Origin: Marinobacter sp. LV10R510-11A
Lineage (GTDB): Bacteria > Pseudomonadota > Gammaproteobacteria > Pseudomonadales > Oleiphilaceae
Direction: 5' to 3'
Assembly (NCBI RefSeq): GCF_900215155.1
Contig: NZ_LT907980.1
Coordinates: 3,596,001 to 3,660,000, forward strand
DNA length: 64,000 bases
This document shows positions 1 to 64,000 of the stretch, piece after piece. The notes below the pieces were generated by a model that saw only the letters and a list, made by a program, of their open reading frames with translations, was not told the origin of the DNA and did not search any database. Made by a program: the position numbers and the translations under genes. Each line of letters starts with the position of its first letter. Position 1 is the first letter of the stretch.

Positions 1-151
1 CGGTAAAGTTGGCTGCCACCGCAAGACGAACATCGGCAGCATGGGCGATACTGCTGAATGTCAGTAGCAGACAGAGCCCTAGACCTAGCTTTAAACATAG
101 CTCTAAATTTGGCCCTGCCAGTTTGTGAGAACGATTTTTGAGCACGGACAT
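1..151 (-). CDS. modA: Molybdate ABC transporter substrate-binding protein, 5' end only
   Basis: Only the first 50 codons are inside the window; the gene runs off the left edge. The reading frame opens with ATG at 151-149 after a good AAGGA ribosome site. It encodes a signal peptide (basic start, Leu-rich core, cleavage after an AHA motif near residue 37). The mature start ADVRLAVAANFT is typical of the periplasmic molybdate-binding protein ModA, although this start is shared with some related oxyanion binders. A ModE-like palindrome overlaps the ribosome site, which supports the molybdate assignment. It is too short for the binding residues to be checked. Confidence 0.72.
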   Translation of the reverse strand, partial: MSVLKNRSHKLAGPNLELCLKLGLGLCLLLTFSSIAHAADVRLAVAANFT

Positions 152-158
152 GAGTTTT

Positions 159-185
159 CCTTATATTCTTTGGTATATAACGATC
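159..185. promoter_or_regulatory. Putative ModE operator of modA
   Basis: The right half reads TATATAACGAT, an exact match to the half-site I recall for the molybdate repressor ModE. Six bases to its left lies TTATATT, an imperfect inverted partner (CCTTATATT against the ideal CGTTATATA). The spacing of six bases fits the ModE consensus. The site lies directly on the modA ribosome-binding region, so bound protein would sit on the start of the transcript or block an upstream promoter. ModE itself is not in the window. Confidence 0.55.
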
Positions 186-204
186 GCGACACTAGGCGGG
201 GGTT

Positions 205-1122
205 TCAGGCATCAGGTTCTTTCCGTGGGGCAATCAGCGATAACACATGCTCCCGGACTTCTGCGGTATTGCTTTCGTTCAGCATTTCGTGCCGACCACC
301 TTCGAACAACCTAAGGCTTGTCCCCCTAATGCCGGCGTTGCGGATGGTCTGAATATGTCGGCTAACACCTTTGCCCATTCCTCCAACCGGGTCGTCTGAG
401 CCAGAAAACAGATGAACAGGGAGATCCTTGCGCCACCTCGAAGGTTCAATGGCAAGCATACCTTGAATGAAATCATGCCACAGCCCTGTGGTGCATTCGA
501 ACCCGCACAGAGGATCTGATACATACTGGTCTACTTGGGTGGTATCTCGGCTTAACCAGTCGCAGTCGGTTCGGTTGGGTTGAAAAAGGCGGTTGAACTT
601 ACCGAAGGTCATTTTTGCGATGGTCGGGCTTCGGTGGTGGTTGCTGTATAACCGGCGGATGCCGCTGACCAACGCTCCGGAGGCCCACAGCTGGGGGCGG
701 TGAATTTGGTTGGTGGCGCTCAGGATCAGACAGTCCAAGGAGCCCGGATGTTGCTGTGCGCAGCCTTGGGCAATGAACGATCCCATGCTGTGCCCGAGCA
801 GTGCCAGAGGAATACCCGGAAAGCGTTCCCGTGCATCGAACAGCACCCGGTTAAGGTCGTCGATCACTTTCCCCCAGCCATCCACGTCACTGTAATGGCC
901 CAGCTGGTCAGTCGGGCATGCAGGGCCATGGCCCCGGTGATTAAAGGTAATAACGGCAATACTGCGTTCGGCAAGCCAACGGGCAAAATCAGCATATCGC
1001 CCCGCGTGCTCCGCCATGCCGTGGGCGATAACTAAAGCTGAGTGAGGCGTGTCTGGGCAAAACACCGTACCCGTTATAGCGTGGCTATCCTGGCCGGTCA
1101 GGCTTAGGGGCTGTTCTTGCAT
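205..1122 (-). CDS. Alpha/beta hydrolase, monoacylglycerol lipase-like (S33/Hydrolase_4 family)
   Basis: This 305-residue cytoplasmic alpha/beta hydrolase resembles the PldB/monoacylglycerol lipase group. Visible motifs are HGMAEHAGRY (residues 34-43, oxyanion region), the nucleophile elbow GHSMGS (Ser112), an acidic residue in GSDDP (Asp243 or Asp244) and the catalytic His in GGRHEM (His278). The gene starts with ATG 38 bp before the end of the upstream sterol-desaturase-like gene, so the two are probably translated from one message. The substrate is inferred to be a lipid or ester. No signal peptide or membrane segment is seen. Confidence 0.82.
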   Translation of the reverse strand: MQEQPLSLTGQDSHAITGTVFCPDTPHSALVIAHGMAEHAGRYADFARWLAERSIAVITFNHRGHGPACPTDQLGHYSDVDGWGKVIDDLNRVLFDARERFPGIPLALLGHSMGSFIAQGCAQQHPGSLDCLILSATNQIHRPQLWASGALVSGIRRLYSNHHRSPTIAKMTFGKFNRLFQPNRTDCDWLSRDTTQVDQYVSDPLCGFECTTGLWHDFIQGMLAIEPSRWRKDLPVHLFSGSDDPVGGMGKGVSRHIQTIRNAGIRGTSLRLFEGGRHEMLNESNTAEVREHVLSLIAPRKEPDA

Positions 1123-2062
1123 GCTGTTTTCCGGAAGCTGGTGAGGCCGGGCGTTTCCACTCCGGCGGTTTCCATAAGTGGCTCAGCCGTGACACTAGTC
1201 CACCTGGGCGTGCCATGTCGCGGAACAGATCCACGTATTCGTGAGTCCAAAGTACAAACAGGTTGTTGGACGGCGCTGGGCGGGTAATGCCGTATTCAAT
1301 CGGCACCCTGGCGTCTTCATCGGTAAAGGTTCCAAACAAGCGATCCCAGATGATCAGGGTGCCGCCGAAATTGCGGTCAATATAGTTCGGATTGCGGCCA
1401 TGGTGAACCCGGTGGTGGCCAGGGGTGTTGAATACCCGTTCGATCCAGCCAGGCAGTCGTCCCACCAGTGTGGTGTGAACAAAAAATTGATAGACCAGAG
1501 ACAGTGCATAGGCGATTCCTATCCACACAGGGTTAAAGCCTAGCAAAGCCATGGGCAGGTAAAAGGCCCACCCACCATTGAATATGTTAGTCGCGTTCTG
1601 GCGCATGGCCGTGGAGAAGTTCATCCGCTCAGAGGAATGATGTACTACATGAGCGGCCCAGAACCAGCGCATGCGGTGACTGGCACGGTGCATCCAGTAG
1701 AAGCAGAAATCCACACCTACAAAGGTAAGAAAGCCGGTCAGCCAGTTCAACTCAAGCTCAAAGAGGCGGTAGTGGTAGCACAGCGAGTAAACCGGAAAGG
1801 CAATAATGCCGGCAAACAGTAGCTCGGTGGCCTGGTAGCCCGCCCCTAGGGTGAAATTCCGGATAGTTTCCCGGGTATCCATTAGCTGCGGATTGTGCCG
1901 TATTTTCAGATATTCTACGGCTGTTACTGCAAGAAAAACCGGCGTCGCAATAACAAAAATAAGTTGTCGCTCATCCAGGGTCAGCCACGGGGAAACCGCC
2001 TGCCAGAGAGCTAGCAGACCACTTTCCTCAAGTACAGCAAGCACCATCTCGGTCAGCGACAT
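1085..2062 (-). CDS. Sterol desaturase / fatty acid hydroxylase family membrane protein
   Basis: An integral membrane di-iron enzyme of about 325 residues. The His clusters are clear: HRASH, HVVHHSS and HHRVHHG, the eight-His pattern of the fatty acid hydroxylase superfamily, lying between hydrophobic segments. I placed the start at the internal ATG (2062) because it follows a strong GAGGAG ribosome site; the open frame extends 20 codons further upstream without one. It overlaps the downstream lipase-like gene by 38 bp. Bacterial members act on lipids, hopanoids or carotenoids, and the substrate here is unknown. The C-terminal tail is Pro/Lys-rich. Confidence 0.83.
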   Translation of the reverse strand: MSLTEMVLAVLEESGLLALWQAVSPWLTLDERQLIFVIATPVFLAVTAVEYLKIRHNPQLMDTRETIRNFTLGAGYQATELLFAGIIAFPVYSLCYHYRLFELELNWLTGFLTFVGVDFCFYWMHRASHRMRWFWAAHVVHHSSERMNFSTAMRQNATNIFNGGWAFYLPMALLGFNPVWIGIAYALSLVYQFFVHTTLVGRLPGWIERVFNTPGHHRVHHGRNPNYIDRNFGGTLIIWDRLFGTFTDEDARVPIEYGITRPAPSNNLFVLWTHEYVDLFRDMARPGGLVSRLSHLWKPPEWKRPASPASGKQHARTAPKPDRPG

Positions 2063-2163
2063 ACAATTCTCCTCAACTATAGGTTCCGAACCATTCTCAC
2101 ACGAGCTCGTAAGGCGGGGCATGTCGCATCACGTCATCGATAGTAGCGATTTACGCCAAGGGA

Positions 2164-2904
2164 CTATCTGTAATCACTGTAAACTCTGCTGAGCACCTGC
2201 AATTTCGGCTGCCACTCGTTAAGCCAGTTTTGTATTTCCTTTGGTATCCGCGCCGGTTTTGGCCAGGGTACTGGGTAGGCTTCGGGCTGAAACAGCGGCG
2301 CGAAAAGCGCAGCGGCTGTCAGGTCTGCGCGGGAGAAGGATTCGCCGGCTAGGAACGGCTGGCGGCTGTAGATCTCCGCTAACTCGATAAGCAGACCTTC
2401 CATCACTTTTCGGGATTCTTCCGCTGTTTTCTCGTTGATTTTCATCCATTTCCGCATGGTTTCGTCTACCCGGCTGAACACTAGGCTGAGCACAATGCGA
2501 TTGTAAAAAGGCGTGCCTGCAGTCAGTAATGGCACCACAATTTTCGGGCGTTGCAAGAAGTGGTGATAGGAGTAACAGCGCACTGCGGGGCCTGCTTCTT
2601 CATCCAGGCGTTTTTCCCACGCCAGTGCCTGAGTTCTTGCAGGCTCATCTACTGGCGTAAGCGGCCTGTCGGGGAAGGTTTTGTCTAGGTAGTCGAGTAT
2701 GTTTGATGAACCGTGAATCACCTCGCCATCACGTACCAACACCGGCACAGAAGTGCTCGCGCCCTTGGTGAGCTTTTGTACGGTTTTTACGTGCTGCCCC
2801 GGCAGCAGGTTTGTGGTTTCATAATTAAGAGTCTTGTAATCCAGTGCCCAGCGGATTTTCTCGCAGTAGTGGGATATGGCGAATTGATAGAGCCTGAGAG
2901 CCAT
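2164..2904 (-). CDS. Glutathione S-transferase family protein
   Basis: A 246-residue protein with an N-terminal thioredoxin-like fold and a C-terminal all-helical domain. The first strand carries YQFAISHYCEKIRWAL, with a Ser/Cys pair where GSTs bind glutathione. It is followed by the cis-proline segment SVPVL and GSSNIL, the gamma-glutamyl contact region. It is longer than typical 200-residue GSTs because of an extended helical region around residues 110-170. The start has a strong GGAGG site. It lies upstream of the hydroxylase gene on the same strand with a gap of about 100 bp. The substrate is unknown. Confidence 0.82.
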   Translation of the reverse strand: MALRLYQFAISHYCEKIRWALDYKTLNYETTNLLPGQHVKTVQKLTKGASTSVPVLVRDGEVIHGSSNILDYLDKTFPDRPLTPVDEPARTQALAWEKRLDEEAGPAVRCYSYHHFLQRPKIVVPLLTAGTPFYNRIVLSLVFSRVDETMRKWMKINEKTAEESRKVMEGLLIELAEIYSRQPFLAGESFSRADLTAAALFAPLFQPEAYPVPWPKPARIPKEIQNWLNEWQPKLQVLSRVYSDYR

Positions 2905-3079
2905 GCGGTACCTCCATAGTGATGAGCTTCAGCATAGCTTTGAGCCAGAGGGATAAAAAGCGGTGTGGCTATATGAATTGCGTGTTTTTAATGGCTTCGC
3001 AGTTCCTGCAATTGGTTTTTCCCCGGCCTTGTCTTTAAGATGCCGGCATTCATTCACGTTATAACCATAGGTTGTGTCC

Positions 3080-4030
3080 ATGTACTTACAGCGGGTTTTG
3101 ACGACATCCGTCGTCGCAGCTACCGGGCTCTTTCTCTCTGCGTGCGCCACCGGGCCGGATACGCACATGGTTTCAGGCAGCTATCAGTGTGGCCAGTTGA
3201 ACGTAAATGTTGCCAGCGCGAGCGACAGCGACCTGCTTGGTGTTGATTACCAGGGCAAGCGCCTGCTCCTTAAGCCCAAAACGACTGCTTCCGGAGCGCT
3301 TTATGTGGCCCCCGGAGATGATGAGACCCGCTTTTGGAGCAAGGGTGAGCGGGCAACGTTCACCGTAAAAGGGCAAGCCTATCCGAAGTGCTTGCAGGCC
3401 GGAGCGCTGGAAATGCCGTTTGAAGCCACGGGCAACGAGCCTTTCTGGCATGCCCGTGTTGAAGGCGATGAGTTGTTGTTTAACCGTCCTTACGAATCCG
3501 GAGAGCCAGAGAAAGTTGCGCTTGAAACAACCGTTGCGAACCGGCACGGTCGCGAGTTTCGTGGTGAGTTGGATGGGCAGGAGCTGACGCTTAAGGTAGC
3601 CCGCCAGTTGTGTGAAGATAATATGTCTGGCGCCCAGTTCCCGGCGCAGGTTCGCCTTGAACTGAACGGAAAGGTTTTCCAGGGTTGCGGTGGCGATTCA
3701 GAGCGCCTGTTCCGGGGAGCGGAGTGGGTTGTTGAAGATTTGGCCGGTGCCGGAATTATCGACCGCTCCAGGATGACCATCGAGTTTTCTGGGGAGAACC
3801 GTTTGGCCGGCATGGCATCCTGCAACCGCTACGGAGGCCAATACGAACTTACGGCCGAAGGTGTGAGCTTCGATTATATGTTTGCAACGAAAATGGCTTG
3901 TGCGCCTGCTTTGATGAACCAAGAACAACGCTTTCTGGAGCTTATGTCAGATGTAAAGCTCGTGTCGATTGGTCGTCATGGAGAGCTGGTGCTAACAACG
4001 TCTACGGGCGAGGAAATTAAGGCATTTTAG
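3080..4030 (+). CDS. Lipoprotein with MliC, COG3650 and META/HslJ domains
   Basis: A 316-residue predicted lipoprotein. The signal peptide ends in the lipobox LSAC, with lipid-bearing Cys22. Residues about 34-112 match the lysozyme-inhibitor fold MliC: YQCG, then a GALYVAPGDD...FWSKGE stretch, closing at Cys110, which can pair with Cys37. Residues about 120-205 start with GNEPFW, the hallmark of COG3650. Residues about 225-316 form a META/HslJ domain with ASCNRYGG and a Met-Ala-Cys near the end. An ATG at 3080 was preferred over an in-frame GTG two codons upstream. The inferred role is envelope protection, for example against lysozyme. It is monocistronic and convergent with the ABC transporter operon. 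Confidence 0.78.
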   Translation: MYLQRVLTTSVVAATGLFLSACATGPDTHMVSGSYQCGQLNVNVASASDSDLLGVDYQGKRLLLKPKTTASGALYVAPGDDETRFWSKGERATFTVKGQAYPKCLQAGALEMPFEATGNEPFWHARVEGDELLFNRPYESGEPEKVALETTVANRHGREFRGELDGQELTLKVARQLCEDNMSGAQFPAQVRLELNGKVFQGCGGDSERLFRGAEWVVEDLAGAGIIDRSRMTIEFSGENRLAGMASCNRYGGQYELTAEGVSFDYMFATKMACAPALMNQEQRFLELMSDVKLVSIGRHGELVLTTSTGEEIKAF

Positions 4031-4053
4031 TTTGCGCGATGGCACCTCGCTGT

Positions 4054-5085
4054 TTAAGCGCTTGTAGGAACCAGGGCGCGGGTCAGGTCTTTCATGCTGA
4101 GACTGCCTACTGTCTCGTCGTTCCGCAGCACCCGAAATATCTTGTCCGTATCGCCTCCCGACAGGGAAAGCACTGTCTCCAGATTGTCCTTCTCTGAAAT
4201 GTCCCCGGCGTAGTCAGTATCGTTCGCGCCGTGGCGCTTCATGATGGAGCGTACCCGAAGCACCCGCGCGCGATTTATATCGTTTATAAAGGCAACAATA
4301 TAAGGGTCATTGGGGTTGAGCAGGATGTCCTGTGGGTCACCTTGCTGAACCACTTCGCCTTCTTTGAGAATGACCAGATGATCCGAGAGCTTCAATGCTT
4401 CATCCAGATCGTGCGTGATGAATACAATCGTCTTTTGCAGCTCTTCCTGAAGCGCTAGTAGCAGATCCTGCATGTCTGACCGAATCAGCGGATCCAGCGC
4501 AGAGAAAGCTTCGTCCATCAGCATGACCGGGGAGTTGGAAACCAGCGCGCGGGCTATGCCAACCCTTTGCTGCATACCGCCGGATAACTGGTGAGGGAAC
4601 TGGTTTTCATTGCCCTCAAGGCCCACTCGGGCCAGCCATTTTACGGCTTCGCTTTCAAAATCTGCGACGGTGGCGCCCCGAATGTTGAGGGCCATGCCGG
4701 CGTTCTCAAGCACGGTCTTATGCGGCAAGAGTGCAAACTTTTGGAACACCATGGACATCTGCTCTCGCCGAAGCAGACGCAGCTGATCCTCGTTCAGATC
4801 CAGAACATCAGAGTCATCAAGCCGAATTTCCCCGGCGGTCGGTTCAATCAGGCGGTTGAGATGTCGGATCAGCGTTGACTTGCCGGAGCCAGAAAGCCCC
4901 ATGATAACGGTGATCTTGCCATCGAGGACATCCACGTTGATATCTCTCAGCCCAAGAACATGATTGTGCTGATCCAGCAGGTCAGCCTTGTTCATGCCTT
5001 GCTTTACATACTCAAGTGCCACATCCGGCGTTGGCCCGAAAATCTTGTAGAGGTTTTTGATGGAAATCTTTATATCGTTTGCCAC
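4054..5085 (-). CDS. proV: Glycine betaine/proline ABC transporter ATP-binding protein
   Basis: A 343-residue ABC ATPase of the ProV/OpuAA type. It shows the typical N-terminal extension (IKNLYKIFG), Walker A GLSGSGKST, the signature LSGGMQQR, Walker B VMLMDEAFSALDP and the H-loop FITHD. The C-terminal region is short (about 75 residues) where longer ProV proteins carry two CBS domains; only a degenerate piece is visible. The start is GTG with a GAGGA site. It is the last gene of the three-gene operon, 9 bp after the permease gene. It energises uptake of a quaternary-amine osmolyte. Choline as substrate (ChoV type) cannot be excluded. Confidence 0.88.
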   Translation of the reverse strand: MANDIKISIKNLYKIFGPTPDVALEYVKQGMNKADLLDQHNHVLGLRDINVDVLDGKITVIMGLSGSGKSTLIRHLNRLIEPTAGEIRLDDSDVLDLNEDQLRLLRREQMSMVFQKFALLPHKTVLENAGMALNIRGATVADFESEAVKWLARVGLEGNENQFPHQLSGGMQQRVGIARALVSNSPVMLMDEAFSALDPLIRSDMQDLLLALQEELQKTIVFITHDLDEALKLSDHLVILKEGEVVQQGDPQDILLNPNDPYIVAFINDINRARVLRVRSIMKRHGANDTDYAGDISEKDNLETVLSLSGGDTDKIFRVLRNDETVGSLSMKDLTRALVPTSA

Positions 5086-5094
5086 GTTCTGTCC

Positions 5095-6129
5095 TCACTG
5101 ATTTTGGCTGGCATTGATGCGTGCCAGAGAAGCCTTTGTTACCCGGTCAAGAATGACAGCCAGGATAACAATGCCGAGGCCGGCCACCAGACCGACGCCG
5201 AGATCCAGGTTACGAATACCGCGAAGCACCAGAACACCGAGGCCGGGAGCGGAAACCAGGGATGCGATAACAACCATGGCGAGGCTCATCATGATGGTCT
5301 GATTCACGCCAGCCATAATGTTGGGCAGGGCCAGGGGTATCTCAACTTTGAATAATTTTTGACTGCGCGTCATGCCATATGCGTCCGCGGCTTCAATCAC
5401 GTCCTTGTCCACCAGCCGTATACCGAGGTTAGTCAGCCGAACGACGGGCACGATGGCGTAGAGAATAATAGCGATACCGTAAAGCTTGGATTCGGTCACG
5501 CTGAACAGGAAAATCAGCGGAATCAGGTAAACAAAAGGCGGTAACGTCTGGAGCATGTCGAGTATCGGAATCGACACCCGTTGCATGGTGTCGCTTCTGG
5601 ACATGGCAATGCCTATGGGCACCCCGAACAGCACACAGAGAAAGGCACAGACAAAAATAATGGCAAGGGTCTGCATGGCGTATACGTAGTAATCAATGAA
5701 CGCCAGCAGGCAGAGACTGGCACCAACGAACAGCACCAGCTTCCAGGATTTGGTGACCAAAAAAACGACCGCGAGCATAATGGGGATGACGATCCACCAG
5801 GGCGTACTGATCATGCTGTAGAGGGCGCCATCGAGAGCCCAGCTTAGCGGCTGAGTCAGCGGGTCGAGTACTAGGCTGAGGTTGTCTTTTATCGCAAGAA
5901 AGCCCTGTTCGAGACCCTGTGTAAGCTCTCTGGACTTGGGAAATGCGGAGCAGGAGTCGTTTAGTGCATCCATTGAAGGAAATGGCATGTCCCACAGAGA
6001 TTCAGGCTCCCCACTTTTACCATTGGCTTTGGCGAGGAGGTCGGCCATTGACATAGGGCCGTCTTCGTTACCTTTCGCGCACCATTCTTTTAACCCAAGT
6101 GTCGAAAACAGGGAGTCGTAGGTTGCCAT
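5095..6129 (-). CDS. proW: Glycine betaine/proline ABC transporter permease
   Basis: A 344-residue inner-membrane permease of the ProW/OpuAB type. It has a hydrophilic N-terminal extension of about 110 residues, then several transmembrane helices. The EAA loop is visible in DVIEAADAYGMTRSQKLFKVEIPLALP and contacts the ATPase. It lies between the binding-protein gene and the ATPase gene. A 20-bp perfect palindrome lies just upstream of its start and may set the ratio of binding protein to permease. The start is ATG with GAGG about ten bases upstream. Confidence 0.88.
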   Translation of the reverse strand: MATYDSLFSTLGLKEWCAKGNEDGPMSMADLLAKANGKSGEPESLWDMPFPSMDALNDSCSAFPKSRELTQGLEQGFLAIKDNLSLVLDPLTQPLSWALDGALYSMISTPWWIVIPIMLAVVFLVTKSWKLVLFVGASLCLLAFIDYYVYAMQTLAIIFVCAFLCVLFGVPIGIAMSRSDTMQRVSIPILDMLQTLPPFVYLIPLIFLFSVTESKLYGIAIILYAIVPVVRLTNLGIRLVDKDVIEAADAYGMTRSQKLFKVEIPLALPNIMAGVNQTIMMSLAMVVIASLVSAPGLGVLVLRGIRNLDLGVGLVAGLGIVILAVILDRVTKASLARINASQNQ

Positions 6130-6147
6130 TTGCGTTTAGCCTCGTCT

Positions 6148-6167
6148 GCGCATGGGAACCCATGCGC
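6148..6167. terminator. Perfect palindrome between proX and proW, probable mRNA-stabilising or attenuating hairpin
   Basis: The sequence GCGCATGGG-AA-CCCATGCGC is a perfect inverted repeat able to form a 7-9 bp stem in the intercistronic RNA. It has no T run in the minus direction, so it is not a full terminator. Such hairpins behind binding-protein genes commonly protect the upstream message and lower expression of the permease part; that role is inferred here. Confidence 0.5.
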
Positions 6168-6248
6168 CACAGAATTCGGTTACTGTCATTATCAAATGTG
6201 CCCAGGGCAGATCCTTGTAGATGCTGCACCCGGGCCAAGGCGGTTCAA

Positions 6249-7217
6249 TCAGTTTCCAAGAATGGCCGCAAGTTTCTTCTTGGCATCATCGTTCAGCCAG
6301 CTAGACCACGCATCACGATTATTGCTCAGGAAATAGACCGCAGCTTCTTGACCGGATGCGTTGTTGGAGTCCATCCACGCAAGCAGAGCGCTCATGGTTT
6401 TCGTTTTGAATGTCATTTTGCTGAGCATCTCAGTTACTTCTGGTTCCCGATCCTTGAAGTCGGTAGTTACAGAGGTAAGGATGGGGGCGGCCGGAAATTC
6501 TGACACGCCCGGGTTGTCGGCGTTCTCGTTCTGGTTCCTCTCATGAACCTTCTGGTTGTATTCGCCCAGTTTTACCCGAGTCATGTCATATTTACCGAGC
6601 GGCACTGTAGGCCCCCAGTAATAGCCGAACCAGGGTTCTTCATCCTGAACCGCAGAAGCCATCGAGGAAGCCAGAGTTTCACCGGAACCGTGGTTGAAGA
6701 CCTTAACGCCGGAATCTTCAAGATCTAGGGCGCGGATCAGGTTGTCGCTGACAACTCTGCAGCCCCAACCGACAGGACAGTTGTTGAAACGTGAGCCCAC
6801 CAGCTCCGGATTCTCCATGATGCCTTCGATCGTTTTCAGCTCAGGGTGTTTTTCCGCCAGATACGTGGGGATCCACCAGCCTTCAATACCGCCGGGATCG
6901 AGCACTTTACCGAGCCGTTCAATCTTGCCCTCTTCTTCGAGGCGCAGGTAAGCCTCACCGGCTGAGTTCAGCCACAGTTCGGTGACAATATCCGGCTCGC
7001 CGTTTTCCGCAACAGACGTTACCGCAGGGACGGTGTCGGAGGGTATAACCGACACGTCGCAGCCATAGCCCTGTTCCATGATGAATTTTGCTACGTTGGT
7101 GACCACTGTATTGGAAGCCCAATTCATTTCTGTGATGGATACTTCACCACAGTTGGCTTGTGCCATAGCGGGCACTGATAGCGCACATAGCAGCGCAGCA
7201 GACGTAAGCTTTCGCAT
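6249..7217 (-). CDS. proX: Glycine betaine/proline ABC transporter substrate-binding protein
   Basis: A 322-residue periplasmic protein with a signal peptide ending in AQA before NCGEVSITEMNWASN. The OpuAC/ProX fold is shown by the WASN start, the segment PDIVTELWLNSAGE and Trp-rich binding segments (GWWIPTYL, WFGYYWGP) suited to caging a quaternary ammonium group. Cys pairs around NNCPVGWGCR resemble those in E. coli-type ProX. I chose ATG at 7217 over the in-frame GTG two codons upstream because GGAGA is then well spaced. It is the first gene of the operon. The ligand (betaine, choline or proline betaine) is not determined. Confidence 0.87.
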   Translation of the reverse strand: MRKLTSAALLCALSVPAMAQANCGEVSITEMNWASNTVVTNVAKFIMEQGYGCDVSVIPSDTVPAVTSVAENGEPDIVTELWLNSAGEAYLRLEEEGKIERLGKVLDPGGIEGWWIPTYLAEKHPELKTIEGIMENPELVGSRFNNCPVGWGCRVVSDNLIRALDLEDSGVKVFNHGSGETLASSMASAVQDEEPWFGYYWGPTVPLGKYDMTRVKLGEYNQKVHERNQNENADNPGVSEFPAAPILTSVTTDFKDREPEVTEMLSKMTFKTKTMSALLAWMDSNNASGQEAAVYFLSNNRDAWSSWLNDDAKKKLAAILGN

Positions 7218-7601
7218 AGTCACTTCTCCGTTTGGGGGTTGGTGAATTCTGGTCGAACTGTGTGTTGTCGTTTTTCTGGCACGTGTTGTTTTGGTGCCAG
7301 TTGCTTTGCTAGTTGTTCAATTACTGGCAGGAGGTAACCGGAAGAGGCTCTCTGATTTGTGGTTTTCTGACAATACGGGGAATTGGTCAAATCGACTCGT
7401 CTCGGTTATCGCGTAGCCTTCAGCATAAGGATCCTGAGCTCAGTTACAAGTTTTTAACGATAATGTGTGATTTCTGAGGGCCCATCGAAACGGCCGAAGG
7501 GCTCCTGATCAGTTGCTTGACGCAACCCTTTTTTCGGGGCAATCTCTCGGTAGTTCGATACGCTGAGTAGCCCTGACTTATCCGGAACGGAGCCGATAAT
7601 A
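7218..7601. other. Gene-free stretch between divergent proX and GST genes
   Basis: About 380 bp with no supportable gene. Short open frames on the minus strand lack ribosome sites and resemble nothing known. It must hold the promoters of the betaine-type ABC operon (minus) and of the GST gene (plus). The only clear structure is a 7-bp inverted repeat, listed separately. I could not identify -10 and -35 boxes with confidence. Confidence 0.5.
7276..7300. promoter_or_regulatory. Inverted repeat upstream of proX, possible operator
   Basis: CTGGCAC and GTGCCAG form a perfect 7-bp inverted repeat separated by 11 bases, about 60-85 bp before the proX start. It lacks a usable T tract in the minus direction and sits in the operon's upstream region, so an operator for an osmolyte or choline-responsive repressor is possible. 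No repressor gene is adjacent. Confidence 0.3.
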
Positions 7602-8219
7602 ATGAAGATTTTCGAAACAAAAACCGCACCGAATCCTCGCCGCGTGCGTATGTTCATGGCAGAGAAAGGATTGCTGGAGAAAGCCGAATTCGTCGAAATT
7701 GATCTGCAGAAGGGGGAGAATCTGACGCCGGAATACGTGGCGCGTAACCCCATGAAGAAAGTGCCGGTTATGGAACTGGATGACGGAACGTGTATTTCCG
7801 AGACCATGGCTATTTGCCGTTACTTTGAGGAGAACTATCCCGACGCGCCTACTCTTCTAGGAGATACTCCTGTGGAGAAGGCCTTGATCGAGCAGTGGGT
7901 AAGATGGGTTGAGTTCTACTTCTTTATGCCTACCGGCATGTGCTTCCAGCATACCAGTGGCTATTTCAAGGACAGAATGAATCCCATTAAAGAATGGGGT
8001 GAGGATTGCGGGCAGAGCGTCAGTAAGTTTATGGCATTCCTCAATGATCACCTTGCCGTTCAGGAATACATTTGTTGCGATCGGTTTACCGCGGCCGACA
8101 TCAATGCCTTTACTACGGTCGCGTTTGCCCGGGTAGTGAATATCCGCATCCTGCCGGAGCACACCAATCTTCAGGCTTGGTACGACCGCATCAAGACGCG
8201 TCCATCTGCGCAAGCTTGA
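7602..8219 (+). CDS. Glutathione S-transferase family protein
   Basis: A 205-residue cytosolic GST. It begins MKIFETKTAPNPRRVRMFMAEKG, the usual first strand and helix of the thioredoxin fold with Asn/Pro in the active-site loop. KKVPVMELDDG contains the cis-proline, and the nearby ISETMAICRY binds the glutathione gamma-glutamyl group. The helical C-terminal domain includes FTAADINAF, the conserved N-capping box. It is unlike the GST at 2164-2904 and so not a recent duplicate. It stands alone between the divergent ABC operon and the convergent diguanylate cyclase gene. The substrate is unknown. Confidence 0.85.
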   Translation: MKIFETKTAPNPRRVRMFMAEKGLLEKAEFVEIDLQKGENLTPEYVARNPMKKVPVMELDDGTCISETMAICRYFEENYPDAPTLLGDTPVEKALIEQWVRWVEFYFFMPTGMCFQHTSGYFKDRMNPIKEWGEDCGQSVSKFMAFLNDHLAVQEYICCDRFTAADINAFTTVAFARVVNIRILPEHTNLQAWYDRIKTRPSAQA

Positions 8220-8251
8220 TATTGCGAATGCCTCGTGTGCCTGCGGAGTTC

Positions 8252-9223
8252 TCAGTGAGCCTTGGTGACTGAGGCAATCTGATCAGCTTGTGAGTCATGC
8301 TCAGAGTAAGGTGAAGGGATAGCTTCAGCGCGGTTACGGCCGTTTTCTTTGGCTTGGTAAAGAGCGTCATCGGCTCGTTTGATGGCGCTTTCAATGTCAT
8401 CGCGCGCACGGCAATTAGTGACCCCCAGGCTGATGGTTTGTGGAATGCGGTGTTCGCCTGCAAGCATGGGTTCGTCGGCGAAAGACAAACGGATTTTTTC
8501 AGCCACGTGCAGGGCGCCATCCAGATCGGTTTCCGGCAACATCATTAGAATTTCCTCACCGCCCCATCGGCATAAAGCATCTTGCGCGCGCATGTGGCTG
8601 CCCAGTCTGCGTGCGGTTTCTTGCAGTACAATATCCCCGATATTGTGGCCATAACGATCGTTCACGTGCTTGAATTTGTCGAGATCCCCAAGTATCAGGC
8701 TGTAGCCTGTTCCGTACCTCTGTGCCCGGGCGTGTTCTCTTTCCAACAAATGGTGCGTGGCCCTGCGGTTCAGCAACGCGGTTAGTTGATTGGTGGTTGC
8801 CTGCTCTTGGAGCTCCTGGAGCTCCTGCCGGGCCAAAAACTCTCCTGTGCGCAGTTGTCTTAATGCCTCGCTCACCACTATGCCGATGACCATCATAACC
8901 AGAGGGTCAAACATAAAAGGCAGTAGCTCGGTAAGAACCAAACCCCGTGCGCGGGCAAAGAGCGCAAAAATCGCCAGAGGCAAGGCAAGCAGTAGCCACC
9001 ATTCCCTGGGGCCCCGAACCGAGAGAATGGATACCCCCAAAAAGCTGATGACCATGCCATTGGTTATCTGATAAGTGCCGGCAGATTGCCCATTGTAGTG
9101 AATCAGAAACAGAGCAAGTATCATGGCCATGATCGAAAGGCCCATGGCCCTGAGAAGGTACCGGCTCTGGCACAAAGGTTTGCCAGCGTAGTGTGATATC
9201 AGTGTTACTAGCGCGCAGAGCAA
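8252..9223 (-). CDS. Diguanylate cyclase with N-terminal membrane domain (5' end uncertain)
   Basis: A membrane domain of about five helices (residues 1-125), a short coiled linker rich in Gln and Glu, then a GGDEF domain. The active-site motif is intact as GGEEI (221-225), with an inhibitory RxxD five residues before it (Arg212, Asp215), so c-di-GMP synthesis with product inhibition is expected. The annotated start is TTG with no ribosome site. Coherent protein continues 18 codons upstream (DYWHPDLWLAELGLRTPV) to a TAA at 9280. A frame one base away opens with ATG at 9330. A single missing base near 9276-9282 would join them, so the gene may be frameshifted or mis-sequenced at its 5' end. 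Confidence 0.8.
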   Translation of the reverse strand: MLCALVTLISHYAGKPLCQSRYLLRAMGLSIMAMILALFLIHYNGQSAGTYQITNGMVISFLGVSILSVRGPREWWLLLALPLAIFALFARARGLVLTELLPFMFDPLVMMVIGIVVSEALRQLRTGEFLARQELQELQEQATTNQLTALLNRRATHHLLEREHARAQRYGTGYSLILGDLDKFKHVNDRYGHNIGDIVLQETARRLGSHMRAQDALCRWGGEEILMMLPETDLDGALHVAEKIRLSFADEPMLAGEHRIPQTISLGVTNCRARDDIESAIKRADDALYQAKENGRNRAEAIPSPYSEHDSQADQIASVTKAH

Positions 9224-9348
9224 AACAGGTGTGCGTAAACCTAGCTCCGCTAGCCAGAGATCCGGGTGCCAATAGTCTTAATCGTCGGCCAATACAGCAG
9301 CAGGCGCAATAACCCCTGCGGGGTAACCATGTCGTGAAAGGAGATAGT

Positions 9349-9957
9349 ATGGAACAAGCATCTCTTAAGTGTGCTTTGGATGCGATTGACAATGCAAACC
9401 GTGAAGACCTCAACGAAGGCGTTTTGGCAGGTGAGTCCGTGCCAAGAGAGTATGCCTACAGCTTGCACATGACTCGCTGGCTGTATGAGCTGGAGCCTTC
9501 GCCTTCAGGTCGAATGCAGATTGCCTGTCGTGCCCAGCATATTGAACGCTGGAGAATGCCTCGCAGTGATTACCCTGAAGGCCGTAAATCCTATTACGAG
9601 TGGCGGCAGGCCTGCGGGCGCATGCATGGTCGCCGGGCCGCTGAGATTATGCAGAGCTGCGGTTATCCAGAGACCGAATGTGAGCGGGTTGAAGTGATTC
9701 TGACCAAGCGTGAGCTGCGTAAAGACGCGGACACCCAGCTGTTGGAGGACGTTGCCTGCATGGTGTTTCTGGAAAAATATCTTGCACAATTTTATGCGGA
9801 TAATGCGGAGTACGATCGGGAGAAGTGGCTGAGAATCATGCGTCGAACCTGGAGCAAAATGTCGCCTCGCGCCCACGAACAAGCCCTGGCGTTATCGGCG
9901 AAGCTGCCGGATCATTTGCAGCTGCTGATGCAGGAAGCCTTGGCGGATCCTGGCTGA
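9349..9957 (+). CDS. DUF4202 domain-containing protein
   Basis: A 202-residue soluble protein of the DUF4202 family. Recognisable parts are YSLHMTRWL near the N-terminus, the block ARAQHIERWRMPRSDYPEGRKSYYEWR (residues about 61-87), and later His/Glu/Lys-rich helices. The conserved His, Glu and Arg residues hint at a metal-dependent or HD-like active site, but the function is not established. ATG at 9349 follows an excellent AAAGGAGAT site. It is divergent from the diguanylate cyclase gene with almost no spacer, so their expression signals must overlap. Confidence 0.8.
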   Translation: MEQASLKCALDAIDNANREDLNEGVLAGESVPREYAYSLHMTRWLYELEPSPSGRMQIACRAQHIERWRMPRSDYPEGRKSYYEWRQACGRMHGRRAAEIMQSCGYPETECERVEVILTKRELRKDADTQLLEDVACMVFLEKYLAQFYADNAEYDREKWLRIMRRTWSKMSPRAHEQALALSAKLPDHLQLLMQEALADPG

Positions 9958-10001
9958 TCCGCCCAAGTTCTGGTTTTCACCCGATTTGGCGCACAGCCAC
10001 G

Positions 10002-10817
10002 CTATCGGGGGAAAAACAATTCTTGCAGTTTTTCACCGGGGTTGGCTGCGCGCATAAACGACTCGCCTACCAGAAATCCGTAGATGCCCCGGCCGGTCAT
10101 GGCTTCTACATCGGCACGGGTCATAATGCCGCTTTCTGTGATGGCCATGCGGTCTGCGCCTATGCGCTGGTGCAGGTCAAACGTGGTATCTAGTGAAACA
10201 TCGAAGCTGTGCAGGTCGCGGTTATTGATGCCGACCAGTGGGGTTGTAAGCGTTAGCGCGTCGTCCATTTCTTCGCCGTTGTGCACTTCTACCAATACGT
10301 CCATTCCAATTTCGTGGGCTATGCCTTCCAGTTCCTGCATCTGGTTTTTAGTAAGGCAGGCTGCGATTAGGAGTATGCAGTCGGCGCCAATGGTGCGGGC
10401 CTCGTAGATCTGATACGGCGCCACCATGAAGTCTTTGCGGATAACCGGCAGGCTGCAGGCGTTGCGGGCGGCAACCAGATAGTCTTCGTGGCCCTGGAAA
10501 AAGTCATGGTCGGTAAGCACGGACAAGCAGGCAGCGCCTCCCTGTTCGTAGCTTTCGGCGATCTCGGCGGGCTTGAACGGGTCGCGGAGTATGCCTTTAC
10601 TGGGTGAAGCCTTTTTGATCTCGGCGATAACAGCGGGTGTGCCGGCTTCGATTCGCCGGCGCAGGGCATTAGTAAAGCCACGGGTACCCGGCTGGTCGCC
10701 TGCGCGGGCTTTGAGATCCTCGAGGCTTGTGGTGCGCTTGCGGGTTTCAATTTCTTCCCACTTCCTGTCGACGATTTTGCGCAGGATGGTTGGGGTTTTG
10801 TCGCTGTGCTTGCTCAT
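10002..10817 (-). CDS. trpC: Indole-3-glycerol phosphate synthase
   Basis: A 271-residue TIM-barrel enzyme that closes CdRP to indole-3-glycerol phosphate in tryptophan synthesis. Motifs: [11 protein letters not shown] (phosphate-binding Lys and Ser), [15 protein letters not shown] (catalytic Lys), [19 protein letters not shown] and the second phosphate site ESGI...FLVGESFMR. It is the monofunctional form, without a TrpF fusion. It is the last gene of the trpEGDC block, 16 bp after trpD. The N-terminus ([14 protein letters not shown]) is the usual family start. Confidence 0.95.
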
Positions 10818-10833
10818 CTAGTTCTTTCCTGGC

Positions 10834-11862
10834 TCAGAAACAGTGGGAAAAGTCAGCCAACTCCGACAGTTTACCGGCAGCCAGTCCAGAGCCCATGGCG
10901 TCTAGGGCCATTTCTACGCCCATTTTCGCTGTTGGGGCCAGGCCTGCAATGTAGATGGCGGCGCCGGCATTAAGGGCGATCAAGTCCCGGGCCTTTTCTG
11001 CCATTTCGTCGTGGCTGCGACCGAAGGCGGCTTTGATCAGATTTAGGGATTCTTCTGCAGTATCAACAGACAGGCCAACGAGAGTTTGGCTTTTGATGCC
11101 CAGCTCTTCCGGGGTGATGTCGTATTCAATGATCTCGCCGTTTTTCAGTTCAGCCACATGGGTGGCGCTAGCCAGGCTTATTTCGTCCAGCCCATCTTTT
11201 GAAGCAACCACCATGATGTGTTCGGAGCCGAGTTTTTGCAGCACTTCGGCCATGGGGCGGCAAAGGGCTTTGCTGAACACACCCACTAACTGGTGTTTAA
11301 CGCCGGCAGGGTTGGTCATGGGGCCGAGGATGTTAAATAGGGTGCGGCAGCCCATCTCTTTGCGCGGGCCGACGGCGTGTTTCATGGCGCCGTGATGGGC
11401 CGGGGCGAACATGAAGCCGACGCCAATTTCTTCTACGCAGCGGGCGACTTGTTCCGGTGTGAGGTTGAGGTTAATTCCCGCCTGTTCAATTAGGTCGGCG
11501 CTGCCGCTTTTGGATGAAACCGCACGGTTACCATGCTTGGCCACAAAACCGCCGGCGGCCGCTACAACAAAAGCGGCGGCGGAGGAGACGTTGAATAGGT
11601 TAGCGCCGTCGCCGCCGGTACCTACTATGTCTACCAGCGGCTCTGCTTTTATCGTTACGCCAGAGACCAGTTCGCGCATGACTTCCACGGCGCCGGTAAT
11701 CTCATCAACGGTTTCACTTTTTGTGCGCAGGCCCATCAGCAGGGCGCCAATTTGGGCGTCGGTGGCTTCGCCGTTCATCACGGTGCGCATCACGCTTTTC
11801 ATCTCTTCCCGGGACATGTCTAGGTTTTCGGCGACCCGGTTCAGTGCGTCTTTCATGTTCAT
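10834..11862 (-). CDS. trpD: Anthranilate phosphoribosyltransferase
   Basis: A 342-residue enzyme that transfers phosphoribose from PRPP to anthranilate. The PRPP-binding motif GTGGDG (in [18 protein letters not shown]) and the [18 protein letters not shown] block are intact, as is the N-terminal four-helix part with [20 protein letters not shown]. Full-length for the family. It starts 13 bp after trpG. It is a separate polypeptide from the TrpG amidotransferase, unlike the enteric fusion. Confidence 0.96.
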
Positions 11863-11875
11863 TGGTTTCGCCTTT

Positions 11876-12457
11876 TTATTGGGTTCGCAGGAAGTTGCGC
11901 AGCAGTTCGTGGCCCTGTTCGCTCATGATCGATTCCGGGTGAAACTGCACCCCTTCGATGGCCAGGGTTTTGTGGCGCACGCCCATGATTTCTTCTACGC
12001 TGCCGTCGCTGTTGCGAGTCCAGGCGGTCATTTCCAGGCATTCCGGCAGGCTGGCCTGTTCAATCACCAGGCTGTGATAGCGGGTTGCCTGTAGTGGGTT
12101 GTTGAGGCCGCGGAACACGCCGTTGCTGTTGTGGTACACCGGTGACACTTTGCCGTGCATCACTCGCCCGGCGCGGATGATGCTTCCGCCAAACACCTGG
12201 CCGATGGCCTGGTGGCCTAGGCAAACGCCGAGTATGGGGACCTTACCGGCAAAGTGACGGATGACCTCCATGGAAACCCCGGCCTCATTCGGTGTGCAGG
12301 GGCCGGGCGAGATCACCAGCCGTTCGGGATTCAGGGCCTCGATCTGTTCCACGGTGATTTCGTCGTTGCGGTGCACCTGCACATCGGCGCCCAGCTCCGC
12401 GAGATACTGCACCACGTTGTAGGTGAAGGAATCGTAGTTATCCAGCATTAATAGCAT
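11876..12457 (-). CDS. trpG: Anthranilate synthase glutamine amidotransferase component II
   Basis: A 193-residue class I glutamine amidotransferase supplying ammonia to TrpE. The catalytic triad is visible: Cys79 in GVCLGHQ, and the His and Glu in VQFHPESI near residue 170. The N-terminal [12 protein letters not shown] is typical of TrpG/PabA. Such a protein may also serve the folate pathway if no separate PabA exists. Location 15 bp after trpE argues that tryptophan synthesis is its main job. Confidence 0.95.
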
Positions 12458-12472
12458 GATATTTCCCTCGCC

Positions 12473-13981
12473 TCAGTGGTCAAAATCGTTGTAGGTCATG
12501 GCCACTGCGCGAAAGATGGCGCGGCCCTTGTTCATGGTTTCTTTCCACTCAAGGCGAGGTACAGAGTCGGCGACTATGCCCGCGCCGGCCTGGACGTGCA
12601 GGGTTTTGTCCTTGATCACGGCGGTGCGGATGGCAATGGCGGTGTCCATGTTGCCGTTGAACGAGAGGTAGCCAACTGCGCCGCCGTACACGCCACGCTT
12701 CACCGGCTCAAGTTCGTCAATGATTTCCATAGCCCGGGTTTTCGGTGCGCCGCTCAGCGTGCCAGCGGGCAGGGTGGCCTTGAGCACATCGAGACAACTG
12801 ATGCCGTCTTTTACTTGGCCGGTTACGTTGGACACTATGTGCATCACGTGGGAGTACCGTTCAACTGCCATTCTCTCGGTCAGCCGCACGGTGCCGGTTT
12901 CGGAAACGCGCCCGGCGTCGTTGCGGCCCAGATCAATCAGCATCAGGTGCTCGGCGATTTCTTTCGGGTCAGCCAGCAGCTCGGCTTCCAGAGCGCGGTC
13001 TTCGGCCTCGGTGGCGCCGCGTTTGCGCGTGCCGGCGATGGGGCGAACGGTCACCTCGCGGTCTTCCATGCGCGCCAGGATTTCCGGCGACGAACCGACA
13101 ATGTGAAAATCGTCCAGATCCAGAAAGTACATGTACGGCGAAGGGTTCAACACCCGCAGCGAGCGGTACAGGTTCAGAGGTGGAGCCTCAAACGGAATCG
13201 ACATGCGCTGGGAAATGACGGTTTGCATCACGTCGCCATCCAGCACGTAGTCTTTGATTTTGTCGACCGCCGCTTCGAACTTTTCCTGGCTGAAGCCAGA
13301 CACAAACTCGCTTTCATCTACCGTTTTGCCGCGTAGGTGCGCCGGTGTTTTCGGGGTGTTGGCGGTTTGTCGGTGCAGTTTCTGCTCGAGTTCGTCGAGT
13401 CTTAGTTGGGCCTGCTCGTAGCCGCCTTCATCGGCTGGGTCTACGTGCACGATCAGGTGCAGCTTGCCACGGAGGTTGTCGAACACCACCAGTTCATTGG
13501 ACACCATCAGCAGTATGTCGGGCGTGCCAATGCGATCTGGGGGGCAGCTGGTTGCAAGGCGCTTCTCGATGTAGCGCACGGTGTCGTAACCAAAGTAGCC
13601 CACTAGGCCACCGTTGAAGCGTGGAAGCTCTTCCAGATCGGGGGCGTTGAAGCGTTCCTGGTAGCTGGCAACGAACGCCAGCGGGTCGTCCACCTCGGCG
13701 CTTTCTAGCAATTCGCCCTGGCGGTCGATCAGCTCACCATGTCGGCGAATCTCAACACGGTGATCAAATACTTTGAGTACTTCTTGGCTGGGCAGACCGA
13801 TGATGGAGTAGCGGCCCCATTTTTCACCACCCTGCACCGATTCAAACAGGTAGGAGTATGGCCCGCTGGCCAGTTTGAGATAGGTGCTTAAAGGGGTGTC
13901 CATGTCCGCGAGTACTTCACGATACACGGGGATACGATTGAAGCCAGCCTGTGCCAGCTTGTGGAATTGTTCGGAAGTCAT
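12473..13981 (-). CDS. trpE: Anthranilate synthase component I
   Basis: A 502-residue chorismate-using enzyme that makes anthranilate with TrpG. The C-terminal chorismate-binding domain shows [26 protein letters not shown], the [11 protein letters not shown] block and [18 protein letters not shown]. The N-terminal domain carries [17 protein letters not shown], the region that binds Trp for feedback inhibition. It is the first gene of the trpEGDC block, about 200 bp downstream of gph. No Trp-rich leader was found upstream, so classical attenuation of this operon is not supported by sequence. Confidence 0.95.
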
Positions 13982-14156
13982 GATCGGGTTCCCTGAAATC
14001 TGATCTGCGTTCGAGCAGGCGAATGGGTATTTTGGCCGAGCTGAGTGTTTTCAGCCGGTACGCCATCGCCACCATCGCGTTGCGCGGGTTGTGGGGATGC
14101 CTCGCGCTGTAGTCAGATTCAGTCCCTGCACGGCAGGAATCTCCCGAATTGGATAA

Positions 14157-14184
14157 TTTAAAAAACCTCAAGACCTGAGAGGTT
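14157..14184 (-). terminator. Intrinsic terminator after gph
   Basis: On the minus strand AACCTC and GAGGTT form a 6-bp stem with a 9-base loop, followed by a run of six or more T. The hairpin begins inside the gph stop codon. It would separate the rpe-gph transcript from trpE, though the weak stem may allow some read-through. Confidence 0.6.
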
Positions 14185-14872
14185 ACAAAAGCTCGCTCAG
14201 GGAATCAACCACAGCGTCTGCTCCCAGTGCCTGCACCGAGCGGCCAAAGTTATAGCCATAGGTGACGGCCACGCAGGGAATGCCCGCTGCCTGGGCGGCA
14301 CTAACGTCTGCTGCAGAATCGCCAATCATCACTGTGGTTCCGCGACTGCCATGAAGAGCCTCCATGGCGTGAAGTAATGGCTCGGGATCCGGTTTTTTTG
14401 TGCTTAGGGTGTCACCACCCACAATCAGTTGGAAATGATGCTCAATGCCCATCTGCTCAAGCAGAGGCGTCACAAACTGTTCAGGCTTATTGGTCACCAC
14501 GGCCATGCGACAGCCACGTTCATTCAATGTCTCAAGGCAGGCTTCAACACCTGGGTAAACCACCGCATGCTGGCCGTTAAGCTCCTGGTAGTTGTTGAAA
14601 AACAAGGCTAGGGCATCATTAAATAAAGCGTCGTCTGCGGCGCTTGCAGGTTCCCAGTCGGCTTTGCCAGCCAGTGCGCGCCGCATCAGTATGGGCGAGC
14701 CGTTGCCCACCCATTTGCGAACCTGTTCAATGCCGGCCGGTTTGCGCCCGAGCTGTTCAAGGGTGCGGTCAACAGCCGCTGCTAAATCCGGCGCGCTGTC
14801 TACCAGAGTGCCATCGAGATCAAACAGCGCAACCCCCGGCCAGCGGGCGTTAAACAGACCGGCCAGGCTCAT
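14183..14872 (-). CDS. gph: Phosphoglycolate phosphatase
   Basis: A 229-residue HAD-superfamily phosphatase. The nucleophile motif is [14 protein letters not shown] (near residue 18), motif II is VVTNKPEQF, and motifs III/IV are KPDPEPLL and [16 protein letters not shown]. The helical cap of the Gph type lies between motifs I and II. It hydrolyses 2-phosphoglycolate from DNA repair or oxygen side reactions. Its ATG overlaps the rpe stop by 4 bp, and the rpe-gph-trpE order is the usual one in pseudomonad-like bacteria. Confidence 0.93.
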
Positions 14873-15570
14873 TGGCCCGACACCGTGTGGCCCAGCGCCG
14901 TGCTGGCGTGTTCCAATTCTAGGCGCATGGCATCGATGGTGGCTTTGTAGTCATCCGTGTTGAAGATAGCCGAGCCTGCAACAAAGGTGTCTGCACCGGC
15001 TTCGGCAATTTCACGAATGTTGTCGGTTTTCACGCCGCCATCGATTTCCAACCGAATGTTGTAGTTACTGGCATCAATGCGCTTACGGGCTTCCCGCAGC
15101 TTGTCCAGGGTGCCGGGAATGAACTTTTGGCCACCGAAGCCTGGGTTGACCGACATCATCAGTACCATGTCGAGCTTGTCCATCACGTGATCCATGTGGT
15201 GCAACGGGGTGGCCGGGTTGAACACCAAGCCGGCCTTGCAGCCGCCCTCGCGAATCAGCTGCAGGGAGCGATCAATATGCTGGGATGCCTCCGGGTGGAA
15301 AGTGATATAGCTGGCACCGGCGTCAATGAACATGCGAATCAGGTCATCGACCGGCGATACCATCAGGTGTACGTCAATGGGGGCGGTAACGCCGTGCTTG
15401 CGCAATGCTTCACAAATCATCGGCCCGATGGTCAGGTTAGGCACATAATGGTTGTCCATAACGTCAAAATGCACCACGTCTGCGCCGGCGGCAAGAACGT
15501 TATCCACTTCTTCACCCAGGCGGGCAAAATCAGCAGATAGAATAGATGGGGCAATCAGGTAAGGATTCAT
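14869..15570 (-). CDS. rpe: Ribulose-phosphate 3-epimerase
   Basis: A 233-residue TIM-barrel epimerase interconverting ribulose 5-phosphate and xylulose 5-phosphate. Key segments are [33 protein letters not shown] (metal-binding His and catalytic Asp), [18 protein letters not shown] and IDGGV (second catalytic Asp). I set the start at the ATG at 15570; an in-frame TTG six codons upstream is less likely. It is translationally coupled to gph by an ATGA overlap. Confidence 0.95.
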
Positions 15571-15660
15571 GACGGCTCTCGCAAACAATTGGCAGTGATT
15601 GATATTAATGACAGTCTAACAGCACAACAGCGTGTTTTCGTAGCCAGAGGAGCAGGAACT

Positions 15661-16611
15661 GTGCGCCGATTCAGAACAATAAGCCGCAGCGGCTACCGCA
15701 GTGATGTTTGCGGGTGGCTAGTGATTGCCCTACTGACGGGCGGCGTGCTACCCACATGCGCATACGCCCAGAACAAAGACGAATCTCCAGAACCCGCTCA
15801 AGTGCCGACGGGGGAAGTGCGAGGCGCTGTAACGTCTGGGCTGGGCGAGCGGAAGCTTAGCCAGAGCTTTCCGGATGCCGCACTGTGGCTTGATCTTGCG
15901 GATGGCGCCCGCACCTTGGCGCTGCTTTGGCCCGAGCGTGAAGCGCCTGCCCGGGGCGGGCTGCTCATTCTGGCAGATGAGGGTGGAAACCCAGAGTCAG
16001 GGCTGACGGGTGCTCTCGCTCGAGAGCTGGCACATCGAAACTTTGCTGTACTTACTCTGGGTCTGGAATCGCCACCGTTGGCCATTGAGCGAATTCTGGA
16101 GCGCCCCGTCACGAAACCCGGATTAGACACGGAGCCATACGAGCGGGGCCCAGAAGCTACCAGTCCTGCCACAATTGACGTGCTGGCCTCTGATGCTGTG
16201 GATGAACTGGAAGTAGCCTATCGCTCCCGTATCCGCGAGCAGCTAGTGGCAGGTGTTGCCGCCCTAAAGGCGCGTGACTATGAACTCGTTGCCGTGGTGG
16301 GGATTGGGCGTGGTAGCAATCATATTGTGTTATACGCGGCAGAGTTGGGTGGGTCTCCGGCCCTAATTTGGGTAGCCCCGAAGCTATACCCCCAGGACTC
16401 CGAAAAATTGGCGGTGGCATTAGAGGGGGCGTCGGTACCGCGCATTCTGGAGCTTTCATCATCCGATGAGCGCGAACAGCGTAGAGCGGGCCTGAAGCGG
16501 GCTAGAGTCGAAGGCTTCAGTCTCCAGCTTATGGGCTCGGGTGATTTGTTGTCGCCGCGAAACGGGAAGACTCTGGCGGGAAGAATTTCAGCTTGGCTCA
16601 ACCCAAAATAG
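15661..16611 (+). CDS. DUF3530 family exported protein
   Basis: A 316-residue protein of the DUF3530 family, an alpha/beta-hydrolase-like group of unknown function. The start chosen is GTG at 15661, which has AGGAG eight bases upstream and gives a good signal peptide (VCGWLVIALLTGG, cleavage after AYA). Hydrolase-like features are GLLILADEGGNPES, the Arg/Leu-rich helix after it, and VVGIGRGSNHIVLY where a hydrolase would carry the nucleophile. Here the elbow reads GIGRGS, without the usual GxSxG serine. It is divergent from rpe with about 90 bp between. Confidence 0.72.
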   Translation: MRRFRTISRSGYRSDVCGWLVIALLTGGVLPTCAYAQNKDESPEPAQVPTGEVRGAVTSGLGERKLSQSFPDAALWLDLADGARTLALLWPEREAPARGGLLILADEGGNPESGLTGALARELAHRNFAVLTLGLESPPLAIERILERPVTKPGLDTEPYERGPEATSPATIDVLASDAVDELEVAYRSRIREQLVAGVAALKARDYELVAVVGIGRGSNHIVLYAAELGGSPALIWVAPKLYPQDSEKLAVALEGASVPRILELSSSDEREQRRAGLKRARVEGFSLQLMGSGDLLSPRNGKTLAGRISAWLNPK

Positions 16612-16622
16612 GTGGGCAAGCG

Positions 16623-17381
16623 TCAGTTTAGATTGTGGTGTCGCTTGATAAGTTCCCAGGCGTGCTGGTAGCGCAATAGAGTTTCTTTGGCGACCGCTCT
16701 TTGGGCTGGGCTGAGGTGCTGCTGCGCTAGCTTGTCTGGGTGGCACTCAGACACTTTTTTCCGATATGTGCGTTTGATAACTGCCAGAGAGTCCCGTCGG
16801 GTTGCGCCAAACAGGGCACAGGCTTGCTCAAGATTTACAGGCATTGCAGGTAGGTCACTGGTGTCGCCCCATACTCTGGCGGCGTAGCTGTCAAAAATGT
16901 CTTCGCTGATTGTAACGGGAAGCCCAGTTTGGTCAATGACATCCTCGCAGCGGTAAAGGCGAGACTTATTGGGTCGGCCTTTTAGCTGGGCGGCGTGGCA
17001 CAGGCAGATGGCGACTTTCAGGGCTGGGGAAGGCCTAGTGCCGTGGCTCAACCTTAACGTGAGCCCGCATAACGGCGGAAGCGTGTCTGATGTTTTGCCA
17101 CGCTCGAAATTTCGTATGGCTTTGCGTCGCTGTCGTTTTGACAGCTTGAGCGCTGTGATGAGACTTTCGGCAAAGCCGATGTCCTGTTCAGACACTCGCC
17201 CTTCGGCTTTGGCTATGTAGCCCAAAAAGAAAAACAGTGGGCGCCGACACCACCAGGGTAGTCTCGTATGGCCGATCAGCGTATGTGCGCGGTGGTCAGC
17301 GGCAGAGAGCTTCTGTAGGAGATCTGAGAAAGCGGCCTCCATGCGCGGCGGCAGGCTTGGGTGCGCGGTGTGGGTCGCCAT
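16623..17381 (-). CDS. DjlA-like co-chaperone with TerB-like and C-terminal J domain
   Basis: A 252-residue protein. Residues about 50-150 form a TerB/DjlA-type helical domain (IAKAEGRVSEQDI, LITALKLSKRQRR). The C-terminal 65 residues form a J domain with the essential HPD motif in SECHPDKLAQQ. It resembles DjlA but lacks the obvious N-terminal membrane anchor of that protein; only a short hydrophobic patch (RRPLFFFLGYIA) is present. It would stimulate DnaK ATPase activity. It follows murU by 4 bp, so it is probably in the amgK-murU operon. Confidence 0.78.
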   Translation of the reverse strand: MATHTAHPSLPPRMEAAFSDLLQKLSAADHRAHTLIGHTRLPWWCRRPLFFFLGYIAKAEGRVSEQDIGFAESLITALKLSKRQRRKAIRNFERGKTSDTLPPLCGLTLRLSHGTRPSPALKVAICLCHAAQLKGRPNKSRLYRCEDVIDQTGLPVTISEDIFDSYAARVWGDTSDLPAMPVNLEQACALFGATRRDSLAVIKRTYRKKVSECHPDKLAQQHLSPAQRAVAKETLLRYQHAWELIKRHHNLN

Positions 17382-17385
17382 AGCC

Positions 17386-19145
<1,760 letters not shown>

Positions 19146-19375
19146 AGCTCGGGCGCTTATCCTGAAGTAATGAGTGAGCTTAGAGCAAAAGTTAGTCGTT
19201 GAGTATAAAGAGGGTAAAACGGTTTTGCAGCGGAGTTTCGCTCATCAGGCTCCGTTTCCGTTAACAAGCTTCAGGGGCACGTGTAAACTAGGCCGCTGTC
19301 ATTTGTGTATTTGTGCCCCGTCGCGCTATCCACAGTCCTTTATGCACCTGGAACAGGAACCTTGCTACCGTGCCA

Positions 19376-21772
19376 ATGTCCGACAGCTATCTGCAGGCGC
19401 ATAAAGGCACGTTGCAGCGCCGGTTTGCGAGCCTGCTTGTGGGGTTTTCCCTGATGTCGGGCGCCAGCTTTTCCGTTGCTGAAGAGGCGCCATCTGCAGC
19501 CGAGCTAGACTGGCGCCCGAAAAACCAGCTTCCGGAGTCCGTCAGGAATTCGCTGCCGGCATTTTGCGCAGGCGGTTATATGCCATCAGGCGCCGCAGAT
19601 AACGATTCTGGTGCTTTTGGTGAAGGAACTGACGCAGTTGAGAGCGCTGGCAAGGATATTCCTTTGCAGGTCAGTGGTCTGAATGCTCGTTACGAAATCG
19701 ACCAGGAGCTATATCTTGAGGGCGATGTTCGGCTGCGCCAGGGCAACTTTCAGGTAACCGGCTCTGAGGTGCGCTATAGCCAGAGCACTGGCCAGGTCGC
19801 CATTCAGGGGCCGCTGGTAAGTCGCGGTGACGGTTTTTTGCTGACCGGTGAGCGTGCCGAATACAGTGTTGATTCCGGGCGTTTTGATATCAATACCGCG
19901 ACCTTTCTTTTACATGGCCCAGAAATGCGGGGCAGTGCCGGCAGCCTCTCGCGAGTGGATGCGACTACCGTAGAAATCCGCGACGGCACACTCACCACCT
20001 GTGGCCCGCAACAGAACGACTGGGCGATAGTTGCGTCTAATATCAAGCTGGATCAGGCGCAAGGCTTCGGAACGGCAAAACATGTTCGCCTCGAGGTTTT
20101 AGATGTACCGGTGTTCTACTGGCCTTATGCCAGCTTTCCTATAGACGATCGACGCAAGACTGGCTTCCTATACCCACAGTTCGGATCTTCCAGTGCCGGC
20201 AGTGGTGCATTCTTCGCAGTACCCTATTACCTGAACCTGGCCCCCCATTACGATGCCACGATCACGCCCCAGTACATTCATGGCCGTGGTCTGTTCAATG
20301 AAGTGGAGGGCCGGCACCTCAGCCCGTGGGGAGAAACGACGCTACAGCTAGGTTACATTGATAACGATTCGGCCTACGCCGACGACAATTCCGGTGAATC
20401 TGGACAACGCTGGGCCTTGGATGCGTCTACCCGGGCCGCCCTGGGTGCTGGCTGGAATGGCTATGGTGATTTTTCAGTGGTCAGTGATGAGGACTACCTT
20501 AGCGACCTGAACCGAAGCCTGGAAATTAACCAGGCCACACACCTGCAGCGTAGAGGGGGCGTGCGCTATCAAGACACGAACCAGTATTTAGATGTGTATG
20601 TGAATGACTACCAAACGGTCAGCAACCGAATTACAGAGGTGAACAAACCTTACGCCCAATTACCAGAAGCCATTTACGCTGGAGCCGCCGACGCTGGCTG
20701 GTTTGAGGCAGGCTTGGAGAGCCAGTACACCTGGTTCTACCGAGACAATGGCTCATTAACCGGGCTCGACAAAGCCAACGGCCAGCGCTTCCGTGCACGT
20801 CCCGAGCTGGCTCTGCCGATGCGGGCCTTGTGGGGGTTCAGTCGCCCGTCGGTCAGCCTCGATTACACGCGTTATGAGCTGGACGATTACAGTGCCGGAG
20901 ACGGCAGGTTTGATCGCACGGTTCCCGTAGTGGAATGGGATAACGGTCTGTACTTTGATCGCCAGTCGAGCCTATTCGATGTGCCTTACAACCAGACCTT
21001 CGAGCCCCGCCTTTACTACGCTTGGACCGATGCGGAAGCAGATCAGAACGACATACCGGCGTTTGATACAGCCCTGCAAACCTTTCGTTTTGAGCAGCTG
21101 TTCCGGCCGGATCGCTTTGTCGGCGGCGACCGGGTGGGCGATGCCAACCAGCTGACCGTGGCCTTGACCAGCCGATTCAATGATCTGTTGACCGGTGCTG
21201 AGCGAGCCCGCTTCAGTATTGGCCAGGTTCAGTATTTCGACGATCGCGAGGTTACGTTGTTCGGTGAAGGCGGCGGCAATCGCAGCCGCTCGCCGTTGGC
21301 CGGGGAAGTGGTGCTTAACCCGTTACAAAATCTGCAAATCCGGTCTTCTGGGCTATGGGATCCGGATACCGGCGATACCGAAGAGGGCCGCAGCCAGTTG
21401 GTTTTCCACAGCGAAGATTACCGGTATCTAGCCAGTGTTGGTCATACTTACAGCAAGGGCGAGTTAGAACAGTCTGATATTGCGGCGGTTATCCCAGCAA
21501 CAGACCGTGTTAGTCTGATCGGCCGCTGGGTGTACGATTCGGATCTGGATCGTACCGTAGGATCCCTTGCCGGGATTGAGTACAACAATTGCTGTTGGAG
21601 CGTTCAGGTGGTTCACCAGAATTATCTGACCGACGATCAGGAGCTGGACAGCCGCGTGCTATTCCAGATTCAGCTCAAAGGCCTGGGCGGTAGCGGAGGT
21701 TCGTCAACGTCGATCTCCGAGGCCATTTACGGTTTTGATGAGCGCGAACGACGCCGTTTTGGAACTCCCTAA
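19376..21772 (+). CDS. lptD: LPS-assembly protein LptD
   Basis: A 798-residue outer-membrane protein that inserts lipopolysaccharide with LptE. After the signal peptide (cleavage near AEE) comes an N-terminal OstA/LptA-like beta-jellyroll (residues about 100-230) and then a large beta-barrel. Four cysteines of the known disulfide set are present: Cys64 (PAFCAGG), Cys209 (TTCGP) and the adjacent pair Cys739-Cys740 (NNCCWS). I chose ATG at 19376; longer GTG starts exist but disrupt the signal peptide. It heads the lptD-surA-pdxA-rsmA-apaH cluster. Confidence 0.95.
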   Translation: MSDSYLQAHKGTLQRRFASLLVGFSLMSGASFSVAEEAPSAAELDWRPKNQLPESVRNSLPAFCAGGYMPSGAADNDSGAFGEGTDAVESAGKDIPLQVSGLNARYEIDQELYLEGDVRLRQGNFQVTGSEVRYSQSTGQVAIQGPLVSRGDGFLLTGERAEYSVDSGRFDINTATFLLHGPEMRGSAGSLSRVDATTVEIRDGTLTTCGPQQNDWAIVASNIKLDQAQGFGTAKHVRLEVLDVPVFYWPYASFPIDDRRKTGFLYPQFGSSSAGSGAFFAVPYYLNLAPHYDATITPQYIHGRGLFNEVEGRHLSPWGETTLQLGYIDNDSAYADDNSGESGQRWALDASTRAALGAGWNGYGDFSVVSDEDYLSDLNRSLEINQATHLQRRGGVRYQDTNQYLDVYVNDYQTVSNRITEVNKPYAQLPEAIYAGAADAGWFEAGLESQYTWFYRDNGSLTGLDKANGQRFRARPELALPMRALWGFSRPSVSLDYTRYELDDYSAGDGRFDRTVPVVEWDNGLYFDRQSSLFDVPYNQTFEPRLYYAWTDAEADQNDIPAFDTALQTFRFEQLFRPDRFVGGDRVGDANQLTVALTSRFNDLLTGAERARFSIGQVQYFDDREVTLFGEGGGNRSRSPLAGEVVLNPLQNLQIRSSGLWDPDTGDTEEGRSQLVFHSEDYRYLASVGHTYSKGELEQSDIAAVIPATDRVSLIGRWVYDSDLDRTVGSLAGIEYNNCCWSVQVVHQNYLTDDQELDSRVLFQIQLKGLGGSGGSSTSISEAIYGFDERERRRFGTP

Positions 21773-21826
21773 CTGGAGCGCCCTAATCCGTACCCCCTGA
21801 CGGCAACCGTGCCATTCCGGTACTCT

Positions 21827-21860
21827 AACCGCAGGCTTATATCAACCGCAGGCTTATATC
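21827..21860 (+). repeat. 17-bp tandem duplication upstream of surA
   Basis: AACCGCAGGCTTATATC occurs twice in exact tandem (21827-21843 and 21844-21860), ending 17 bp before the surA ATG. Each copy contains TTATAT, which could act as a -10 element, so the duplication may double a promoter or space the ribosome site. Whether it is conserved or a recent slippage event cannot be told from one sequence. Confidence 0.85.
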
Positions 21861-21877
21861 TTCATTAAGAGGTGATT

Positions 21878-23233
21878 ATGAAGGCGACGATTCGCCAAGG
21901 ATTACAGACACTGCTGATGCTGTTCGCAGTGGCGCTTTCTTTTTCGGTTCAGGCTGAGCGCAAACTGCTCGACCAAGTGGTTGCCATTGTTGATGACGAT
22001 GTAATCCTCCAGACCGAGCTGGAAGCAAGAATTAGCACTATTGCTGGGCGGCTTAGTGCCCAGGGCACCGGCTTGCCGCCGCGCCGCCTTCTTGAAGAGC
22101 GAGTTCTGGAGCAGCTGATCACCGAATCCGTCCAGCTGCAGATGGCAGAAAAGATGGGTATGCGCATCAGCGATAACGAGCTGAACGAAACGCTGGTTAA
22201 CATTGCGGATCGTAATGGCCTGAGCCTGCCTGAGTTTGAAAATCAACTGGTCGCTGAGGGCGTAAGCTACCGTCAGGCTAGGGAACAAATTCGACAGGAA
22301 ATGATCACCGGCCGGGTGCAGCAGCGCCAAGTCGGCAATCGTGTTCGCGTAACGGAGCGCGAGGTTGAAAACTACGTGCAGGCGCTGGAGACTGGCGGTG
22401 GCAACGATGCGGAATACCGCCTTGCCTATATTTTTATCGAACTGGAGAGCCCATCGGATGATGCTTCGGTGGATGCAACCCGTGAAAAAGCAGAAGAACT
22501 CCGTGCTGCTATTTTGGACGGCCGCGATTTTCGTGAGGTAGCGGTTGCTGAATCCGACGCCAGCAACGCCCTTGAGGGCGGTGATATGGGTTGGCGCAGC
22601 GAGCGCCAGTTGCCGTCACTGGTTGCGCCGGTTGTGCCAGCGCTGGAAGTTGGCAAGCCTTCGGATGTTCTGGAGAACAATAGCGGCTTCCACATGGTCA
22701 TGGTGATGGACAAGCGCGGCGGTTCGCAGACGCAGGTCATTCAGCAGAACCGGGTGCGCCATATTCTAATAAGGCCTTCTGAAGCGATGACGGATACTGA
22801 GGCCGAAACCACCATTCGCGACCTTTATCAGCAGATTCAGGACGGCGCTGATTTTGCCGTGCTGGCACGTGAGTTTTCTGACGATCCAGTATCCGGCTCC
22901 GACGGTGGCAACCTTGGCTGGGTAAGCCCGGGCCAAATGGTGCCAGGGTTTGAGCAGGCCATGCAGGAGGCGGGTGTAGGTGAGCTCAAAGGGCCGCTCC
23001 GCTCCCAGTTTGGTTGGCACATTCTTCAGGTTGAAGAGCGCCGCCAGAAGGACGTCAGTGGTGACGTGAAGCAAGCAGAGGCGCGCCAAGCGATCTATCA
23101 GCGTAAGTTCGAAACTGAATTGCAGAATTGGCTTCGGGAAATTCGTGATGAAGCCTTCATCGAGTTTAAAGGCGAGTATGCGGATGAGCCTGCTGAAGAT
23201 GTTGAAGGTAACTCAGAGGAAGGCGCAGAATAA
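21878..23233 (+). CDS. surA: Periplasmic peptidyl-prolyl isomerase and chaperone SurA
   Basis: A 451-residue periplasmic chaperone for outer-membrane proteins, including LptD encoded upstream. A signal peptide ends near VQA; the N-terminal SurA domain starts [20 protein letters not shown]; two PpiC parvulin domains lie at about 170-270 and 285-385 (RHILI and [17 protein letters not shown] in the second). A short acidic C-terminal tail follows ([12 protein letters not shown]). ATG at 21878 has AGAGGTG upstream. The pdxA start overlaps its stop codon. Confidence 0.95.
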
Positions 23234-24276
23234 TGCGTGAGTCGGTTATTCTCGCCCTGACTGCGGGAGAGCCCGCAGGCATAGGCCCCGAGCTTTGTCT
23301 GCAGCTCGCCGCTGAGAAGCGCGATAGTGCTGTGGTGGTTGTTGCGAGCCAGCCATTGCTGGAGGATCGGGCCAGATTGCTGGGCCTCGACGTTACGCTG
23401 CACCCCTGGCAACCGGGCATGGCGCCGAGAAAAGGTGCGGGCGAGCTTTCTGTATTGCACGTTGGGGGTTGTGTATCCCTTCAGGCGGGTAAACTTGATA
23501 CGGCCAACAGCCGTTATGTGTTGGAAACCCTCACGGTTGCTGCCAATGGCTGCCTTGAGGGTGACTTTGCCGGCATGGTCACGGCGCCGGTTCATAAAGG
23601 CGTTATCAACGAAGCGGGTATTGAGTTCAGCGGCCACACCGAGTTCCTGCAAGAGCTCTGCGGCGTGGAACGGGTGGTCATGATGCTGGCCACAGAAGAG
23701 TTGCGGGTTGCGTTGGTAACAACTCACTTACCCCTAAAAGACGTGCCTGCTGCGATTACGCCAGAACGGCTGACTCAGGTCGCCACCATACTGGATGCCG
23801 ACCTGAAGACGTTTTTCGGCATTGAGCAGCCAAGAATTCTTGTGGCTGGCCTGAACCCCCATGCTGGTGAGGGCGGCCATTTGGGCCGGGAAGAAGTTGA
23901 GGTAATAGAGCCCACGCTTGAAAAGCTTCGTGCGGATGGTTTGCAGATGGTCGGCCCGCTACCGGCAGATACGCTGTTTACGCCGCACTGGCTTGACGAT
24001 GCGGACGCCGTCTTGGCCATGTATCACGATCAGGGGCTACCGGTACTTAAATTCCAGGGCTTTGGTCGTGCGGTGAACATCACCCTTGGTTTGCCCATTG
24101 TGCGCACATCCGTGGATCACGGTACGGCTTTGGATCTTGCCGGTACCGGCAAGGCCGACGCCGGCAGCCTGCACACCGCCATTCGAGTGGGCGAGCAAAT
24201 GGCGCGCTGTCTCAAAGCTGTTAACCGCAAAGCCCCCAATAATCGCAAAGCCACAAATAAAGAGAATTTTGAGTGA
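23233..24276 (+). CDS. pdxA: 4-hydroxythreonine-4-phosphate dehydrogenase
   Basis: A 347-residue enzyme of pyridoxal 5'-phosphate synthesis that oxidises and decarboxylates 4-phosphohydroxy-L-threonine. Family marks are [13 protein letters not shown] at the start, [22 protein letters not shown] (metal His), [10 protein letters not shown] (metal His), [12 protein letters not shown] and [18 protein letters not shown]. The last 20 residues ([17 protein letters not shown]) are a basic extension beyond the usual end. Start and stop overlap surA and rsmA, as in many gammaproteobacteria. Confidence 0.95.
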
Positions 24277-25124
24277 GTAAAAAAGCCGGCTATCAGGCCA
24301 GGAAACGATTTGGGCAGAACTTCCTTCACGATCCGGGCGTGATTGAGCGCATCGTTCGCGCCATTCACCCTAAGCCGGACGATGCCATTGTGGAAATCGG
24401 CCCCGGCCTTGGTGCCATTACCGAAGAGATCCTGGCCGTTAATCCTAGGCTTCAGGTGGTGGAGCTGGATCGCGACCTGATTCCTATATTGCGCACTAAG
24501 TTTTTTAACTACCCAGAATTCCGTATCCACCAAGCCGACGCGCTGAAGTTTGATTACAGCCAGCTTACAGACGGAAAACCCCTGCGCATTGTTGGTAACT
24601 TGCCTTATAACATTTCCACGCCGCTGATCTTTCATCTGCTAGCTCAGACGGGCGTCGTGCAAGACATGCACTTCATGCTGCAGAAAGAAGTGGTGCAGCG
24701 GATGGCAGCGGTATCGGGCGACAACAACTATGGTCGACTAGGTATCATGACCCAGTATTTCTGCAAGGTTCAGCCATTGTTTGAAGTGGGCCCTGGCGCT
24801 TTCCGGCCGTCTCCTAAAGTTGATTCTGCCATCGTGCGCCTGGTTCCCCACATTGAGTTCCCGCACCCGGCGAAGGATCTAGGCACGTTGCAGGCTGTAG
24901 TAAGAACCGCGTTTAACGCGCGCCGAAAAACTCTGCGCAAAGCATTGGGTAGCTTGGTGACTGTTGATCAGCTTCATACTCTGGGCATTAACGATGGCCT
25001 GCGACCGGAAAACCTCAGCCTGGCAGACTACGTGAGCATCGCGGACATGCTCGTAGCTGAGAAAGGCAGTGTGAAGGGCACCGAGCAAGGCGGCGAAGGC
25101 AGTAACGGGGGCAGCAATGACTGA
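24273..25124 (+). CDS. rsmA: 16S rRNA (adenine1518/1519-N6)-dimethyltransferase
   Basis: A 283-residue KsgA-type methyltransferase that dimethylates two adenines near the 3' end of 16S rRNA during 30S maturation. Visible: [13 protein letters not shown]-binding [13 protein letters not shown], the catalytic NLPYNIST motif, and the C-terminal [10 protein letters not shown]. The start is GTG, overlapping the pdxA stop. A Gly/Ser-rich tail ([16 protein letters not shown]) extends beyond the family end and overlaps the apaH start by 8 bp. Confidence 0.95.
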
Positions 25125-25917
25125 TTACGCCATAGGCGACATTCAGGGTTGTTACGATAGCTTGAAGGATGTGCTGGCCAAGGTAGATTTTTCGCCTTCT
25201 CGGGATCGATTGTGGGTGGCCGGTGATTTGATTAACCGGGGGCCGTCATCCCTAAAAACCCTGCGCTACATTGAAAGCCTAGGCGATTCGGCCGTTGTGG
25301 TTTTGGGTAATCACGATCTGCACTTTTTGGCTGTGGCTCTTGGTGGTCATGCGCTAAAGCGCAAGGATACGCTGGCAGACATACTGAACGCCCCGGATCG
25401 CGATAAGCTGGTGAACTGGCTGCGCCAGCAGAACCTGTGTGTGCATGACTCTAAGCGCAACCTAATCATGGTCCATGCGGGGCTTCCGCATATCTGGAGC
25501 CTTGAACAGGCACTTGCTAATGCCCGGGAAGTGGAAAAGGTGATTCGCGGGAACAGCGCCCCGGAATATTTTGCGCAGATGTACGGCAATAAGCCCGAGT
25601 GCTGGGGCGAAAACCTCACAGGTATGGATCGCTGGCGGGTTATCACCAATTACTTCACTCGTATGCGTTTTATTGCCAGCGATGGCAGGCTTGAACTCAC
25701 GGCGAAAGACTCCTCAGGCACCGCGCCTAAGGGCTTCGCTCCTTGGTTCGAGTTCCCCCGCACCGATGATCTGCGAGTGGTTTTCGGGCACTGGGCGGCT
25801 ATTGAAGGCAAGACAGGTGTTGAACGATTCATCGGCTTGGATACCGGCTGTGTGTGGGGTGGTGCGCTCACGATGATGAACTTGGACACCGCAGAGAAGA
25901 TCCACTGTGACTGCTGA
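25117..25917 (+). CDS. apaH: Symmetrical bis(5'-nucleosyl)-tetraphosphatase
   Basis: A 266-residue metallophosphatase that cleaves Ap4A into two ADP. The three phosphoesterase motifs are present: GDIQGCYD, GDLINRGP and GNHD; FGHWAAIEGK and LDTGCVWGG complete the site. In the usual order apaG lies between rsmA and apaH; here the two genes overlap directly, so apaG is absent from this locus. Confidence 0.95.
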   Translation: MTDYAIGDIQGCYDSLKDVLAKVDFSPSRDRLWVAGDLINRGPSSLKTLRYIESLGDSAVVVLGNHDLHFLAVALGGHALKRKDTLADILNAPDRDKLVNWLRQQNLCVHDSKRNLIMVHAGLPHIWSLEQALANAREVEKVIRGNSAPEYFAQMYGNKPECWGENLTGMDRWRVITNYFTRMRFIASDGRLELTAKDSSGTAPKGFAPWFEFPRTDDLRVVFGHWAAIEGKTGVERFIGLDTGCVWGGALTMMNLDTAEKIHCDC

Positions 25918-26323
25918 ATCCGCAAGATTGTCCGCGCCCGGCCTAATGCGTCTGCCTATCATTTTTGGCGCTTTCTTCGCCCTTACTGCTGTTATGGCGG
26001 GAGCTTTTGGGGCTCACGGGCTGCGAAACCTGGTGAGTGAACGTAGCCTAGAAGTGTTTCAAACGGCCGCTGCCTACCAGATGTATCACGCCATTGCGCT
26101 GGTACTGATTGCCCTGTTGTCTGGCTTTGGGCTTTCACGGCGTTTGCTGTCGCTATCCGCCGGGTTCTTTCTTGCGGGTATTCTGCTGTTCAGTGGCAGC
26201 TTGTATACACTGGTGCTGACAGATATGCGCTGGGTCGGCGCGATTACGCCCTTGGGCGGCTTATGCTTTATGATTGGATGGGCGTTACTGCTGACGGCTG
26301 GCGTACGCCAGCAAACGAATTAA
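25907..26323 (+). CDS. DUF423 family small membrane protein
   Basis: A protein of up to 138 residues with four predicted transmembrane helices. The DUF423 (YgdD-like) signature is FGAFFALTAVMAGAFGAHGLRN, followed by YQMYHAIALVLIALL. The function is unknown. A GTG start at 25907 has a GAGAAG site and overlaps apaH by 11 bp; the alternative ATG at 25946 fits the usual family start but lacks a ribosome site. Confidence 0.82.
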   Translation: MTAESARLSAPGLMRLPIIFGAFFALTAVMAGAFGAHGLRNLVSERSLEVFQTAAAYQMYHAIALVLIALLSGFGLSRRLLSLSAGFFLAGILLFSGSLYTLVLTDMRWVGAITPLGGLCFMIGWALLLTAGVRQQTN

Positions 26324-26341
26324 GACAGAGGTTAAAACGCT

Positions 26342-26542
26342 ATGCAGGTTCAGGTAAATGGTGAAGCCATGGAGCTTCCTGCTGGGGCCACGGTTGCCGC
26401 ATTGGTGGAAAAAATGGCTCTCACGGGCAAGCGGTTGGCGGTGGAAATTAACGAAGACATAGTGCCCCGCAGCCAGCACCCAAAATTTGTCCTGAATGAC
26501 GGCGATCGCATTGAAGTCGTACGCGCTATCGGCGGCGGCTAA
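26342..26542 (+). CDS. thiS: Sulfur carrier protein ThiS
   Basis: A 66-residue ubiquitin-like protein (MQVQVNGEAMELPAGATVAALV...) ending in the required Gly-Gly (VVRAIGGG). Its C-terminus is adenylated and thiocarboxylated to deliver sulfur to thiazole synthase ThiG, encoded 84 bp downstream. AGAGGT precedes the ATG. No TPP riboswitch fits in the 18 bp upstream of it. Confidence 0.93.
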   Translation: MQVQVNGEAMELPAGATVAALVEKMALTGKRLAVEINEDIVPRSQHPKFVLNDGDRIEVVRAIGGG

Positions 26543-26626
26543 CGTTCGTTTGGCCAAGCAGAGATCTGGCCGCGATATACCCGTTTCAAGCATTTCATTG
26601 TCACGCTCTACCAACCCGGAAACACC

Positions 26627-27436
26627 ATGACCGAGAAACCAGAGACCCAGTTACCCGAAGACAAGCCCCTTGAAATTGCGGGCCGCATTTACCAGTCGCG
26701 GTTGCTCGTGGGCACGGGTAAGTACCAAGATCTGACGGAAACCGGCCACGCGATCGAAATGAGTGGCGCAGAAATTGTGACCGTAGCCGTTCGCCGCACC
26801 AATCTGGGGCAGAACCCCGACGAGCCCAATCTTCTGGACGTAATCTCTCCGGAACACTACACCATACTGCCCAACACGGCTGGTTGCTTTACCGCCAAAG
26901 ACGCAGTGCGCACCTGTAAACTGGCGCGAGAGCTGCTCGACGGCCGCGATCTGGTCAAACTGGAAGTGCTGGGCGAAGACAAAACCCTTTACCCAAACAT
27001 GCTTGAGACCCTAGTAGCCGCTGAGGAGCTTATTAAAGACGGCTTCAAAGTAATGGTCTACTGCTCCGACGACCCCTTGTTGGCCATGCGCCTTGAAGAG
27101 ATGGGCTGCATCGCCATCATGCCGCTGGGCGCTCCGATTGGCTCCGGCCTGGGCATTCAGAACCGCTACAACATCCGGCAGATCATCGAAAACGCCAAGG
27201 TGCCCGTGCTGGTGGATGCCGGTGTTGGCACCGCATCCGATGCCACCATCGCCATGGAGCTGGGCTGTGATGGCGTGCTAATGAACAGCGCCATCGCCCA
27301 CGCGAAAGACCCGATTAAAATGGCCAACGCCATGCGCCTGGCCATTGAAGCCGGGCGGGAATCGTATCTCGCAGGGCGGATGCCAAAAAAGCTCTACGCA
27401 AGCGCGTCGTCGCCCCTTGATGGCACCTTCTTCTGA
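26627..27436 (+). CDS. thiG: Thiazole synthase ThiG
   Basis: A 269-residue TIM-barrel enzyme forming the thiazole phosphate of thiamine from DXP, dehydroglycine/iminoglycine and ThiS thiocarboxylate. Signatures: [37 protein letters not shown], the Schiff-base Lys in [25 protein letters not shown] and [18 protein letters not shown]. ThiH or ThiO, which supply the glycine imine, are not next to it. GGAAACACC precedes the ATG. Confidence 0.95.
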
Positions 27437-27469
27437 TTCTGATTCAGATTCTGATTCAAATTCTGATTA
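27431..27469 (+). repeat. Microrepeat TTCTGATTC/A at the thiG 3' end
   Basis: Four near-identical copies of TTCTGATTMA-type units run through the thiG stop codon into the spacer before slmA. It looks like simple slippage-prone sequence; it does not form a hairpin. No function is evident. Confidence 0.7.
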
Positions 27470-27488
27470 AGAGCGCTGTAGTATTGCC

Positions 27489-28076
27489 ATGACCGATCAG
27501 AAACCAAGTCGCAGAGAGACCATTCTTCACGCCCTTCTGGAACTCCTGGAAAACGATCCGGGGGCCAGAATCACCACCTCTGTTCTCGCCAAATCTGTTG
27601 GCGTGACCGAGGCGGCGTTGTACCGTCACTTCCCCAGTAAACGGAAGATGTTTGAAGCGCTTCTAGAGTTTGCGGAGGAGGCTGTTTTTTCCCGCTGTCA
27701 GGTGATTCTTCAAGAGCAGGAGGATGTGCGGGTGCGATTGCAGCAGCTGGCGCATCTGGTACTTGTGTTCGCCGAGCGCAATCCGGGGTTGTGTTGTGTT
27801 CTTACGGGTGATGCTCTGGTGGGCGAAAACGAAGCCTTGCGTAAGCGGGCCTCTCAGTTCTTTGAGCGTCTGGAAACCCAGGTGCGGCAAACATTGAAAG
27901 AAGGCGAGATCCGCCAGGGTTTGCGGCCTCGCACCAGTGCTACCCGGGGTGCGGATTTTGTACTGGTGTTCATGGAAGGCCGGATTCAGCGGTTTATCCG
28001 CTCGTCGTTTTCCCGGTTGCCCTCCACAGACTTTGACGAAAGCTGGGGGTTGGTTGCTGAGGCTGTTTGGTCGTAG
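27489..28076 (+). CDS. slmA: Nucleoid occlusion factor SlmA
   Basis: A 195-residue TetR-fold protein. The helix-turn-helix part reads ITTSVLAKSVGVTEAALYRHFPSKRKMFEALLEF, followed by the SlmA-type helical core (RNPGLCCVLTGDALVGENEALRKR) and VLVFMEGRIQRFIRSSF. SlmA bound to DNA blocks FtsZ ring assembly over the chromosome. Location between thiG and a large inverted repeat gives no operon hint. No strong ribosome site is seen before the ATG. Confidence 0.92.
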   Translation: MTDQKPSRRETILHALLELLENDPGARITTSVLAKSVGVTEAALYRHFPSKRKMFEALLEFAEEAVFSRCQVILQEQEDVRVRLQQLAHLVLVFAERNPGLCCVLTGDALVGENEALRKRASQFFERLETQVRQTLKEGEIRQGLRPRTSATRGADFVLVFMEGRIQRFIRSSFSRLPSTDFDESWGLVAEAVWS

Positions 28077-28095
28077 TTCGGTGGTTTTCTTCTTT

Positions 28096-28247
28096 GTAGC
28101 CTGATTTTTTGGGCGGTTTGGCGGTGCAGGGCGGGGCTTTTCCGGAACCGCTACAAGCACGTCCGTGTGCGCTTGACTCCGGCCATCCCTGGCCTCCGAC
28201 ATTCCGGAAAAGCCCAACCTGTGACCGCCTCAAAACTAGAAGGCTAC
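28096..28247. repeat. 152-bp imperfect inverted repeat between convergent genes
   Basis: The ends are GTAGCC and GGCTAC. Inner perfect arms of 14 bp, GGGCTTTTCCGGAA (28134-28147) and its complement (28202-28215), are flanked by shorter matching blocks (GGCGGT/ACCGCC, CAGG/CCTG), so both arms correspond over about 50 bp. A central GGCC-ATCCCT-GGCC can form its own small hairpin. It fills almost the whole space between slmA and the convergent SuhB-like gene, so it may act as a bidirectional terminator or be a MITE/REP-like genomic repeat. Confidence 0.7.
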
Positions 28248-28268
28248 AGGAACAAAAGCACCCAAGTT

Positions 28269-29093
28269 TCAATCATACCCTGAGGCCGAACGGAGAATCT
28301 GGCGAACAGGTTCCCAGATGGCGGGCGCTGAAATCAGTATATCGCGGCCCCAGAGGTCGGCAGGGTACCCGTCGGGAACCTCACTGAAGTGTCCGGCTGT
28401 CGCGCCTGCTTCCAAGGCGATCAGGCGGGCGGCGGCGAAATCCCAAGGGCTGACGTTTTCGTAGTAGATATCCAATCGACCGCAGGCTACCCAGCAGATA
28501 TCCAGCGCGGCAGAGCCGATGCGGCGCAGGTCGCGGCATTGATGAATCATCGCATCTAGACGGCCTATCAATGGGGCCAGATTGTCCTTGGTGTAGGGAA
28601 AGCCGGTGGCAAACAGCGAGTCTCTGGGAACGGTAGCGCCGCTGTGGCGAATGGGGTTGTCGTTGAGTGTGGCGCCTTCGCCCCGGGTGGCGCGGAAGGT
28701 TTCACCGGGGAAGGGCGCGTGTACCACGCCGGCCTGCACCCGGCCGTTTTCAGCGTAGGCAATAGACACCGCAACCTGCGGGTGACCGTAGGCGTAGTTT
28801 ACCGTGCCATCGATGGGGTCGACGATCCAAAGAGGTGTGTCGAGGTTCTCGGCCTGGCTGAGATCCGGCATGGTTTCCTCGGACAGAATACGGTGATGGG
28901 GAAAGCGCTTACGAATGGCGTCGGTGATGAATTCATCGGCCATGATATCGGCGTGGGTGACCAGTTCAGTCTGTTGTTTGTAGCCGGTGCGCAGTGTGTT
29001 GTTATCGCGCTCTCGACGAATGAGCTCTCCGGCCTCTCGGGCCAGATCTTCTGTGAAGTCGGTAATGCCCCGCAGGGAAACAGAATCAGACAT
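28269..29093 (-). CDS. Inositol monophosphatase family protein (SuhB/CysQ-like)
   Basis: A 274-residue metal-dependent phosphatase. Metal-binding motifs are LSEETM (Glu), IVDPIDGTVNYAYGHP (Asp-x-x-Asp-Gly-Thr) and SPWDFAAARLIALEAGA. RRIGSAALDICWVACGRLD is also typical. It differs from canonical SuhB in length and details, so the substrate (inositol phosphate, PAP or a sugar phosphate) is not assigned. It shares the minus strand with the upstream aminotransferase gene, 57 bp away. Confidence 0.85.
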   Translation of the reverse strand: MSDSVSLRGITDFTEDLAREAGELIRRERDNNTLRTGYKQQTELVTHADIMADEFITDAIRKRFPHHRILSEETMPDLSQAENLDTPLWIVDPIDGTVNYAYGHPQVAVSIAYAENGRVQAGVVHAPFPGETFRATRGEGATLNDNPIRHSGATVPRDSLFATGFPYTKDNLAPLIGRLDAMIHQCRDLRRIGSAALDICWVACGRLDIYYENVSPWDFAAARLIALEAGATAGHFSEVPDGYPADLWGRDILISAPAIWEPVRQILRSASGYD

Positions 29094-29150
29094 GGCGCCC
29101 CCTTTTACGTTTTCTCTAAAGAGTTACGGCGCCAGTCTACCATGGCTGGG

Positions 29151-30446
29151 TTACAGGCTGTTCAGCCACGCCTCCATCTTGTCCATCGCCTTCACCAAGC
29201 GCGGGCCTGCCTGCTCGACAAAGTCATCAGCCAACTCCTGATCGGCATAGTCTCCGCCGGCCAGTTTCAGGGCCGCGGCACCGTCGAAATCCACGAACGC
29301 CAAGCGCGCGGCCAGATGGTCCGGCACAAAGCCAAAGTCGCTGGCTGGCAGAATGGCAACGCCCGTGCTTTCCAGTAACGACTGGCAAAACGCTTGGCTG
29401 GTTTTGATGTCTTTTCTGGTGAGTTGGTCACGGAAGGCCGAGAAATCCGGGAACAGATAAAACGCGCCTTCTGGCTTCTGCACAACCGCACCCATCTCGC
29501 TCAAGCGGCGATGCATGTATTCGCCAATCACTTTAAGCACGCGGCGGGACTGCTTGAGGTACTCGTCTATGTCGTCACCACCATCAAACGCAGTAATCCC
29601 TGCATGCTGTATGGGCGCGCTGGTGGCCGTGTAGGTTTCGCTGGCGATGATGGCCATGGCGTCCTGCAGGGGGCGCAGTTCTTTTGGGAAAATGAAGGTG
29701 CCCAAGCGCCAGCCGCCAGCACCCGCCCACTTGCTCAAGCCGGTGCTGATAATGGTGCCCTCTGGGTAGTAGCGTGCAATCGATTTATGCTTACCTTCGA
29801 AGTGTACTTCCCCGTAAATCTCATCAGAAAGCAGGATCAGCTTGTACTTGCGGGCCACGTTGGCAATGGCGAGCAGCTGGTCGTCAGTGTAGGTGCAACC
29901 GGTGGGGTTGGACGGGTAGTTGAGAATCAGAATGCGCGGGCGGGAAACGTCGTCCCGACAAACGATGTCCAGCTCTTCTGCTGTTAGCTGCCAGTTGTTA
30001 TCGGCGTGGGTGGGCAGCCAATGTACCGAGCGGCCAATAATACGTGCCTGGGGCGCGTAGGAGACCCAGCTTGGCCGCGGAATGAGCAGGTCGCCGTAGT
30101 AGGCCAGCTGAAGAATGAACAGCAGCTCCTTGGAGCCAGGGCCAATCAGTACGTCTTCCCACGTGCTCCGCATACGCTCACTACGGTTGATGTAGCCCGA
30201 AATGGATTCACGCAGACTTTTGAGGCCCTTAACGGGCAGGTAGTCTTTTTCGTGGGCGTGCTCTCTCAGCGCACCCACGACACGTTCAGGAACAGGGAAG
30301 GGCGATTGCCCAAGCCCGAGTTTGATAATGTCCTTGCCCTCAGATTTAAGCTGGTTGCTGAGCTCGTTGATTCTTAGGGTGGCAGAGGGCTGGATGCCCC
30401 GAACGTTCAGGTTGATTGCAAAGCGCTGGTCGTTATGGATATCCAT
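29151..30446 (-). CDS. Pyridoxal phosphate-dependent aminotransferase, class I/II
   Basis: A 431-residue fold-type I aminotransferase, aspartate aminotransferase-like. Motifs: LGLGQSPFPVPERV (substrate segment), ILNYPSNPTGCTYTDDQL (PLP-ring Asn), LLSDEIYGEVHF (Asp-x-x-Tyr) and the Schiff-base Lys in STGLSKWAGAGGWRLG. A C-terminal Arg in AARLAFVDFDGAAAL would bind the substrate carboxylate. The N-terminal extension of about 20 residues is longer than usual. The substrate is not known. Confidence 0.85.
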   Translation of the reverse strand: MDIHNDQRFAINLNVRGIQPSATLRINELSNQLKSEGKDIIKLGLGQSPFPVPERVVGALREHAHEKDYLPVKGLKSLRESISGYINRSERMRSTWEDVLIGPGSKELLFILQLAYYGDLLIPRPSWVSYAPQARIIGRSVHWLPTHADNNWQLTAEELDIVCRDDVSRPRILILNYPSNPTGCTYTDDQLLAIANVARKYKLILLSDEIYGEVHFEGKHKSIARYYPEGTIISTGLSKWAGAGGWRLGTFIFPKELRPLQDAMAIIASETYTATSAPIQHAGITAFDGGDDIDEYLKQSRRVLKVIGEYMHRRLSEMGAVVQKPEGAFYLFPDFSAFRDQLTRKDIKTSQAFCQSLLESTGVAILPASDFGFVPDHLAARLAFVDFDGAAALKLAGGDYADQELADDFVEQAGPRLVKAMDKMEAWLNSL

Positions 30447-30573
30447 TGTTCCGGTCTATTTGTTGAGAGTGGCCGGAACAGTATAGGAAACCCCAACATA
30501 TTTTTGGGCATTATGCGGATAAGTGAATGCCGAAGTATCTGAGGTGGTGCAGGGCGCAACCATGCTCCGGAAT

Positions 30574-30888
30574 TCAGGGGAACCGGTGCGGATCCAAGTC
30601 CATATGCAGTATTCGGGGGCCAAGCATGATGACCCTACCGCCGTAGCGCTCTTCACCGGTGGAGGTAAAATCAAACATGAAGCGACGCCACACGCGAAAC
30701 TGGCCTTGGTCATCCCGCTTGCACCAGATGCCCCGCAGATAGATGGCGTCATCAAGCAGCATGACGTCCATAGTTTTGCAATAGCGGTGGGCAGCCCGGA
30801 GGACAGAGTCCTTAATGGCTTTGGCGCGCCACCAGTACCAGATGGTAAAGGCTGAAACAAACAGCCAGAACAGCGTTCCCAGAGTCAT
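30574..30888 (-). CDS. DUF3301 family membrane-anchored protein
   Basis: A small protein of about 104 residues with one N-terminal transmembrane helix (FWLFVSAFTIWYWW) followed by RAKAIKDSVLRAAHRYCKTMDVMLLDDAIYLR and a Phe/Arg-rich C-terminal half (FMFDFTSTGEERYGGRVIMLG), the DUF3301 pattern. Function unknown. I chose the ATG at 30888 by family length; an upstream in-frame ATG at 30963 would add 25 residues. Neither has a good ribosome site. It is upstream of the aminotransferase gene on the same strand. Confidence 0.72.
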   Translation of the reverse strand: MTLGTLFWLFVSAFTIWYWWRAKAIKDSVLRAAHRYCKTMDVMLLDDAIYLRGIWCKRDDQGQFRVWRRFMFDFTSTGEERYGGRVIMLGPRILHMDLDPHRFP

Positions 30889-31030
30889 GATAACAACACG
30901 ATAGCGACGATCTTCCAAAAGAAATATCAGGTCAGAGCGTAAGACTACCCTATTGTGAGGCATCGAGGAATCAATGCGCCGGGTTAACTCCAGCTATTGA
31001 ATGAATCCGTATGCGGTCAGGTTTTTTAAC

Positions 31031-31070
31031 CAATAAAAAACCCGGCTCACCATAAAGCGAGCCGGGTTTT
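31031..31070. terminator. Strong terminator after the RND efflux operon
   Basis: AAAACCCGGCTC and GAGCCGGGTTTT form a 12-bp perfect stem with a 10-base loop (31037-31070). On the minus strand a T6 run follows, matching the end of the efflux operon 19 bp upstream in that direction. Confidence 0.9.
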
Positions 31071-31089
31071 GAGGTTTGCCGGTTATCCG

Positions 31090-34000
31090 TTATGAGTTTA
31101 CGGGTACCGGTTTTGAGGCTTCATCTTGCTCTTCTTTCCCTTCGTTGAGATCACGAGCCAACAGGATATAGAACGCTGGCAGTACGAAGACGGTGAACAG
31201 AGTGCCAATGCCCAGACCGGCACTGATAGTCAGGCCAATAGCAAAACGGCTTTCTGCACCTGGGCCAGCTGCCAGCAGCAGCGGCACCATGGCAAAGATA
31301 AGTGCCAATGACGTCATTATGATCGGCCGTAGACGAATGGCGGCGGCCTCAATAACGGCCTCCAATTTGTTCATTCCTTTGTCTTTCTGTAGCTGGTTGG
31401 CAAATTCCACGATCAGTATGCCGTTCTTGGATACTACCCCGATCAGTGTAATCAGACCTACCTGCGTATAGATGTTCATAGTCGCAAAGCCAAGCACGAT
31501 AAATGCCATTGCACCGGCCACCGACATGGGAACCGAAATCAGAATGATAAACGGATCCCGCCAGCTTTCGAACTGAGCAGCAAGTACCAGATAGATAACC
31601 AGCAAAGACAGGAAGAACGTGACTATCAAGGCGCTGCCCTGGTTTGCCAGTTGCCGGCTCTGCCCGGTGTAATCGAAGGTGAAGCCCTGTGGGAACACCT
31701 CGCCTGCGGCCTGCTCCATGAAGTCCATGGCGGTACCCGCCGCTACACCTGGCATAACCACCCCTTGCAGGGTGAGGGAGTTCTGCTGGTTAAACTGTGT
31801 GCGGCTTGAGGGTTCCACATCACGGCTGAAGCTCACGACGCTGCCGAGCGGAACCAGGGTGCCCTCGCCTGTGCGGATGTAGTAATCGTTCAGCGCCTGT
31901 TCATCTAGCCGGAACTTCTGATCCACCTGCGGGATTACCTGATAGGAGCGGCCTTCCATGCTGAAGCGGTTAATGTAACCACCGCCGAGCATGCTGGAAA
32001 GTGACTGCCCCACGTCCTGCATGGAGAGCCCGAGATCAGCGACCCGATCGCGATCCACTTCGATGCGGGTAACCGGGCGGTCGAAGTTGATAGACTTTTG
32101 CAGGAACATGAAGTTACCGCTGCCCATCGCCTTGCCCAGTAACTCCTCAGCCACCTGATCGAGCTGCTCGTAGTCGTTACCCGTCGTGATCACGAACTGG
32201 AACGGCAGGCCGCCCCCTGAGCCGGGAAGCGCCGGCTGTGGGAACACGGCGGTCTGCAGGCCCGTTACTTTTTTGAGCTCGGCATCCAGCAGAGGCTGAG
32301 CCTCAAACTGGGTAATCTTTCGCTCACTCCAGGGTGCCATTTTAAAACCGCCGAATACGGCGTTGGGAGCGGTGATACCGACGATCATGAAATCTTCGGC
32401 GTAGCCGGGTACGGAGGCTATGCGCTCTTGAACTTCGTCCCCATGCTCCAGAAGATAATCCAGAGTGGACGTCTGGGGGCCGAGACCCTGATAGAACAAA
32501 ATGCCCTGATCTTCTGTGGGCGCCAGTTCGTTCTGGCTCATCGTCGCCATAAAGTAGATGGAGCCCAGTACGACGAGCGCAAAAAACACCACCACGGATT
32601 TGGTTTGCATCAATGAGACGAGCGCGGCTTTATAGCCCGAAGCAATGCCGCTGAACACGCGCTCAACCAGGCTCTCAAATTTACCCGGGTTGCCATGGGG
32701 TTTGAGGACCTTGGCCGACAGCATTGGCGAAAGCGTAAGTGCAACAATGCCCGAGATCACCACTGTGCCAGCCAGAGTAAATGCAAACTCGGTAAATAGG
32801 GAGCCAACCAGCCCGCCCATAAACCCGATGGGGGCATAGACCGCCACCAGCGTTGTGGTCATGGCAATAATCGGCACCGCCATTTCCCGTGCGCCGTGCA
32901 ACGCTGCATCAATCCGCGACTCGCCTTGCTCAATGTGTCGGTGTACGTTCTCCACCATGATGATGGCATCGTCTACCACCAGCCCTATAGCCAGTACCAT
33001 GGATAGCAGCGTAAGGAGGTTCAGGGAGAACCCGAACATCAGCATGATGAAGGCACCGCCAATCAGCGACAGCGGAACCGCAACAGAGGGCACAATGGAA
33101 GCGCGGATAGAGCCCAGGCAAAGGAACACCACCACGAGCACGATGCCCATAGCTTCAAGCAGGGTGAAGATAACCTCATTTATGGAGTCCTCAATAAAGT
33201 CTGAGGCATCGTAGGCAAGCCGAACGTTCAGATCGCCCGGCAGCTGGCTTTCGATATCCGGAAGATCGCCTTTGACCAAGCCTGCTACCGTGAGCGGGTT
33301 AGCACCGGGTGCCAGCTCGATCGCGACATAAGTTGCCGGCTGGCCCTTGTAAAGCGCCAGTGCGCTGTAGGTTTCTGACCCCAGTTCCACCCGCGCAATA
33401 TCCTGAAGCCGGATCTGGGTTCCGTTAGCCTGCTTGACCACAAGGTTGCGGAAGTCGTCGGGGTCCGCCACATCGGTATCACTGGTCATGCTGATTTCAG
33501 TGTAGGTACCTTTGGTATTACCGACAGCAGCCTGGTAGTTGTTGGCGCGCAGCTTGGCCACCACCTCCGTAGGCGTCATATCGACTGCGGCCAGGCGCTC
33601 CGGATCCAGCCAGACCCGCAAGGCAAATTTACGACCAAGCAATTGTGCTTTACCAACTCCGGGCAGAGCCTGAAGCCTGGGCTGTACCACTCGGGTCAGG
33701 TAGTCGGTAATTTGTGGCACAGCCATGTCTGCGCTGTAGAAAGCAATGTACATCAGCGCCGTTGAGTCCCCGGTGGTCGAGGTGATCACGGGGTCCTGGG
33801 CGTCGGCTGGAAGAACATTGCGCTGGCTGGCGACTTTTGCCTGTATTTCGGCCAGCGCCGCGTTTGCGTCGTAGTTCAGTACCATCTTGGCTTCAATGGT
33901 CGACGCGCCCTGCGAACTGGTAGATGTCAGGTAGTCGATGCCGCTGGCTTCTGCGATAGCCTGCTGCAGGGGGGTGGTGATAAAGCCTTTGATCAGATCT

Positions 34001-34167
34001 GAACTGGCGCCCGGATAGGCCGTTGTGACCGTAACCGTGGTGTTTTCGAGCTCCGGGTATTGCCGGATCTCCATTTCCATGGCTGCACGGGCACCGAGCA
34101 ACAGGATAAGAAGGCTGACCACCGTTGCCAGTACGGGACGATGGATGAAAATGTCGGTGAATCGCAT
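31090..34167 (-). CDS. RND multidrug efflux transporter, inner-membrane pump (HAE1 family, MexI-like)
   Basis: A 1025-residue proton-driven pump. It has an N-terminal helix (FIHRPVLATVVSLLILLLGA), two large periplasmic loops, and TM4 with the paired proton-relay aspartates in AIGLVVDDAIIMVENVHRHIE. Sequence style (IRQYPELENTTVTVTTAYPGAS, NNYQAAVGNTKG) is closest to MexI-type pumps by recall. Its ATG overlaps the stop of the membrane-fusion gene by 1 bp. No outer-membrane channel gene is adjacent, so a TolC-like partner must lie elsewhere. Substrates unknown. Confidence 0.92.
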   Translation of the reverse strand: MRFTDIFIHRPVLATVVSLLILLLGARAAMEMEIRQYPELENTTVTVTTAYPGASSDLIKGFITTPLQQAIAEASGIDYLTSTSSQGASTIEAKMVLNYDANAALAEIQAKVASQRNVLPADAQDPVITSTTGDSTALMYIAFYSADMAVPQITDYLTRVVQPRLQALPGVGKAQLLGRKFALRVWLDPERLAAVDMTPTEVVAKLRANNYQAAVGNTKGTYTEISMTSDTDVADPDDFRNLVVKQANGTQIRLQDIARVELGSETYSALALYKGQPATYVAIELAPGANPLTVAGLVKGDLPDIESQLPGDLNVRLAYDASDFIEDSINEVIFTLLEAMGIVLVVVFLCLGSIRASIVPSVAVPLSLIGGAFIMLMFGFSLNLLTLLSMVLAIGLVVDDAIIMVENVHRHIEQGESRIDAALHGAREMAVPIIAMTTTLVAVYAPIGFMGGLVGSLFTEFAFTLAGTVVISGIVALTLSPMLSAKVLKPHGNPGKFESLVERVFSGIASGYKAALVSLMQTKSVVVFFALVVLGSIYFMATMSQNELAPTEDQGILFYQGLGPQTSTLDYLLEHGDEVQERIASVPGYAEDFMIVGITAPNAVFGGFKMAPWSERKITQFEAQPLLDAELKKVTGLQTAVFPQPALPGSGGGLPFQFVITTGNDYEQLDQVAEELLGKAMGSGNFMFLQKSINFDRPVTRIEVDRDRVADLGLSMQDVGQSLSSMLGGGYINRFSMEGRSYQVIPQVDQKFRLDEQALNDYYIRTGEGTLVPLGSVVSFSRDVEPSSRTQFNQQNSLTLQGVVMPGVAAGTAMDFMEQAAGEVFPQGFTFDYTGQSRQLANQGSALIVTFFLSLLVIYLVLAAQFESWRDPFIILISVPMSVAGAMAFIVLGFATMNIYTQVGLITLIGVVSKNGILIVEFANQLQKDKGMNKLEAVIEAAAIRLRPIIMTSLALIFAMVPLLLAAGPGAESRFAIGLTISAGLGIGTLFTVFVLPAFYILLARDLNEGKEEQDEASKPVPVNS

Positions 34168-35282
34168 TACTCAGATGCCTCCTGGGGCTGCTTTTCTTCG
34201 TCCCTGTCGTCATCTTGAATCACGACCTTCTGGCCGGCACGGAGTCTCAGCAATCCTTTGGAAACTACCTGTTCATCTGCTTCAAGGCCGGAAGTAATTG
34301 CAACCCGGGGATCCCTAGTTTCACCAGTCTCAACAGAGCGGCGGCTGACGATCAGATCACCTTCGTCGTTTTCTTCCACAATAAACACGAAGTCCCCGTA
34401 AGTGTTATAGGAAATCGCGGTGCGTGGAATGGTAACCACTTCGTCGTCTTTGGGCTGAATAGTGAGGATGGTCGCAAACATGCCAGGGCGCAAAAGGTTG
34501 TCTGGGTTATCCAGAGTGGCGCGAACGCGCACGGTACGGGTTTCCGGGTTTACAGAGGTGTTGATGGCGCTGACCTTACCCTCAAATTCCTGCTCGGGAA
34601 CAGCTGCAACGGTAGCGACGACAGAATAGTCCCTGGCAACATGTTGCAGGTTTTTCTCGGACAGGGTGTAGTCGACGTAGATTGGGTTGAGCATATTAAC
34701 TTCAACAATCGGCGTACCTGTGGCGATGTACTCGCCTCGATCCACCATGCGAATACCCAAGGTGCCGTCAAAGGGCGCACGGATTACTTTTTTGCTTAAC
34801 TGAGCATCTGCCTCATTTACACGGGCTTCGGCGGCGTCGAAATTCGCCTTAGATTGGTCATACTGAGACTGGGATACGGCACGCTTTGGCAACAGATCAG
34901 AGATGCGCTTGAACTCCTGCTCTGCCAGGTGAGCTTCTGCCTTGCGAGTGCGCACAGCCGCTTCATCAATGGCGGTGTTCAGGCGGATGAGGATGTCGCC
35001 CTGCTTAACAGTATCACCGGATTCAAAGTTAATACTTTCAATAACACCGGGAACCTCATTGGCCACTTCAATGCCATTAACAGCCTTGATGCTGCCCACG
35101 GCCTTAATGGAAGGCGTCCAGCTTTCTGTGCGGGCAATGGTGGCTGAGATTTCCACAGGCGGCTGGGGCTTGGACAGCATTTCTTCCATTTGGCCGAATT
35201 GGTAAAACTTGTAGCCGAAGATGCCGCCAAGCACCACGCCAAGGAAAATAATTGCGATCAGGAAGCGGGAAGCAGTGCGCAT
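34167..35282 (-). CDS. RND efflux periplasmic adaptor (membrane fusion protein)
   Basis: A 371-residue periplasmic adaptor. An N-terminal hydrophobic anchor (FLIAIIFLGVVLGGIFGY) is followed by the biotinyl-lipoyl-like domain (VPGVIESINFESGDTVKQGDILIRLNT), a helical hairpin about residues 110-150, its second lipoyl half (KVIRAPFDGTLGIRMVDRGEYI) and the beta-barrel with RVRATLDNPDNLLRPGMFA. No lipobox Cys is seen. It is the first gene of the two-gene efflux operon; no regulator gene is adjacent. Confidence 0.9.
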   Translation of the reverse strand: MRTASRFLIAIIFLGVVLGGIFGYKFYQFGQMEEMLSKPQPPVEISATIARTESWTPSIKAVGSIKAVNGIEVANEVPGVIESINFESGDTVKQGDILIRLNTAIDEAAVRTRKAEAHLAEQEFKRISDLLPKRAVSQSQYDQSKANFDAAEARVNEADAQLSKKVIRAPFDGTLGIRMVDRGEYIATGTPIVEVNMLNPIYVDYTLSEKNLQHVARDYSVVATVAAVPEQEFEGKVSAINTSVNPETRTVRVRATLDNPDNLLRPGMFATILTIQPKDDEVVTIPRTAISYNTYGDFVFIVEENDEGDLIVSRRSVETGETRDPRVAITSGLEADEQVVSKGLLRLRAGQKVVIQDDDRDEEKQPQEASE

Positions 35283-35473
35283 AGTTCAGGTCCTGGGGAT
35301 CTCTGGTTGCATAACAACAGACTGTTTGGGGGCGGAAATTAGTGATTCACGAGAATACATAGCATCCTACAAAATTCAAGGTGCAGTTGTCACCGGTTAG
35401 TAGGTATTTTTGGCTAGCATTGTCGCTACGTTGAGTGACAGAATTACGATCTTTCAGCAGCAAAGGATCAATC

Positions 35474-35986
35474 ATGCATTGGATACTGGGGATCGCGCTG
35501 ACGGCAATCGTCTTTGTGGTTCTGAAACATTGGGGCGGATTGTCGGCGGAAAAGAAGAAAGCTGCAACCTGGAAGCTCGTACTTATTGCCGGCGGCGTTA
35601 TGCTGCTCGTGATGGTATTGACCGGCCGAGTGCACGTGCTGACTGCTGCAATAGCTGCATTGATTCCGCTGTTGCGTAAACTGCCGGGGCTTGTTCGGTT
35701 CCTCCCGGCGCTGAACCGCCTTTTTACGGGCAAGGATAATGCGGAGCCGGGTAGCGGAGCCGGGTCGAATTCGGAGCAAGCCGGGGCTGGTCAGGCACAG
35801 GGCCATGGCATGACTGAGCGAGAGGCCTGCGAAATACTGGGTGTGACCGCGGCGTGCTCAAGAGAAGACATAGTTATGTCACACCGCCGCCTGATGCAGA
35901 AACTGCACCCGGATAGGGGCGGGAGTGATTACCTGGCCGCCAAAATCAACGAGGCGAAGAGTGTGTTGATTCGAACTAGGGCGTAA
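35474..35986 (+). CDS. Membrane-anchored J-domain protein
   Basis: A 170-residue protein with two N-terminal hydrophobic segments ([13 protein letters not shown] and [15 protein letters not shown]), a third hydrophobic stretch, a low-complexity Gly/Ala/Gln linker and a C-terminal J domain. The J domain reads [12 protein letters not shown] and carries HPD in [24 protein letters not shown], similar to the TIM14/PAM18 type. It would recruit DnaK to the membrane. ATG at 35474 follows AAAGGA. It is convergent with the secretin-like gene (3-bp gap) and divergent from the efflux operon. Confidence 0.82.
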
Positions 35987-35989
35987 GCC

Positions 35990-36778
35990 TCAGTGTACAA
36001 CCTCGACTTTTACCTCGAAACTCCGGTTGTCTGACCGGCTGCTCTTAACGCTGTAGGCAATACCTGACTGCTTGCTGGTGGATTGGGTTGAAGTGCTGCC
36101 TAGAGACACCCACTGGCCCGGCTCCACTCTGCGAACCGTGACCAGCGCTTGAGTGTCATACCCTTCAAGCTCTGCGGGATCCGCTTCAAAAGAGGTAATG
36201 TTCAGTTCTATAGCGCGGTCTGAAATAACCTGCGGACTGACAACAAACCCGCTGCGAGTTTCTATCTGCTCAAAAATGGCCGCCGGGTTTCTGCCTCCAC
36301 GTACTGCAAAGGGTAACGTTCGCACCTGGCCCGAGGTGATGTGAGCAGATTGCCCATCCATAACCACTAGGCTTCGCTCTTGGGAGCCACCGGTGCTTGT
36401 AACCCGGCGCTCCACGGTTACGCCAAGGTTGTTTCGTGTTGTGGTTACTCCGCCGCCGGAGCGTTTGCCGCCGATATCTTCCGTGGATCGCACGGAGATG
36501 CGGAGCTGGGCTTGAGCTACGTCGAGGGTTTCAATTAAAGTGCCGATTTCATCCAGCAGTTGCTGATTGCCGCGCACCACAAGCTGCTGCCCCTGGGCAG
36601 TGATTGATACAGGCTCACCTTGATACAACTCCCGCACTTGGCTGGCCACATCGTCACCCGGCCGGTTGTTAAGCTGGTAGGCTCGGGACTCAGCGTGTGC
36701 AGAACCGGTACCGGAGCTGAGTGCCAGCACGAGCATAAAGAAGAACAAAGTGGTGCAATTCCGTAGGTTCAATGTCAT
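35990..36778 (-). CDS. Short secretin-like exported protein (N1-type domain plus partial secretin fold)
   Basis: A 262-residue exported protein with a signal peptide ending AHAES. The first domain (AYQLNNRPGDDVASQVRELYQGEPVSITAQG...LVVRGNQQLLDEIGTLIETLDVAQAQLRISV) matches the KH-like N domains of type II/III secretins. The rest resembles the start of the secretin homology domain (ERSLVVMDGQSAHITSGQ) but is far too short to form a pore. No secretion genes are nearby. GGAG precedes the ATG. It may be a regulator or pilotin-like partner, but no function is assigned. Confidence 0.7.
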   Translation of the reverse strand: MTLNLRNCTTLFFFMLVLALSSGTGSAHAESRAYQLNNRPGDDVASQVRELYQGEPVSITAQGQQLVVRGNQQLLDEIGTLIETLDVAQAQLRISVRSTEDIGGKRSGGGVTTTRNNLGVTVERRVTSTGGSQERSLVVMDGQSAHITSGQVRTLPFAVRGGRNPAAIFEQIETRSGFVVSPQVISDRAIELNITSFEADPAELEGYDTQALVTVRRVEPGQWVSLGSTSTQSTSKQSGIAYSVKSSRSDNRSFEVKVEVVH

Positions 36779-36812
36779 TTCTGGCTCCCTTTTACCCGAA
36801 AATTATTCGAAA

Positions 36813-36843
36813 AATCCGGTTTGTTTGCTAAATAATCCGGTTT
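36813..36843 (+). promoter_or_regulatory. Direct repeats AATCCGGTTT upstream of the aroG leader promoter
   Basis: AATCCGGTTT occurs at 36813-36822 and again at 36834-36843, starts 21 bp apart, that is two helical turns on the same DNA face. They end 5 bp before a candidate -35 element. This arrangement suits a dimeric regulator, but none is identified. Confidence 0.4.
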
Positions 36844-36848
36844 ACGGG

Positions 36849-36878
36849 TTGCCAAGTTGAAAACCCAGGGGGTATATT
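36849..36878 (+). promoter_or_regulatory. Candidate promoter for the aroG leader transcript
   Basis: TTGCCA (36849-36854) and TATATT (36873-36878) are separated by 18 bp. Transcription would then begin near 36885, at or just before the first ATG of the leader ORF, so either the leader is leaderless or translation starts at the internal ATG 36946. An alternative promoter farther upstream cannot be excluded. Confidence 0.4.
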
Positions 36879-36885
36879 GGTAAGC

Positions 36886-37023
36886 ATGAAGACGACACAA
36901 GCGCTCTGTCAATTGAATGTTCTGCAAGCTTTCGGCCAAAAACCGATGGTGGCAGTCGCGGCTGTGTTTTGCTGGTGGTTTGGTTATGGCTTTTACTTTA
37001 GCCAGCGTCAGGGCCGCCCATAG
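36886..37023 (+). CDS. Aromatic-rich leader peptide upstream of DAHP synthase
   Basis: A 45-codon ORF, or 25 codons if started at the in-frame ATG 36946. Near its end residues 28-38 read FCWWFGYGFYF, placing eight Phe, Tyr and Trp codons in an eleven-codon stretch; Phe16 is a ninth aromatic codon. The end is SQRQGRP and a TAG at 37021. Such a cluster at the end of a small ORF just before a terminator is the hallmark of ribosome-mediated attenuation, and the amino acids match the end products of the pathway the next gene starts. The ribosome site is weak for both starts, which is the main doubt. Confidence 0.72.
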   Translation: MKTTQALCQLNVLQAFGQKPMVAVAAVFCWWFGYGFYFSQRQGRP

Positions 37024-37123
37024 CATCTTCAAAAAACGAACAACGAGGATGGCAGCCCGGCGAAAAACCAGGCTGCCATCGGACTCAGAAAGCCCCGACT
37101 GGTAGCCCAGCCGGGGCTTTTTT
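37011..37123 (+). terminator. Transcription attenuator with alternative hairpins, upstream of aroG
   Basis: Four pairings are possible. Segment A (37011-37021, overlapping the leader stop) can pair with B (37049-37058), imperfectly. B, as GATGGCAGCC (37048-37057), pairs perfectly with C, GGCTGCCATC (37071-37080). C, as GGCTGCCA, can pair with TGGTAGCC (37100-37107) in D with one G-U. D (37089-37102) with E (37107-37120) forms the terminator: AAAGCCCCG and CTGG stem parts and six Ts at 37118-37123. In the model, a ribosome finishing the leader hides A, B pairs with C, and the terminator forms; a ribosome stalled on aromatic codons leaves A free, so C frees D from the terminator. Confidence 0.7.
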
Positions 37124-37154
37124 GATTCTGATGCAGGGAAACGGGAACACAGAT

Positions 37155-38207
37155 ATGAACATGCCTTTGAAAACAGCCGGAGAAGACCAGATGATTAGCT
37201 CCGCGGTCACGCATCGGCTGGAAACCGCACTGCCAACGCCGGCTGAACTACGGGCGCGTTTGCCTGTCGAAGAACAGCTAGCCGAGCAGGTAGACAAGCA
37301 CCGGCAAGCTGTTCGAAGCATTCTGCACGGTACCGATAATCGCACCCTACTGGTGGTCGGGCCCTGCTCAATTCATGACGAAGTTGCTGCGCTGGAGTAT
37401 GGCGAAAAGCTCAAAGCGTTGGCGGATGCGGTCAGCGATAAGTTTCTTATTGTTATGCGCGCCTACGTGGAAAAGCCGAGAACAACCGTAGGCTGGAAGG
37501 GTTTGCTGTACGATCCTGAGCGCACAGGGGCCGGTGATATTAACGAGGGCTTGCTACGTTCACGTCGTTTGCTTCTGAACCTGGCCGAGATGGGTCTGCC
37601 GCTGGCCACCGAGGCATTGAGCCCCTTTGCTATGGATTACATGGGTGATCTGGTGAGTTGGACAGCCATCGGCGCCCGCACCACCGAATCCCAGATTCAC
37701 CGTGAGGTGGTCAGTGGCCTGCCCATGCCTGCGGGGTTCAAGAACGGTACCGATGGCGGAATCAGTGTTGCTATTAATGCCATGAAGTCGGGAGCTCACC
37801 CGCATCATCACTTGGGCGTTTCCAGCCATGGCTCGCCGGTCATGGTCAGCACTCGGGGCAATCCGGACACCCATCTAGTGTTGCGTGGCGGTCGGGGGAT
37901 TACCAATTATGACGAAGCGAGTACTCAGCATGCCGCGCATAGCCTGTCTGAAGCAGGGCTGTGCGCTGCCATTATGGTGGACTGTAGTCACGACAATGCC
38001 TGTAAGCAGGTTGAGCGACAGATAGACATCGCCCGTGAAGTGATGCGCCAGAAACGGGCAGGTAGCGCGAGCATTCGCGGGCTCATGCTGGAGAGTTTTC
38101 TTGAGGCTGGCCGGCAGGACGACGGTGATGATTTGCGCTACGGCTGCTCTATTACCGACCCGTGCTTAAGTTGGGATCAGACTGAGGCTCTGCTCCGCTC
38201 ACTTTAG
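37155..38207 (+). CDS. aroG: 3-deoxy-7-phosphoheptulonate synthase, class I (AroG/AroF/AroH type)
   Basis: A 350-residue enzyme condensing phosphoenolpyruvate and erythrose 4-phosphate, the first shikimate-pathway step. Signatures: LLVVGPCSIHD (metal Cys), MRAYVEKPRTTVGWKGLLYDPE, IGARTTESQIHRE, GFKNGTDGG, LRGGRG and VDCSHDNACK. The start is placed at ATG 37155 (MNMPLK); ATG 37131, ATG 37161 and a TTG at 37122 are alternatives. Its feedback class (Phe, Tyr or Trp) cannot be told. It is preceded by an aromatic leader peptide and terminator, indicating control by aromatic amino acid supply. Confidence 0.93.
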   Translation: MNMPLKTAGEDQMISSAVTHRLETALPTPAELRARLPVEEQLAEQVDKHRQAVRSILHGTDNRTLLVVGPCSIHDEVAALEYGEKLKALADAVSDKFLIVMRAYVEKPRTTVGWKGLLYDPERTGAGDINEGLLRSRRLLLNLAEMGLPLATEALSPFAMDYMGDLVSWTAIGARTTESQIHREVVSGLPMPAGFKNGTDGGISVAINAMKSGAHPHHHLGVSSHGSPVMVSTRGNPDTHLVLRGGRGITNYDEASTQHAAHSLSEAGLCAAIMVDCSHDNACKQVERQIDIAREVMRQKRAGSASIRGLMLESFLEAGRQDDGDDLRYGCSITDPCLSWDQTEALLRSL

Positions 38208-38427
38208 AGAGCAGGAGGCTGCCCCGCCAATAGGCGACGAGCGCTACCCATAACTCTGTCCAGCCAGTAACTGTTCATATGCAAGACTCTCTGTATATTG
38301 GGTTTACGGATAAAGGCTTATGGATAAGAACGCAAAGATTGTCAGAATCTATGTAGACCTGTCAGCTTACATTCAGTTGCCAGTTTTTACGTGGCATGTG
38401 AAATAACCCTGATCTGGAGACTACTTT

Positions 38428-39870
38428 ATGGAAAAGCGCGAAGTCGACGTTGCCATTATCGGTGCTGGGACGGCAGGGATGGTGGCTTATCAGCGGGTAC
38501 GAAAGGTCACAGACAAGGTCGTGTTGATAGAAGGTGGCCAGTACGGTACTACCTGCGCCAGAGTGGGCTGTATGCCCAGCAAGCTGCTGATTGCGGCTGC
38601 AAATAATGCGTATCAAATGTCGCAGGGGGAGCTATTCGGAGTGTCCGCCGGCGGCATATCAGTGGATGGAAAGCGGGTTATGGAGCGGGTGCGCTCGGAG
38701 CGTGATCGCTTTGTGGATTCCGTTATTCGCTCGGTAGAGAAGTTCCCCGAAGAGCATCGTATCAAGGGATACGCACGCTTCACCGGCCCTAACCGGCTCG
38801 TCATCGACAATGAAACTGAAATTCACGCGCAGCGAATTATTATCGCAACCGGTGCTCGCCCCAATATCCCGGGCTTTCTGAAAGAAGCGAAAGATCGCCT
38901 TATTGTTAATGACGACATCTTTGAGTGGCAGGATCTTCCCGAATCGGTGGTTGTTTTTGGGCCCGGCGTGATCGGGCTTGAGCTTGGTCAGGCGCTCAGC
39001 CGCCTTGGTGTTCGGGTGAGAATGTTTGGTGTGGGGGGCGCCGTTGGGCCAATCCAGGATGATAGCATTCGTGAGTATGCCTTAAAGCGTTTCAATGAAG
39101 AGTTTCCCCTTGATCCAGAGGGTGACGTAAAGCGGGTTGAACGGGTTGAGGATGGCGTTGCCGTCACTTTCACTGATGGCACTGCCGGTGAAAAGACCGA
39201 AACATTCGAGTATTTGCTCGCGGCCACTGGGCGCCGGCCCAATGTTGACGGCTTGGATATCCAAAATGCGGAGATTGAGCTGAACGATAAAGGCATGCCG
39301 GTGTTCGACCCGCATACACTGCGCTGCGGCCAGAGCCATATCTTCATTGCCGGCGATGCCAACAACGATTTGCCACTGTTGCACGAAGCCGCCGACGAGG
39401 GGCGGATTGCCGGGAATAACGCGGCGTCTTACCCAGAAGTTAGAGCCGGTAAGAGGAGTATCCCCCTTGCCGTTGTGTTTACCGACCCCCAGATAGCTAG
39501 TGTAGGGCTTACGATTGATGAAGTGGATAAGCACTGCGCTGGCCGCTTCGCCGTGGGCGAGGTGTCGTTTGAAGATCAGGGCCGCAGCCGAGTGCTCGGC
39601 AAAAACAGTGGTCTGCTGAGGGTTTACGGTGAGCATGGCAGTGGGTTGTTCATGGGGGCTGAAATGTTTGGCCCGGCGGCCGAGCACATAGCTCACTTGT
39701 TAGCTTGGTCTGCACAGCGTCGGTTAACGGTCAGCGAAATGCTGGAAATGCCGTTTTATCATCCGGTGATTGAAGAAGGGTTGAGAACGGCACTGAAAGA
39801 CCTAAACCGTAATCTCAACATAGGGCCGGTTCCGGAAGAAGACTGCACCGACTGTGGGCCGGGTGTATAA
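38428..39870 (+). CDS. FAD-dependent pyridine nucleotide-disulfide oxidoreductase (dihydrolipoyl dehydrogenase-like)
   Basis: A 480-residue class I flavoprotein disulfide reductase. The FAD motif is IIGAGTAGMVA; redox-active cysteines are Cys43 and Cys48 in TTCARVGCMPSK; the NAD(P) motif is VVFGPGVIGLELG; IFIAGDAN is the second FAD contact; the catalytic His/Glu pair is in FYHPVIEEGLRTAL. The C-terminus ends DCTDCGPGV, an extra Cys pair as seen in some mercuric-reductase-like enzymes. It is not in a pyruvate or 2-oxoglutarate dehydrogenase cluster but lies 41 bp upstream of a Dps gene, suggesting a role in oxidative stress. Confidence 0.83.
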   Translation: MEKREVDVAIIGAGTAGMVAYQRVRKVTDKVVLIEGGQYGTTCARVGCMPSKLLIAAANNAYQMSQGELFGVSAGGISVDGKRVMERVRSERDRFVDSVIRSVEKFPEEHRIKGYARFTGPNRLVIDNETEIHAQRIIIATGARPNIPGFLKEAKDRLIVNDDIFEWQDLPESVVVFGPGVIGLELGQALSRLGVRVRMFGVGGAVGPIQDDSIREYALKRFNEEFPLDPEGDVKRVERVEDGVAVTFTDGTAGEKTETFEYLLAATGRRPNVDGLDIQNAEIELNDKGMPVFDPHTLRCGQSHIFIAGDANNDLPLLHEAADEGRIAGNNAASYPEVRAGKRSIPLAVVFTDPQIASVGLTIDEVDKHCAGRFAVGEVSFEDQGRSRVLGKNSGLLRVYGEHGSGLFMGAEMFGPAAEHIAHLLAWSAQRRLTVSEMLEMPFYHPVIEEGLRTALKDLNRNLNIGPVPEEDCTDCGPGV

Positions 39871-39911
39871 CCTCTGATCTGTCTATTTAACAGCCACAAA
39901 GGAGACGTGTA

Positions 39912-40385
39912 ATGGGTAAAAACTTTATTGGTCTGGATACGCAGAAAACGGTAAAACTGGCCGATTCTCTTAACGATCTACTGTCCAACTATCAGATTTT
40001 TTACATGAACGTGCGTGGTTATCACTGGAACATCAAGGGTGATAATTTCTTTGAGCTTCATGTGAAATTTGAAGAGCTTTATGATGATCTTCTGCTCAAG
40101 ATTGATGAGGTTGCAGAGCGTGTTCTAACACTGGGGCATCGCCCGGCTCATGCGTACAGCACTTATATTCAGCGTTCAGAAGTGCCTGAGCAGAAAGACG
40201 TTTCTGATGGCAAGCAGGCCATGGAAAACATTCTCGAAAGCTTTGCTAAACTCATTGGTAAGCAGCGCGAGCTGCTGAGCCTTGCGGGCAATGCGGAAGA
40301 TGAAGGTACCGTTGCGCTGATGAGCGATTACATTTCCCAGCAGGAAAAAACGGTTTGGATGTATCGTAGCTACTTGGGCCATTAA
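39912..40385 (+). CDS. dps: Dps family ferritin-like DNA-protection protein
   Basis: A 157-residue four-helix protein that stores iron using hydrogen peroxide and may bind DNA. The inter-subunit ferroxidase ligands fit: His38 (YHWN), His50, Asp65 and Glu69, the His pair being twelve residues apart as in known Dps. The N-terminal tail is short, so DNA binding by a Lys-rich tail is uncertain. The ribosome site is AAAGGAG. It is followed by its own terminator. Confidence 0.88.
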   Translation: MGKNFIGLDTQKTVKLADSLNDLLSNYQIFYMNVRGYHWNIKGDNFFELHVKFEELYDDLLLKIDEVAERVLTLGHRPAHAYSTYIQRSEVPEQKDVSDGKQAMENILESFAKLIGKQRELLSLAGNAEDEGTVALMSDYISQQEKTVWMYRSYLGH

Positions 40386-40406
40386 ACTTGGCCGAGTGCT
40401 AGTATC

Positions 40407-40433
40407 TGGCGGCCAGTTGGTCGCCATTTTTTT
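40407..40433 (+). terminator. Intrinsic terminator of dps
   Basis: TGGCGGCC-AGTT-GGTCGCCA forms an 8-bp stem (one G-U) with a four-base loop, followed by seven T. It begins 22 bp after the dps stop. Confidence 0.85.
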
Positions 40434-40454
40434 ACCTACACAAAATGCCCAATG

Positions 40455-41579
40455 CTACGAGTTTGCGGCCAAGGGTGTCACTTCCTGGTGCAGGAACCAT
40501 TTTTCAGTCACCACCTTTCGCGTAAACCAGTGCGACCGCATCAACGTGCTCGCCAGCGGCATTCTGATCCAGTCGGGCACCTGAAAGCCTTCCTCGGCTT
40601 CAGCTCTGCGGTGGCCAAAGCGCTCAGCAATGGCGTCACCGTATGCCTGTAGGGAAACAGCAGAGAAATCCGGTGCCTGTCGAATCACATCCGCTGCCAG
40701 CAATGCGGATTCGATGGCTGGGCGAATACCTTCGCCGCTTTGGGTATAGGCGAGCCCGGCGGCATCACCAATCAGCAGCAGGCCATCGTCTACCAGCGGT
40801 CGTTCGGCGTGACCATAGAGCAAGTAGGCGTGACCTTTGAAGCGACTAGGCAGATCTGCCGGAAGCCGGCCGGTGGATTTCATGGTCTCCACAAAATCCT
40901 GCAAGTGTGTGGTTAGCTTATGGTTGTCTTCCCGCCCAAGGCCAACGTTTAGGTAGTTGCCCTTGCGAAACACCCAGGCATAGCCTTTGAGATCTCGGCA
41001 AAACCAGAGCTCCGGCGTGTCTCCTCGGGCTTCACAGGTTCTTGCCTGTTCTTGCGTCATTTCGAATTCGACTTCCTTAGCAGCCACAACGGTTTCATGG
41101 CTTCCCGGCCCATCACCGATCAGCTTGGCAACCGGGCAGAAGTGTCCGCCGGCACCAATCAGCAGTGGCGCTGACCAGGTATCGTTAATCAACCAATTAC
41201 CGTCTTTTCGCGTAATATTTTTGACCGGAGTGGCAAGTTGCCTGGGGGTGTCTGTGCGCTCCAGCAGGTAGTCGTCAAATTCACAGCGCCGGATGCCGTA
41301 ACTGACCACGCTACCATGGTCATTTTCAACCGCCGGTTGCCCCATCATGCCGATTCGGAAGCGCCGTATGGGTTGAAGCGTGCGGCCAACGCCGTATTCG
41401 GCGAGGTCAATGCCCAGGGTTTCCATAACCGTGGGCGTTACCCAGCCTGCGCAGGTCTTATCCCGAGGGAAATCCTGTTTGTCGATTAATAGGGCCCGCT
41501 TGCCGCTACCTTCAAGAGCTTTGGCCAAGGTGGATCCTGCCGGGCCGGCCCCGACGATAATCAGATCGTCAGTTTCCAT
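40455..41579 (-). CDS. FAD-dependent oxidoreductase, geranylgeranyl reductase family
   Basis: A 374-residue flavoprotein. FAD binding is shown by LIIVGAGPAGSTLAKALEGSG at the N-terminus and LLIGDAAGLAYTQSGEGIRPAIESALLAAD near residue 285; DKTCAGWV and RRCEFDDYLL are family features. Members reduce double bonds in isoprenoid or other lipids. The ATG at 41579 is preferred; a GTG at 41594 overlaps the cfa stop by 4 bp and would add five residues. It is downstream of the cyclopropane fatty acid synthase gene on the same strand, so a joint role in membrane lipid modification is inferred. Confidence 0.8.
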   Translation of the reverse strand: METDDLIIVGAGPAGSTLAKALEGSGKRALLIDKQDFPRDKTCAGWVTPTVMETLGIDLAEYGVGRTLQPIRRFRIGMMGQPAVENDHGSVVSYGIRRCEFDDYLLERTDTPRQLATPVKNITRKDGNWLINDTWSAPLLIGAGGHFCPVAKLIGDGPGSHETVVAAKEVEFEMTQEQARTCEARGDTPELWFCRDLKGYAWVFRKGNYLNVGLGREDNHKLTTHLQDFVETMKSTGRLPADLPSRFKGHAYLLYGHAERPLVDDGLLLIGDAAGLAYTQSGEGIRPAIESALLAADVIRQAPDFSAVSLQAYGDAIAERFGHRRAEAEEGFQVPDWIRMPLASTLMRSHWFTRKVVTEKWFLHQEVTPLAANS

Positions 41580-41590
41580 GTCCGGTAACC

Positions 41591-42940
41591 TCACGTGTTT
41601 TCGGGCGCAGCGGGAAAGGTGTAGAGATCCTGCCGCGTTGCAGGCAGCAGGTTGTTGTCGCCGTGGGTGAATACAACCTGAAAGAGTTGCAGAGATCCTG
41701 CCCGGAAGGCGGCTAAGGAGCCGGCCAGATACATGCGCCAGGCTCGGGTAAAATGCTTGTCGTACATCTCAGAAATCGCCTCTCCCTCCGCGTCAAAACG
41801 CTCCATCCACGCGCTCAGGGTGCGGGCATAATGCAGCCGAAGGTTTTCCACATCGAGAACCGAAAAATCACCGTCCTCGCATAACGCCATTAGCTCTCCG
41901 ATGCTGGGAGGGTAAGCGCCCGGGAAAATGCGCTTTTCAATCCAGGCGTTCATCAGCATGGGCCGGTTGCGGCCAATACTGTGAATCAGCGCTATACCGT
42001 TCGGCTTCAGTGAGCGCCTGATCAGTTTTGATAGAGCGTGGAAGTTCTCCTTGCCAACATGCTCCAGCATGCCCACCGAAACAAAGGCATCGTACTGGCC
42101 GCGAATGTTGCGGTAATCGTCCTCAACATACTCGATCAATTTGTCCAGCCCCTGTTCTTGGGCCTGCTCCCGCGCGTAGGCAACCTGTTCCCGAGAGATA
42201 TTGTAAGCGCGTACGGTGACCCCATAATTTCGCGCCATGTAACGCGCCAGCCCGCCCCAACCACTGCCGGCTTCAACCACTGTCATACCGGGCTTGAGCC
42301 TGAGCTTTCTGCACACGTGCTCAAGCTTTGCCAGCTGTGCCTGCTCTAAGCTCAAGTCAGGCCGTTCGTAATAGGCGCAGGTGTACTGCATTTCAGCCTG
42401 GTCGAGCCAGAGCCGGTAGAAATTGTTACCAAGGTCGTAATGATGGTGAATGTTCTCGCGCGCCTCAGATAGGCCAGTTGATCGGGGCGTATGGTTGCGC
42501 CACAGAGCTTCGAGCCATCGCGGCCATTTTTGGCGGGCCTGATGAATCGTTCGGTAGAGCGCTTCCATCAGGTCGGGCAGGTCGCCTTCTATATCCAGAC
42601 GACCGGCGCTGTAAAGATCGCCAAACGCCAGATTAGGGTTGGTGACTAGCGCGTAAAGTGCTTTTGGATCGGCGAGATGCAAGGTAAACCGGGCGGGTTT
42701 TCCAACGGGCTCAATCACGTCGCCGTTCCATAGCCGGAAGCGAATCGGGGGAGACCCGGCCATACGCATCAGCTTGGCCACAAGCCAGCGCTCATAGGTA
42801 TGAGGCGCTCGGTCTACGTGGGTATCCTGCAAAGGAAGGCTAAGGATATGGGATTTATCGATCTGTGCATTGAGCCCGGTGCTCTTGGGGCCTCCTTGGG
42901 TACTTTTCTGGGCACTATTTTGGGCACTATTCTGCTCCAC
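41591..42940 (-). CDS. cfa: Cyclopropane-fatty-acyl-phospholipid synthase family methyltransferase
   Basis: A 449-residue SAM-dependent enzyme. The central VVEAGSGWGGLARYMARNYGV is the SAM site; preceding NIHHHYDLGNNFYRLWLD and QMQYTCAYYE-type segments, and later FVSVGMLEHVGKENF and GRNRPMLMNAWIEKRIFPGAYPPS are Cfa hallmarks. It is about 65 residues longer than E. coli Cfa, largely in an N-terminal Gln/Ser/Asn-rich leader that contains repeats of NSAQ. The start is GTG with GGGGAG. It methylates cis double bonds of membrane phospholipids. Confidence 0.9.
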   Translation of the reverse strand: MEQNSAQNSAQKSTQGGPKSTGLNAQIDKSHILSLPLQDTHVDRAPHTYERWLVAKLMRMAGSPPIRFRLWNGDVIEPVGKPARFTLHLADPKALYALVTNPNLAFGDLYSAGRLDIEGDLPDLMEALYRTIHQARQKWPRWLEALWRNHTPRSTGLSEARENIHHHYDLGNNFYRLWLDQAEMQYTCAYYERPDLSLEQAQLAKLEHVCRKLRLKPGMTVVEAGSGWGGLARYMARNYGVTVRAYNISREQVAYAREQAQEQGLDKLIEYVEDDYRNIRGQYDAFVSVGMLEHVGKENFHALSKLIRRSLKPNGIALIHSIGRNRPMLMNAWIEKRIFPGAYPPSIGELMALCEDGDFSVLDVENLRLHYARTLSAWMERFDAEGEAISEMYDKHFTRAWRMYLAGSLAAFRAGSLQLFQVVFTHGDNNLLPATRQDLYTFPAAPENT

Positions 42941-43072
42941 GGATTCTGCTCCCCTTTTTTAATCTAACATTGCTGTCCAGGTTGTCGGCTGTGCGCCAAG
43001 GCTTGTCCCGAATACCCGTCTGAGAACTCCCGGTTGTCAGTTTAGTATAGGAGATGTCCAGCTTTTGTCAGG

Positions 43073-44368
43073 TTAGTACGACGAGCTCATACCGAACCAC
43101 TCAGGGAAAATCACAATCAGCGCCAGTACAAACACCTGCAGGAGGATGAACGGCAGCACCCCCTTGTAGATGTCGATCGTTCGCACTTGCGGTGGTGCGA
43201 CCCCCCTCAGGTAGAACAGAGAGAACCCGAAAGGTGGGGTCAGGAAGCTCGTTTGCAGGTTCATAGCGATAAGAATGGCAAACCAGAGCATGTTGATGCC
43301 CAGGGCTTCGGCCACCGGCGCCAGAATGGGCACGATGATGAAGGAGATTTCGACAAAATCGATGAAGAAACCCAGCACCATAATGACCAGCATGGCCAGA
43401 ATGATAAAGCCCCATTTATCGCCAGGTAGCGACAGCATCCACTCTTCCAGCAAGTAGTCGCCACCGGTGTAGCTGAAGACCATGGAGAAGGCGGTTGCGC
43501 CGATCAGGATGGCGAACACCATGGCTGTCACTTTGACCGTATCTTTCGAGGCATCCCAAACCATCTTGAATGAGAATTGACGGTAAATGATGGCCAGAAC
43601 AATCGCGCCGACACCGCCCAATGCTGAGGATTCTGTGGGTGTGGCAATGCCAGCAAAAATCGACCCAAGCACAATCACGATCAGTGCCAGCGGCGGGATG
43701 ATCGCCAGCAGCGCATTCATCACTTCTTTTTTACGGGAAATGCTGTTGTCCGGCGGCATGGCCGGAGCCGTCTCGGGCTTGAAGCGGGTCATGATCAGGA
43801 TATAGACAATATAGAGCCCGATAAGAACCACGCCCGGCCCGACGGCGGCCCGGAACAGATCGCCGACTGGAAGCCCGAGCACATCGCCCAGAATAATCAG
43901 AATGATCGACGGGGGAACAATCTGGCCCAGCGTACCCGCTGCGCAGATGGTGCCAGCGGCCAGGCGCTTGTCGTAGTTGTGAGCCAGCATGACCGGCAGC
44001 GAAATCAGGCCCATCGCCACCACACTGGCGCCTACAACGCCGGTGGAGGCTGCGAGCAGGGCGCCCACCAGAATGGTAGAGATGGCCAGACCGCCGGGCA
44101 GGCCGCCAAACAGACGGCCCATGGAAGTCAGAAGCTGCTCCGCCAGGCGGGTGCGCTGCAGGACAACGCCCATGAAAATAAACAGAGGAACGGCCATCAG
44201 AACGGTATTCTGCATAACGCTCATGATGCGATAGGGCATGAAGGCGAACAGATCCATGCCTTCTGCAAACACACCAAAAAACAAAGCAAGGCCGCCAAAG
44301 GTGAAAGCGACAGGGAAGCCCAGCATCAGCATGAAGAGGGCGACGAGGAACATAATCATGCCGATCAT
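43073..44368 (-). CDS. TRAP transporter large permease (DctM family)
   Basis: A 431-residue membrane protein with about twelve hydrophobic helices, the DctM/TRAP-large type: FGGLPGGLAISTILVGALLAASTGVVGASVVAMG, GTICAAGTLGQIVPPSIILI and FAILIAMNLQTSFLTPPFGFSLFYLRG. It performs sodium-coupled uptake with the small subunit and binding protein encoded upstream. Its ATG overlaps the DctQ stop by 4 bp. A TakP-like binding protein suggests an organic acid substrate. Confidence 0.92.
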   Translation of the reverse strand: MIGMIMFLVALFMLMLGFPVAFTFGGLALFFGVFAEGMDLFAFMPYRIMSVMQNTVLMAVPLFIFMGVVLQRTRLAEQLLTSMGRLFGGLPGGLAISTILVGALLAASTGVVGASVVAMGLISLPVMLAHNYDKRLAAGTICAAGTLGQIVPPSIILIILGDVLGLPVGDLFRAAVGPGVVLIGLYIVYILIMTRFKPETAPAMPPDNSISRKKEVMNALLAIIPPLALIVIVLGSIFAGIATPTESSALGGVGAIVLAIIYRQFSFKMVWDASKDTVKVTAMVFAILIGATAFSMVFSYTGGDYLLEEWMLSLPGDKWGFIILAMLVIMVLGFFIDFVEISFIIVPILAPVAEALGINMLWFAILIAMNLQTSFLTPPFGFSLFYLRGVAPPQVRTIDIYKGVLPFILLQVFVLALIVIFPEWFGMSSSY

Positions 44369-44910
44369 GCGAGTCCCCCTCCGCCGTTCTCGCCTTCATA
44401 CTGTTTTTCGCCAGACATGACGCGAAGGGCGAATGTTGCCATGTTGAGGCCCGCGATGGCGATAAAAAACGCTGAGACTGGAATCACGGCTTTGATAATC
44501 CAGCGATAGGGCAGGCCACCCGGATCACCGCTGCCCTCACCCAGACTGTAGGAGTCCAGCGCGAAATCGTAGCCGTAAAGGCCGATCAGATAGGCGAATG
44601 GCACCACAAAGAGCAGGGCGCCGGTCAGGTTCACCCATGCCTTGGTTTTGTTGCTCCAGAGTGTATAAAGCACGTCAACACGCACATGGCCGTCAGTGCG
44701 TAGCGCATAGGGGATGCCGAACAGGAATACCACTGAGTAAAGATGCCACTCCATTTCCTGCATGCCGATGGATACTTCATTGAATGCGTAACGGGCAACA
44801 ACGTCGTAAAAAACGTTACCGGCCATCAGCAGCATCGCGACACAGGCAACCCAGCCGCAGAAATTGGACAGGCGCGCCAGGCCCTCGTCCAGCTTTATGA
44901 TCCACTGCAT
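44365..44910 (-). CDS. TRAP transporter small permease (DctQ family)
   Basis: A 181-residue protein with four transmembrane helices of the DctQ type (CVAMLLMAGNVFYDVVARYAFN, GMQEMEWHLYSVVFLFGIPYALRTDGHVRVDVLY). The start was set at ATG 44910, which follows a strong GGAGG; the open frame extends 17 codons upstream without support. It lies after the binding-protein gene and a hairpin, and overlaps the DctM gene. Confidence 0.92.
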   Translation of the reverse strand: MQWIIKLDEGLARLSNFCGWVACVAMLLMAGNVFYDVVARYAFNEVSIGMQEMEWHLYSVVFLFGIPYALRTDGHVRVDVLYTLWSNKTKAWVNLTGALLFVVPFAYLIGLYGYDFALDSYSLGEGSGDPGGLPYRWIIKAVIPVSAFFIAIAGLNMATFALRVMSGEKQYEGENGGGGLA

Positions 44911-44963
44911 TCGTAATCCTCCGCCAGGGGCTGGCGATTTTACTATTGCTAAAAACAACAAAA

Positions 44964-44990
44964 CCGGGGTCGCTCTCAGAGCGAACCCGG
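44964..44990 (-). terminator. Intercistronic hairpin after the TRAP binding-protein gene
   Basis: CCGGGGTCGCTC and GAGCGAACCCGG form a 12-position stem with one mismatch and a 3-base loop. On the minus strand it is followed by a T-rich stretch (TTTTGTTGTTTTT). It probably acts as a partial terminator or RNA stabiliser that raises binding protein over permease, as is common in this family. Confidence 0.75.
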
Positions 44991-45009
44991 CTCCATTACA
45001 ACCTGTATC

Positions 45010-46086
45010 TTACTCCACTGTGCCCATAGTGTTTAAGTATGCGCGCTCAGAAATGTCTGTGTAAGCGCGTGAATCCTTCAGATAGTCTTCCTGGGACTTA
45101 ATAATCTTCGCCGCGAGCTCGTCACCGGTCGCCGCCTCTTTCAGCAGCTTCTTGTTAGCCTTGTACATGGCCTGGAACACTTCGTCCGGGAAATTCTTGA
45201 TCTGAACGTTCGGATACTCTTGCTTGATGCTTGCCCAGGCCTTGGCGTTCTCATGCTGAGACTGGATCAGCATGTCATAGGCTGCGGTGCGCATGGAGAT
45301 CCGCAGGATTTCCTGAAGGTCTGCCGGCAGCTTCTCCCAGACTTTCTCATTGACCAGGAACTGTAGCTCGGTCGCAGGCTCGTGCCAGCCAGTGTAGTAG
45401 TAGTCAGCAATCTGCTGGAACCCCAGACGCAGGTCCAACGCCGGACCAACCCACTCAACAGCATCGATGGTGTTCCGCTCAAGCGCTGTGTAAAGCTCGC
45501 CCGGAGCGATGTTGGTCGGACTTACGCCCACCTCGGCAAAGACCTCACCCGCGAAGCCCGGAATCCGCATCTTCAGGCCCTGCAGATCCTCAACAGATTT
45601 GATTTCCTTTCGGAACCAGCCGCCCATCTGGACGCCGGTATTGCCGCCCGGGAAGGACTTCAGTCCGTAGGGCTCATACACTTCCTGCATCAGCTCCATA
45701 CCGTCGCCGTAGTAGAACCAGGCGTACTGCTCAAGAGCCGTCATGCCGAAGGGCATGCTGGTGAAAAACAGGGTGTTGGGTACTTTGCCTTTCCAGTAGT
45801 AGGAGGCGGAATGACCCATGTCATACTGTCCGGCCCTTACCATATCAAATACGCCCAGCGGGGCCTTGTGCTTGTTAGCGGAATCAATCCGGATTTTCAG
45901 GCGGCCATTGGACATTTTCTCGGCCATGGCAGCCATGTTTTTCGTAGTGTCACCAAAAATCGGGAAGTTAGGCCCCCAGGTTTCTGCCAGCGTGAGGGTA
46001 AATGTGTCCTGAGCCAGTGCCTGCGTCGAGGCAAAAGTGGCTGCCACGGCAAGGATCGCCGCAGAGAAAACGGAACGGATCTTCAT
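45010..46086 (-). CDS. TRAP transporter substrate-binding protein (DctP family, TakP-like)
   Basis: A 358-residue periplasmic protein with signal peptide ending ALAQD. Family marks: TLAETWGPNFPIFGDTTKNMAAMAEKMSNGRLKIRI, FVSMPFGM-type segment FFTSMPFGMTALEQYAWFYYGDG, conserved Arg in LKMRIPGFAGEVF and DAVEWVGPALDLRLGFQQIADYYYTGWHEP. The latter closely recalls the 2-oxoacid-binding protein TakP, so an organic acid ligand is inferred. It is the first gene of the operon, about 110 bp downstream of a 16-bp palindrome. Confidence 0.9.
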   Translation of the reverse strand: MKIRSVFSAAILAVAATFASTQALAQDTFTLTLAETWGPNFPIFGDTTKNMAAMAEKMSNGRLKIRIDSANKHKAPLGVFDMVRAGQYDMGHSASYYWKGKVPNTLFFTSMPFGMTALEQYAWFYYGDGMELMQEVYEPYGLKSFPGGNTGVQMGGWFRKEIKSVEDLQGLKMRIPGFAGEVFAEVGVSPTNIAPGELYTALERNTIDAVEWVGPALDLRLGFQQIADYYYTGWHEPATELQFLVNEKVWEKLPADLQEILRISMRTAAYDMLIQSQHENAKAWASIKQEYPNVQIKNFPDEVFQAMYKANKKLLKEAATGDELAAKIIKSQEDYLKDSRAYTDISERAYLNTMGTVE

Positions 46087-46201
46087 TGCTCTTGTATCCT
46101 TTTGTCATTGTTTTTGATCGAGCAAGGCTTTCTTGAGGAAGCCTTAAAACCGGTTCACATTAGCAAGTATTTTGACCCAGCGAAATAGAAAACGCCCTAG
46201 G

Positions 46202-46217
46202 TACGACCTAGGTCGTA
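46202..46217. promoter_or_regulatory. Perfect 16-bp palindrome, candidate operator
   Basis: TACGACCTAGGTCGTA is fully self-complementary and overlaps a second CCTAGG at 46196-46201. It sits 115 bp upstream of the TRAP operon start and 8 bp after the end of the upstream gene. Location and symmetry suit a dimeric response regulator or repressor of the TRAP operon; the protein is not identified. Confidence 0.5.
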
Positions 46218-46224
46218 GGCTTCG

Positions 46225-46683
46225 TTAGAGGTCGTTCATTCGGCCGATCTGGGTGGCTAGTTGCTTGGCTTCATGCTGCTCCAGCGCCAACAGATCTTCC
46301 AGCAATGATCTGACGTCTTCGATTTCCGCTTTGCCAATCAGAGTCTCGTACAGGCTAAGAATTTGGTCGTGGAACGCAAAAATGTCTCGCACGATGTCAT
46401 CGAAGCCCATAGAGGCATATCGTCCATCGCAAATCTGGCTGGATATGAGCGTCCTGTGGTCGATATAATCGTACATTCGGGTATTCAGAACGTTCGGTTT
46501 GGCCTGCTTTTCGAATTCACCCACAGCTGTCGCCAGTATAGATTCGTGGCCGGCCACGTAGTCCAACAGAGCTCCGATTCGCTCATTGCTACTTTGCGTG
46601 GCCGACTCCCGCAGACACTTCGCAAGATGCAGGTGCATTTGGCGGGTCCAGTCGATTAGATCTCCAAAGGTTTTAATTTCCAT
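46225..46683 (-). CDS. Helical-bundle protein of unknown function
   Basis: A 152-residue, fully helical, soluble protein. His and Glu residues recur in helices (WTRQMHLHLAKCLRE, VAGHESILATAVGEFE, IFAFHDQILSLYETL, LLALEQHEAKQLA), a pattern like ferritin or rubrerythrin-type bundles, though I cannot assign metal ligands with confidence. Spacing to neighbours suggests it is not in an operon with the TRAP genes: 138 bp separate it from the binding-protein gene. No named function. Confidence 0.6.
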   Translation of the reverse strand: MEIKTFGDLIDWTRQMHLHLAKCLRESATQSSNERIGALLDYVAGHESILATAVGEFEKQAKPNVLNTRMYDYIDHRTLISSQICDGRYASMGFDDIVRDIFAFHDQILSLYETLIGKAEIEDVRSLLEDLLALEQHEAKQLATQIGRMNDL

Positions 46684-46735
46684 GGTAAAGCTCCATCAAT
46701 TGAGTGTCTGTTTAGTTGGATGATCAAACATGAGT

Positions 46736-47808
46736 CTAGTCAATAACCTTGGCCGGTGCTCCCACTGTCTGAGCAGTTTCTGTGCGGCTGCGCCAGGCTC
46801 GGAACTGTCGCTGAGCCGGTTTCTCGATGTAGTAATGGATCAGCGAAGCAAGGAGAAGCGCGGTGATAATTGCGAGGCTGACACCTAACCAGCCCGGAAG
46901 GCCCGCGTTGTAGCTTAAGGTAATCACACCGTAGCCAATATTTTGGTGCACCAGATATAGGCTGTAGGAAAGACTGCCCAACCACAGCATGGGCTTATTG
47001 GCCAGCCAGTCCAGATACCCCGCAACGGCCAGGGCAAACACTGCAAAGCAACCTAACACGAACAGGCTGTATGGCAGTTTGTAAGCAAACAGGCCGTGGC
47101 AGACAGCCAATGCTAGCAATAGCGCATCTCCAGCTAACGGGCGACCATATCTGTAAACTCGGAAAATCAACATGCCGCCAATAAACAGTGGCGCGTATTT
47201 TACGAACATTAAATCCTTGACCAGAAACTCGAGGCCGCTTGGTATCTGCTTCCACCAGATAACGCTGGCATAGCTCACCAGCATCCACCCCCAGAAAGCC
47301 AGCCGTAATCGTGACCAGTCGCGCAGGCTGTAGAACAACAGCGCCATCCAGCTGTAGAAGGTTGCTTCTATCACCAGGCTCCAATAGGCGCCATCTACAT
47401 GCTCCGCACCCAGGTATTCATGTAGCAAAGTTGCGTTGAGTAAGGCGGTTTCAAGGCTGACAGCACGGCTTTGCGGCCCGAGAAGGTGTACCGATACAAA
47501 AGTGAGGGTAATGCCTGCCCAGAGTGCCGGCATGAGTCGAACCCCTCTTGCTAGCCCAAACCAAACGGCATTGCGGGTGCGCTCAAGGGTCATGAAGATG
47601 ACAAAACCACTGAGAATGAAAAACAGGTGCACCCCGTAGCGGCCGAACAGCAGCGTGTCTGTCAGCAGCTGCGGCAGTTCGAATGAATGGCCGAAAAGCT
47701 TGTCGTAATAGGGCAGGTAATGAAAAAGCACGACCCCGAGAGCTGCAAGGCCTCGCAGTGCATCAAGACTGCCCAGGCTAGCCTAGCCTGAGCTTGAAAA
47801 GGCTTCAT
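46736..47808 (-). pseudogene. Acyltransferase 3 family membrane protein, frameshifted near its 5' end
   Basis: About 350 codons of a multi-helix O-acyltransferase (glycan or surface-polymer modification). The body from 47731 is open: LFHYLPYYDK, FFILSGFVIF, AYWSLVIEATFYSW and SYSLYLVHQNIGYG. The conserved start SLDALRGLAALGVV lies in the same frame just upstream but is cut off by a TAG (47783-47785). The only ATG with a ribosome site (47808) is in another frame. Between them a 5-bp unit is tandemly duplicated (47779-47788); removing one copy restores a continuous frame. The gene is probably inactive, or translated poorly from GTG 47731. Confidence 0.72.
47779..47788. repeat. Tandem TAGCC duplication causing the frameshift
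   Basis: TAGCC-TAGCC on the plus strand (GGCTA twice on the coding strand). Deleting one unit joins MKPFQAQA to SLGSLDALRG in one frame. This is the expected product of replication slippage. Confidence 0.7.
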
Positions 47809-47871
47809 AGCAGGTTCCGTCGGAATTTTACTCATAGTAGCCTGCTTTGGCAGTCGGCAATACGGATGGGA

Positions 47872-47901
47872 TATACCATTCGCTTGCCGCAGGTATACCA
47901 T
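47872..47901 (+). promoter_or_regulatory. Repeated TATACCAT sites upstream of the GH84-like gene
   Basis: TATACCAT occurs at 47872-47879 and 47894-47901, the second inside the 8-bp palindrome GGTATACC. They are 52-80 bp before the GH84-like start. Some GntR-type amino-sugar repressors bind sites of related form, so an operator is possible, but this is weak. Confidence 0.25.
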
Positions 47902-47952
47902 GTGGTAATTCACCGGGCTGCCAAAGGACCGGGCTGCGACAGGGAGAGCATC

Positions 47953-49020
47953 ATGAGCACAACGCTGGGGATTATCGAGGGCTTCTACGGGCCGGTATGG
48001 AGCTGGCAGGAGCGGCAACAACTGGTGCGTACGCTGGCGCCACACGGTTACGGATTCTATCTATATGCCCCCAAGGCGGATGCTTTCCTGCGCCGACGCT
48101 GGCAGGAACCCCATCCACCGGAGATGGTATCCGAGCTGGCAGAGTTTGGCCGGTTTTGTCGCAAGCAGGGGGTGCGGTTCGGTATCGGGTTGAGTCCTTT
48201 TGAGATTTTTAATCGTTTTGATGATGCCGCACGTACCGCGCTTGCCGCAAAGCTTGAGCTGCTTGATCGCATTGGCATTGATGAGCTAGCCATTCTATTT
48301 GACGACATGCGTGCCGATACGCCAGAGCTTGCGGAAACCCAGGCGGATATCATGCATTGGATCCGTGAACGTACGCAGGCCAAATACCTTTCAATCTGCC
48401 CCAGTTATTACTCCGATGACCCGGTTCTGGACCGGGTGTTCGGGGAACGCCCGCATAGCTACTTAGAAACCTTGGGGCGCCGGCTGGATCATGACATTCA
48501 GGTGTTCTGGACGGGCGAGGAAGTGTGCTCTCGGGAGATTTCTCCCGGGCATTTGAAGCGAGTGGGCGAGCAACTGGGGCGCAAACCGGTGCTTTGGGAC
48601 AATTACCCGGTAAATGACGGCGATCGTATGTCCCGACACTTGCACCTGCGTGGTTTTACCGGCCGCCCAGCGGCGAATGGCGCGTACCTAGCCGGGCATG
48701 GCATTAACCCAGCCTTGCAGCCGGTGCTGACCACGATTCCTGCGATAACACTGGCTGAATCTTACCGCCAAGGCACTGAATACCAGTACGGACATGCGTT
48801 TCTTAGTGCTGCGAAGGAAGTGCTCGGGAGGGAAATGGCCGGCCAGCTTCATGCCGATCTTCTGGTATTGCAGGACGCTGGCCTCGGGCGTATTAGCGAG
48901 GAAAAGCGCCAAAGCTTGATGCGTACCTACGATGCCTATGATCACCCCGCAGCCAGCGAAATTCTGCGCTGGCTGGTTGGGGAGTATCAGGTAACCGACG
49001 AAATGGTTCAGACTCAGTAA
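47953..49020 (+). CDS. GH84-like beta-N-acetylglucosaminidase (O-GlcNAcase/hyaluronidase family)
   Basis: A 355-residue protein consisting almost only of the GH84 catalytic barrel. Signatures: GIIEGFYGPVWSWQER at the start, FYLYAPKADAFLRRRW, FGIGLSPFE and the paired catalytic aspartates Asp117-Asp118 in LAILFDDMRAD; later CPSYYSDDPVLD and PVLWDNYPVNDG. There is no signal peptide and none of the extra domains seen in secreted family members, so a cytoplasmic role is inferred. ATG at 47953 follows GGGAGAG. It is divergent from the acyltransferase gene. Confidence 0.85.
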   Translation: MSTTLGIIEGFYGPVWSWQERQQLVRTLAPHGYGFYLYAPKADAFLRRRWQEPHPPEMVSELAEFGRFCRKQGVRFGIGLSPFEIFNRFDDAARTALAAKLELLDRIGIDELAILFDDMRADTPELAETQADIMHWIRERTQAKYLSICPSYYSDDPVLDRVFGERPHSYLETLGRRLDHDIQVFWTGEEVCSREISPGHLKRVGEQLGRKPVLWDNYPVNDGDRMSRHLHLRGFTGRPAANGAYLAGHGINPALQPVLTTIPAITLAESYRQGTEYQYGHAFLSAAKEVLGREMAGQLHADLLVLQDAGLGRISEEKRQSLMRTYDAYDHPAASEILRWLVGEYQVTDEMVQTQ

Positions 49021-49052
49021 CGCCGCGTACTGCTTTAAGTTGCGGAGCGGGA

Positions 49053-49304
49053 CTAACGTAGATAGTACTGGATAGTTGAAACCACCCGCACGGTTTTCAC
49101 CGGATGCTGTTGCTCGGAAACCCCTGGGGCTTGGTCCCGGGCCTGTAGTTTCAGGAACGCCATGATGGCATTGCGGCTGCTATTCGCTTTTTCCTGGGCC
49201 TCGCTAAGGGTGTCGCCCGTGCGCAGGTCGGTTAGGCCGTCGCTGATAAACGAGGCGGAAATAATGGCGCAGATACCCAAAATAAGGGCAGCAATGACTT
49301 TCAT
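49053..49304 (-). CDS. Small exported protein of unknown function
   Basis: An 83-residue protein with an N-terminal signal or anchor (MKVIAALILGICAIISASFISDG) and a short helical, Gln/Arg-rich remainder (LSEAQEKANSSRNAIMAFLKLQ). Its ATG overlaps the ChaN-family gene stop by 4 bp, so it is a real, translationally coupled gene. I do not recognise the family. Confidence 0.65.
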   Translation of the reverse strand: MKVIAALILGICAIISASFISDGLTDLRTGDTLSEAQEKANSSRNAIMAFLKLQARDQAPGVSEQQHPVKTVRVVSTIQYYLR

Positions 49305-50320
49305 GGAGAATCTCCTTGGCAGGTATCGTTAGCGGGTCGCCGAAATTTGGCAGACATCGCTTTTTGTTCGCGCTCTTCGTTGCGGAATGCTTCCGGTAGC
49401 GGCTGAATGAAGTAGAGATAATCGCCCTTATGCCGGTTGCTATGCAAGGGCGCCTCGTTTGCGCCCGCTGGCCAGGCCACGGGGGAAATAACGGCAACTG
49501 AAATGTCCGGAGCGCGTTGCTTAAGCAATGCAACGGTACCTAAGTGTTCTTCGCTGTGGAATGTGCCGGTGATGTGAACAACCTGGTGGCCAGGATGAGC
49601 TTCACGGGCAGCCAGTATGCGGCTAGCCATCGTGTTGTCACGCAACAATTGGGCTTTGTACGTGTTGTTCATGCGCTCCCCCATGGCTTCATCTGCGGCG
49701 CTATGGCTGTCGGTAATAGCAGCGATGAACTTTTTGCGATAAGCCGGGGTGTCCATGAATGGGTTGTTCGGTAGCCGTTCCCGCTCGATTTCGGGCAGTT
49801 TGCCCAGATAGTCTGCGCCTTCCCGGCCAACGCAACGTACCACTTTTGCGGGCGCGTTGGCCGCAATGACGGGTATGGCATGTTGGCGCGCGAACTCCAC
49901 CAATGGCCGGTAGGAGCCACGGTAATTGTCCCAAGCGCTGCTATCTTCGATCATCTCGGCCTCGCCGGTTTCACCACTCAGGTAGGTATCCACTGCGGCT
50001 TGGTTGTCCATGTTGAACTGCTCCATGGACAGCACCTGCAAAGGCTTATGGCTATAAAGCGCAGCCTGAAGCTGTGATTGCAGAAGGTGAGCAGCCTGAT
50101 GGCCATGGTATTCACCAAGGACGACCACATCGGTTTTCGCAAGCCTTTGGGCCAGCGCCTCGACACTCAGCTCAACGCCGCTGTATGAGCCAATCAGGCG
50201 TGCTGCGTAAAGGGTCTGTGGTCTTGCTTCGGAGCTGTTTTTGTTGGAATAAACCATGGCGGCACACCCGTTCAGGCTGCCAATTAGTACAACTAGCGCG
50301 ACGATGAATAATTTATTCAT
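49301..50320 (-). CDS. ChaN family lipoprotein
   Basis: A 339-residue lipoprotein with lipobox LNGC (Cys19). The ChaN/haem-uptake fold is shown by VVVLGEYHGHQAAHLLQSQL, QVLSMEQFNMDNQ, and HITGTFHSEEHLGTVALL; conserved His and Glu could bind haem or metal, as proposed for ChaN. The C-terminal 30 residues are basic. It is co-transcribed with the small exported protein downstream and divergent from the SulP transporter gene with a 62-bp gap. Confidence 0.82.
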   Translation of the reverse strand: MNKLFIVALVVLIGSLNGCAAMVYSNKNSSEARPQTLYAARLIGSYSGVELSVEALAQRLAKTDVVVLGEYHGHQAAHLLQSQLQAALYSHKPLQVLSMEQFNMDNQAAVDTYLSGETGEAEMIEDSSAWDNYRGSYRPLVEFARQHAIPVIAANAPAKVVRCVGREGADYLGKLPEIERERLPNNPFMDTPAYRKKFIAAITDSHSAADEAMGERMNNTYKAQLLRDNTMASRILAAREAHPGHQVVHITGTFHSEEHLGTVALLKQRAPDISVAVISPVAWPAGANEAPLHSNRHKGDYLYFIQPLPEAFRNEEREQKAMSAKFRRPANDTCQGDSP

Positions 50321-50342
50321 GGCAAAATTATATACACTGTTA

Positions 50343-50379
50343 GGCCTCGCAACCTGTATGCATTTCTAGACACGAGGCC
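50343..50379 (+). promoter_or_regulatory. Hairpin sequestering the ribosome site of the SulP gene
   Basis: GGCCTCG (50343-50349) and CGAGGCC (50373-50379) are perfectly complementary with a 23-base loop. The right arm contains the GAGG ribosome site of the ATG at 50383. If transcription starts just upstream (TATACACT near 50330), the stem would hide the ribosome site, suggesting translational control; this is inference. Confidence 0.4.
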
Positions 50380-50382
50380 AGT

Positions 50383-52134
50383 ATGTCCCATCGCGCCCAT
50401 CTTTTTTCCCTCCGGCTTGCCCACGCCTTTCGGGAAGCCTGCATTGATCAGCCCTACAACAGCCGCCGTTTCGTGCGCGATCTCATGGCAGGCGTTACCG
50501 TGGGCATTATCGCAATACCGCTGGCCATGGCACTGGCTATCGCAAGCGGCGTGGCGCCTCAGTATGGTCTTTATACGGCGTTCATAGGCGGCTTTATTAT
50601 TGCGCTGACCGGCGGTAGCCGTTTCAGTGTCTCCGGCCCCACAGCGGCTTTTGTCGTTATTCTTTATCCTATCGCCCAAACCTATGGCCTTGGTGGCCTG
50701 TTGCTGGCTACCCTGATGTCCGGCGTTCTGCTGATTATCATGGCAATTATGCGCTTGGGCCGCTTTATCGAATACATTCCGGAATCCGTTACTCTTGGGT
50801 TTACCGGTGGTATTGCCGTGGTGATCGCAACCCTGCAGGTAAAAGACTTTTTTGGTCTCTCGGTAGAGACCATGCCGGAGCACTATTGGGACAAACTGGC
50901 AGTGCTAGCGCAGAGTTTCCCCGCGCTGGATTCCATGAGCGCGCTGGTCGCCGTGGTTACGCTTGCGGTTATGCTGCTTTGGCCACGCCTGAAGACTCCG
51001 GTTCCGCCCCATCTTCCGGCGGTGGTTATTGGAAGCCTGTTGGCGCTGTGGCTTAACGCCAACGGGGCCGCAGTGGATACCATAGGGTCAAGGTTCAGCT
51101 ATCTGCTCCCGGGCGGCGGCACGGGAGCTGGCATCCCGCCTTTTTTACCGGAATTTGCCTGGCCCTGGCAGCAAGCTGATGCCAGTGGCGAGGCTATCGG
51201 GTTGTCCTGGAGCATGGTGCGCGAACTCTTGCCCGCTGCTTTCGCCATCGCCATGCTTGGTGCTATCGAATCGCTGCTCTGTGCCGTGGTGCTTGATGGC
51301 ATGACCGGAAAGCGCCACAGCGCCAACAGCGAATTGATGGGGCAGGGCATTGGCAACATTTTGGTACCCTTTTTCGGAGGCATTACCGCTACAGCAGCCA
51401 TAGCCCGGTCCGCCGCAAATTACCGCGCCGGTGCTGAATCGCCCGTCGCAGCCATGATTCATGCCGCAGTGGTTCTGCTGGCGTTGGTGTCCCTGGCCGG
51501 CGTACTGGCCTACTTGCCTATGCCAGCCATGGCGTCCCTGTTGATCATGGTAGCCTGGAACATGAGCGAAGCGCCTAAGGCTGTGCATCTGCTGAAGACC
51601 GCGCCGCGCAGTGATGTTCTGGTCTTCCTGACCTGCTTTTCCCTTACCGTTGCCCTGGATATGGTCATCGCCATTACCACCGGCGTATTACTGGCCGCTG
51701 TGTTGTTCATGCGTGAAATGGCTGAGATGACCAAGGTAACCGATATAACCACGGGCAAACGGGTCAGCGAAGAAAAACTGCCGGCGGGCTGGCGAGTATT
51801 CAAAATTAATGGCCCGTTGTTTTTTGCAGCAGCAGACCGCATTTTTGGCGAGCTCGCGGAGCTGTCTCGAGACGTTGACGGGTTTATCCTGTATCTGGAT
51901 GGCGTCACCGTACTAGATGCAGGCGGACTGTCTGCCCTTAATAAGTTGATCGCCACCTGCCAGAATGACGGCACCCGTATTGTGATTGCTGATTTGCAGT
52001 CGCAACCTCTGCGAACGCTTTCGCGCGGTGGAATTGGGCCGGTGGAAGGGGTTCTGCAGTTTACGTCGACGCTGCGGGAGGCCTTGGAGTTGTCCTTATC
52101 ATCCATGGCTCAAAAGCGCGCAACGCTTTCATAA
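50383..52134 (+). CDS. dauA: SulP family transporter, C4-dicarboxylate transporter DauA-like
   Basis: A 583-residue SLC26/SulP transporter. The membrane part is nearly a textbook match to DauA (RDLMAGVTVGIIAIPLAMALAIASGVAPQYGLYTA, GGSRFSVSGPTAAFVVILYP, AMLGAIESLLCAVVLDGMTG, FFGGITATAAIARSAAN). A C-terminal STAS domain (about 450-570) includes FFAAADRIF and LDAGGLSALNKL. In E. coli DauA takes up succinate and other C4 acids at acid pH; anion specificity here is not proven. It ends 17 bp before a channel gene. Confidence 0.87.
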   Translation: MSHRAHLFSLRLAHAFREACIDQPYNSRRFVRDLMAGVTVGIIAIPLAMALAIASGVAPQYGLYTAFIGGFIIALTGGSRFSVSGPTAAFVVILYPIAQTYGLGGLLLATLMSGVLLIIMAIMRLGRFIEYIPESVTLGFTGGIAVVIATLQVKDFFGLSVETMPEHYWDKLAVLAQSFPALDSMSALVAVVTLAVMLLWPRLKTPVPPHLPAVVIGSLLALWLNANGAAVDTIGSRFSYLLPGGGTGAGIPPFLPEFAWPWQQADASGEAIGLSWSMVRELLPAAFAIAMLGAIESLLCAVVLDGMTGKRHSANSELMGQGIGNILVPFFGGITATAAIARSAANYRAGAESPVAAMIHAAVVLLALVSLAGVLAYLPMPAMASLLIMVAWNMSEAPKAVHLLKTAPRSDVLVFLTCFSLTVALDMVIAITTGVLLAAVLFMREMAEMTKVTDITTGKRVSEEKLPAGWRVFKINGPLFFAAADRIFGELAELSRDVDGFILYLDGVTVLDAGGLSALNKLIATCQNDGTRIVIADLQSQPLRTLSRGGIGPVEGVLQFTSTLREALELSLSSMAQKRATLS

Positions 52135-52151
52135 CCTATCGGATATAACGG

Positions 52152-54113
52152 ATGAAAAAGACCGCCATGCTGCCTTTCCGAGTCGTCGACCGTGTGAAGT
52201 TTATTGTAGAACGGCAGCTGGTGAAGGGCGCCGGCTTCCAGCTGTTGGTGGTGGGTATTTTTATCGGGCTGATTTCTCTCATTGGCGGCCTGCTCGTGGT
52301 GCCCCAGGGCGGAGAGTTTGACGATCCTGGGTCTGCGGTTTGGTGGGCTTTTCTGCGGCTGACCGATCCGGGCTATCTGGGTGATGATGTGGGTACCTGG
52401 CAGCGATTTGTCTCAACGTTGCTGACAATCAGCGGTTATGTGGTGTTCATGGGCACGCTGGTGGCCATTCTTACCCGTTGGCTAATCGCCAAAATGGCCG
52501 AACTTGAGCGTGGGCTTACTCCGGTTACTCTGAAAAACCATGTGGTTGTGCTGGGGTGGACCAGCCAAACCCTGCCACTTCTCTCGGAACTGCTGGGTTC
52601 GTCCGGTCGCATGCGCCGGTTTTTGGAAAAACACGATACCCAGAAGCTGAACCTTGTGGTGCTGTCTGAGGAGGCTTCTGCGGCGCAGGTCCATGAGCTG
52701 CGTAATGAGCCTGGCATTGGCCGGCGCGCGCGCCAGATTATTCTGCGCTCGGGGTCGGCCATTCAGCCAGATGCCTTGCATCGCGTCGCTTGTCTTGATG
52801 CTGCCGCGGTTATTGTGCCCAGCGCGGCTTACGAAGCTGGCAGCCTGATAACCGCGGATATGGAAACCGTTAAAGCCCTGCTGTCGATTGCGGCTCAGGC
52901 ACGGCAATACCAGGCGCCCTTGCCCTTTGTGGTCGCAGAGATTCAGGATATCCGTAAACTTCCGGTGGTTGAGCGCGCTTACCCGGGACCTATTGAAGTG
53001 ATTGCTGGCAACGCCACTATTAGCCGCCTGATGGTGCAGAACGTGCTGCATCCAGGGTTGTCTGAGGTCTATAACGAGTTGCTCACCACGGGCGAAGGCA
53101 ATGAGATCTACGTTCGGGGAGGCGACTCGATAGTGGGCCTGTCGCTGGGAGAACTGGCATCCCAGCGCCCGGGTGTGATCATACTGGGGCTGCTTCGCCA
53201 TTGTGAGCAGGGTTGGGATATTCGGTTAGCCGCGCCATCGACAACTCGTATAAAAGCTGAAGATCAGGTTGTCATGGTAGCCCGGGATTACTCTGAAACG
53301 GATGCAGACCCGAAAGCGCCTGTGTTGCCGGAGATTATTCGTGGCGAAGCAAAGCACTTTGAGCGTGCACAAGAGCTGGCAGGCTGCCGCATTTTGCTGC
53401 TCGGCTGGAACCGCCGAGTTCCCAGCCTGATGGCGGAATTCGCAAGTTATGGTTCCGGTCAGCCTGTGCTGGATATTGTGTCCGTTGTGCCCATATCCGA
53501 ACGTGAGTATGCGCTCAGTCGGTATGCTGTCGGGAAGGCTCTTGAAAGCTATAATCATATTGAAGCTGACTATATGGTTGAAGATGAATTGCGACGGATC
53601 AATCCTGCCAGTTACGACACCATTATACTGCTTAGTAGTGATCGGCTGGCCTCTGGTGAAGAGGCCGATGCACGGACAATGGTTGGCTATCTTCAGCTTG
53701 AAGACATACTGGCTGAAGCACCCGGGCGCCCACAGCTGATTATGGAACTGAGTGATTCAGATAACCGCCATCTGCTCTACGGCCACCAGAGCGAAATGCT
53801 CATTAGCCCTATGATTCTCAGCCATGTTTTGGCTCAGGTTGCCCTGAGGCGCGAGTTGAGAGTGGTGTTAGAGGAGCTCTTTACGGTAGGTGGTGCAGAA
53901 ATTCAGTTTCGAGATCCTGGCGACTACCCGCTGCCGGCAAGCGCGGATTTTCACGTAGTGGAAAGAGTACTGGCTGCGGAAGGTGAAATTGCTCTTGGCG
54001 TTTTCTGTGCCACCGCGGACGCTCGTGGCCGGAGCCTGGTGATGAACCCGCCGCGCAGGGAGTATCTGGATTTGCAGCCCGGCGACCGGCTGGTTGTGCT
54101 TTGTCAGTCCTGA
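52152..54113 (+). CDS. CASTOR/POLLUX-type ion channel protein with RCK domains
   Basis: A 653-residue protein with N-terminal transmembrane helices (FQLLVVGIFIGLISLIGGLLVV and FVSTLLTISGYVVFMGTLVAILTRW) and a pore-like segment between them (AVWWAFLRLTDPGYLGDD). A large cytoplasmic part contains two TrkA/RCK-like Rossmann units (HVVVLGWTSQTLPLLSEL and RILLLGWNRRVPSLMAEFASYG). This is the layout of the CASTOR/POLLUX channels of plants and their bacterial relatives. It directly follows the SulP transporter gene, so coupled ion and anion movement is plausible. Ion selectivity is not known. Confidence 0.82.
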   Translation: MKKTAMLPFRVVDRVKFIVERQLVKGAGFQLLVVGIFIGLISLIGGLLVVPQGGEFDDPGSAVWWAFLRLTDPGYLGDDVGTWQRFVSTLLTISGYVVFMGTLVAILTRWLIAKMAELERGLTPVTLKNHVVVLGWTSQTLPLLSELLGSSGRMRRFLEKHDTQKLNLVVLSEEASAAQVHELRNEPGIGRRARQIILRSGSAIQPDALHRVACLDAAAVIVPSAAYEAGSLITADMETVKALLSIAAQARQYQAPLPFVVAEIQDIRKLPVVERAYPGPIEVIAGNATISRLMVQNVLHPGLSEVYNELLTTGEGNEIYVRGGDSIVGLSLGELASQRPGVIILGLLRHCEQGWDIRLAAPSTTRIKAEDQVVMVARDYSETDADPKAPVLPEIIRGEAKHFERAQELAGCRILLLGWNRRVPSLMAEFASYGSGQPVLDIVSVVPISEREYALSRYAVGKALESYNHIEADYMVEDELRRINPASYDTIILLSSDRLASGEEADARTMVGYLQLEDILAEAPGRPQLIMELSDSDNRHLLYGHQSEMLISPMILSHVLAQVALRRELRVVLEELFTVGGAEIQFRDPGDYPLPASADFHVVERVLAAEGEIALGVFCATADARGRSLVMNPPRREYLDLQPGDRLVVLCQS

Positions 54114-54258
54114 AACTTGCGGTAGGCGACAAAGCTGTTCACTTAGTACTATTCATAAGAAAAATGATGAAAATAGATTATATAAATTTCAATTATGAAT
54201 CTTAAGCCATTAGAGTATTGGGCAACGTAGCTAAATCATCAACACTAAGGATCGAAAC

Positions 54259-55848
54259 ATGCCTTACGCAACCGACGTCGATGCCATTGCAGCCGTACTG
54301 AAGCAAAACCCGACCTGGAACGCTATTAACCCTAAGCACGCTGCTCGTATGCGCGCTCAGAATAAATTCAGAACCGGTCTGGATATCGCCAAGTACACCG
54401 CCGATATCATGCGCGAAGACATGGCTAACTACGATAACGACAAGGCTCAGTACACCCAATCTTTGGGTTGCTGGCACGGTTTTATTGGTCAGCAGAAGAT
54501 GATTTCTATTAAGAAACACTTCAACAGCACCAAGCGTCGTTACCTGTACCTGTCTGGCTGGATGGTTGCTGCACTGCGCTCCGAGTTCGGTCCACTGCCT
54601 GATCAGTCTATGCACGAGAAGACATCTGTACCTAGCCTGATCGAAGAGCTGTACACTTTCCTGCGTCAAGCAGACTCTTGGGAACTGAACCATCTGTTCC
54701 GCGATCTGGAAGCCGCTGAAAAAGCGGGCGACACTGCCAAGGCAGCTGAGCTAATCAAGCAGATCGACAGCCACGAAACTCACGTTGTACCAATCATTGC
54801 AGACATCGATGCGGGTTTCGGTAACGACGAAGCAACGTATCTGCTGGCCAAGAAAATGATCGAAGCGGGTGCTTGCGCCATTCAGATCGAAAACCAGGTT
54901 TCTGACGAAAAGCAGTGTGGCCACCAGGACGGTAAAGTTACTGTTCCTCACGCCGACTTCCTGTCCAAGATCAACGCTGTTCGTTTGGCGTTCCTGGAGC
55001 TGGGTGTGGACAACGGTGTTATCGTTGCCCGCACTGACTCATTGGGTGCTGGCCTGACCAAGCAAATCGCTGTAACCGATGAGCCAGGTGACCTGGGCGA
55101 CCAGTACAACAGCTTTATCGATGGCGACATTATCGAAAACGCTGAAGACATCAACAACGGCGACGTTGTGATCAAGCAAGACGGCAAGCTGGTTAAGCCT
55201 AAGCGTTTGGCATCTGGCCTGTTCCAGTTCAAAGAAGGCTCGGGTGAAGACCGTGTTATTCTGGACTGCATCACCAGCCTGCAGAACGGCGCTGACTTGC
55301 TGTGGATCGAGACTGAGAAACCGCACGTTGGCCAGATCGCTGCCATGGTTAACCGCATCAAGGCAGAAGTTCCAGATGCCAAGCTGGTTTACAATAACAG
55401 CCCATCGTTCAACTGGACTCTGAACTTCCGTCAGCAGGTATTTGACGCGTGGACTGAAGAAGGCAAGGACGTATCTGCATACGACCGTCCTAAGCTGATG
55501 AGCGAAGAGTACGACAGCACTGAGCTGGGTCAGCTGGCTGACGAGTGGACCGCCAACTTCCAGCGCGACGCTGCTCGGGAAGCGGGTGTATTCCACCACT
55601 TGATCACTCTGCCGACTTACCACACTGCGGCGCTGTCTACTGACAATCTGGCCAAAGGCTACTTCGGTGAAGAAGGCATGCTGGCATACGTTAAAGGCGT
55701 ACAGCGTGAAGAAATCCGTCAGGGTGTCGCCACTGTTCGGCACCAGGACATGGCCGGTTCTAACATCGGTGACGACCACAAGGAGTTCTTCGCAGGTGAT
55801 GCTGCGCTGAAAGCCGGTGGTGGAGACAACACCATGAACCAGTTCTAA
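54259..55848 (+). CDS. aceA: Isocitrate lyase
   Basis: A 529-residue enzyme of the glyoxylate shunt, splitting isocitrate to succinate and glyoxylate. The catalytic loop reads SDEKQCGHQDGK, with the active-site Cys. IADIDAGFGNDEATYLLAKKMIEAGACAIQIENQ and ARTDSLGAGL are the metal-binding TIM-barrel segments. The length matches the long form of Pseudomonas-type enzymes rather than the 434-residue E. coli form. The codon use is strongly regular, as in highly expressed genes. AT-rich DNA upstream likely holds its promoter; a strong terminator follows. Confidence 0.95.
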   Translation: MPYATDVDAIAAVLKQNPTWNAINPKHAARMRAQNKFRTGLDIAKYTADIMREDMANYDNDKAQYTQSLGCWHGFIGQQKMISIKKHFNSTKRRYLYLSGWMVAALRSEFGPLPDQSMHEKTSVPSLIEELYTFLRQADSWELNHLFRDLEAAEKAGDTAKAAELIKQIDSHETHVVPIIADIDAGFGNDEATYLLAKKMIEAGACAIQIENQVSDEKQCGHQDGKVTVPHADFLSKINAVRLAFLELGVDNGVIVARTDSLGAGLTKQIAVTDEPGDLGDQYNSFIDGDIIENAEDINNGDVVIKQDGKLVKPKRLASGLFQFKEGSGEDRVILDCITSLQNGADLLWIETEKPHVGQIAAMVNRIKAEVPDAKLVYNNSPSFNWTLNFRQQVFDAWTEEGKDVSAYDRPKLMSEEYDSTELGQLADEWTANFQRDAAREAGVFHHLITLPTYHTAALSTDNLAKGYFGEEGMLAYVKGVQREEIRQGVATVRHQDMAGSNIGDDHKEFFAGDAALKAGGGDNTMNQF

Positions 55849-55864
55849 GCGAACGGTTTATTGT

Positions 55865-55937
55865 GCTCCCGCCCCGGACGTGTTCCGGGAGCAAGAAAAC
55901 CCCGCAGCTGGAAACAGTTTGCGGGGTTTTTGTTTTG
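55865..55937 (+). terminator. Double hairpin terminator of aceA
   Basis: A first hairpin pairs GCTCCCG (55865-55871) with CGGGAGC (55886-55892). A second pairs AAAACCCCGCA (55896-55906) with TGCGGGGTTTT (55920-55930) and continues into TTTTTGTTTT. The second has the full form of an intrinsic terminator. Confidence 0.88.
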
Positions 55938-55982
55938 CGCTTTGCTATATTCTGTTACCCGTCCTGGAACAGGAGACCGCTT

Positions 55983-57563
55983 TTGAGTATCGATCAAGGC
56001 ATTGTATTCGCGGTGCTTGGCATAACCCTTGCCATGTTTGTATGGAACCGCCTGCTGGGTAAGATCGGCCATCGCCCGACGCTTCAGGTGCTGACGTTGA
56101 CCAGCGTGGTGGCTCTTTGCTCTGGTTTTATCAATAACGTGGGTGCGCTTGCGCTGCTGATGCCGGTCGCCATCTGGATGTCACGGGAAGCGGGGCGTTC
56201 GCCTTCGTTGCTGCTGATGCCTCTGGCCTTTGGGTCGCTACTTGGCGGCACCATGACACTGATTGGCACGCCGCCCAATATTATCATTGCCTCCTACCGT
56301 TAGGGCGACAGCTTCGGGCTGTTTGATTTTGCCCCTGTAGGCGTGGCGATTACGTTGGCTGGGATTGCCTTCATCACCCTCGTTGGTTGGCGTTTTACGC
56401 CTCGGCGGGAAGAAAACCCGACTAACAGCAAGCTGTTCAGCGTTGGTGAGTATGTGACTGAGCTGCGCATCCCTGCGGATTCCCCGCACGCAGGCTCCAC
56501 GTTGCATAGCCTGCTCACTGGGGCCGGGGACGAGCCGGATATCGTGGTTCTCGCGTTGATTCGAGGTGAGGAACGCCAAGCCGTGCCCTCCACCTACAAA
56601 GTACTGCGTGAAGGAGATGTGTTGCTGGTAGAGGCAGACACCACTAGCTTGCAGACGTTCCTTGATACCACTGGGCTTGAGCTTGCCCACCAGGCTCTCG
56701 ACGATCAGGAAGAAGAAAGCGGCAGTGAGAAGAATAACGACAGCATCGCGGATGAAATGAGTGACGAGGACAGTGCGGAAGACGACAAAACTGCTTCAGT
56801 CCGGATCGCGAAGGGCGAACTTCACTTGGTCGAGGCCGTTATAGCGCCCGAGTCGTCGCTGGTTGGGCAGACCGCGAATCGGCTGCAGTTACGGGAGCGC
56901 TACCAACTCAATATTGTTGCCGTCGCGCGACTGGGTTACCTGCCGTTGGCGGAGCGCGGCCTCAGGCTGGGTTCTACCCGCAACACTGCCATGGCCTCCG
57001 GCATCTTTCTGGCCAGTATTGCCGCCATTGTTACCGGCTTGCTTGCGGCGCCCGTCGCTCTGGTGGCCGGGGCGGTTGCCATGGTACTGGTGAAACTCAT
57101 GACTGCAGCAGAAGCCTACAAGTCGATCGACTGGTCAGTGATCGTATTGCTGGCGGCGATGATTCCGGTCGGCCAGGCTATGGAAACCACCGGTGGTGCG
57201 GGCCTGATTGCCGCACAGATGCTGGTATTGGGTGAGAATCTTTCGGTTGCCTCGGTGCTGGTGATGATACTAGTGAGCACAACACTGTTATCTAACGTAG
57301 TAAATAACGCAGCGGCGGCTATTGTGGTTGCACCTATTGCCCTAAGCCTGGCCAGTGAACTTCAGATGCCCTCTGATGCGGTGCTGATGGCTGTGGCCGT
57401 TGGCGCGTCTTGCGCCTTCATGACGCCGATAGGGCACCAATCGAACGCGCTGGTTATGGAGCCTAAGGGCTACGAATTTGGTGATTATTGGCGCTTGGGC
57501 TTGCCCCTCACTCTGGTGGTCACGGTTGTCGCAGTGCCGGTCATCATGCTGGTTTGGACCTGA
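55983..57563 (+). pseudogene. SLC13-family anion permease pseudogene (internal deletion and amber stop)
   Basis: A permease of the SLC13/DASS type with TrkA-C-like cytoplasmic domains. It starts with TTG after AGGAG. The segment MFVWNR passes directly to LLGKIGHRPTLQVL; in intact relatives I recall about 60 residues (one or two helices) lie between them. The following NNVGALALLMPVAIWMSREAGRSPSLLLMPLAFGSLLGGTMTLIGTPPNIIIASYR part is normal. An in-frame TAG follows at 56301-56303. The frame then continues unbroken (GDSFGLFDFAPVG) through TrkA-C domains and the C-terminal helices to 57563. Two lesions make loss of function likely. Confidence 0.8.
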
Positions 57564-57572
57564 TAGTATGAA

Positions 57573-57580
57573 AATGTATT
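57573..57580 (+). repeat. Target-site duplication, left copy
   Basis: AATGTATT directly abuts the left end of the insertion element; the identical octamer abuts its right end at 59154-59161. Eight bases is the usual duplication length of the IS66 family. Confidence 0.9.
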
Positions 57581-57615
57581 GTAACTATTCAGCTCAAATT
57601 TTCTAAAAAAAGTTC

Positions 57616-57644
57616 TTGACAGGGTTTTGGCCCCAATTTTATGA
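57616..57644 (+). promoter_or_regulatory. Promoter of the IS66-family transposase
   Basis: TTGACA (57616-57621) is followed after 17 bp by TTATGA (57639-57644), or after 18 bp by TATGAA. It lies within the first 70 bp of the element and about 200 bp before the transposase start, leaving a long untranslated leader rich in small inverted repeats. Confidence 0.5.
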
Positions 57645-57840
57645 ATTTAGGCCACACTCAACGCAAACCCATAAAGCGGCGCGCAAAGCCTCCAAGAGCC
57701 CTTCACGGCCCTTTCGTTTTGTTGTCCATCCCCGGGGCGACGTCGATTTGAAAAACCCCGTCAAATCCGCGCTCAGGACGAAAAATTCGACCTGAAAAAG
57801 TCGTGCGATAATAATGCATCATTTGACGGTACTCAGATCC

Positions 57841-59145
57841 ATGAAGATCACTAACATTGATGTCGACGCTGCGCTGGCGGACGTCAGACAACAACTCCAA
57901 GCAGACACAACCGTCGCGCCTTCCATGCGGACGGCCATCGAGTTGCTGATTGTGCTGGTCCAGATATTGAGTGGGCGGATTAACACCCACAGTGCAAACA
58001 GCAGTAAGCCGCCGTCTCAGGATCCGAACCGCCCCAGACAGAACCGAACGAAGAGCGAGCGTAAGCCAGGCGGTTACGTTACCGAGTACCAGGCCGAGAT
58101 CCTGGAAAATGCCCAGGGGCAACGTTTTGTGGCGCCTTTTCCGGTCGGTGTAGAACGCTCGGTTCAGTACGGCCCGCAGCTAAAGGCCCACGCGGTCTAT
58201 CTGTCGCAATACCAGCTCCTGCCCTATGATCGCATCCGCGAGTACTTCGAAGACCAGGTCGGCATCCCGCTGAGTGTCGGCTCACTGTTCAACTTCAATC
58301 AGGACGCTTTCAATAAGGCCGCTGAATTTGAGCCGTGGGTCAAGGATCGCCTGGCCGAGGCGTCGGTGGTTCACGCCGATGAAACAGGCGTGAACATCGG
58401 TGGTCAACGTCACTGGCTGCACGGCGCATCGAATGACCGACTAACCTGGCTTGCGCCCCATGCACAACGAGGTCAGCAGGCGATGAATGCGATCGGCATC
58501 CTGCCGCGCTTCAACGGTGTGCTCTGTCACGATCACTGGAAGCCGTATTACCGTTATTCATGCTTGCACTCTCTGTGCAATGCGCACCACCTGCGAGAAC
58601 TTCAGCGCGCCTGGGAGCAGGATAAACAGGTGTGGGCGCAACGGATGCAAACTCTACTGAACATCATGACCGACAGCGTCGACGACGCCGGCGGCTGCCT
58701 GCCACCGGACAAAGCGCAGCGGTGGCGCAAGGTGTACCGACGCTGCCTGGCAAACGCGCAAAAAGAGTGCCCGCCACCGGATGAAAGCCAACGCCCGGGC
58801 AAACGCGGGCGGCTCAAACGCACGCGGGCACGCAACCTGCTGGAGCGGTTGATCGACTACGAATCGGATGTGCTACGCTTCCTCGACAATCCAGAGGTAC
58901 CGTTTACCAACAACCAAGGTGAGCGAGACATCCGTATGTTCAAAGTGCAGCAGAAAATATCGGGTTGTTTTCGATCCTTTGAAGGAGCCGAGATCTTCTG
59001 TCGCGTGCGCAGTTATCTGTCGACGGCGCGTAAGCAGAACGTGTCTGCCTCGAACGCCCTGATGCATCTGTTCGAGGGGAGTGTGCCGCCGTTCATGGCG
59101 GTGGGTGCGGGTAATGATACGACCGTTTTAAATCAAACCAGCTGA
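57841..59145 (+). CDS. tnpC: IS66-family transposase (TnpC type)
   Basis: A 434-residue DDE transposase. An N-terminal helical leader (about 1-45) and a zinc-finger-like SSKPPSQDPNRPRQ part precede the catalytic domain. The DDE residues are in VVHADETGVNIGGQRHWLH, VLCHDHWKPYYRYSCLHSLCNAHHLREL and FTNNQGERDIRMFKVQQKISG. The start was set at ATG 57841; the open frame begins nine codons earlier. No frameshift or stop is present, so it is probably active. Confidence 0.93.
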   Translation: MKITNIDVDAALADVRQQLQADTTVAPSMRTAIELLIVLVQILSGRINTHSANSSKPPSQDPNRPRQNRTKSERKPGGYVTEYQAEILENAQGQRFVAPFPVGVERSVQYGPQLKAHAVYLSQYQLLPYDRIREYFEDQVGIPLSVGSLFNFNQDAFNKAAEFEPWVKDRLAEASVVHADETGVNIGGQRHWLHGASNDRLTWLAPHAQRGQQAMNAIGILPRFNGVLCHDHWKPYYRYSCLHSLCNAHHLRELQRAWEQDKQVWAQRMQTLLNIMTDSVDDAGGCLPPDKAQRWRKVYRRCLANAQKECPPPDESQRPGKRGRLKRTRARNLLERLIDYESDVLRFLDNPEVPFTNNQGERDIRMFKVQQKISGCFRSFEGAEIFCRVRSYLSTARKQNVSASNALMHLFEGSVPPFMAVGAGNDTTVLNQTS

Positions 59146-59153
59146 ATAGTTAC

Positions 59154-59161
59154 AATGTATT
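59154..59161 (+). repeat. Target-site duplication, right copy
   Basis: AATGTATT, the second copy of the octamer at 57573-57580. It ends 14 bp before the ATG of the next gene, so the element sits within that gene's 5' untranslated or promoter region. Confidence 0.9.
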
Positions 59162-59175
59162 AAGCTTAAGGAACC

Positions 59176-60513
59176 ATGATGGAAGCAAAGCACATGCAGA
59201 AGGCTGAGTTGCTGGCAGAGCTTGCGCTGACGCGTAAGCGAACCCGGGAGCTCATTACCTCGCTGGACGAACAGCAGCTGGATGTTCCCTATCACCCGGG
59301 AGTGAATCCGCCGCTTTGGGAAATGGGGCATGCCGCTTTTTTCTATGAAGTGTTTGTGTTCAGCCTTCTGGATGGCGATGCCAGCTTTGATCCTTCCATG
59401 GATGATCTGTGGGATTCGTTCCATATTGATCACCAGGATCGCTGGCGTCGGGATTTGTTTCCAGGCCTTAAAAAGACGCTGGCCTATTTTGATCACGTTT
59501 ACGCCAAAATGGCAGGGCGCATCGAGCGCACGCCACTGACTGATCGCGAGCTTTACCTGTGCCGCTACGCCATCTATCACCAGAACATGCACATAGAATC
59601 ATTGGTGTGGTGCCGTCAAACCGTGGGTTTCGCGCCGCCGCCTGGGGCAAGTTTTGAGCGTCCGGCGCCTAGTGAGTTGCGGGGCAGTTCGCTAGGCGAT
59701 GATGCCATTGTTCCCGCCGGTGACTGGCTGATTGGCATGCCGGGCGACTCGGAGCAGTATGCGACTGAAGACTTTGCGTTCGATGCCGAAAAGCCTCGGC
59801 ACGCCGTGAGCTTGGATGAGTTTGCGATTTCCCGGTGCCTGGTTAGTAACCACGAGTTTATGGCCTTCGTAGAAGACGGCGGTTATCAAAAGCCGGAGCT
59901 GTGGTCGTTTGGCGGCCAGAAATGGCTGAGAACGGACATCAATATGGCACCCCAACACCCAGTGTACTGGCGCTGGCAAGATAATCAGTGGCAGGAAAAG
60001 CTATTTGATCAATGGCAATCATTGAGCCCCGATGCGCCGGTAACCCACGTTAGCTACTGGGAAGCAGAAGCCTATTGCTGCTGGGCGGGTCGACGCTTGC
60101 CCACAGAGCAGGAATGGGAGGTGGCGGCACTGGGTAACCGGAAGGGCGAAACGTTCCAGAGGTATCCGTGGGGGAACGAATTACCCGACGCAGTGCAGGC
60201 TGATATGAATGCAACCGGTATGGCGCAGAACCCGGTGTCTGATTACCCGGCGGGAGACAGCCCTTTTGGCTGCCGGCAAATGATTGGCTCGGTGTGGGAA
60301 TGGACTAGTAGCCAGTTTTTCCCTTATGACGGCTTCTGCATAGACATGTATCCGTTCATGTCTACGCTCCAGTTCGGAGATCACAAGGTTAGCCGAGGGG
60401 GCGGTTGTGCCACGTCGTTCAGCCTGATTCGTGGTACATACCGCCAGGCGTACTTGCCCCAGAGAAACGACGTTTACACCGGCTTCCGGACATGTGCTTT
60501 ACCCGAAGGCTGA
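59176..60513 (+). CDS. EgtB/SenA-like nonheme iron enzyme (DinB plus sulfatase-modifying-factor domains)
   Basis: A 445-residue two-domain protein. The DinB-like N-terminal part has the three-His iron site: His52 in LWEMGHAAFF, His135 and His139 in YHQNMHIESL. The C-terminal formylglycine-generating-enzyme-like domain spans about 195-440 (THVSYWEAEAYCCWAGRRLPTEQEWEVAA, GSVWEWTSS, KVSRGGGCATSF). This is the layout of EgtB, OvoA and SenA, which attach sulfur or selenium to a histidine betaine. The DDLWDSFHIDHQDRW segment recalls SenA. No egtD, senB or senC is in the window. AAGGA lies just inside the DNA to the right of the IS66-like insertion. Confidence 0.75.
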   Translation: MMEAKHMQKAELLAELALTRKRTRELITSLDEQQLDVPYHPGVNPPLWEMGHAAFFYEVFVFSLLDGDASFDPSMDDLWDSFHIDHQDRWRRDLFPGLKKTLAYFDHVYAKMAGRIERTPLTDRELYLCRYAIYHQNMHIESLVWCRQTVGFAPPPGASFERPAPSELRGSSLGDDAIVPAGDWLIGMPGDSEQYATEDFAFDAEKPRHAVSLDEFAISRCLVSNHEFMAFVEDGGYQKPELWSFGGQKWLRTDINMAPQHPVYWRWQDNQWQEKLFDQWQSLSPDAPVTHVSYWEAEAYCCWAGRRLPTEQEWEVAALGNRKGETFQRYPWGNELPDAVQADMNATGMAQNPVSDYPAGDSPFGCRQMIGSVWEWTSSQFFPYDGFCIDMYPFMSTLQFGDHKVSRGGGCATSFSLIRGTYRQAYLPQRNDVYTGFRTCALPEG

Positions 60514-60515
60514 GT

Positions 60516-62096
60516 TCAGACTGCCTTGTCTGAGGCCAGCGCCGGTGCGACCGGGATCTTATCCAAAAGGTGACTGGCCAGGGCTACGCCAGTTTCGCTC
60601 ATGGTCAGATAGGCGTCGTCAGCGCCGGCTTTGCGAATGCTTTCTGCTTCGTCGGCGTACATGGTGTGGGCCACAATGTAGCCCTTAAAACCCAGTTTCC
60701 GCAGCATTCGGGCTGCGATCAGCTTGGCCTCTATATCACTCATCGCAAGCACAACGCCCTCCACAGAGGGCATGTGGAGGGCTTCCCAGAACGTGTTGTC
60801 TTCGGCATCTGCATAAACAACGTTCCGTCCTTGGGCCTGGTGCCGCGCCACTTTAGCAAGGTCAGAATCCAGTGCCATCAACCTTGCTTCGGTGGTTTTC
60901 AGCCAGTCATAAGCAGCCGTGCCGGTTCGCCCCATTCCCATGACCAAAACGCGTGTGTCACCTAGAGAAATAGGCAGCTCGTCGGGATGTCGCTGGCGGC
61001 TTTCGAAGCGCACAAGGCGATGGCTCAGACGCTCATAGAGAGGGTGGGCGAGTCGGTTCAACGGAGCCGAGATCAGAAAGGACAGCGCGACTGTTATCGC
61101 CAGAGGCACCAGCCACTCTGGTAGCGCTATGCTGGCAACAATCAGCCCGAACTCACTGTAGTTGGTGAGGGCCAGCGACGTTAGGAAGCTGCTGCGGGCG
61201 CGCAGGCGGAACAACAGCATCAGGAAGAAAAACAGAATACCCTTGAGCGGCAGAATCAGGGCCGCGACGACGGCAAAGATAATAGCGTTGGTATCCGGCA
61301 GGCCCCCTATACCGATTTGTAAAAAGAAGCCGACCAGAAAGATTTCCTTCACACTCCATAGAGATTTTGCCAGTTCCTGACTGCGGGGGTGATTGGCAAG
61401 AATGGCGCCGAAAACCAGAGCGCCCAGTTCTGAGCTAAGCCCAACGGTTTCAAAGCCCATGCCGCCAAGCACCAAAGCTAACAGTAGGCCCAGAAGAACC
61501 AGCAGTTCGTCATGCCCGCTGACATCTAACAGTTTGAATAGTAACGGTCGCAACAGTGGCAGGCCAAAGACAATCAAGGCCCACTCTGAAGGTGTCTGAC
61601 CCGCAGCCAAGCTCATCACCAGCAGCGCAATCAAGTCCTGCATAATCAGGATGCCGATGGACACTCGGCCGTGGAACGCTCTGAGTTCGCGTTTGTTTTC
61701 CAGCACCTTTGCAGCTAATACGGTAGACGAGAAAGACAGCGCAACGGCCAGCATGAAGGCCACATACCAGCTTATGTCCAGCAGCAAATAAAGGCCGGGG
61801 GTAAATACAAAACAGGTGATAGCAAAGTGCAGCAGGCTGCCGCCGATCACTTCCGGGCTGATAACCGACTTGAGCTTTAGCTTGAGGCCCACCGTGAACA
61901 GCATGAGCAGCACGCCTAGGTGGGCAATATGAGCCAGTACCGATGTGGGTTCTGCTGAAATGCCGATAGAGGGGCTGGCGGCAAGGCCGCTGAGCACAAA
62001 ACCCGCCGCCAGGTAGCCAACGAGCGGCGGCAGACCGACGGCTTTGATCAGGAGACCAAGGCCGAATGCAAAAGAAATCCAGATAGCTTCAGGCAT
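60516..62096 (-). CDS. Kef-type cation/proton antiporter with TrkA-N domain (CPA2 family)
   Basis: A 526-residue protein. About eleven to thirteen helices (residues 1-360; GYLAAGFVLSGL, LALSFSSTVLAAKVLENK, IGILIMQDLIALLVM) form the exchanger; the conserved Asp is in IMQDL. A C-terminal Rossmann-type TrkA-N unit follows (RVLVMGMGRTGTAAYDWL, LMALDSDLAKVARHQAQGRNVVYADAED). It is shorter than KefB/C and closer to the ybaL-like group. It is convergent with the EgtB-like gene, with only 2 bp between stops. Confidence 0.87.
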   Translation of the reverse strand: MPEAIWISFAFGLGLLIKAVGLPPLVGYLAAGFVLSGLAASPSIGISAEPTSVLAHIAHLGVLLMLFTVGLKLKLKSVISPEVIGGSLLHFAITCFVFTPGLYLLLDISWYVAFMLAVALSFSSTVLAAKVLENKRELRAFHGRVSIGILIMQDLIALLVMSLAAGQTPSEWALIVFGLPLLRPLLFKLLDVSGHDELLVLLGLLLALVLGGMGFETVGLSSELGALVFGAILANHPRSQELAKSLWSVKEIFLVGFFLQIGIGGLPDTNAIIFAVVAALILPLKGILFFFLMLLFRLRARSSFLTSLALTNYSEFGLIVASIALPEWLVPLAITVALSFLISAPLNRLAHPLYERLSHRLVRFESRQRHPDELPISLGDTRVLVMGMGRTGTAAYDWLKTTEARLMALDSDLAKVARHQAQGRNVVYADAEDNTFWEALHMPSVEGVVLAMSDIEAKLIAARMLRKLGFKGYIVAHTMYADEAESIRKAGADDAYLTMSETGVALASHLLDKIPVAPALASDKAV

Positions 62097-62197
62097 GAGA
62101 AGTTCTTTCAGAGGAAACGGATCAACTTCCTTATAAGGCTACCTTGTTTTTCCCGACCGTTGAAGCCGATAACCACAGAACCTCGCGCCAGCACTCC

Positions 62198-63145
62198 TTA
62201 CTCTGCTTTTGAGATACGGGGTTTGGCAAACTCCAGAAACAGACGGGCCGACTCTTCCGGTGCCTCGATCATCGGTGCGTGGCCAATCCCGTCCAATACC
62301 TCCAGTCGTGCACCGGGGATGGCGTCCACAAAGACTTCGCCATTACGATAGTCAATCACGCGGTCTTCCTTGCCCCAGACTACCAGTACCGGATCCTCTA
62401 TGCGTTTAATGGCGTTGTGGAAATCTGACTCGAAGCCAGCGTCCCTGATAGCGGCAAAGATGACTTCATTCACTTCCTGGTTAGCCAGGGCCTGCTCTTC
62501 CATAACGCCCAGAATCGGCCAGGGAACAAAAGGCTTTTTCTCAAGGGCAAAATCCATCAGGCGCTCGAAATCGCCGGGTTTCGAGGGAATAAGCGGATTG
62601 TCTCCAGCGACCACCAGATCGACCAGTTCGCTCTCATACTGGAGGATGCCAGCCGGGTCGAACAGTACAGCGGTTTTGATCTGTTCCGGATAAGTGGCGG
62701 CATAGAGAGCAGTAATTGCGCCGCCCATAGAGTTGCCCATCATGTGCATCTCGGTAATGTTCAGAGCCTCAAGAATGCGGGCAAGATGGCCGACTTGATC
62801 CTTCAGCCGGTATCCCAGATCCAACGGCTTGCTGCTGTCGCCGTGGCCCGGCAGGTCTATAGCATAAACATTGAAATCATCAGTGAGCTCCCGGGCGATG
62901 CGGGTCCAGTTATCCTTGTTGGCACCAAACCCATGAACCAGAACGATGGTGTCTCCGTTGTTGGCTTTTGAGTTGCGCAGGTAAGCAATGTTTAGTTCGC
63001 CCACGGTAATGTTGGCTGCTTCGAGACCGGCGGCGGAGCGTTCAAAACCAATGGCGGTTTCGTATATGCCATAGCGGGAGCATGCGCTTAAAAGCAGAAC
63101 AGACAAAAATAGAAAAACGGCAGTAAAAGGAGATCGTTGTAGCAT
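62198..63145 (-). CDS. Alpha/beta hydrolase lipoprotein
   Basis: A 315-residue predicted lipoprotein. Residues 1-22 form a signal ending in lipobox LSAC. The hydrolase part shows VLVHGFGANKDNW (oxyanion), nucleophile elbow GNSMGG, the acid in VVWGKEDRVIDY and His in GIGHAPMIEAPEE. The start was set at ATG 63145, after AGGAA, rather than 16 codons upstream. Such enzymes act on esters or lipids at the cell surface; the substrate is unknown. It stands between the antiporter gene and the purD terminator. Confidence 0.83.
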   Translation of the reverse strand: MLQRSPFTAVFLFLSVLLLSACSRYGIYETAIGFERSAAGLEAANITVGELNIAYLRNSKANNGDTIVLVHGFGANKDNWTRIARELTDDFNVYAIDLPGHGDSSKPLDLGYRLKDQVGHLARILEALNITEMHMMGNSMGGAITALYAATYPEQIKTAVLFDPAGILQYESELVDLVVAGDNPLIPSKPGDFERLMDFALEKKPFVPWPILGVMEEQALANQEVNEVIFAAIRDAGFESDFHNAIKRIEDPVLVVWGKEDRVIDYRNGEVFVDAIPGARLEVLDGIGHAPMIEAPEESARLFLEFAKPRISKAE

Positions 63146-63204
63146 TTGGGGGTTCCTAGCTGTTTGTGTAATGCGCCCGCTGGGCAAGCGCAATCACATT
63201 ACTC

Positions 63205-63235
63205 TATAAAAAAGCCCGGTCATTGGCCGGGCTTT
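63205..63235 (-). terminator. Intrinsic terminator of purD
   Basis: AAAGCCCGG (63211-63219) and CCGGGCTTT (63227-63235) form a 9-bp perfect stem with a 7-base loop. On the minus strand a run of six T follows. It lies 15 bp after the purD stop. Confidence 0.92.
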
Positions 63236-63250
63236 AGCTTGAGTGCGTCG

Positions 63251-64000
63251 TTACGATCTTTCCCGGGCAATGGCGCGGTAAGCGATGTCGTTGCGGTAAA
63301 ATGCGCCATCCCAGCTTAGTTTTTTCGCAAGTGTGTAAGCCCGCTGCTGGGCTTCGGTTACGGTGTTGCCCAGCGCGGTTGCGCAAAGTACACGCCCGCC
63401 ACTGGTAACCACCTGGCCGTCGGCAAGTGTGGTACCTGCGTGGAATGCCTTCTCGCCCGCTGTGTCTGTTTCCGGTAGGCCAGAAATGACATCGCCTTTT
63501 TTGTAGCTGCCGGGATAACCATCTGCGGCCAGCACAATGCCAACGGCGGCGCGTTCGTCCCAGTCAGAGCTGCACTGATCCAGCTTGCCGTCAATGGCAG
63601 CCTGACAGAGCTCAACAATGTCTGATTTCATTCGCATCAGAATGGGCTGAGTTTCCGGATCGCCAAAGCGGCAGTTAAATTCGATGACCTTGGAAGCACC
63701 AGAGGGGTCAATCATCAAGCCAGCGTAAAGGAAGCCTTTGTATGGCAGACCTTCTGCTGCCATACCGCGAACGGTCGGGTAGATGATCTCATCCATGATG
63801 CGTTGATGCACTTCAGCAGTCACCACAGGGGCAGGAGAGTAGGCTCCCATGCCGCCGGTGTTGGGGCCGGTATCACCGTCGCCAACGCGCTTATGATCCT
63901 GAGAGGTGGCCATAGGCAGAACATGGTCGCCATCTACCATCACAATAAAGCTGGCTTCTTCGCCGTCGAGGAATTCTTCAACAACCACGCGGTTGCCGGC
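63251..64000 (-). CDS. purD: Phosphoribosylamine-glycine ligase, C-terminal part
   Basis: The last 249 codons of an ATP-grasp enzyme that makes glycinamide ribonucleotide in purine synthesis; the 5' part lies beyond the right edge. Visible: VVVEEFLDGEEASFIVMVDG, SQDHKRVGDGDTGPNTGGMGAYSPAP, KGFLYAGLMID and the metal-binding VIEFNCRFGDPETQPIL. The C-terminal GARS-C domain (KGDVISGLPETDTAGEKAFHAGT) is complete. The frame is open to the window edge. Confidence 0.95.
   Translation of the reverse strand, partial: AGNRVVVEEFLDGEEASFIVMVDGDHVLPMATSQDHKRVGDGDTGPNTGGMGAYSPAPVVTAEVHQRIMDEIIYPTVRGMAAEGLPYKGFLYAGLMIDPSGASKVIEFNCRFGDPETQPILMRMKSDIVELCQAAIDGKLDQCSSDWDERAAVGIVLAADGYPGSYKKGDVISGLPETDTAGEKAFHAGTTLADGQVVTSGGRVLCATALGNTVTEAQQRAYTLAKKLSWDGAFYRNDIAYRAIARERS

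Follow-up and report, generated by a model that had tools for sequence, protein, structure and literature searches.

A probable aromatic-sensing attenuator in front of a DAHP synthase gene of Marinobacter

Transcriptional control of DAHP synthase, at the entry to the shikimate pathway, is best known through TyrR and TrpR. The trp and pheA attenuators of gammaproteobacteria, like the locus studied here, carry control codons for a product of the pathway and set a terminator against an antiterminator, but they serve terminal pathway branches and read one amino acid each, pheA included. The segments of the his attenuator are lettered A to F, and the primary paper on the aroR leader of Corynebacterium glutamicum is reportedly that of Neshat 2014. 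This aroR, located before aroF, likewise unites a leader peptide with aromatic codons (Phe-Tyr-Phe), attenuation and a DAHP synthase gene; it belongs to an actinobacterium, however, its stalling is described under Phe limitation, the relevant passages of the papers mention no Trp codons, and the likeness is one by description (PMC11802643, PMC4046766).

The his attenuator of E. coli and Salmonella also has an extra hairpin between leader and terminator within a chain of alternative pairings, although it reads His codons and serves another operon. The passages on this hairpin argue that it holds down basal read-through and that trp, which has four regions, has the Trp repressor instead (PMC1183508); control of trp by TrpR as well is stated in the corresponding part of PMC5343134. 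In Sinorhizobium meliloti, the trpL RNA starts at the leader ATG, as is predicted below for the Marinobacter leader, but trpL reads Trp only and belongs to an alphaproteobacterium, and the passage concerned states the start from earlier cited work (PMC7298713). Before gammaproteobacterial DAHP synthase genes, RNA control by attenuators was predicted computationally for Shewanella aroF/aroH (PMC2659441 Table 3) and for Vibrio aroA-I-alpha_Y > tyrA (PMC1173090 Table 7); these predictions concern other lineages, and the tables and accompanying passages describe no aromatic leader peptide.

We analysed a 64,000-nucleotide stretch of Marinobacter sp. LV10R510-11A, referred to as the window, from a genome that consists of a single contig of 4.44 Mb. 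With high probability, a locus within it controls a single DAHP synthase gene by ribosome-mediated transcription attenuation in response to a lack of Phe, Tyr or Trp. No earlier description of its leader was recognised in the open-access literature searched, as far as the accessible text of these papers goes, and subscription papers may mention it. Each part of the element is known; the combination (three aromatics, six segments, a putatively leaderless start and a position at pathway entry) appears to be undescribed in the literature searched.

The leader, its gene and the predicted transcript start

The first-pass annotation of this DNA had proposed an aromatic leader ORF in front of a DAHP synthase gene, and both were found. 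The features of this part of the locus are as follows.

36849..36854, plus strand: predicted -35 element TTGCCA of the best sigma-70-like promoter found ahead of the leader, with a spacer of 18
36873..36878, plus strand: predicted -10 element TATATT, ending 7 nt before the leader ATG
36886..37023, plus strand: leader peptide ORF (ATG...TAG, 45 aa), encoding MKTTQALCQLNVLQAFGQKPMVAVAAVFCWWFGYGFYFSQRQGRP, with the aromatic run F28-F38
36907..36921, plus strand: conserved block TGTCAATTGAATGTT inside the leader ORF, encoding CQLNV, almost free of synonymous change
36967..36999, plus strand: control codons F28, W30, W31, F32, Y34, F36, Y37 and F38
37155..38207, plus strand: gene for a class I DAHP synthase (AroF/G/H type) of 350 aa

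The downstream product matched TIGR00034 above its cut-off, and PF00793, in profile searches, confirming it as a DAHP synthase. Its closest solved structures by sequence are 6agm and 6agl, named as a Tyr-sensitive aldolase, and its nearest proteins come from named Marinobacter genomes, the best at ~90% full-length identity. The window has 1237 mechanical ORFs of 9-80 aa, counting both strands; a single one had eight aromatics within 12 residues near its end, all others having at most six. The genome's second DAHP synthase, a paralogue with 50% identity, has no ORF with five or more aromatics in its upstream region (L102). On the other side of the leader, a divergent gene (35990-36778, minus strand) encodes a 262-aa product with a match to Secretin_N and a below-cut-off match to Secretin; the column of its start codon appears to be kept beside the leader in the Marinobacter alignment.

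Conservation of the leader was surveyed in the best 80 of 224 Marinobacter loci, from which L023 and L079 were dropped for want of upstream DNA. All 78 usable loci carry it, with 7-10 aromatics per 12 residues, and both Trp codons are invariant (76/76 loci). Synonymous exchange occurs at several leader positions, and insertions or deletions within the aromatic run measure 3 nt, as expected of a translated sequence. The distance from the last aromatic codon to the stop codon is 24 nt in 76 of the 78 loci; among 27 loci outside Marinobacter, 13 have this same distance and the others 15-39 nt.

The predicted promoter is kept along with the leader. At the -35 position, most of the aligned Marinobacter sequences inspected have TTGC and then C or A, and the predicted -10 element ends 7 nt before the ATG in 74 of the 76 scored Marinobacter loci (6 and 40 nt in the other two), in a search open from 3 to 59 nt. 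It ends 6-7 nt before the start in 14 of 17 same-type loci of other lineages, a count less independent than that for Marinobacter since the start codons of these 17 loci were picked by hand after the Marinobacter pattern. Scoring left out L035 and L047 (start not found), as well as five of the 28 leader loci outside Marinobacter (L086, L095, L100, L133 and L141), and L087 was shortened. A Shine-Dalgarno-like motif (GGAG, GAGG or AGGA) between -16 and -5 is absent from the window and from all 17 of those loci. Judging from the promoter spacing, the RNA would probably start at or beside the leader AUG and so be leaderless. Six loci of the families f20, f36 and f43 have their best promoter in another position, and a Shine-Dalgarno-like sequence is present in five of them. 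Four loci of f20 and f43 (L134, L136, L137 and L140) have a leader with GGAG and a more distant best promoter, and the end of their ORF can pair with sequence just past the stop codon. They seem to represent the same attenuator with an ordinary start, so that the sensor, to go by these sequence patterns, seems to exist in both leaderless and ordinary versions.

Where its residues are kept, the conserved block uses the same codons almost throughout Marinobacter (TGT 75/76, CAA 76/76, TTG 72/74, AAT 73/76 and GTT 72/72), and TGTCAA recurs in some other genera. Its minus strand contains TTGACA, which may be the -35 element of the divergent gene; no good -10 element was seen after it.

Alternative pairings and their coevolution

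Between the aromatic codons and the DAHP synthase gene, the RNA can be divided into the following segments.

36970..36983, plus strand: segment 0, the Trp-Trp-Phe codons, able to pair with the ORF end at 37008-37025 (minimum-energy fold)
37011..37018, plus strand: segment 1, GGGCCGCC at the ORF end, partner of segment 0 or segment 2
37048..37058, plus strand: segment 2, 5' arm of the intermediate hairpin, partner of segment 3 or segment 1
37071..37082, plus strand: segment 3, 3' arm of the intermediate hairpin, partner of segment 2 or, in the antiterminator, of segment 4
37095..37107, plus strand: segment 4, CCGACTGGTAGCC, 5' side of the terminator and antiterminator partner of segment 3
37090..37123, plus strand: intrinsic terminator, stem 37090-37119 and T-run 37118-37123

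The perfect 10-bp hairpin claimed by the first-pass annotation is present (37048-37057 with 37071-37080), as is a strong terminator with six Ts before the gene (stem 37090-37119, Ts 37118-37123). The two pieces said to pair with each other, the hairpin arm GGCTGCCA (37071-37078) and its terminator-side complement TGGTAGCC (37100-37107), lie where they had been placed, and the antiterminator extends into the lower terminator stem by pairing of 37079-37082 with 37095-37098. The stop-proximal piece does occur at the end of the ORF, but its extent is 37011-37018 instead of the 37011-37021 given earlier. Folding of 36886-37123, which had been suggested as a check, gave -96 kcal/mol as compared to -77.3 +/- 4.25 for shuffled sequences (z -4.4, 0/200). 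No Rfam family was found above its cut-off in the window; a relaxed search of 36780-37200 gave Phe_leader at 16.0 bits (gathering score 55) and His_leader, on the other strand, at 16.4 (gathering score 49), with Trp_leader not listed.

When the nascent RNA was folded up to 37107, the predicted structure was the 2:3 hairpin with segment 1 covered; with segment 1 free, it became 1:2 together with a 3:4 helix of 12 bp. For the full-length RNA, the terminator is the predicted fold in every ribosome position tried, so read-through would have to come from kinetic trapping, as in known attenuators. With the 0:1 pairing added, the RNA is best read, from its predicted pairings, as a six-segment chain (0:1, 1:2, 2:3, 3:4 and the terminator) similar to that of the his attenuator.

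These features suggest a switch of the following kind. Transcription would begin at the leader AUG. A ribosome finishing the leader would sit on the stop codon and cover segment 1, whereupon segments 2 and 3 would pair, segment 4 would be left free and the terminator would form. A ribosome stalled with any aromatic codon from 28 to 38 in its A site would instead lie over control codons and leave segment 1 free; segment 1 would then pair with segment 2 and segment 3 with segment 4, blocking the terminator and allowing read-through. The element would thereby act as an OR gate over three amino acids, shortage of any one of them giving read-through. If there is no translation, 0:1, 2:3 and the terminator would form according to the minimum-energy fold, and transcription would end. 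The ribosome covers ~14 nt ahead of its A site, and with this general figure a ribosome that has F38 in the A site would reach ~37010, one base short of segment 1; the last aromatic codon being 24 nt before the stop, a stalled ribosome would thus end just short of the segment that has to remain free.

The same logic, termination after full translation and read-through upon stalling at aromatic codons, had been put forward in the first-pass annotation, and conservation of the leader together with coevolution of the pairings argues for it. Coevolution was examined first within Marinobacter, using alignment A1 of 56 sequences (the window plus 55 of 73 distinct stretches, from which L003 and L034, having no uninterrupted T-run, were left out). 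The 0:1, 2:3 and terminator pairs are kept in 92.6% of cells; for these terminator-state pairs, the percentage paired and the covariation score lay above all 500 shuffles, and two of five measures did not exceed the shuffles (95/500 and 321/500). The 1:2 and 3:4 pairs are near-invariant (94.6% kept) and did not exceed the shuffles (434/500 for percentage paired, 82/500 for the covariation score), a comparison that is uninformative within the genus because these pairs hardly vary. Alignment A2 spans several genera with 26 sequences; here too, the terminator state had a percentage paired and a covariation score above all 500 shuffles, with two other measures not above them (52/500 and 249/500), and eight lower-stem terminator pairs are kept in 100% of cells. 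For the antiterminator, these 26 sequences gave mixed support, the shuffle counts being 1/500 for pairs changed on both sides, 4/500 for percentage paired and 302/500 for the covariation score.

A swap test was used to compare lineages. The duplex energy of each segment with its own partner was compared with that for partners from other loci, with row and column means removed, in 20000 permutations over 22 loci: the window plus 21 of the 28 leader loci found outside Marinobacter, one per genus and two each of g4 and g58. On average, all neighbouring segments fit their own partners better than those of other loci (0:1, P 0.0014; 1:2, 2:3 and 3:4, 0/20000 permutations each), in contrast to the non-adjacent controls 0:2 (P 0.23), 1:4 (P 0.56) and 2:4 (P 0.78). 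When the loci were split, 1:2 gave P 0.0025 and 3:4 gave 0/20000 in 15 loci, and the values were P 0.0008 and P 0.028, respectively, in the seven loci of f20, f36 and f43. Under the first definition of the segments, 2:3 and 3:4 already stood at 0/20000 and 1:2 at P 0.25; the segments were then widened because, for one group of loci, this definition had lost the portion of segment 2 adjoining the stop codon. The mutually exclusive pairings that had been proposed therefore coevolve between lineages, 1:2 being included only after this widening. In some lineages (e.g., L094 and L135), the pairing arms differ greatly in sequence, and the fit of partners despite such divergence is the strongest evidence for the switch.

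Nascent folding was extended to other loci. With the ribosome stalled, the terminator was blocked in 68 of 78 Marinobacter loci and 25 of 27 others, as compared to 32 and 15, respectively, with the ribosome at the stop codon; L003 and L141 gave no terminator. The window stood out, with 2.3 terminator nucleotides blocked at the stop, 10.7 when stalled and 7.0 with segment 1 shuffled, one of 40 shuffles being as high as the stalled state. Over the 22 loci, the mean was 8.1 when stalled and 5.4 at the stop (higher when stalled in 17/22), and shuffling segment 1 still gave 7.9 (stalled above shuffled in 16/22, Wilcoxon P 0.034). Three loci (L092, L094 and L138) do not fit this switch, L094 being clearly opposite. 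We rejected nascent folding as a cross-lineage proof, since the shuffle control largely reproduces the shift, and the case for the switch rests on the swap test.

The coevolution of segment 1 also bears on another explanation of the leader, i.e., a TnaC-type arrest sensor in which the peptide binds a free aromatic amino acid in the tunnel and stalls at the stop codon, so that aromatic excess and not shortage of charged tRNA decides. The length of the peptide, its conservation within Marinobacter well beyond the aromatic codons and its Gly-Arg-Pro end in 67 of 78 Marinobacter loci would suit such a sensor. The C-terminal residues vary by lineage, however (GHA, GRL, GHV, APV, RRA, RRV and others), instead of showing conserved arrest residues across lineages. 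Their codons overlie segment 1, and since this segment and segment 2 coevolve as pairing partners, RNA pairing can explain the C-terminal residues. A stall at the stop codon would, furthermore, mask segment 1 and favour termination, so that aromatic excess would still mean off. We consider such an arrest sensor highly unlikely and retain attenuation by ribosome stalling at the aromatic codons.

Occurrence of the element in related genomes

Conservation of the aromatic codons in relatives, also suggested as a check, holds within the genus, and leaders of a similar kind are present in many further genera. In 60 further upstream regions of DAHP synthase genes (19 from other genera of the family, one of the genome's own paralogue and 40 from the order), a short ORF with at least six aromatics per 12 residues was present in 28, as compared to two of 60 on the reverse strand. 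Ten of the order-level loci encode a protein with 55% identity or more to the query, and nine of them have a leader, as do two of the 30 below 55%; the leader is therefore tied mainly to one DAHP synthase lineage. The one of these ten in which no aromatic leader was found upstream is L146 (G133), with a protein 56% identical. The cut of six aromatics overlooks at least one likely leader, L158 (G114), which would be a third in the group below 55%, scored five and is outside the 28: from ~248 to 146 nt before the DAHP synthase gene, it has GWWFTYF near its end, a hairpin and terminator, the same kind of complementarity and a weak match to the RNA model described below.

A class-wide search of 229 genomes gave 30 loci, namely the query's own and L173-L201. 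Of the 29 others, 27 could be oriented, and these contained one clear leader, L173, which is outside the order. The unoriented L174 coincides with L136, a locus that does have a leader. L194 was rejected as a leader; its score of 6 comes from two overlapping ORFs, and it is unlike a leader.

A covariance model built from 26 loci was used to search 293 genomes of the order. It yielded 18 copies of at least 71 bits, the next best match having 38 bits, and all 18 precede a DAHP synthase gene on the same strand. At an E value of 0.001, 112 of the 293 genomes were called; matches of 38 bits or less were treated as mostly ordinary terminators. Among the weak matches, three of 12 inspected loci precede a DAHP synthase gene, and at least five fall within the fetched upstream regions of such genes (G075, G082, G111, G114 and G131). 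The 18 strong copies are thus a lower bound, and the model overlooks part of the family.

The strict association of the strong copies with DAHP synthase genes, together with the coevolving antiterminator, points to regulation in cis. Action in trans by a small RNA or a conserved small protein, comparable to that reported for peTrpL/rnTrpL of Sinorhizobium, with the terminator serving only to end the transcript, is consistent with the CQLNV block that is almost without synonymous change, and the trpL leader of S. meliloti, in the part of that study which treats it, is a leaderless leader with trans roles (PMC7298713). Given the evidence for cis control, we give this explanation very little credence as a replacement for the attenuator; a trans role could exist in addition to it.

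A second short ORF containing TGGCGATTTA (Trp-Arg-Phe followed by Ser, Ile, Asn or Arg) precedes the DAHP synthase gene in 14 of the 60 non-Marinobacter regions (L083, L085, L086, L087, L092, L093, L095, L134, L136, L137, L140, L141, L142 and L148), all of which also carry the first leader. The string was absent from the reverse strand of the 60 regions and from the 78 Marinobacter loci; only exact matches were taken, which leaves variants like the one in L135 outside this count. A run of at least five Ts follows the second ORF in only two of the 14 (L086 and L087), and this ORF is mostly without an intrinsic terminator.

Regulatory setting and significance

Neither a TyrR-type HTH (TIGR04381) nor TrpR (PF01371) was found in the Marinobacter genome, E. 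coli being positive in both control sets; the TrpR search covered this genome only. The TyrR-type HTH occurred in one of the 18 genomes with strong covariance-model copies (a weak match, 38 bits) vs 64 of the 275 others. However, six of the eight leader genomes of f20, f36 and f43 have it (G059, G099, G111, G118, G131 and G139; not G075 and G082), so the absence of TyrR is not a rule. A broader interpretation is that a leaderless OR-logic sensor of three aromatics is the main transcriptional control of shikimate entry, replacing TyrR/TrpR, in a self-contained attenuator family whose members in related lineages gained the second Trp-Arg-Phe ORF as a further checkpoint, mostly without an intrinsic terminator. 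This is possible, though we regard it as rather doubtful.

Plain promoter control, with a repressor whose operator is 36907-36921 and hairpins that only set mRNA stability or its end, would account for conservation of the block at the nucleotide level, and the minus-strand TTGACA could serve the divergent gene, but the aromatic codons, the stop distance fixed within the genus and the alternative pairings would be left unexplained, which makes it extremely improbable.

Under the preferred interpretation, attenuation by ribosomes stalled at Phe, Tyr or Trp codons, one RNA appears to read all three end products at the pathway entry, in a genome without detected TyrR or TrpR, and we infer that expression of the DAHP synthase would rise when any of the three is short. 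The extra hairpin of the his type is what the model set out in the relevant passages of PMC1183508 favours for an attenuator that has no repressor beside it; having such a hairpin where the repressors were not found, the Marinobacter element fits this model, although the fit is not general. The family also provides many natural variants (putatively leaderless, with a Shine-Dalgarno sequence, and with a tandem second ORF) for directly testing stalling and RNA switching, and is a candidate for inclusion in Rfam.
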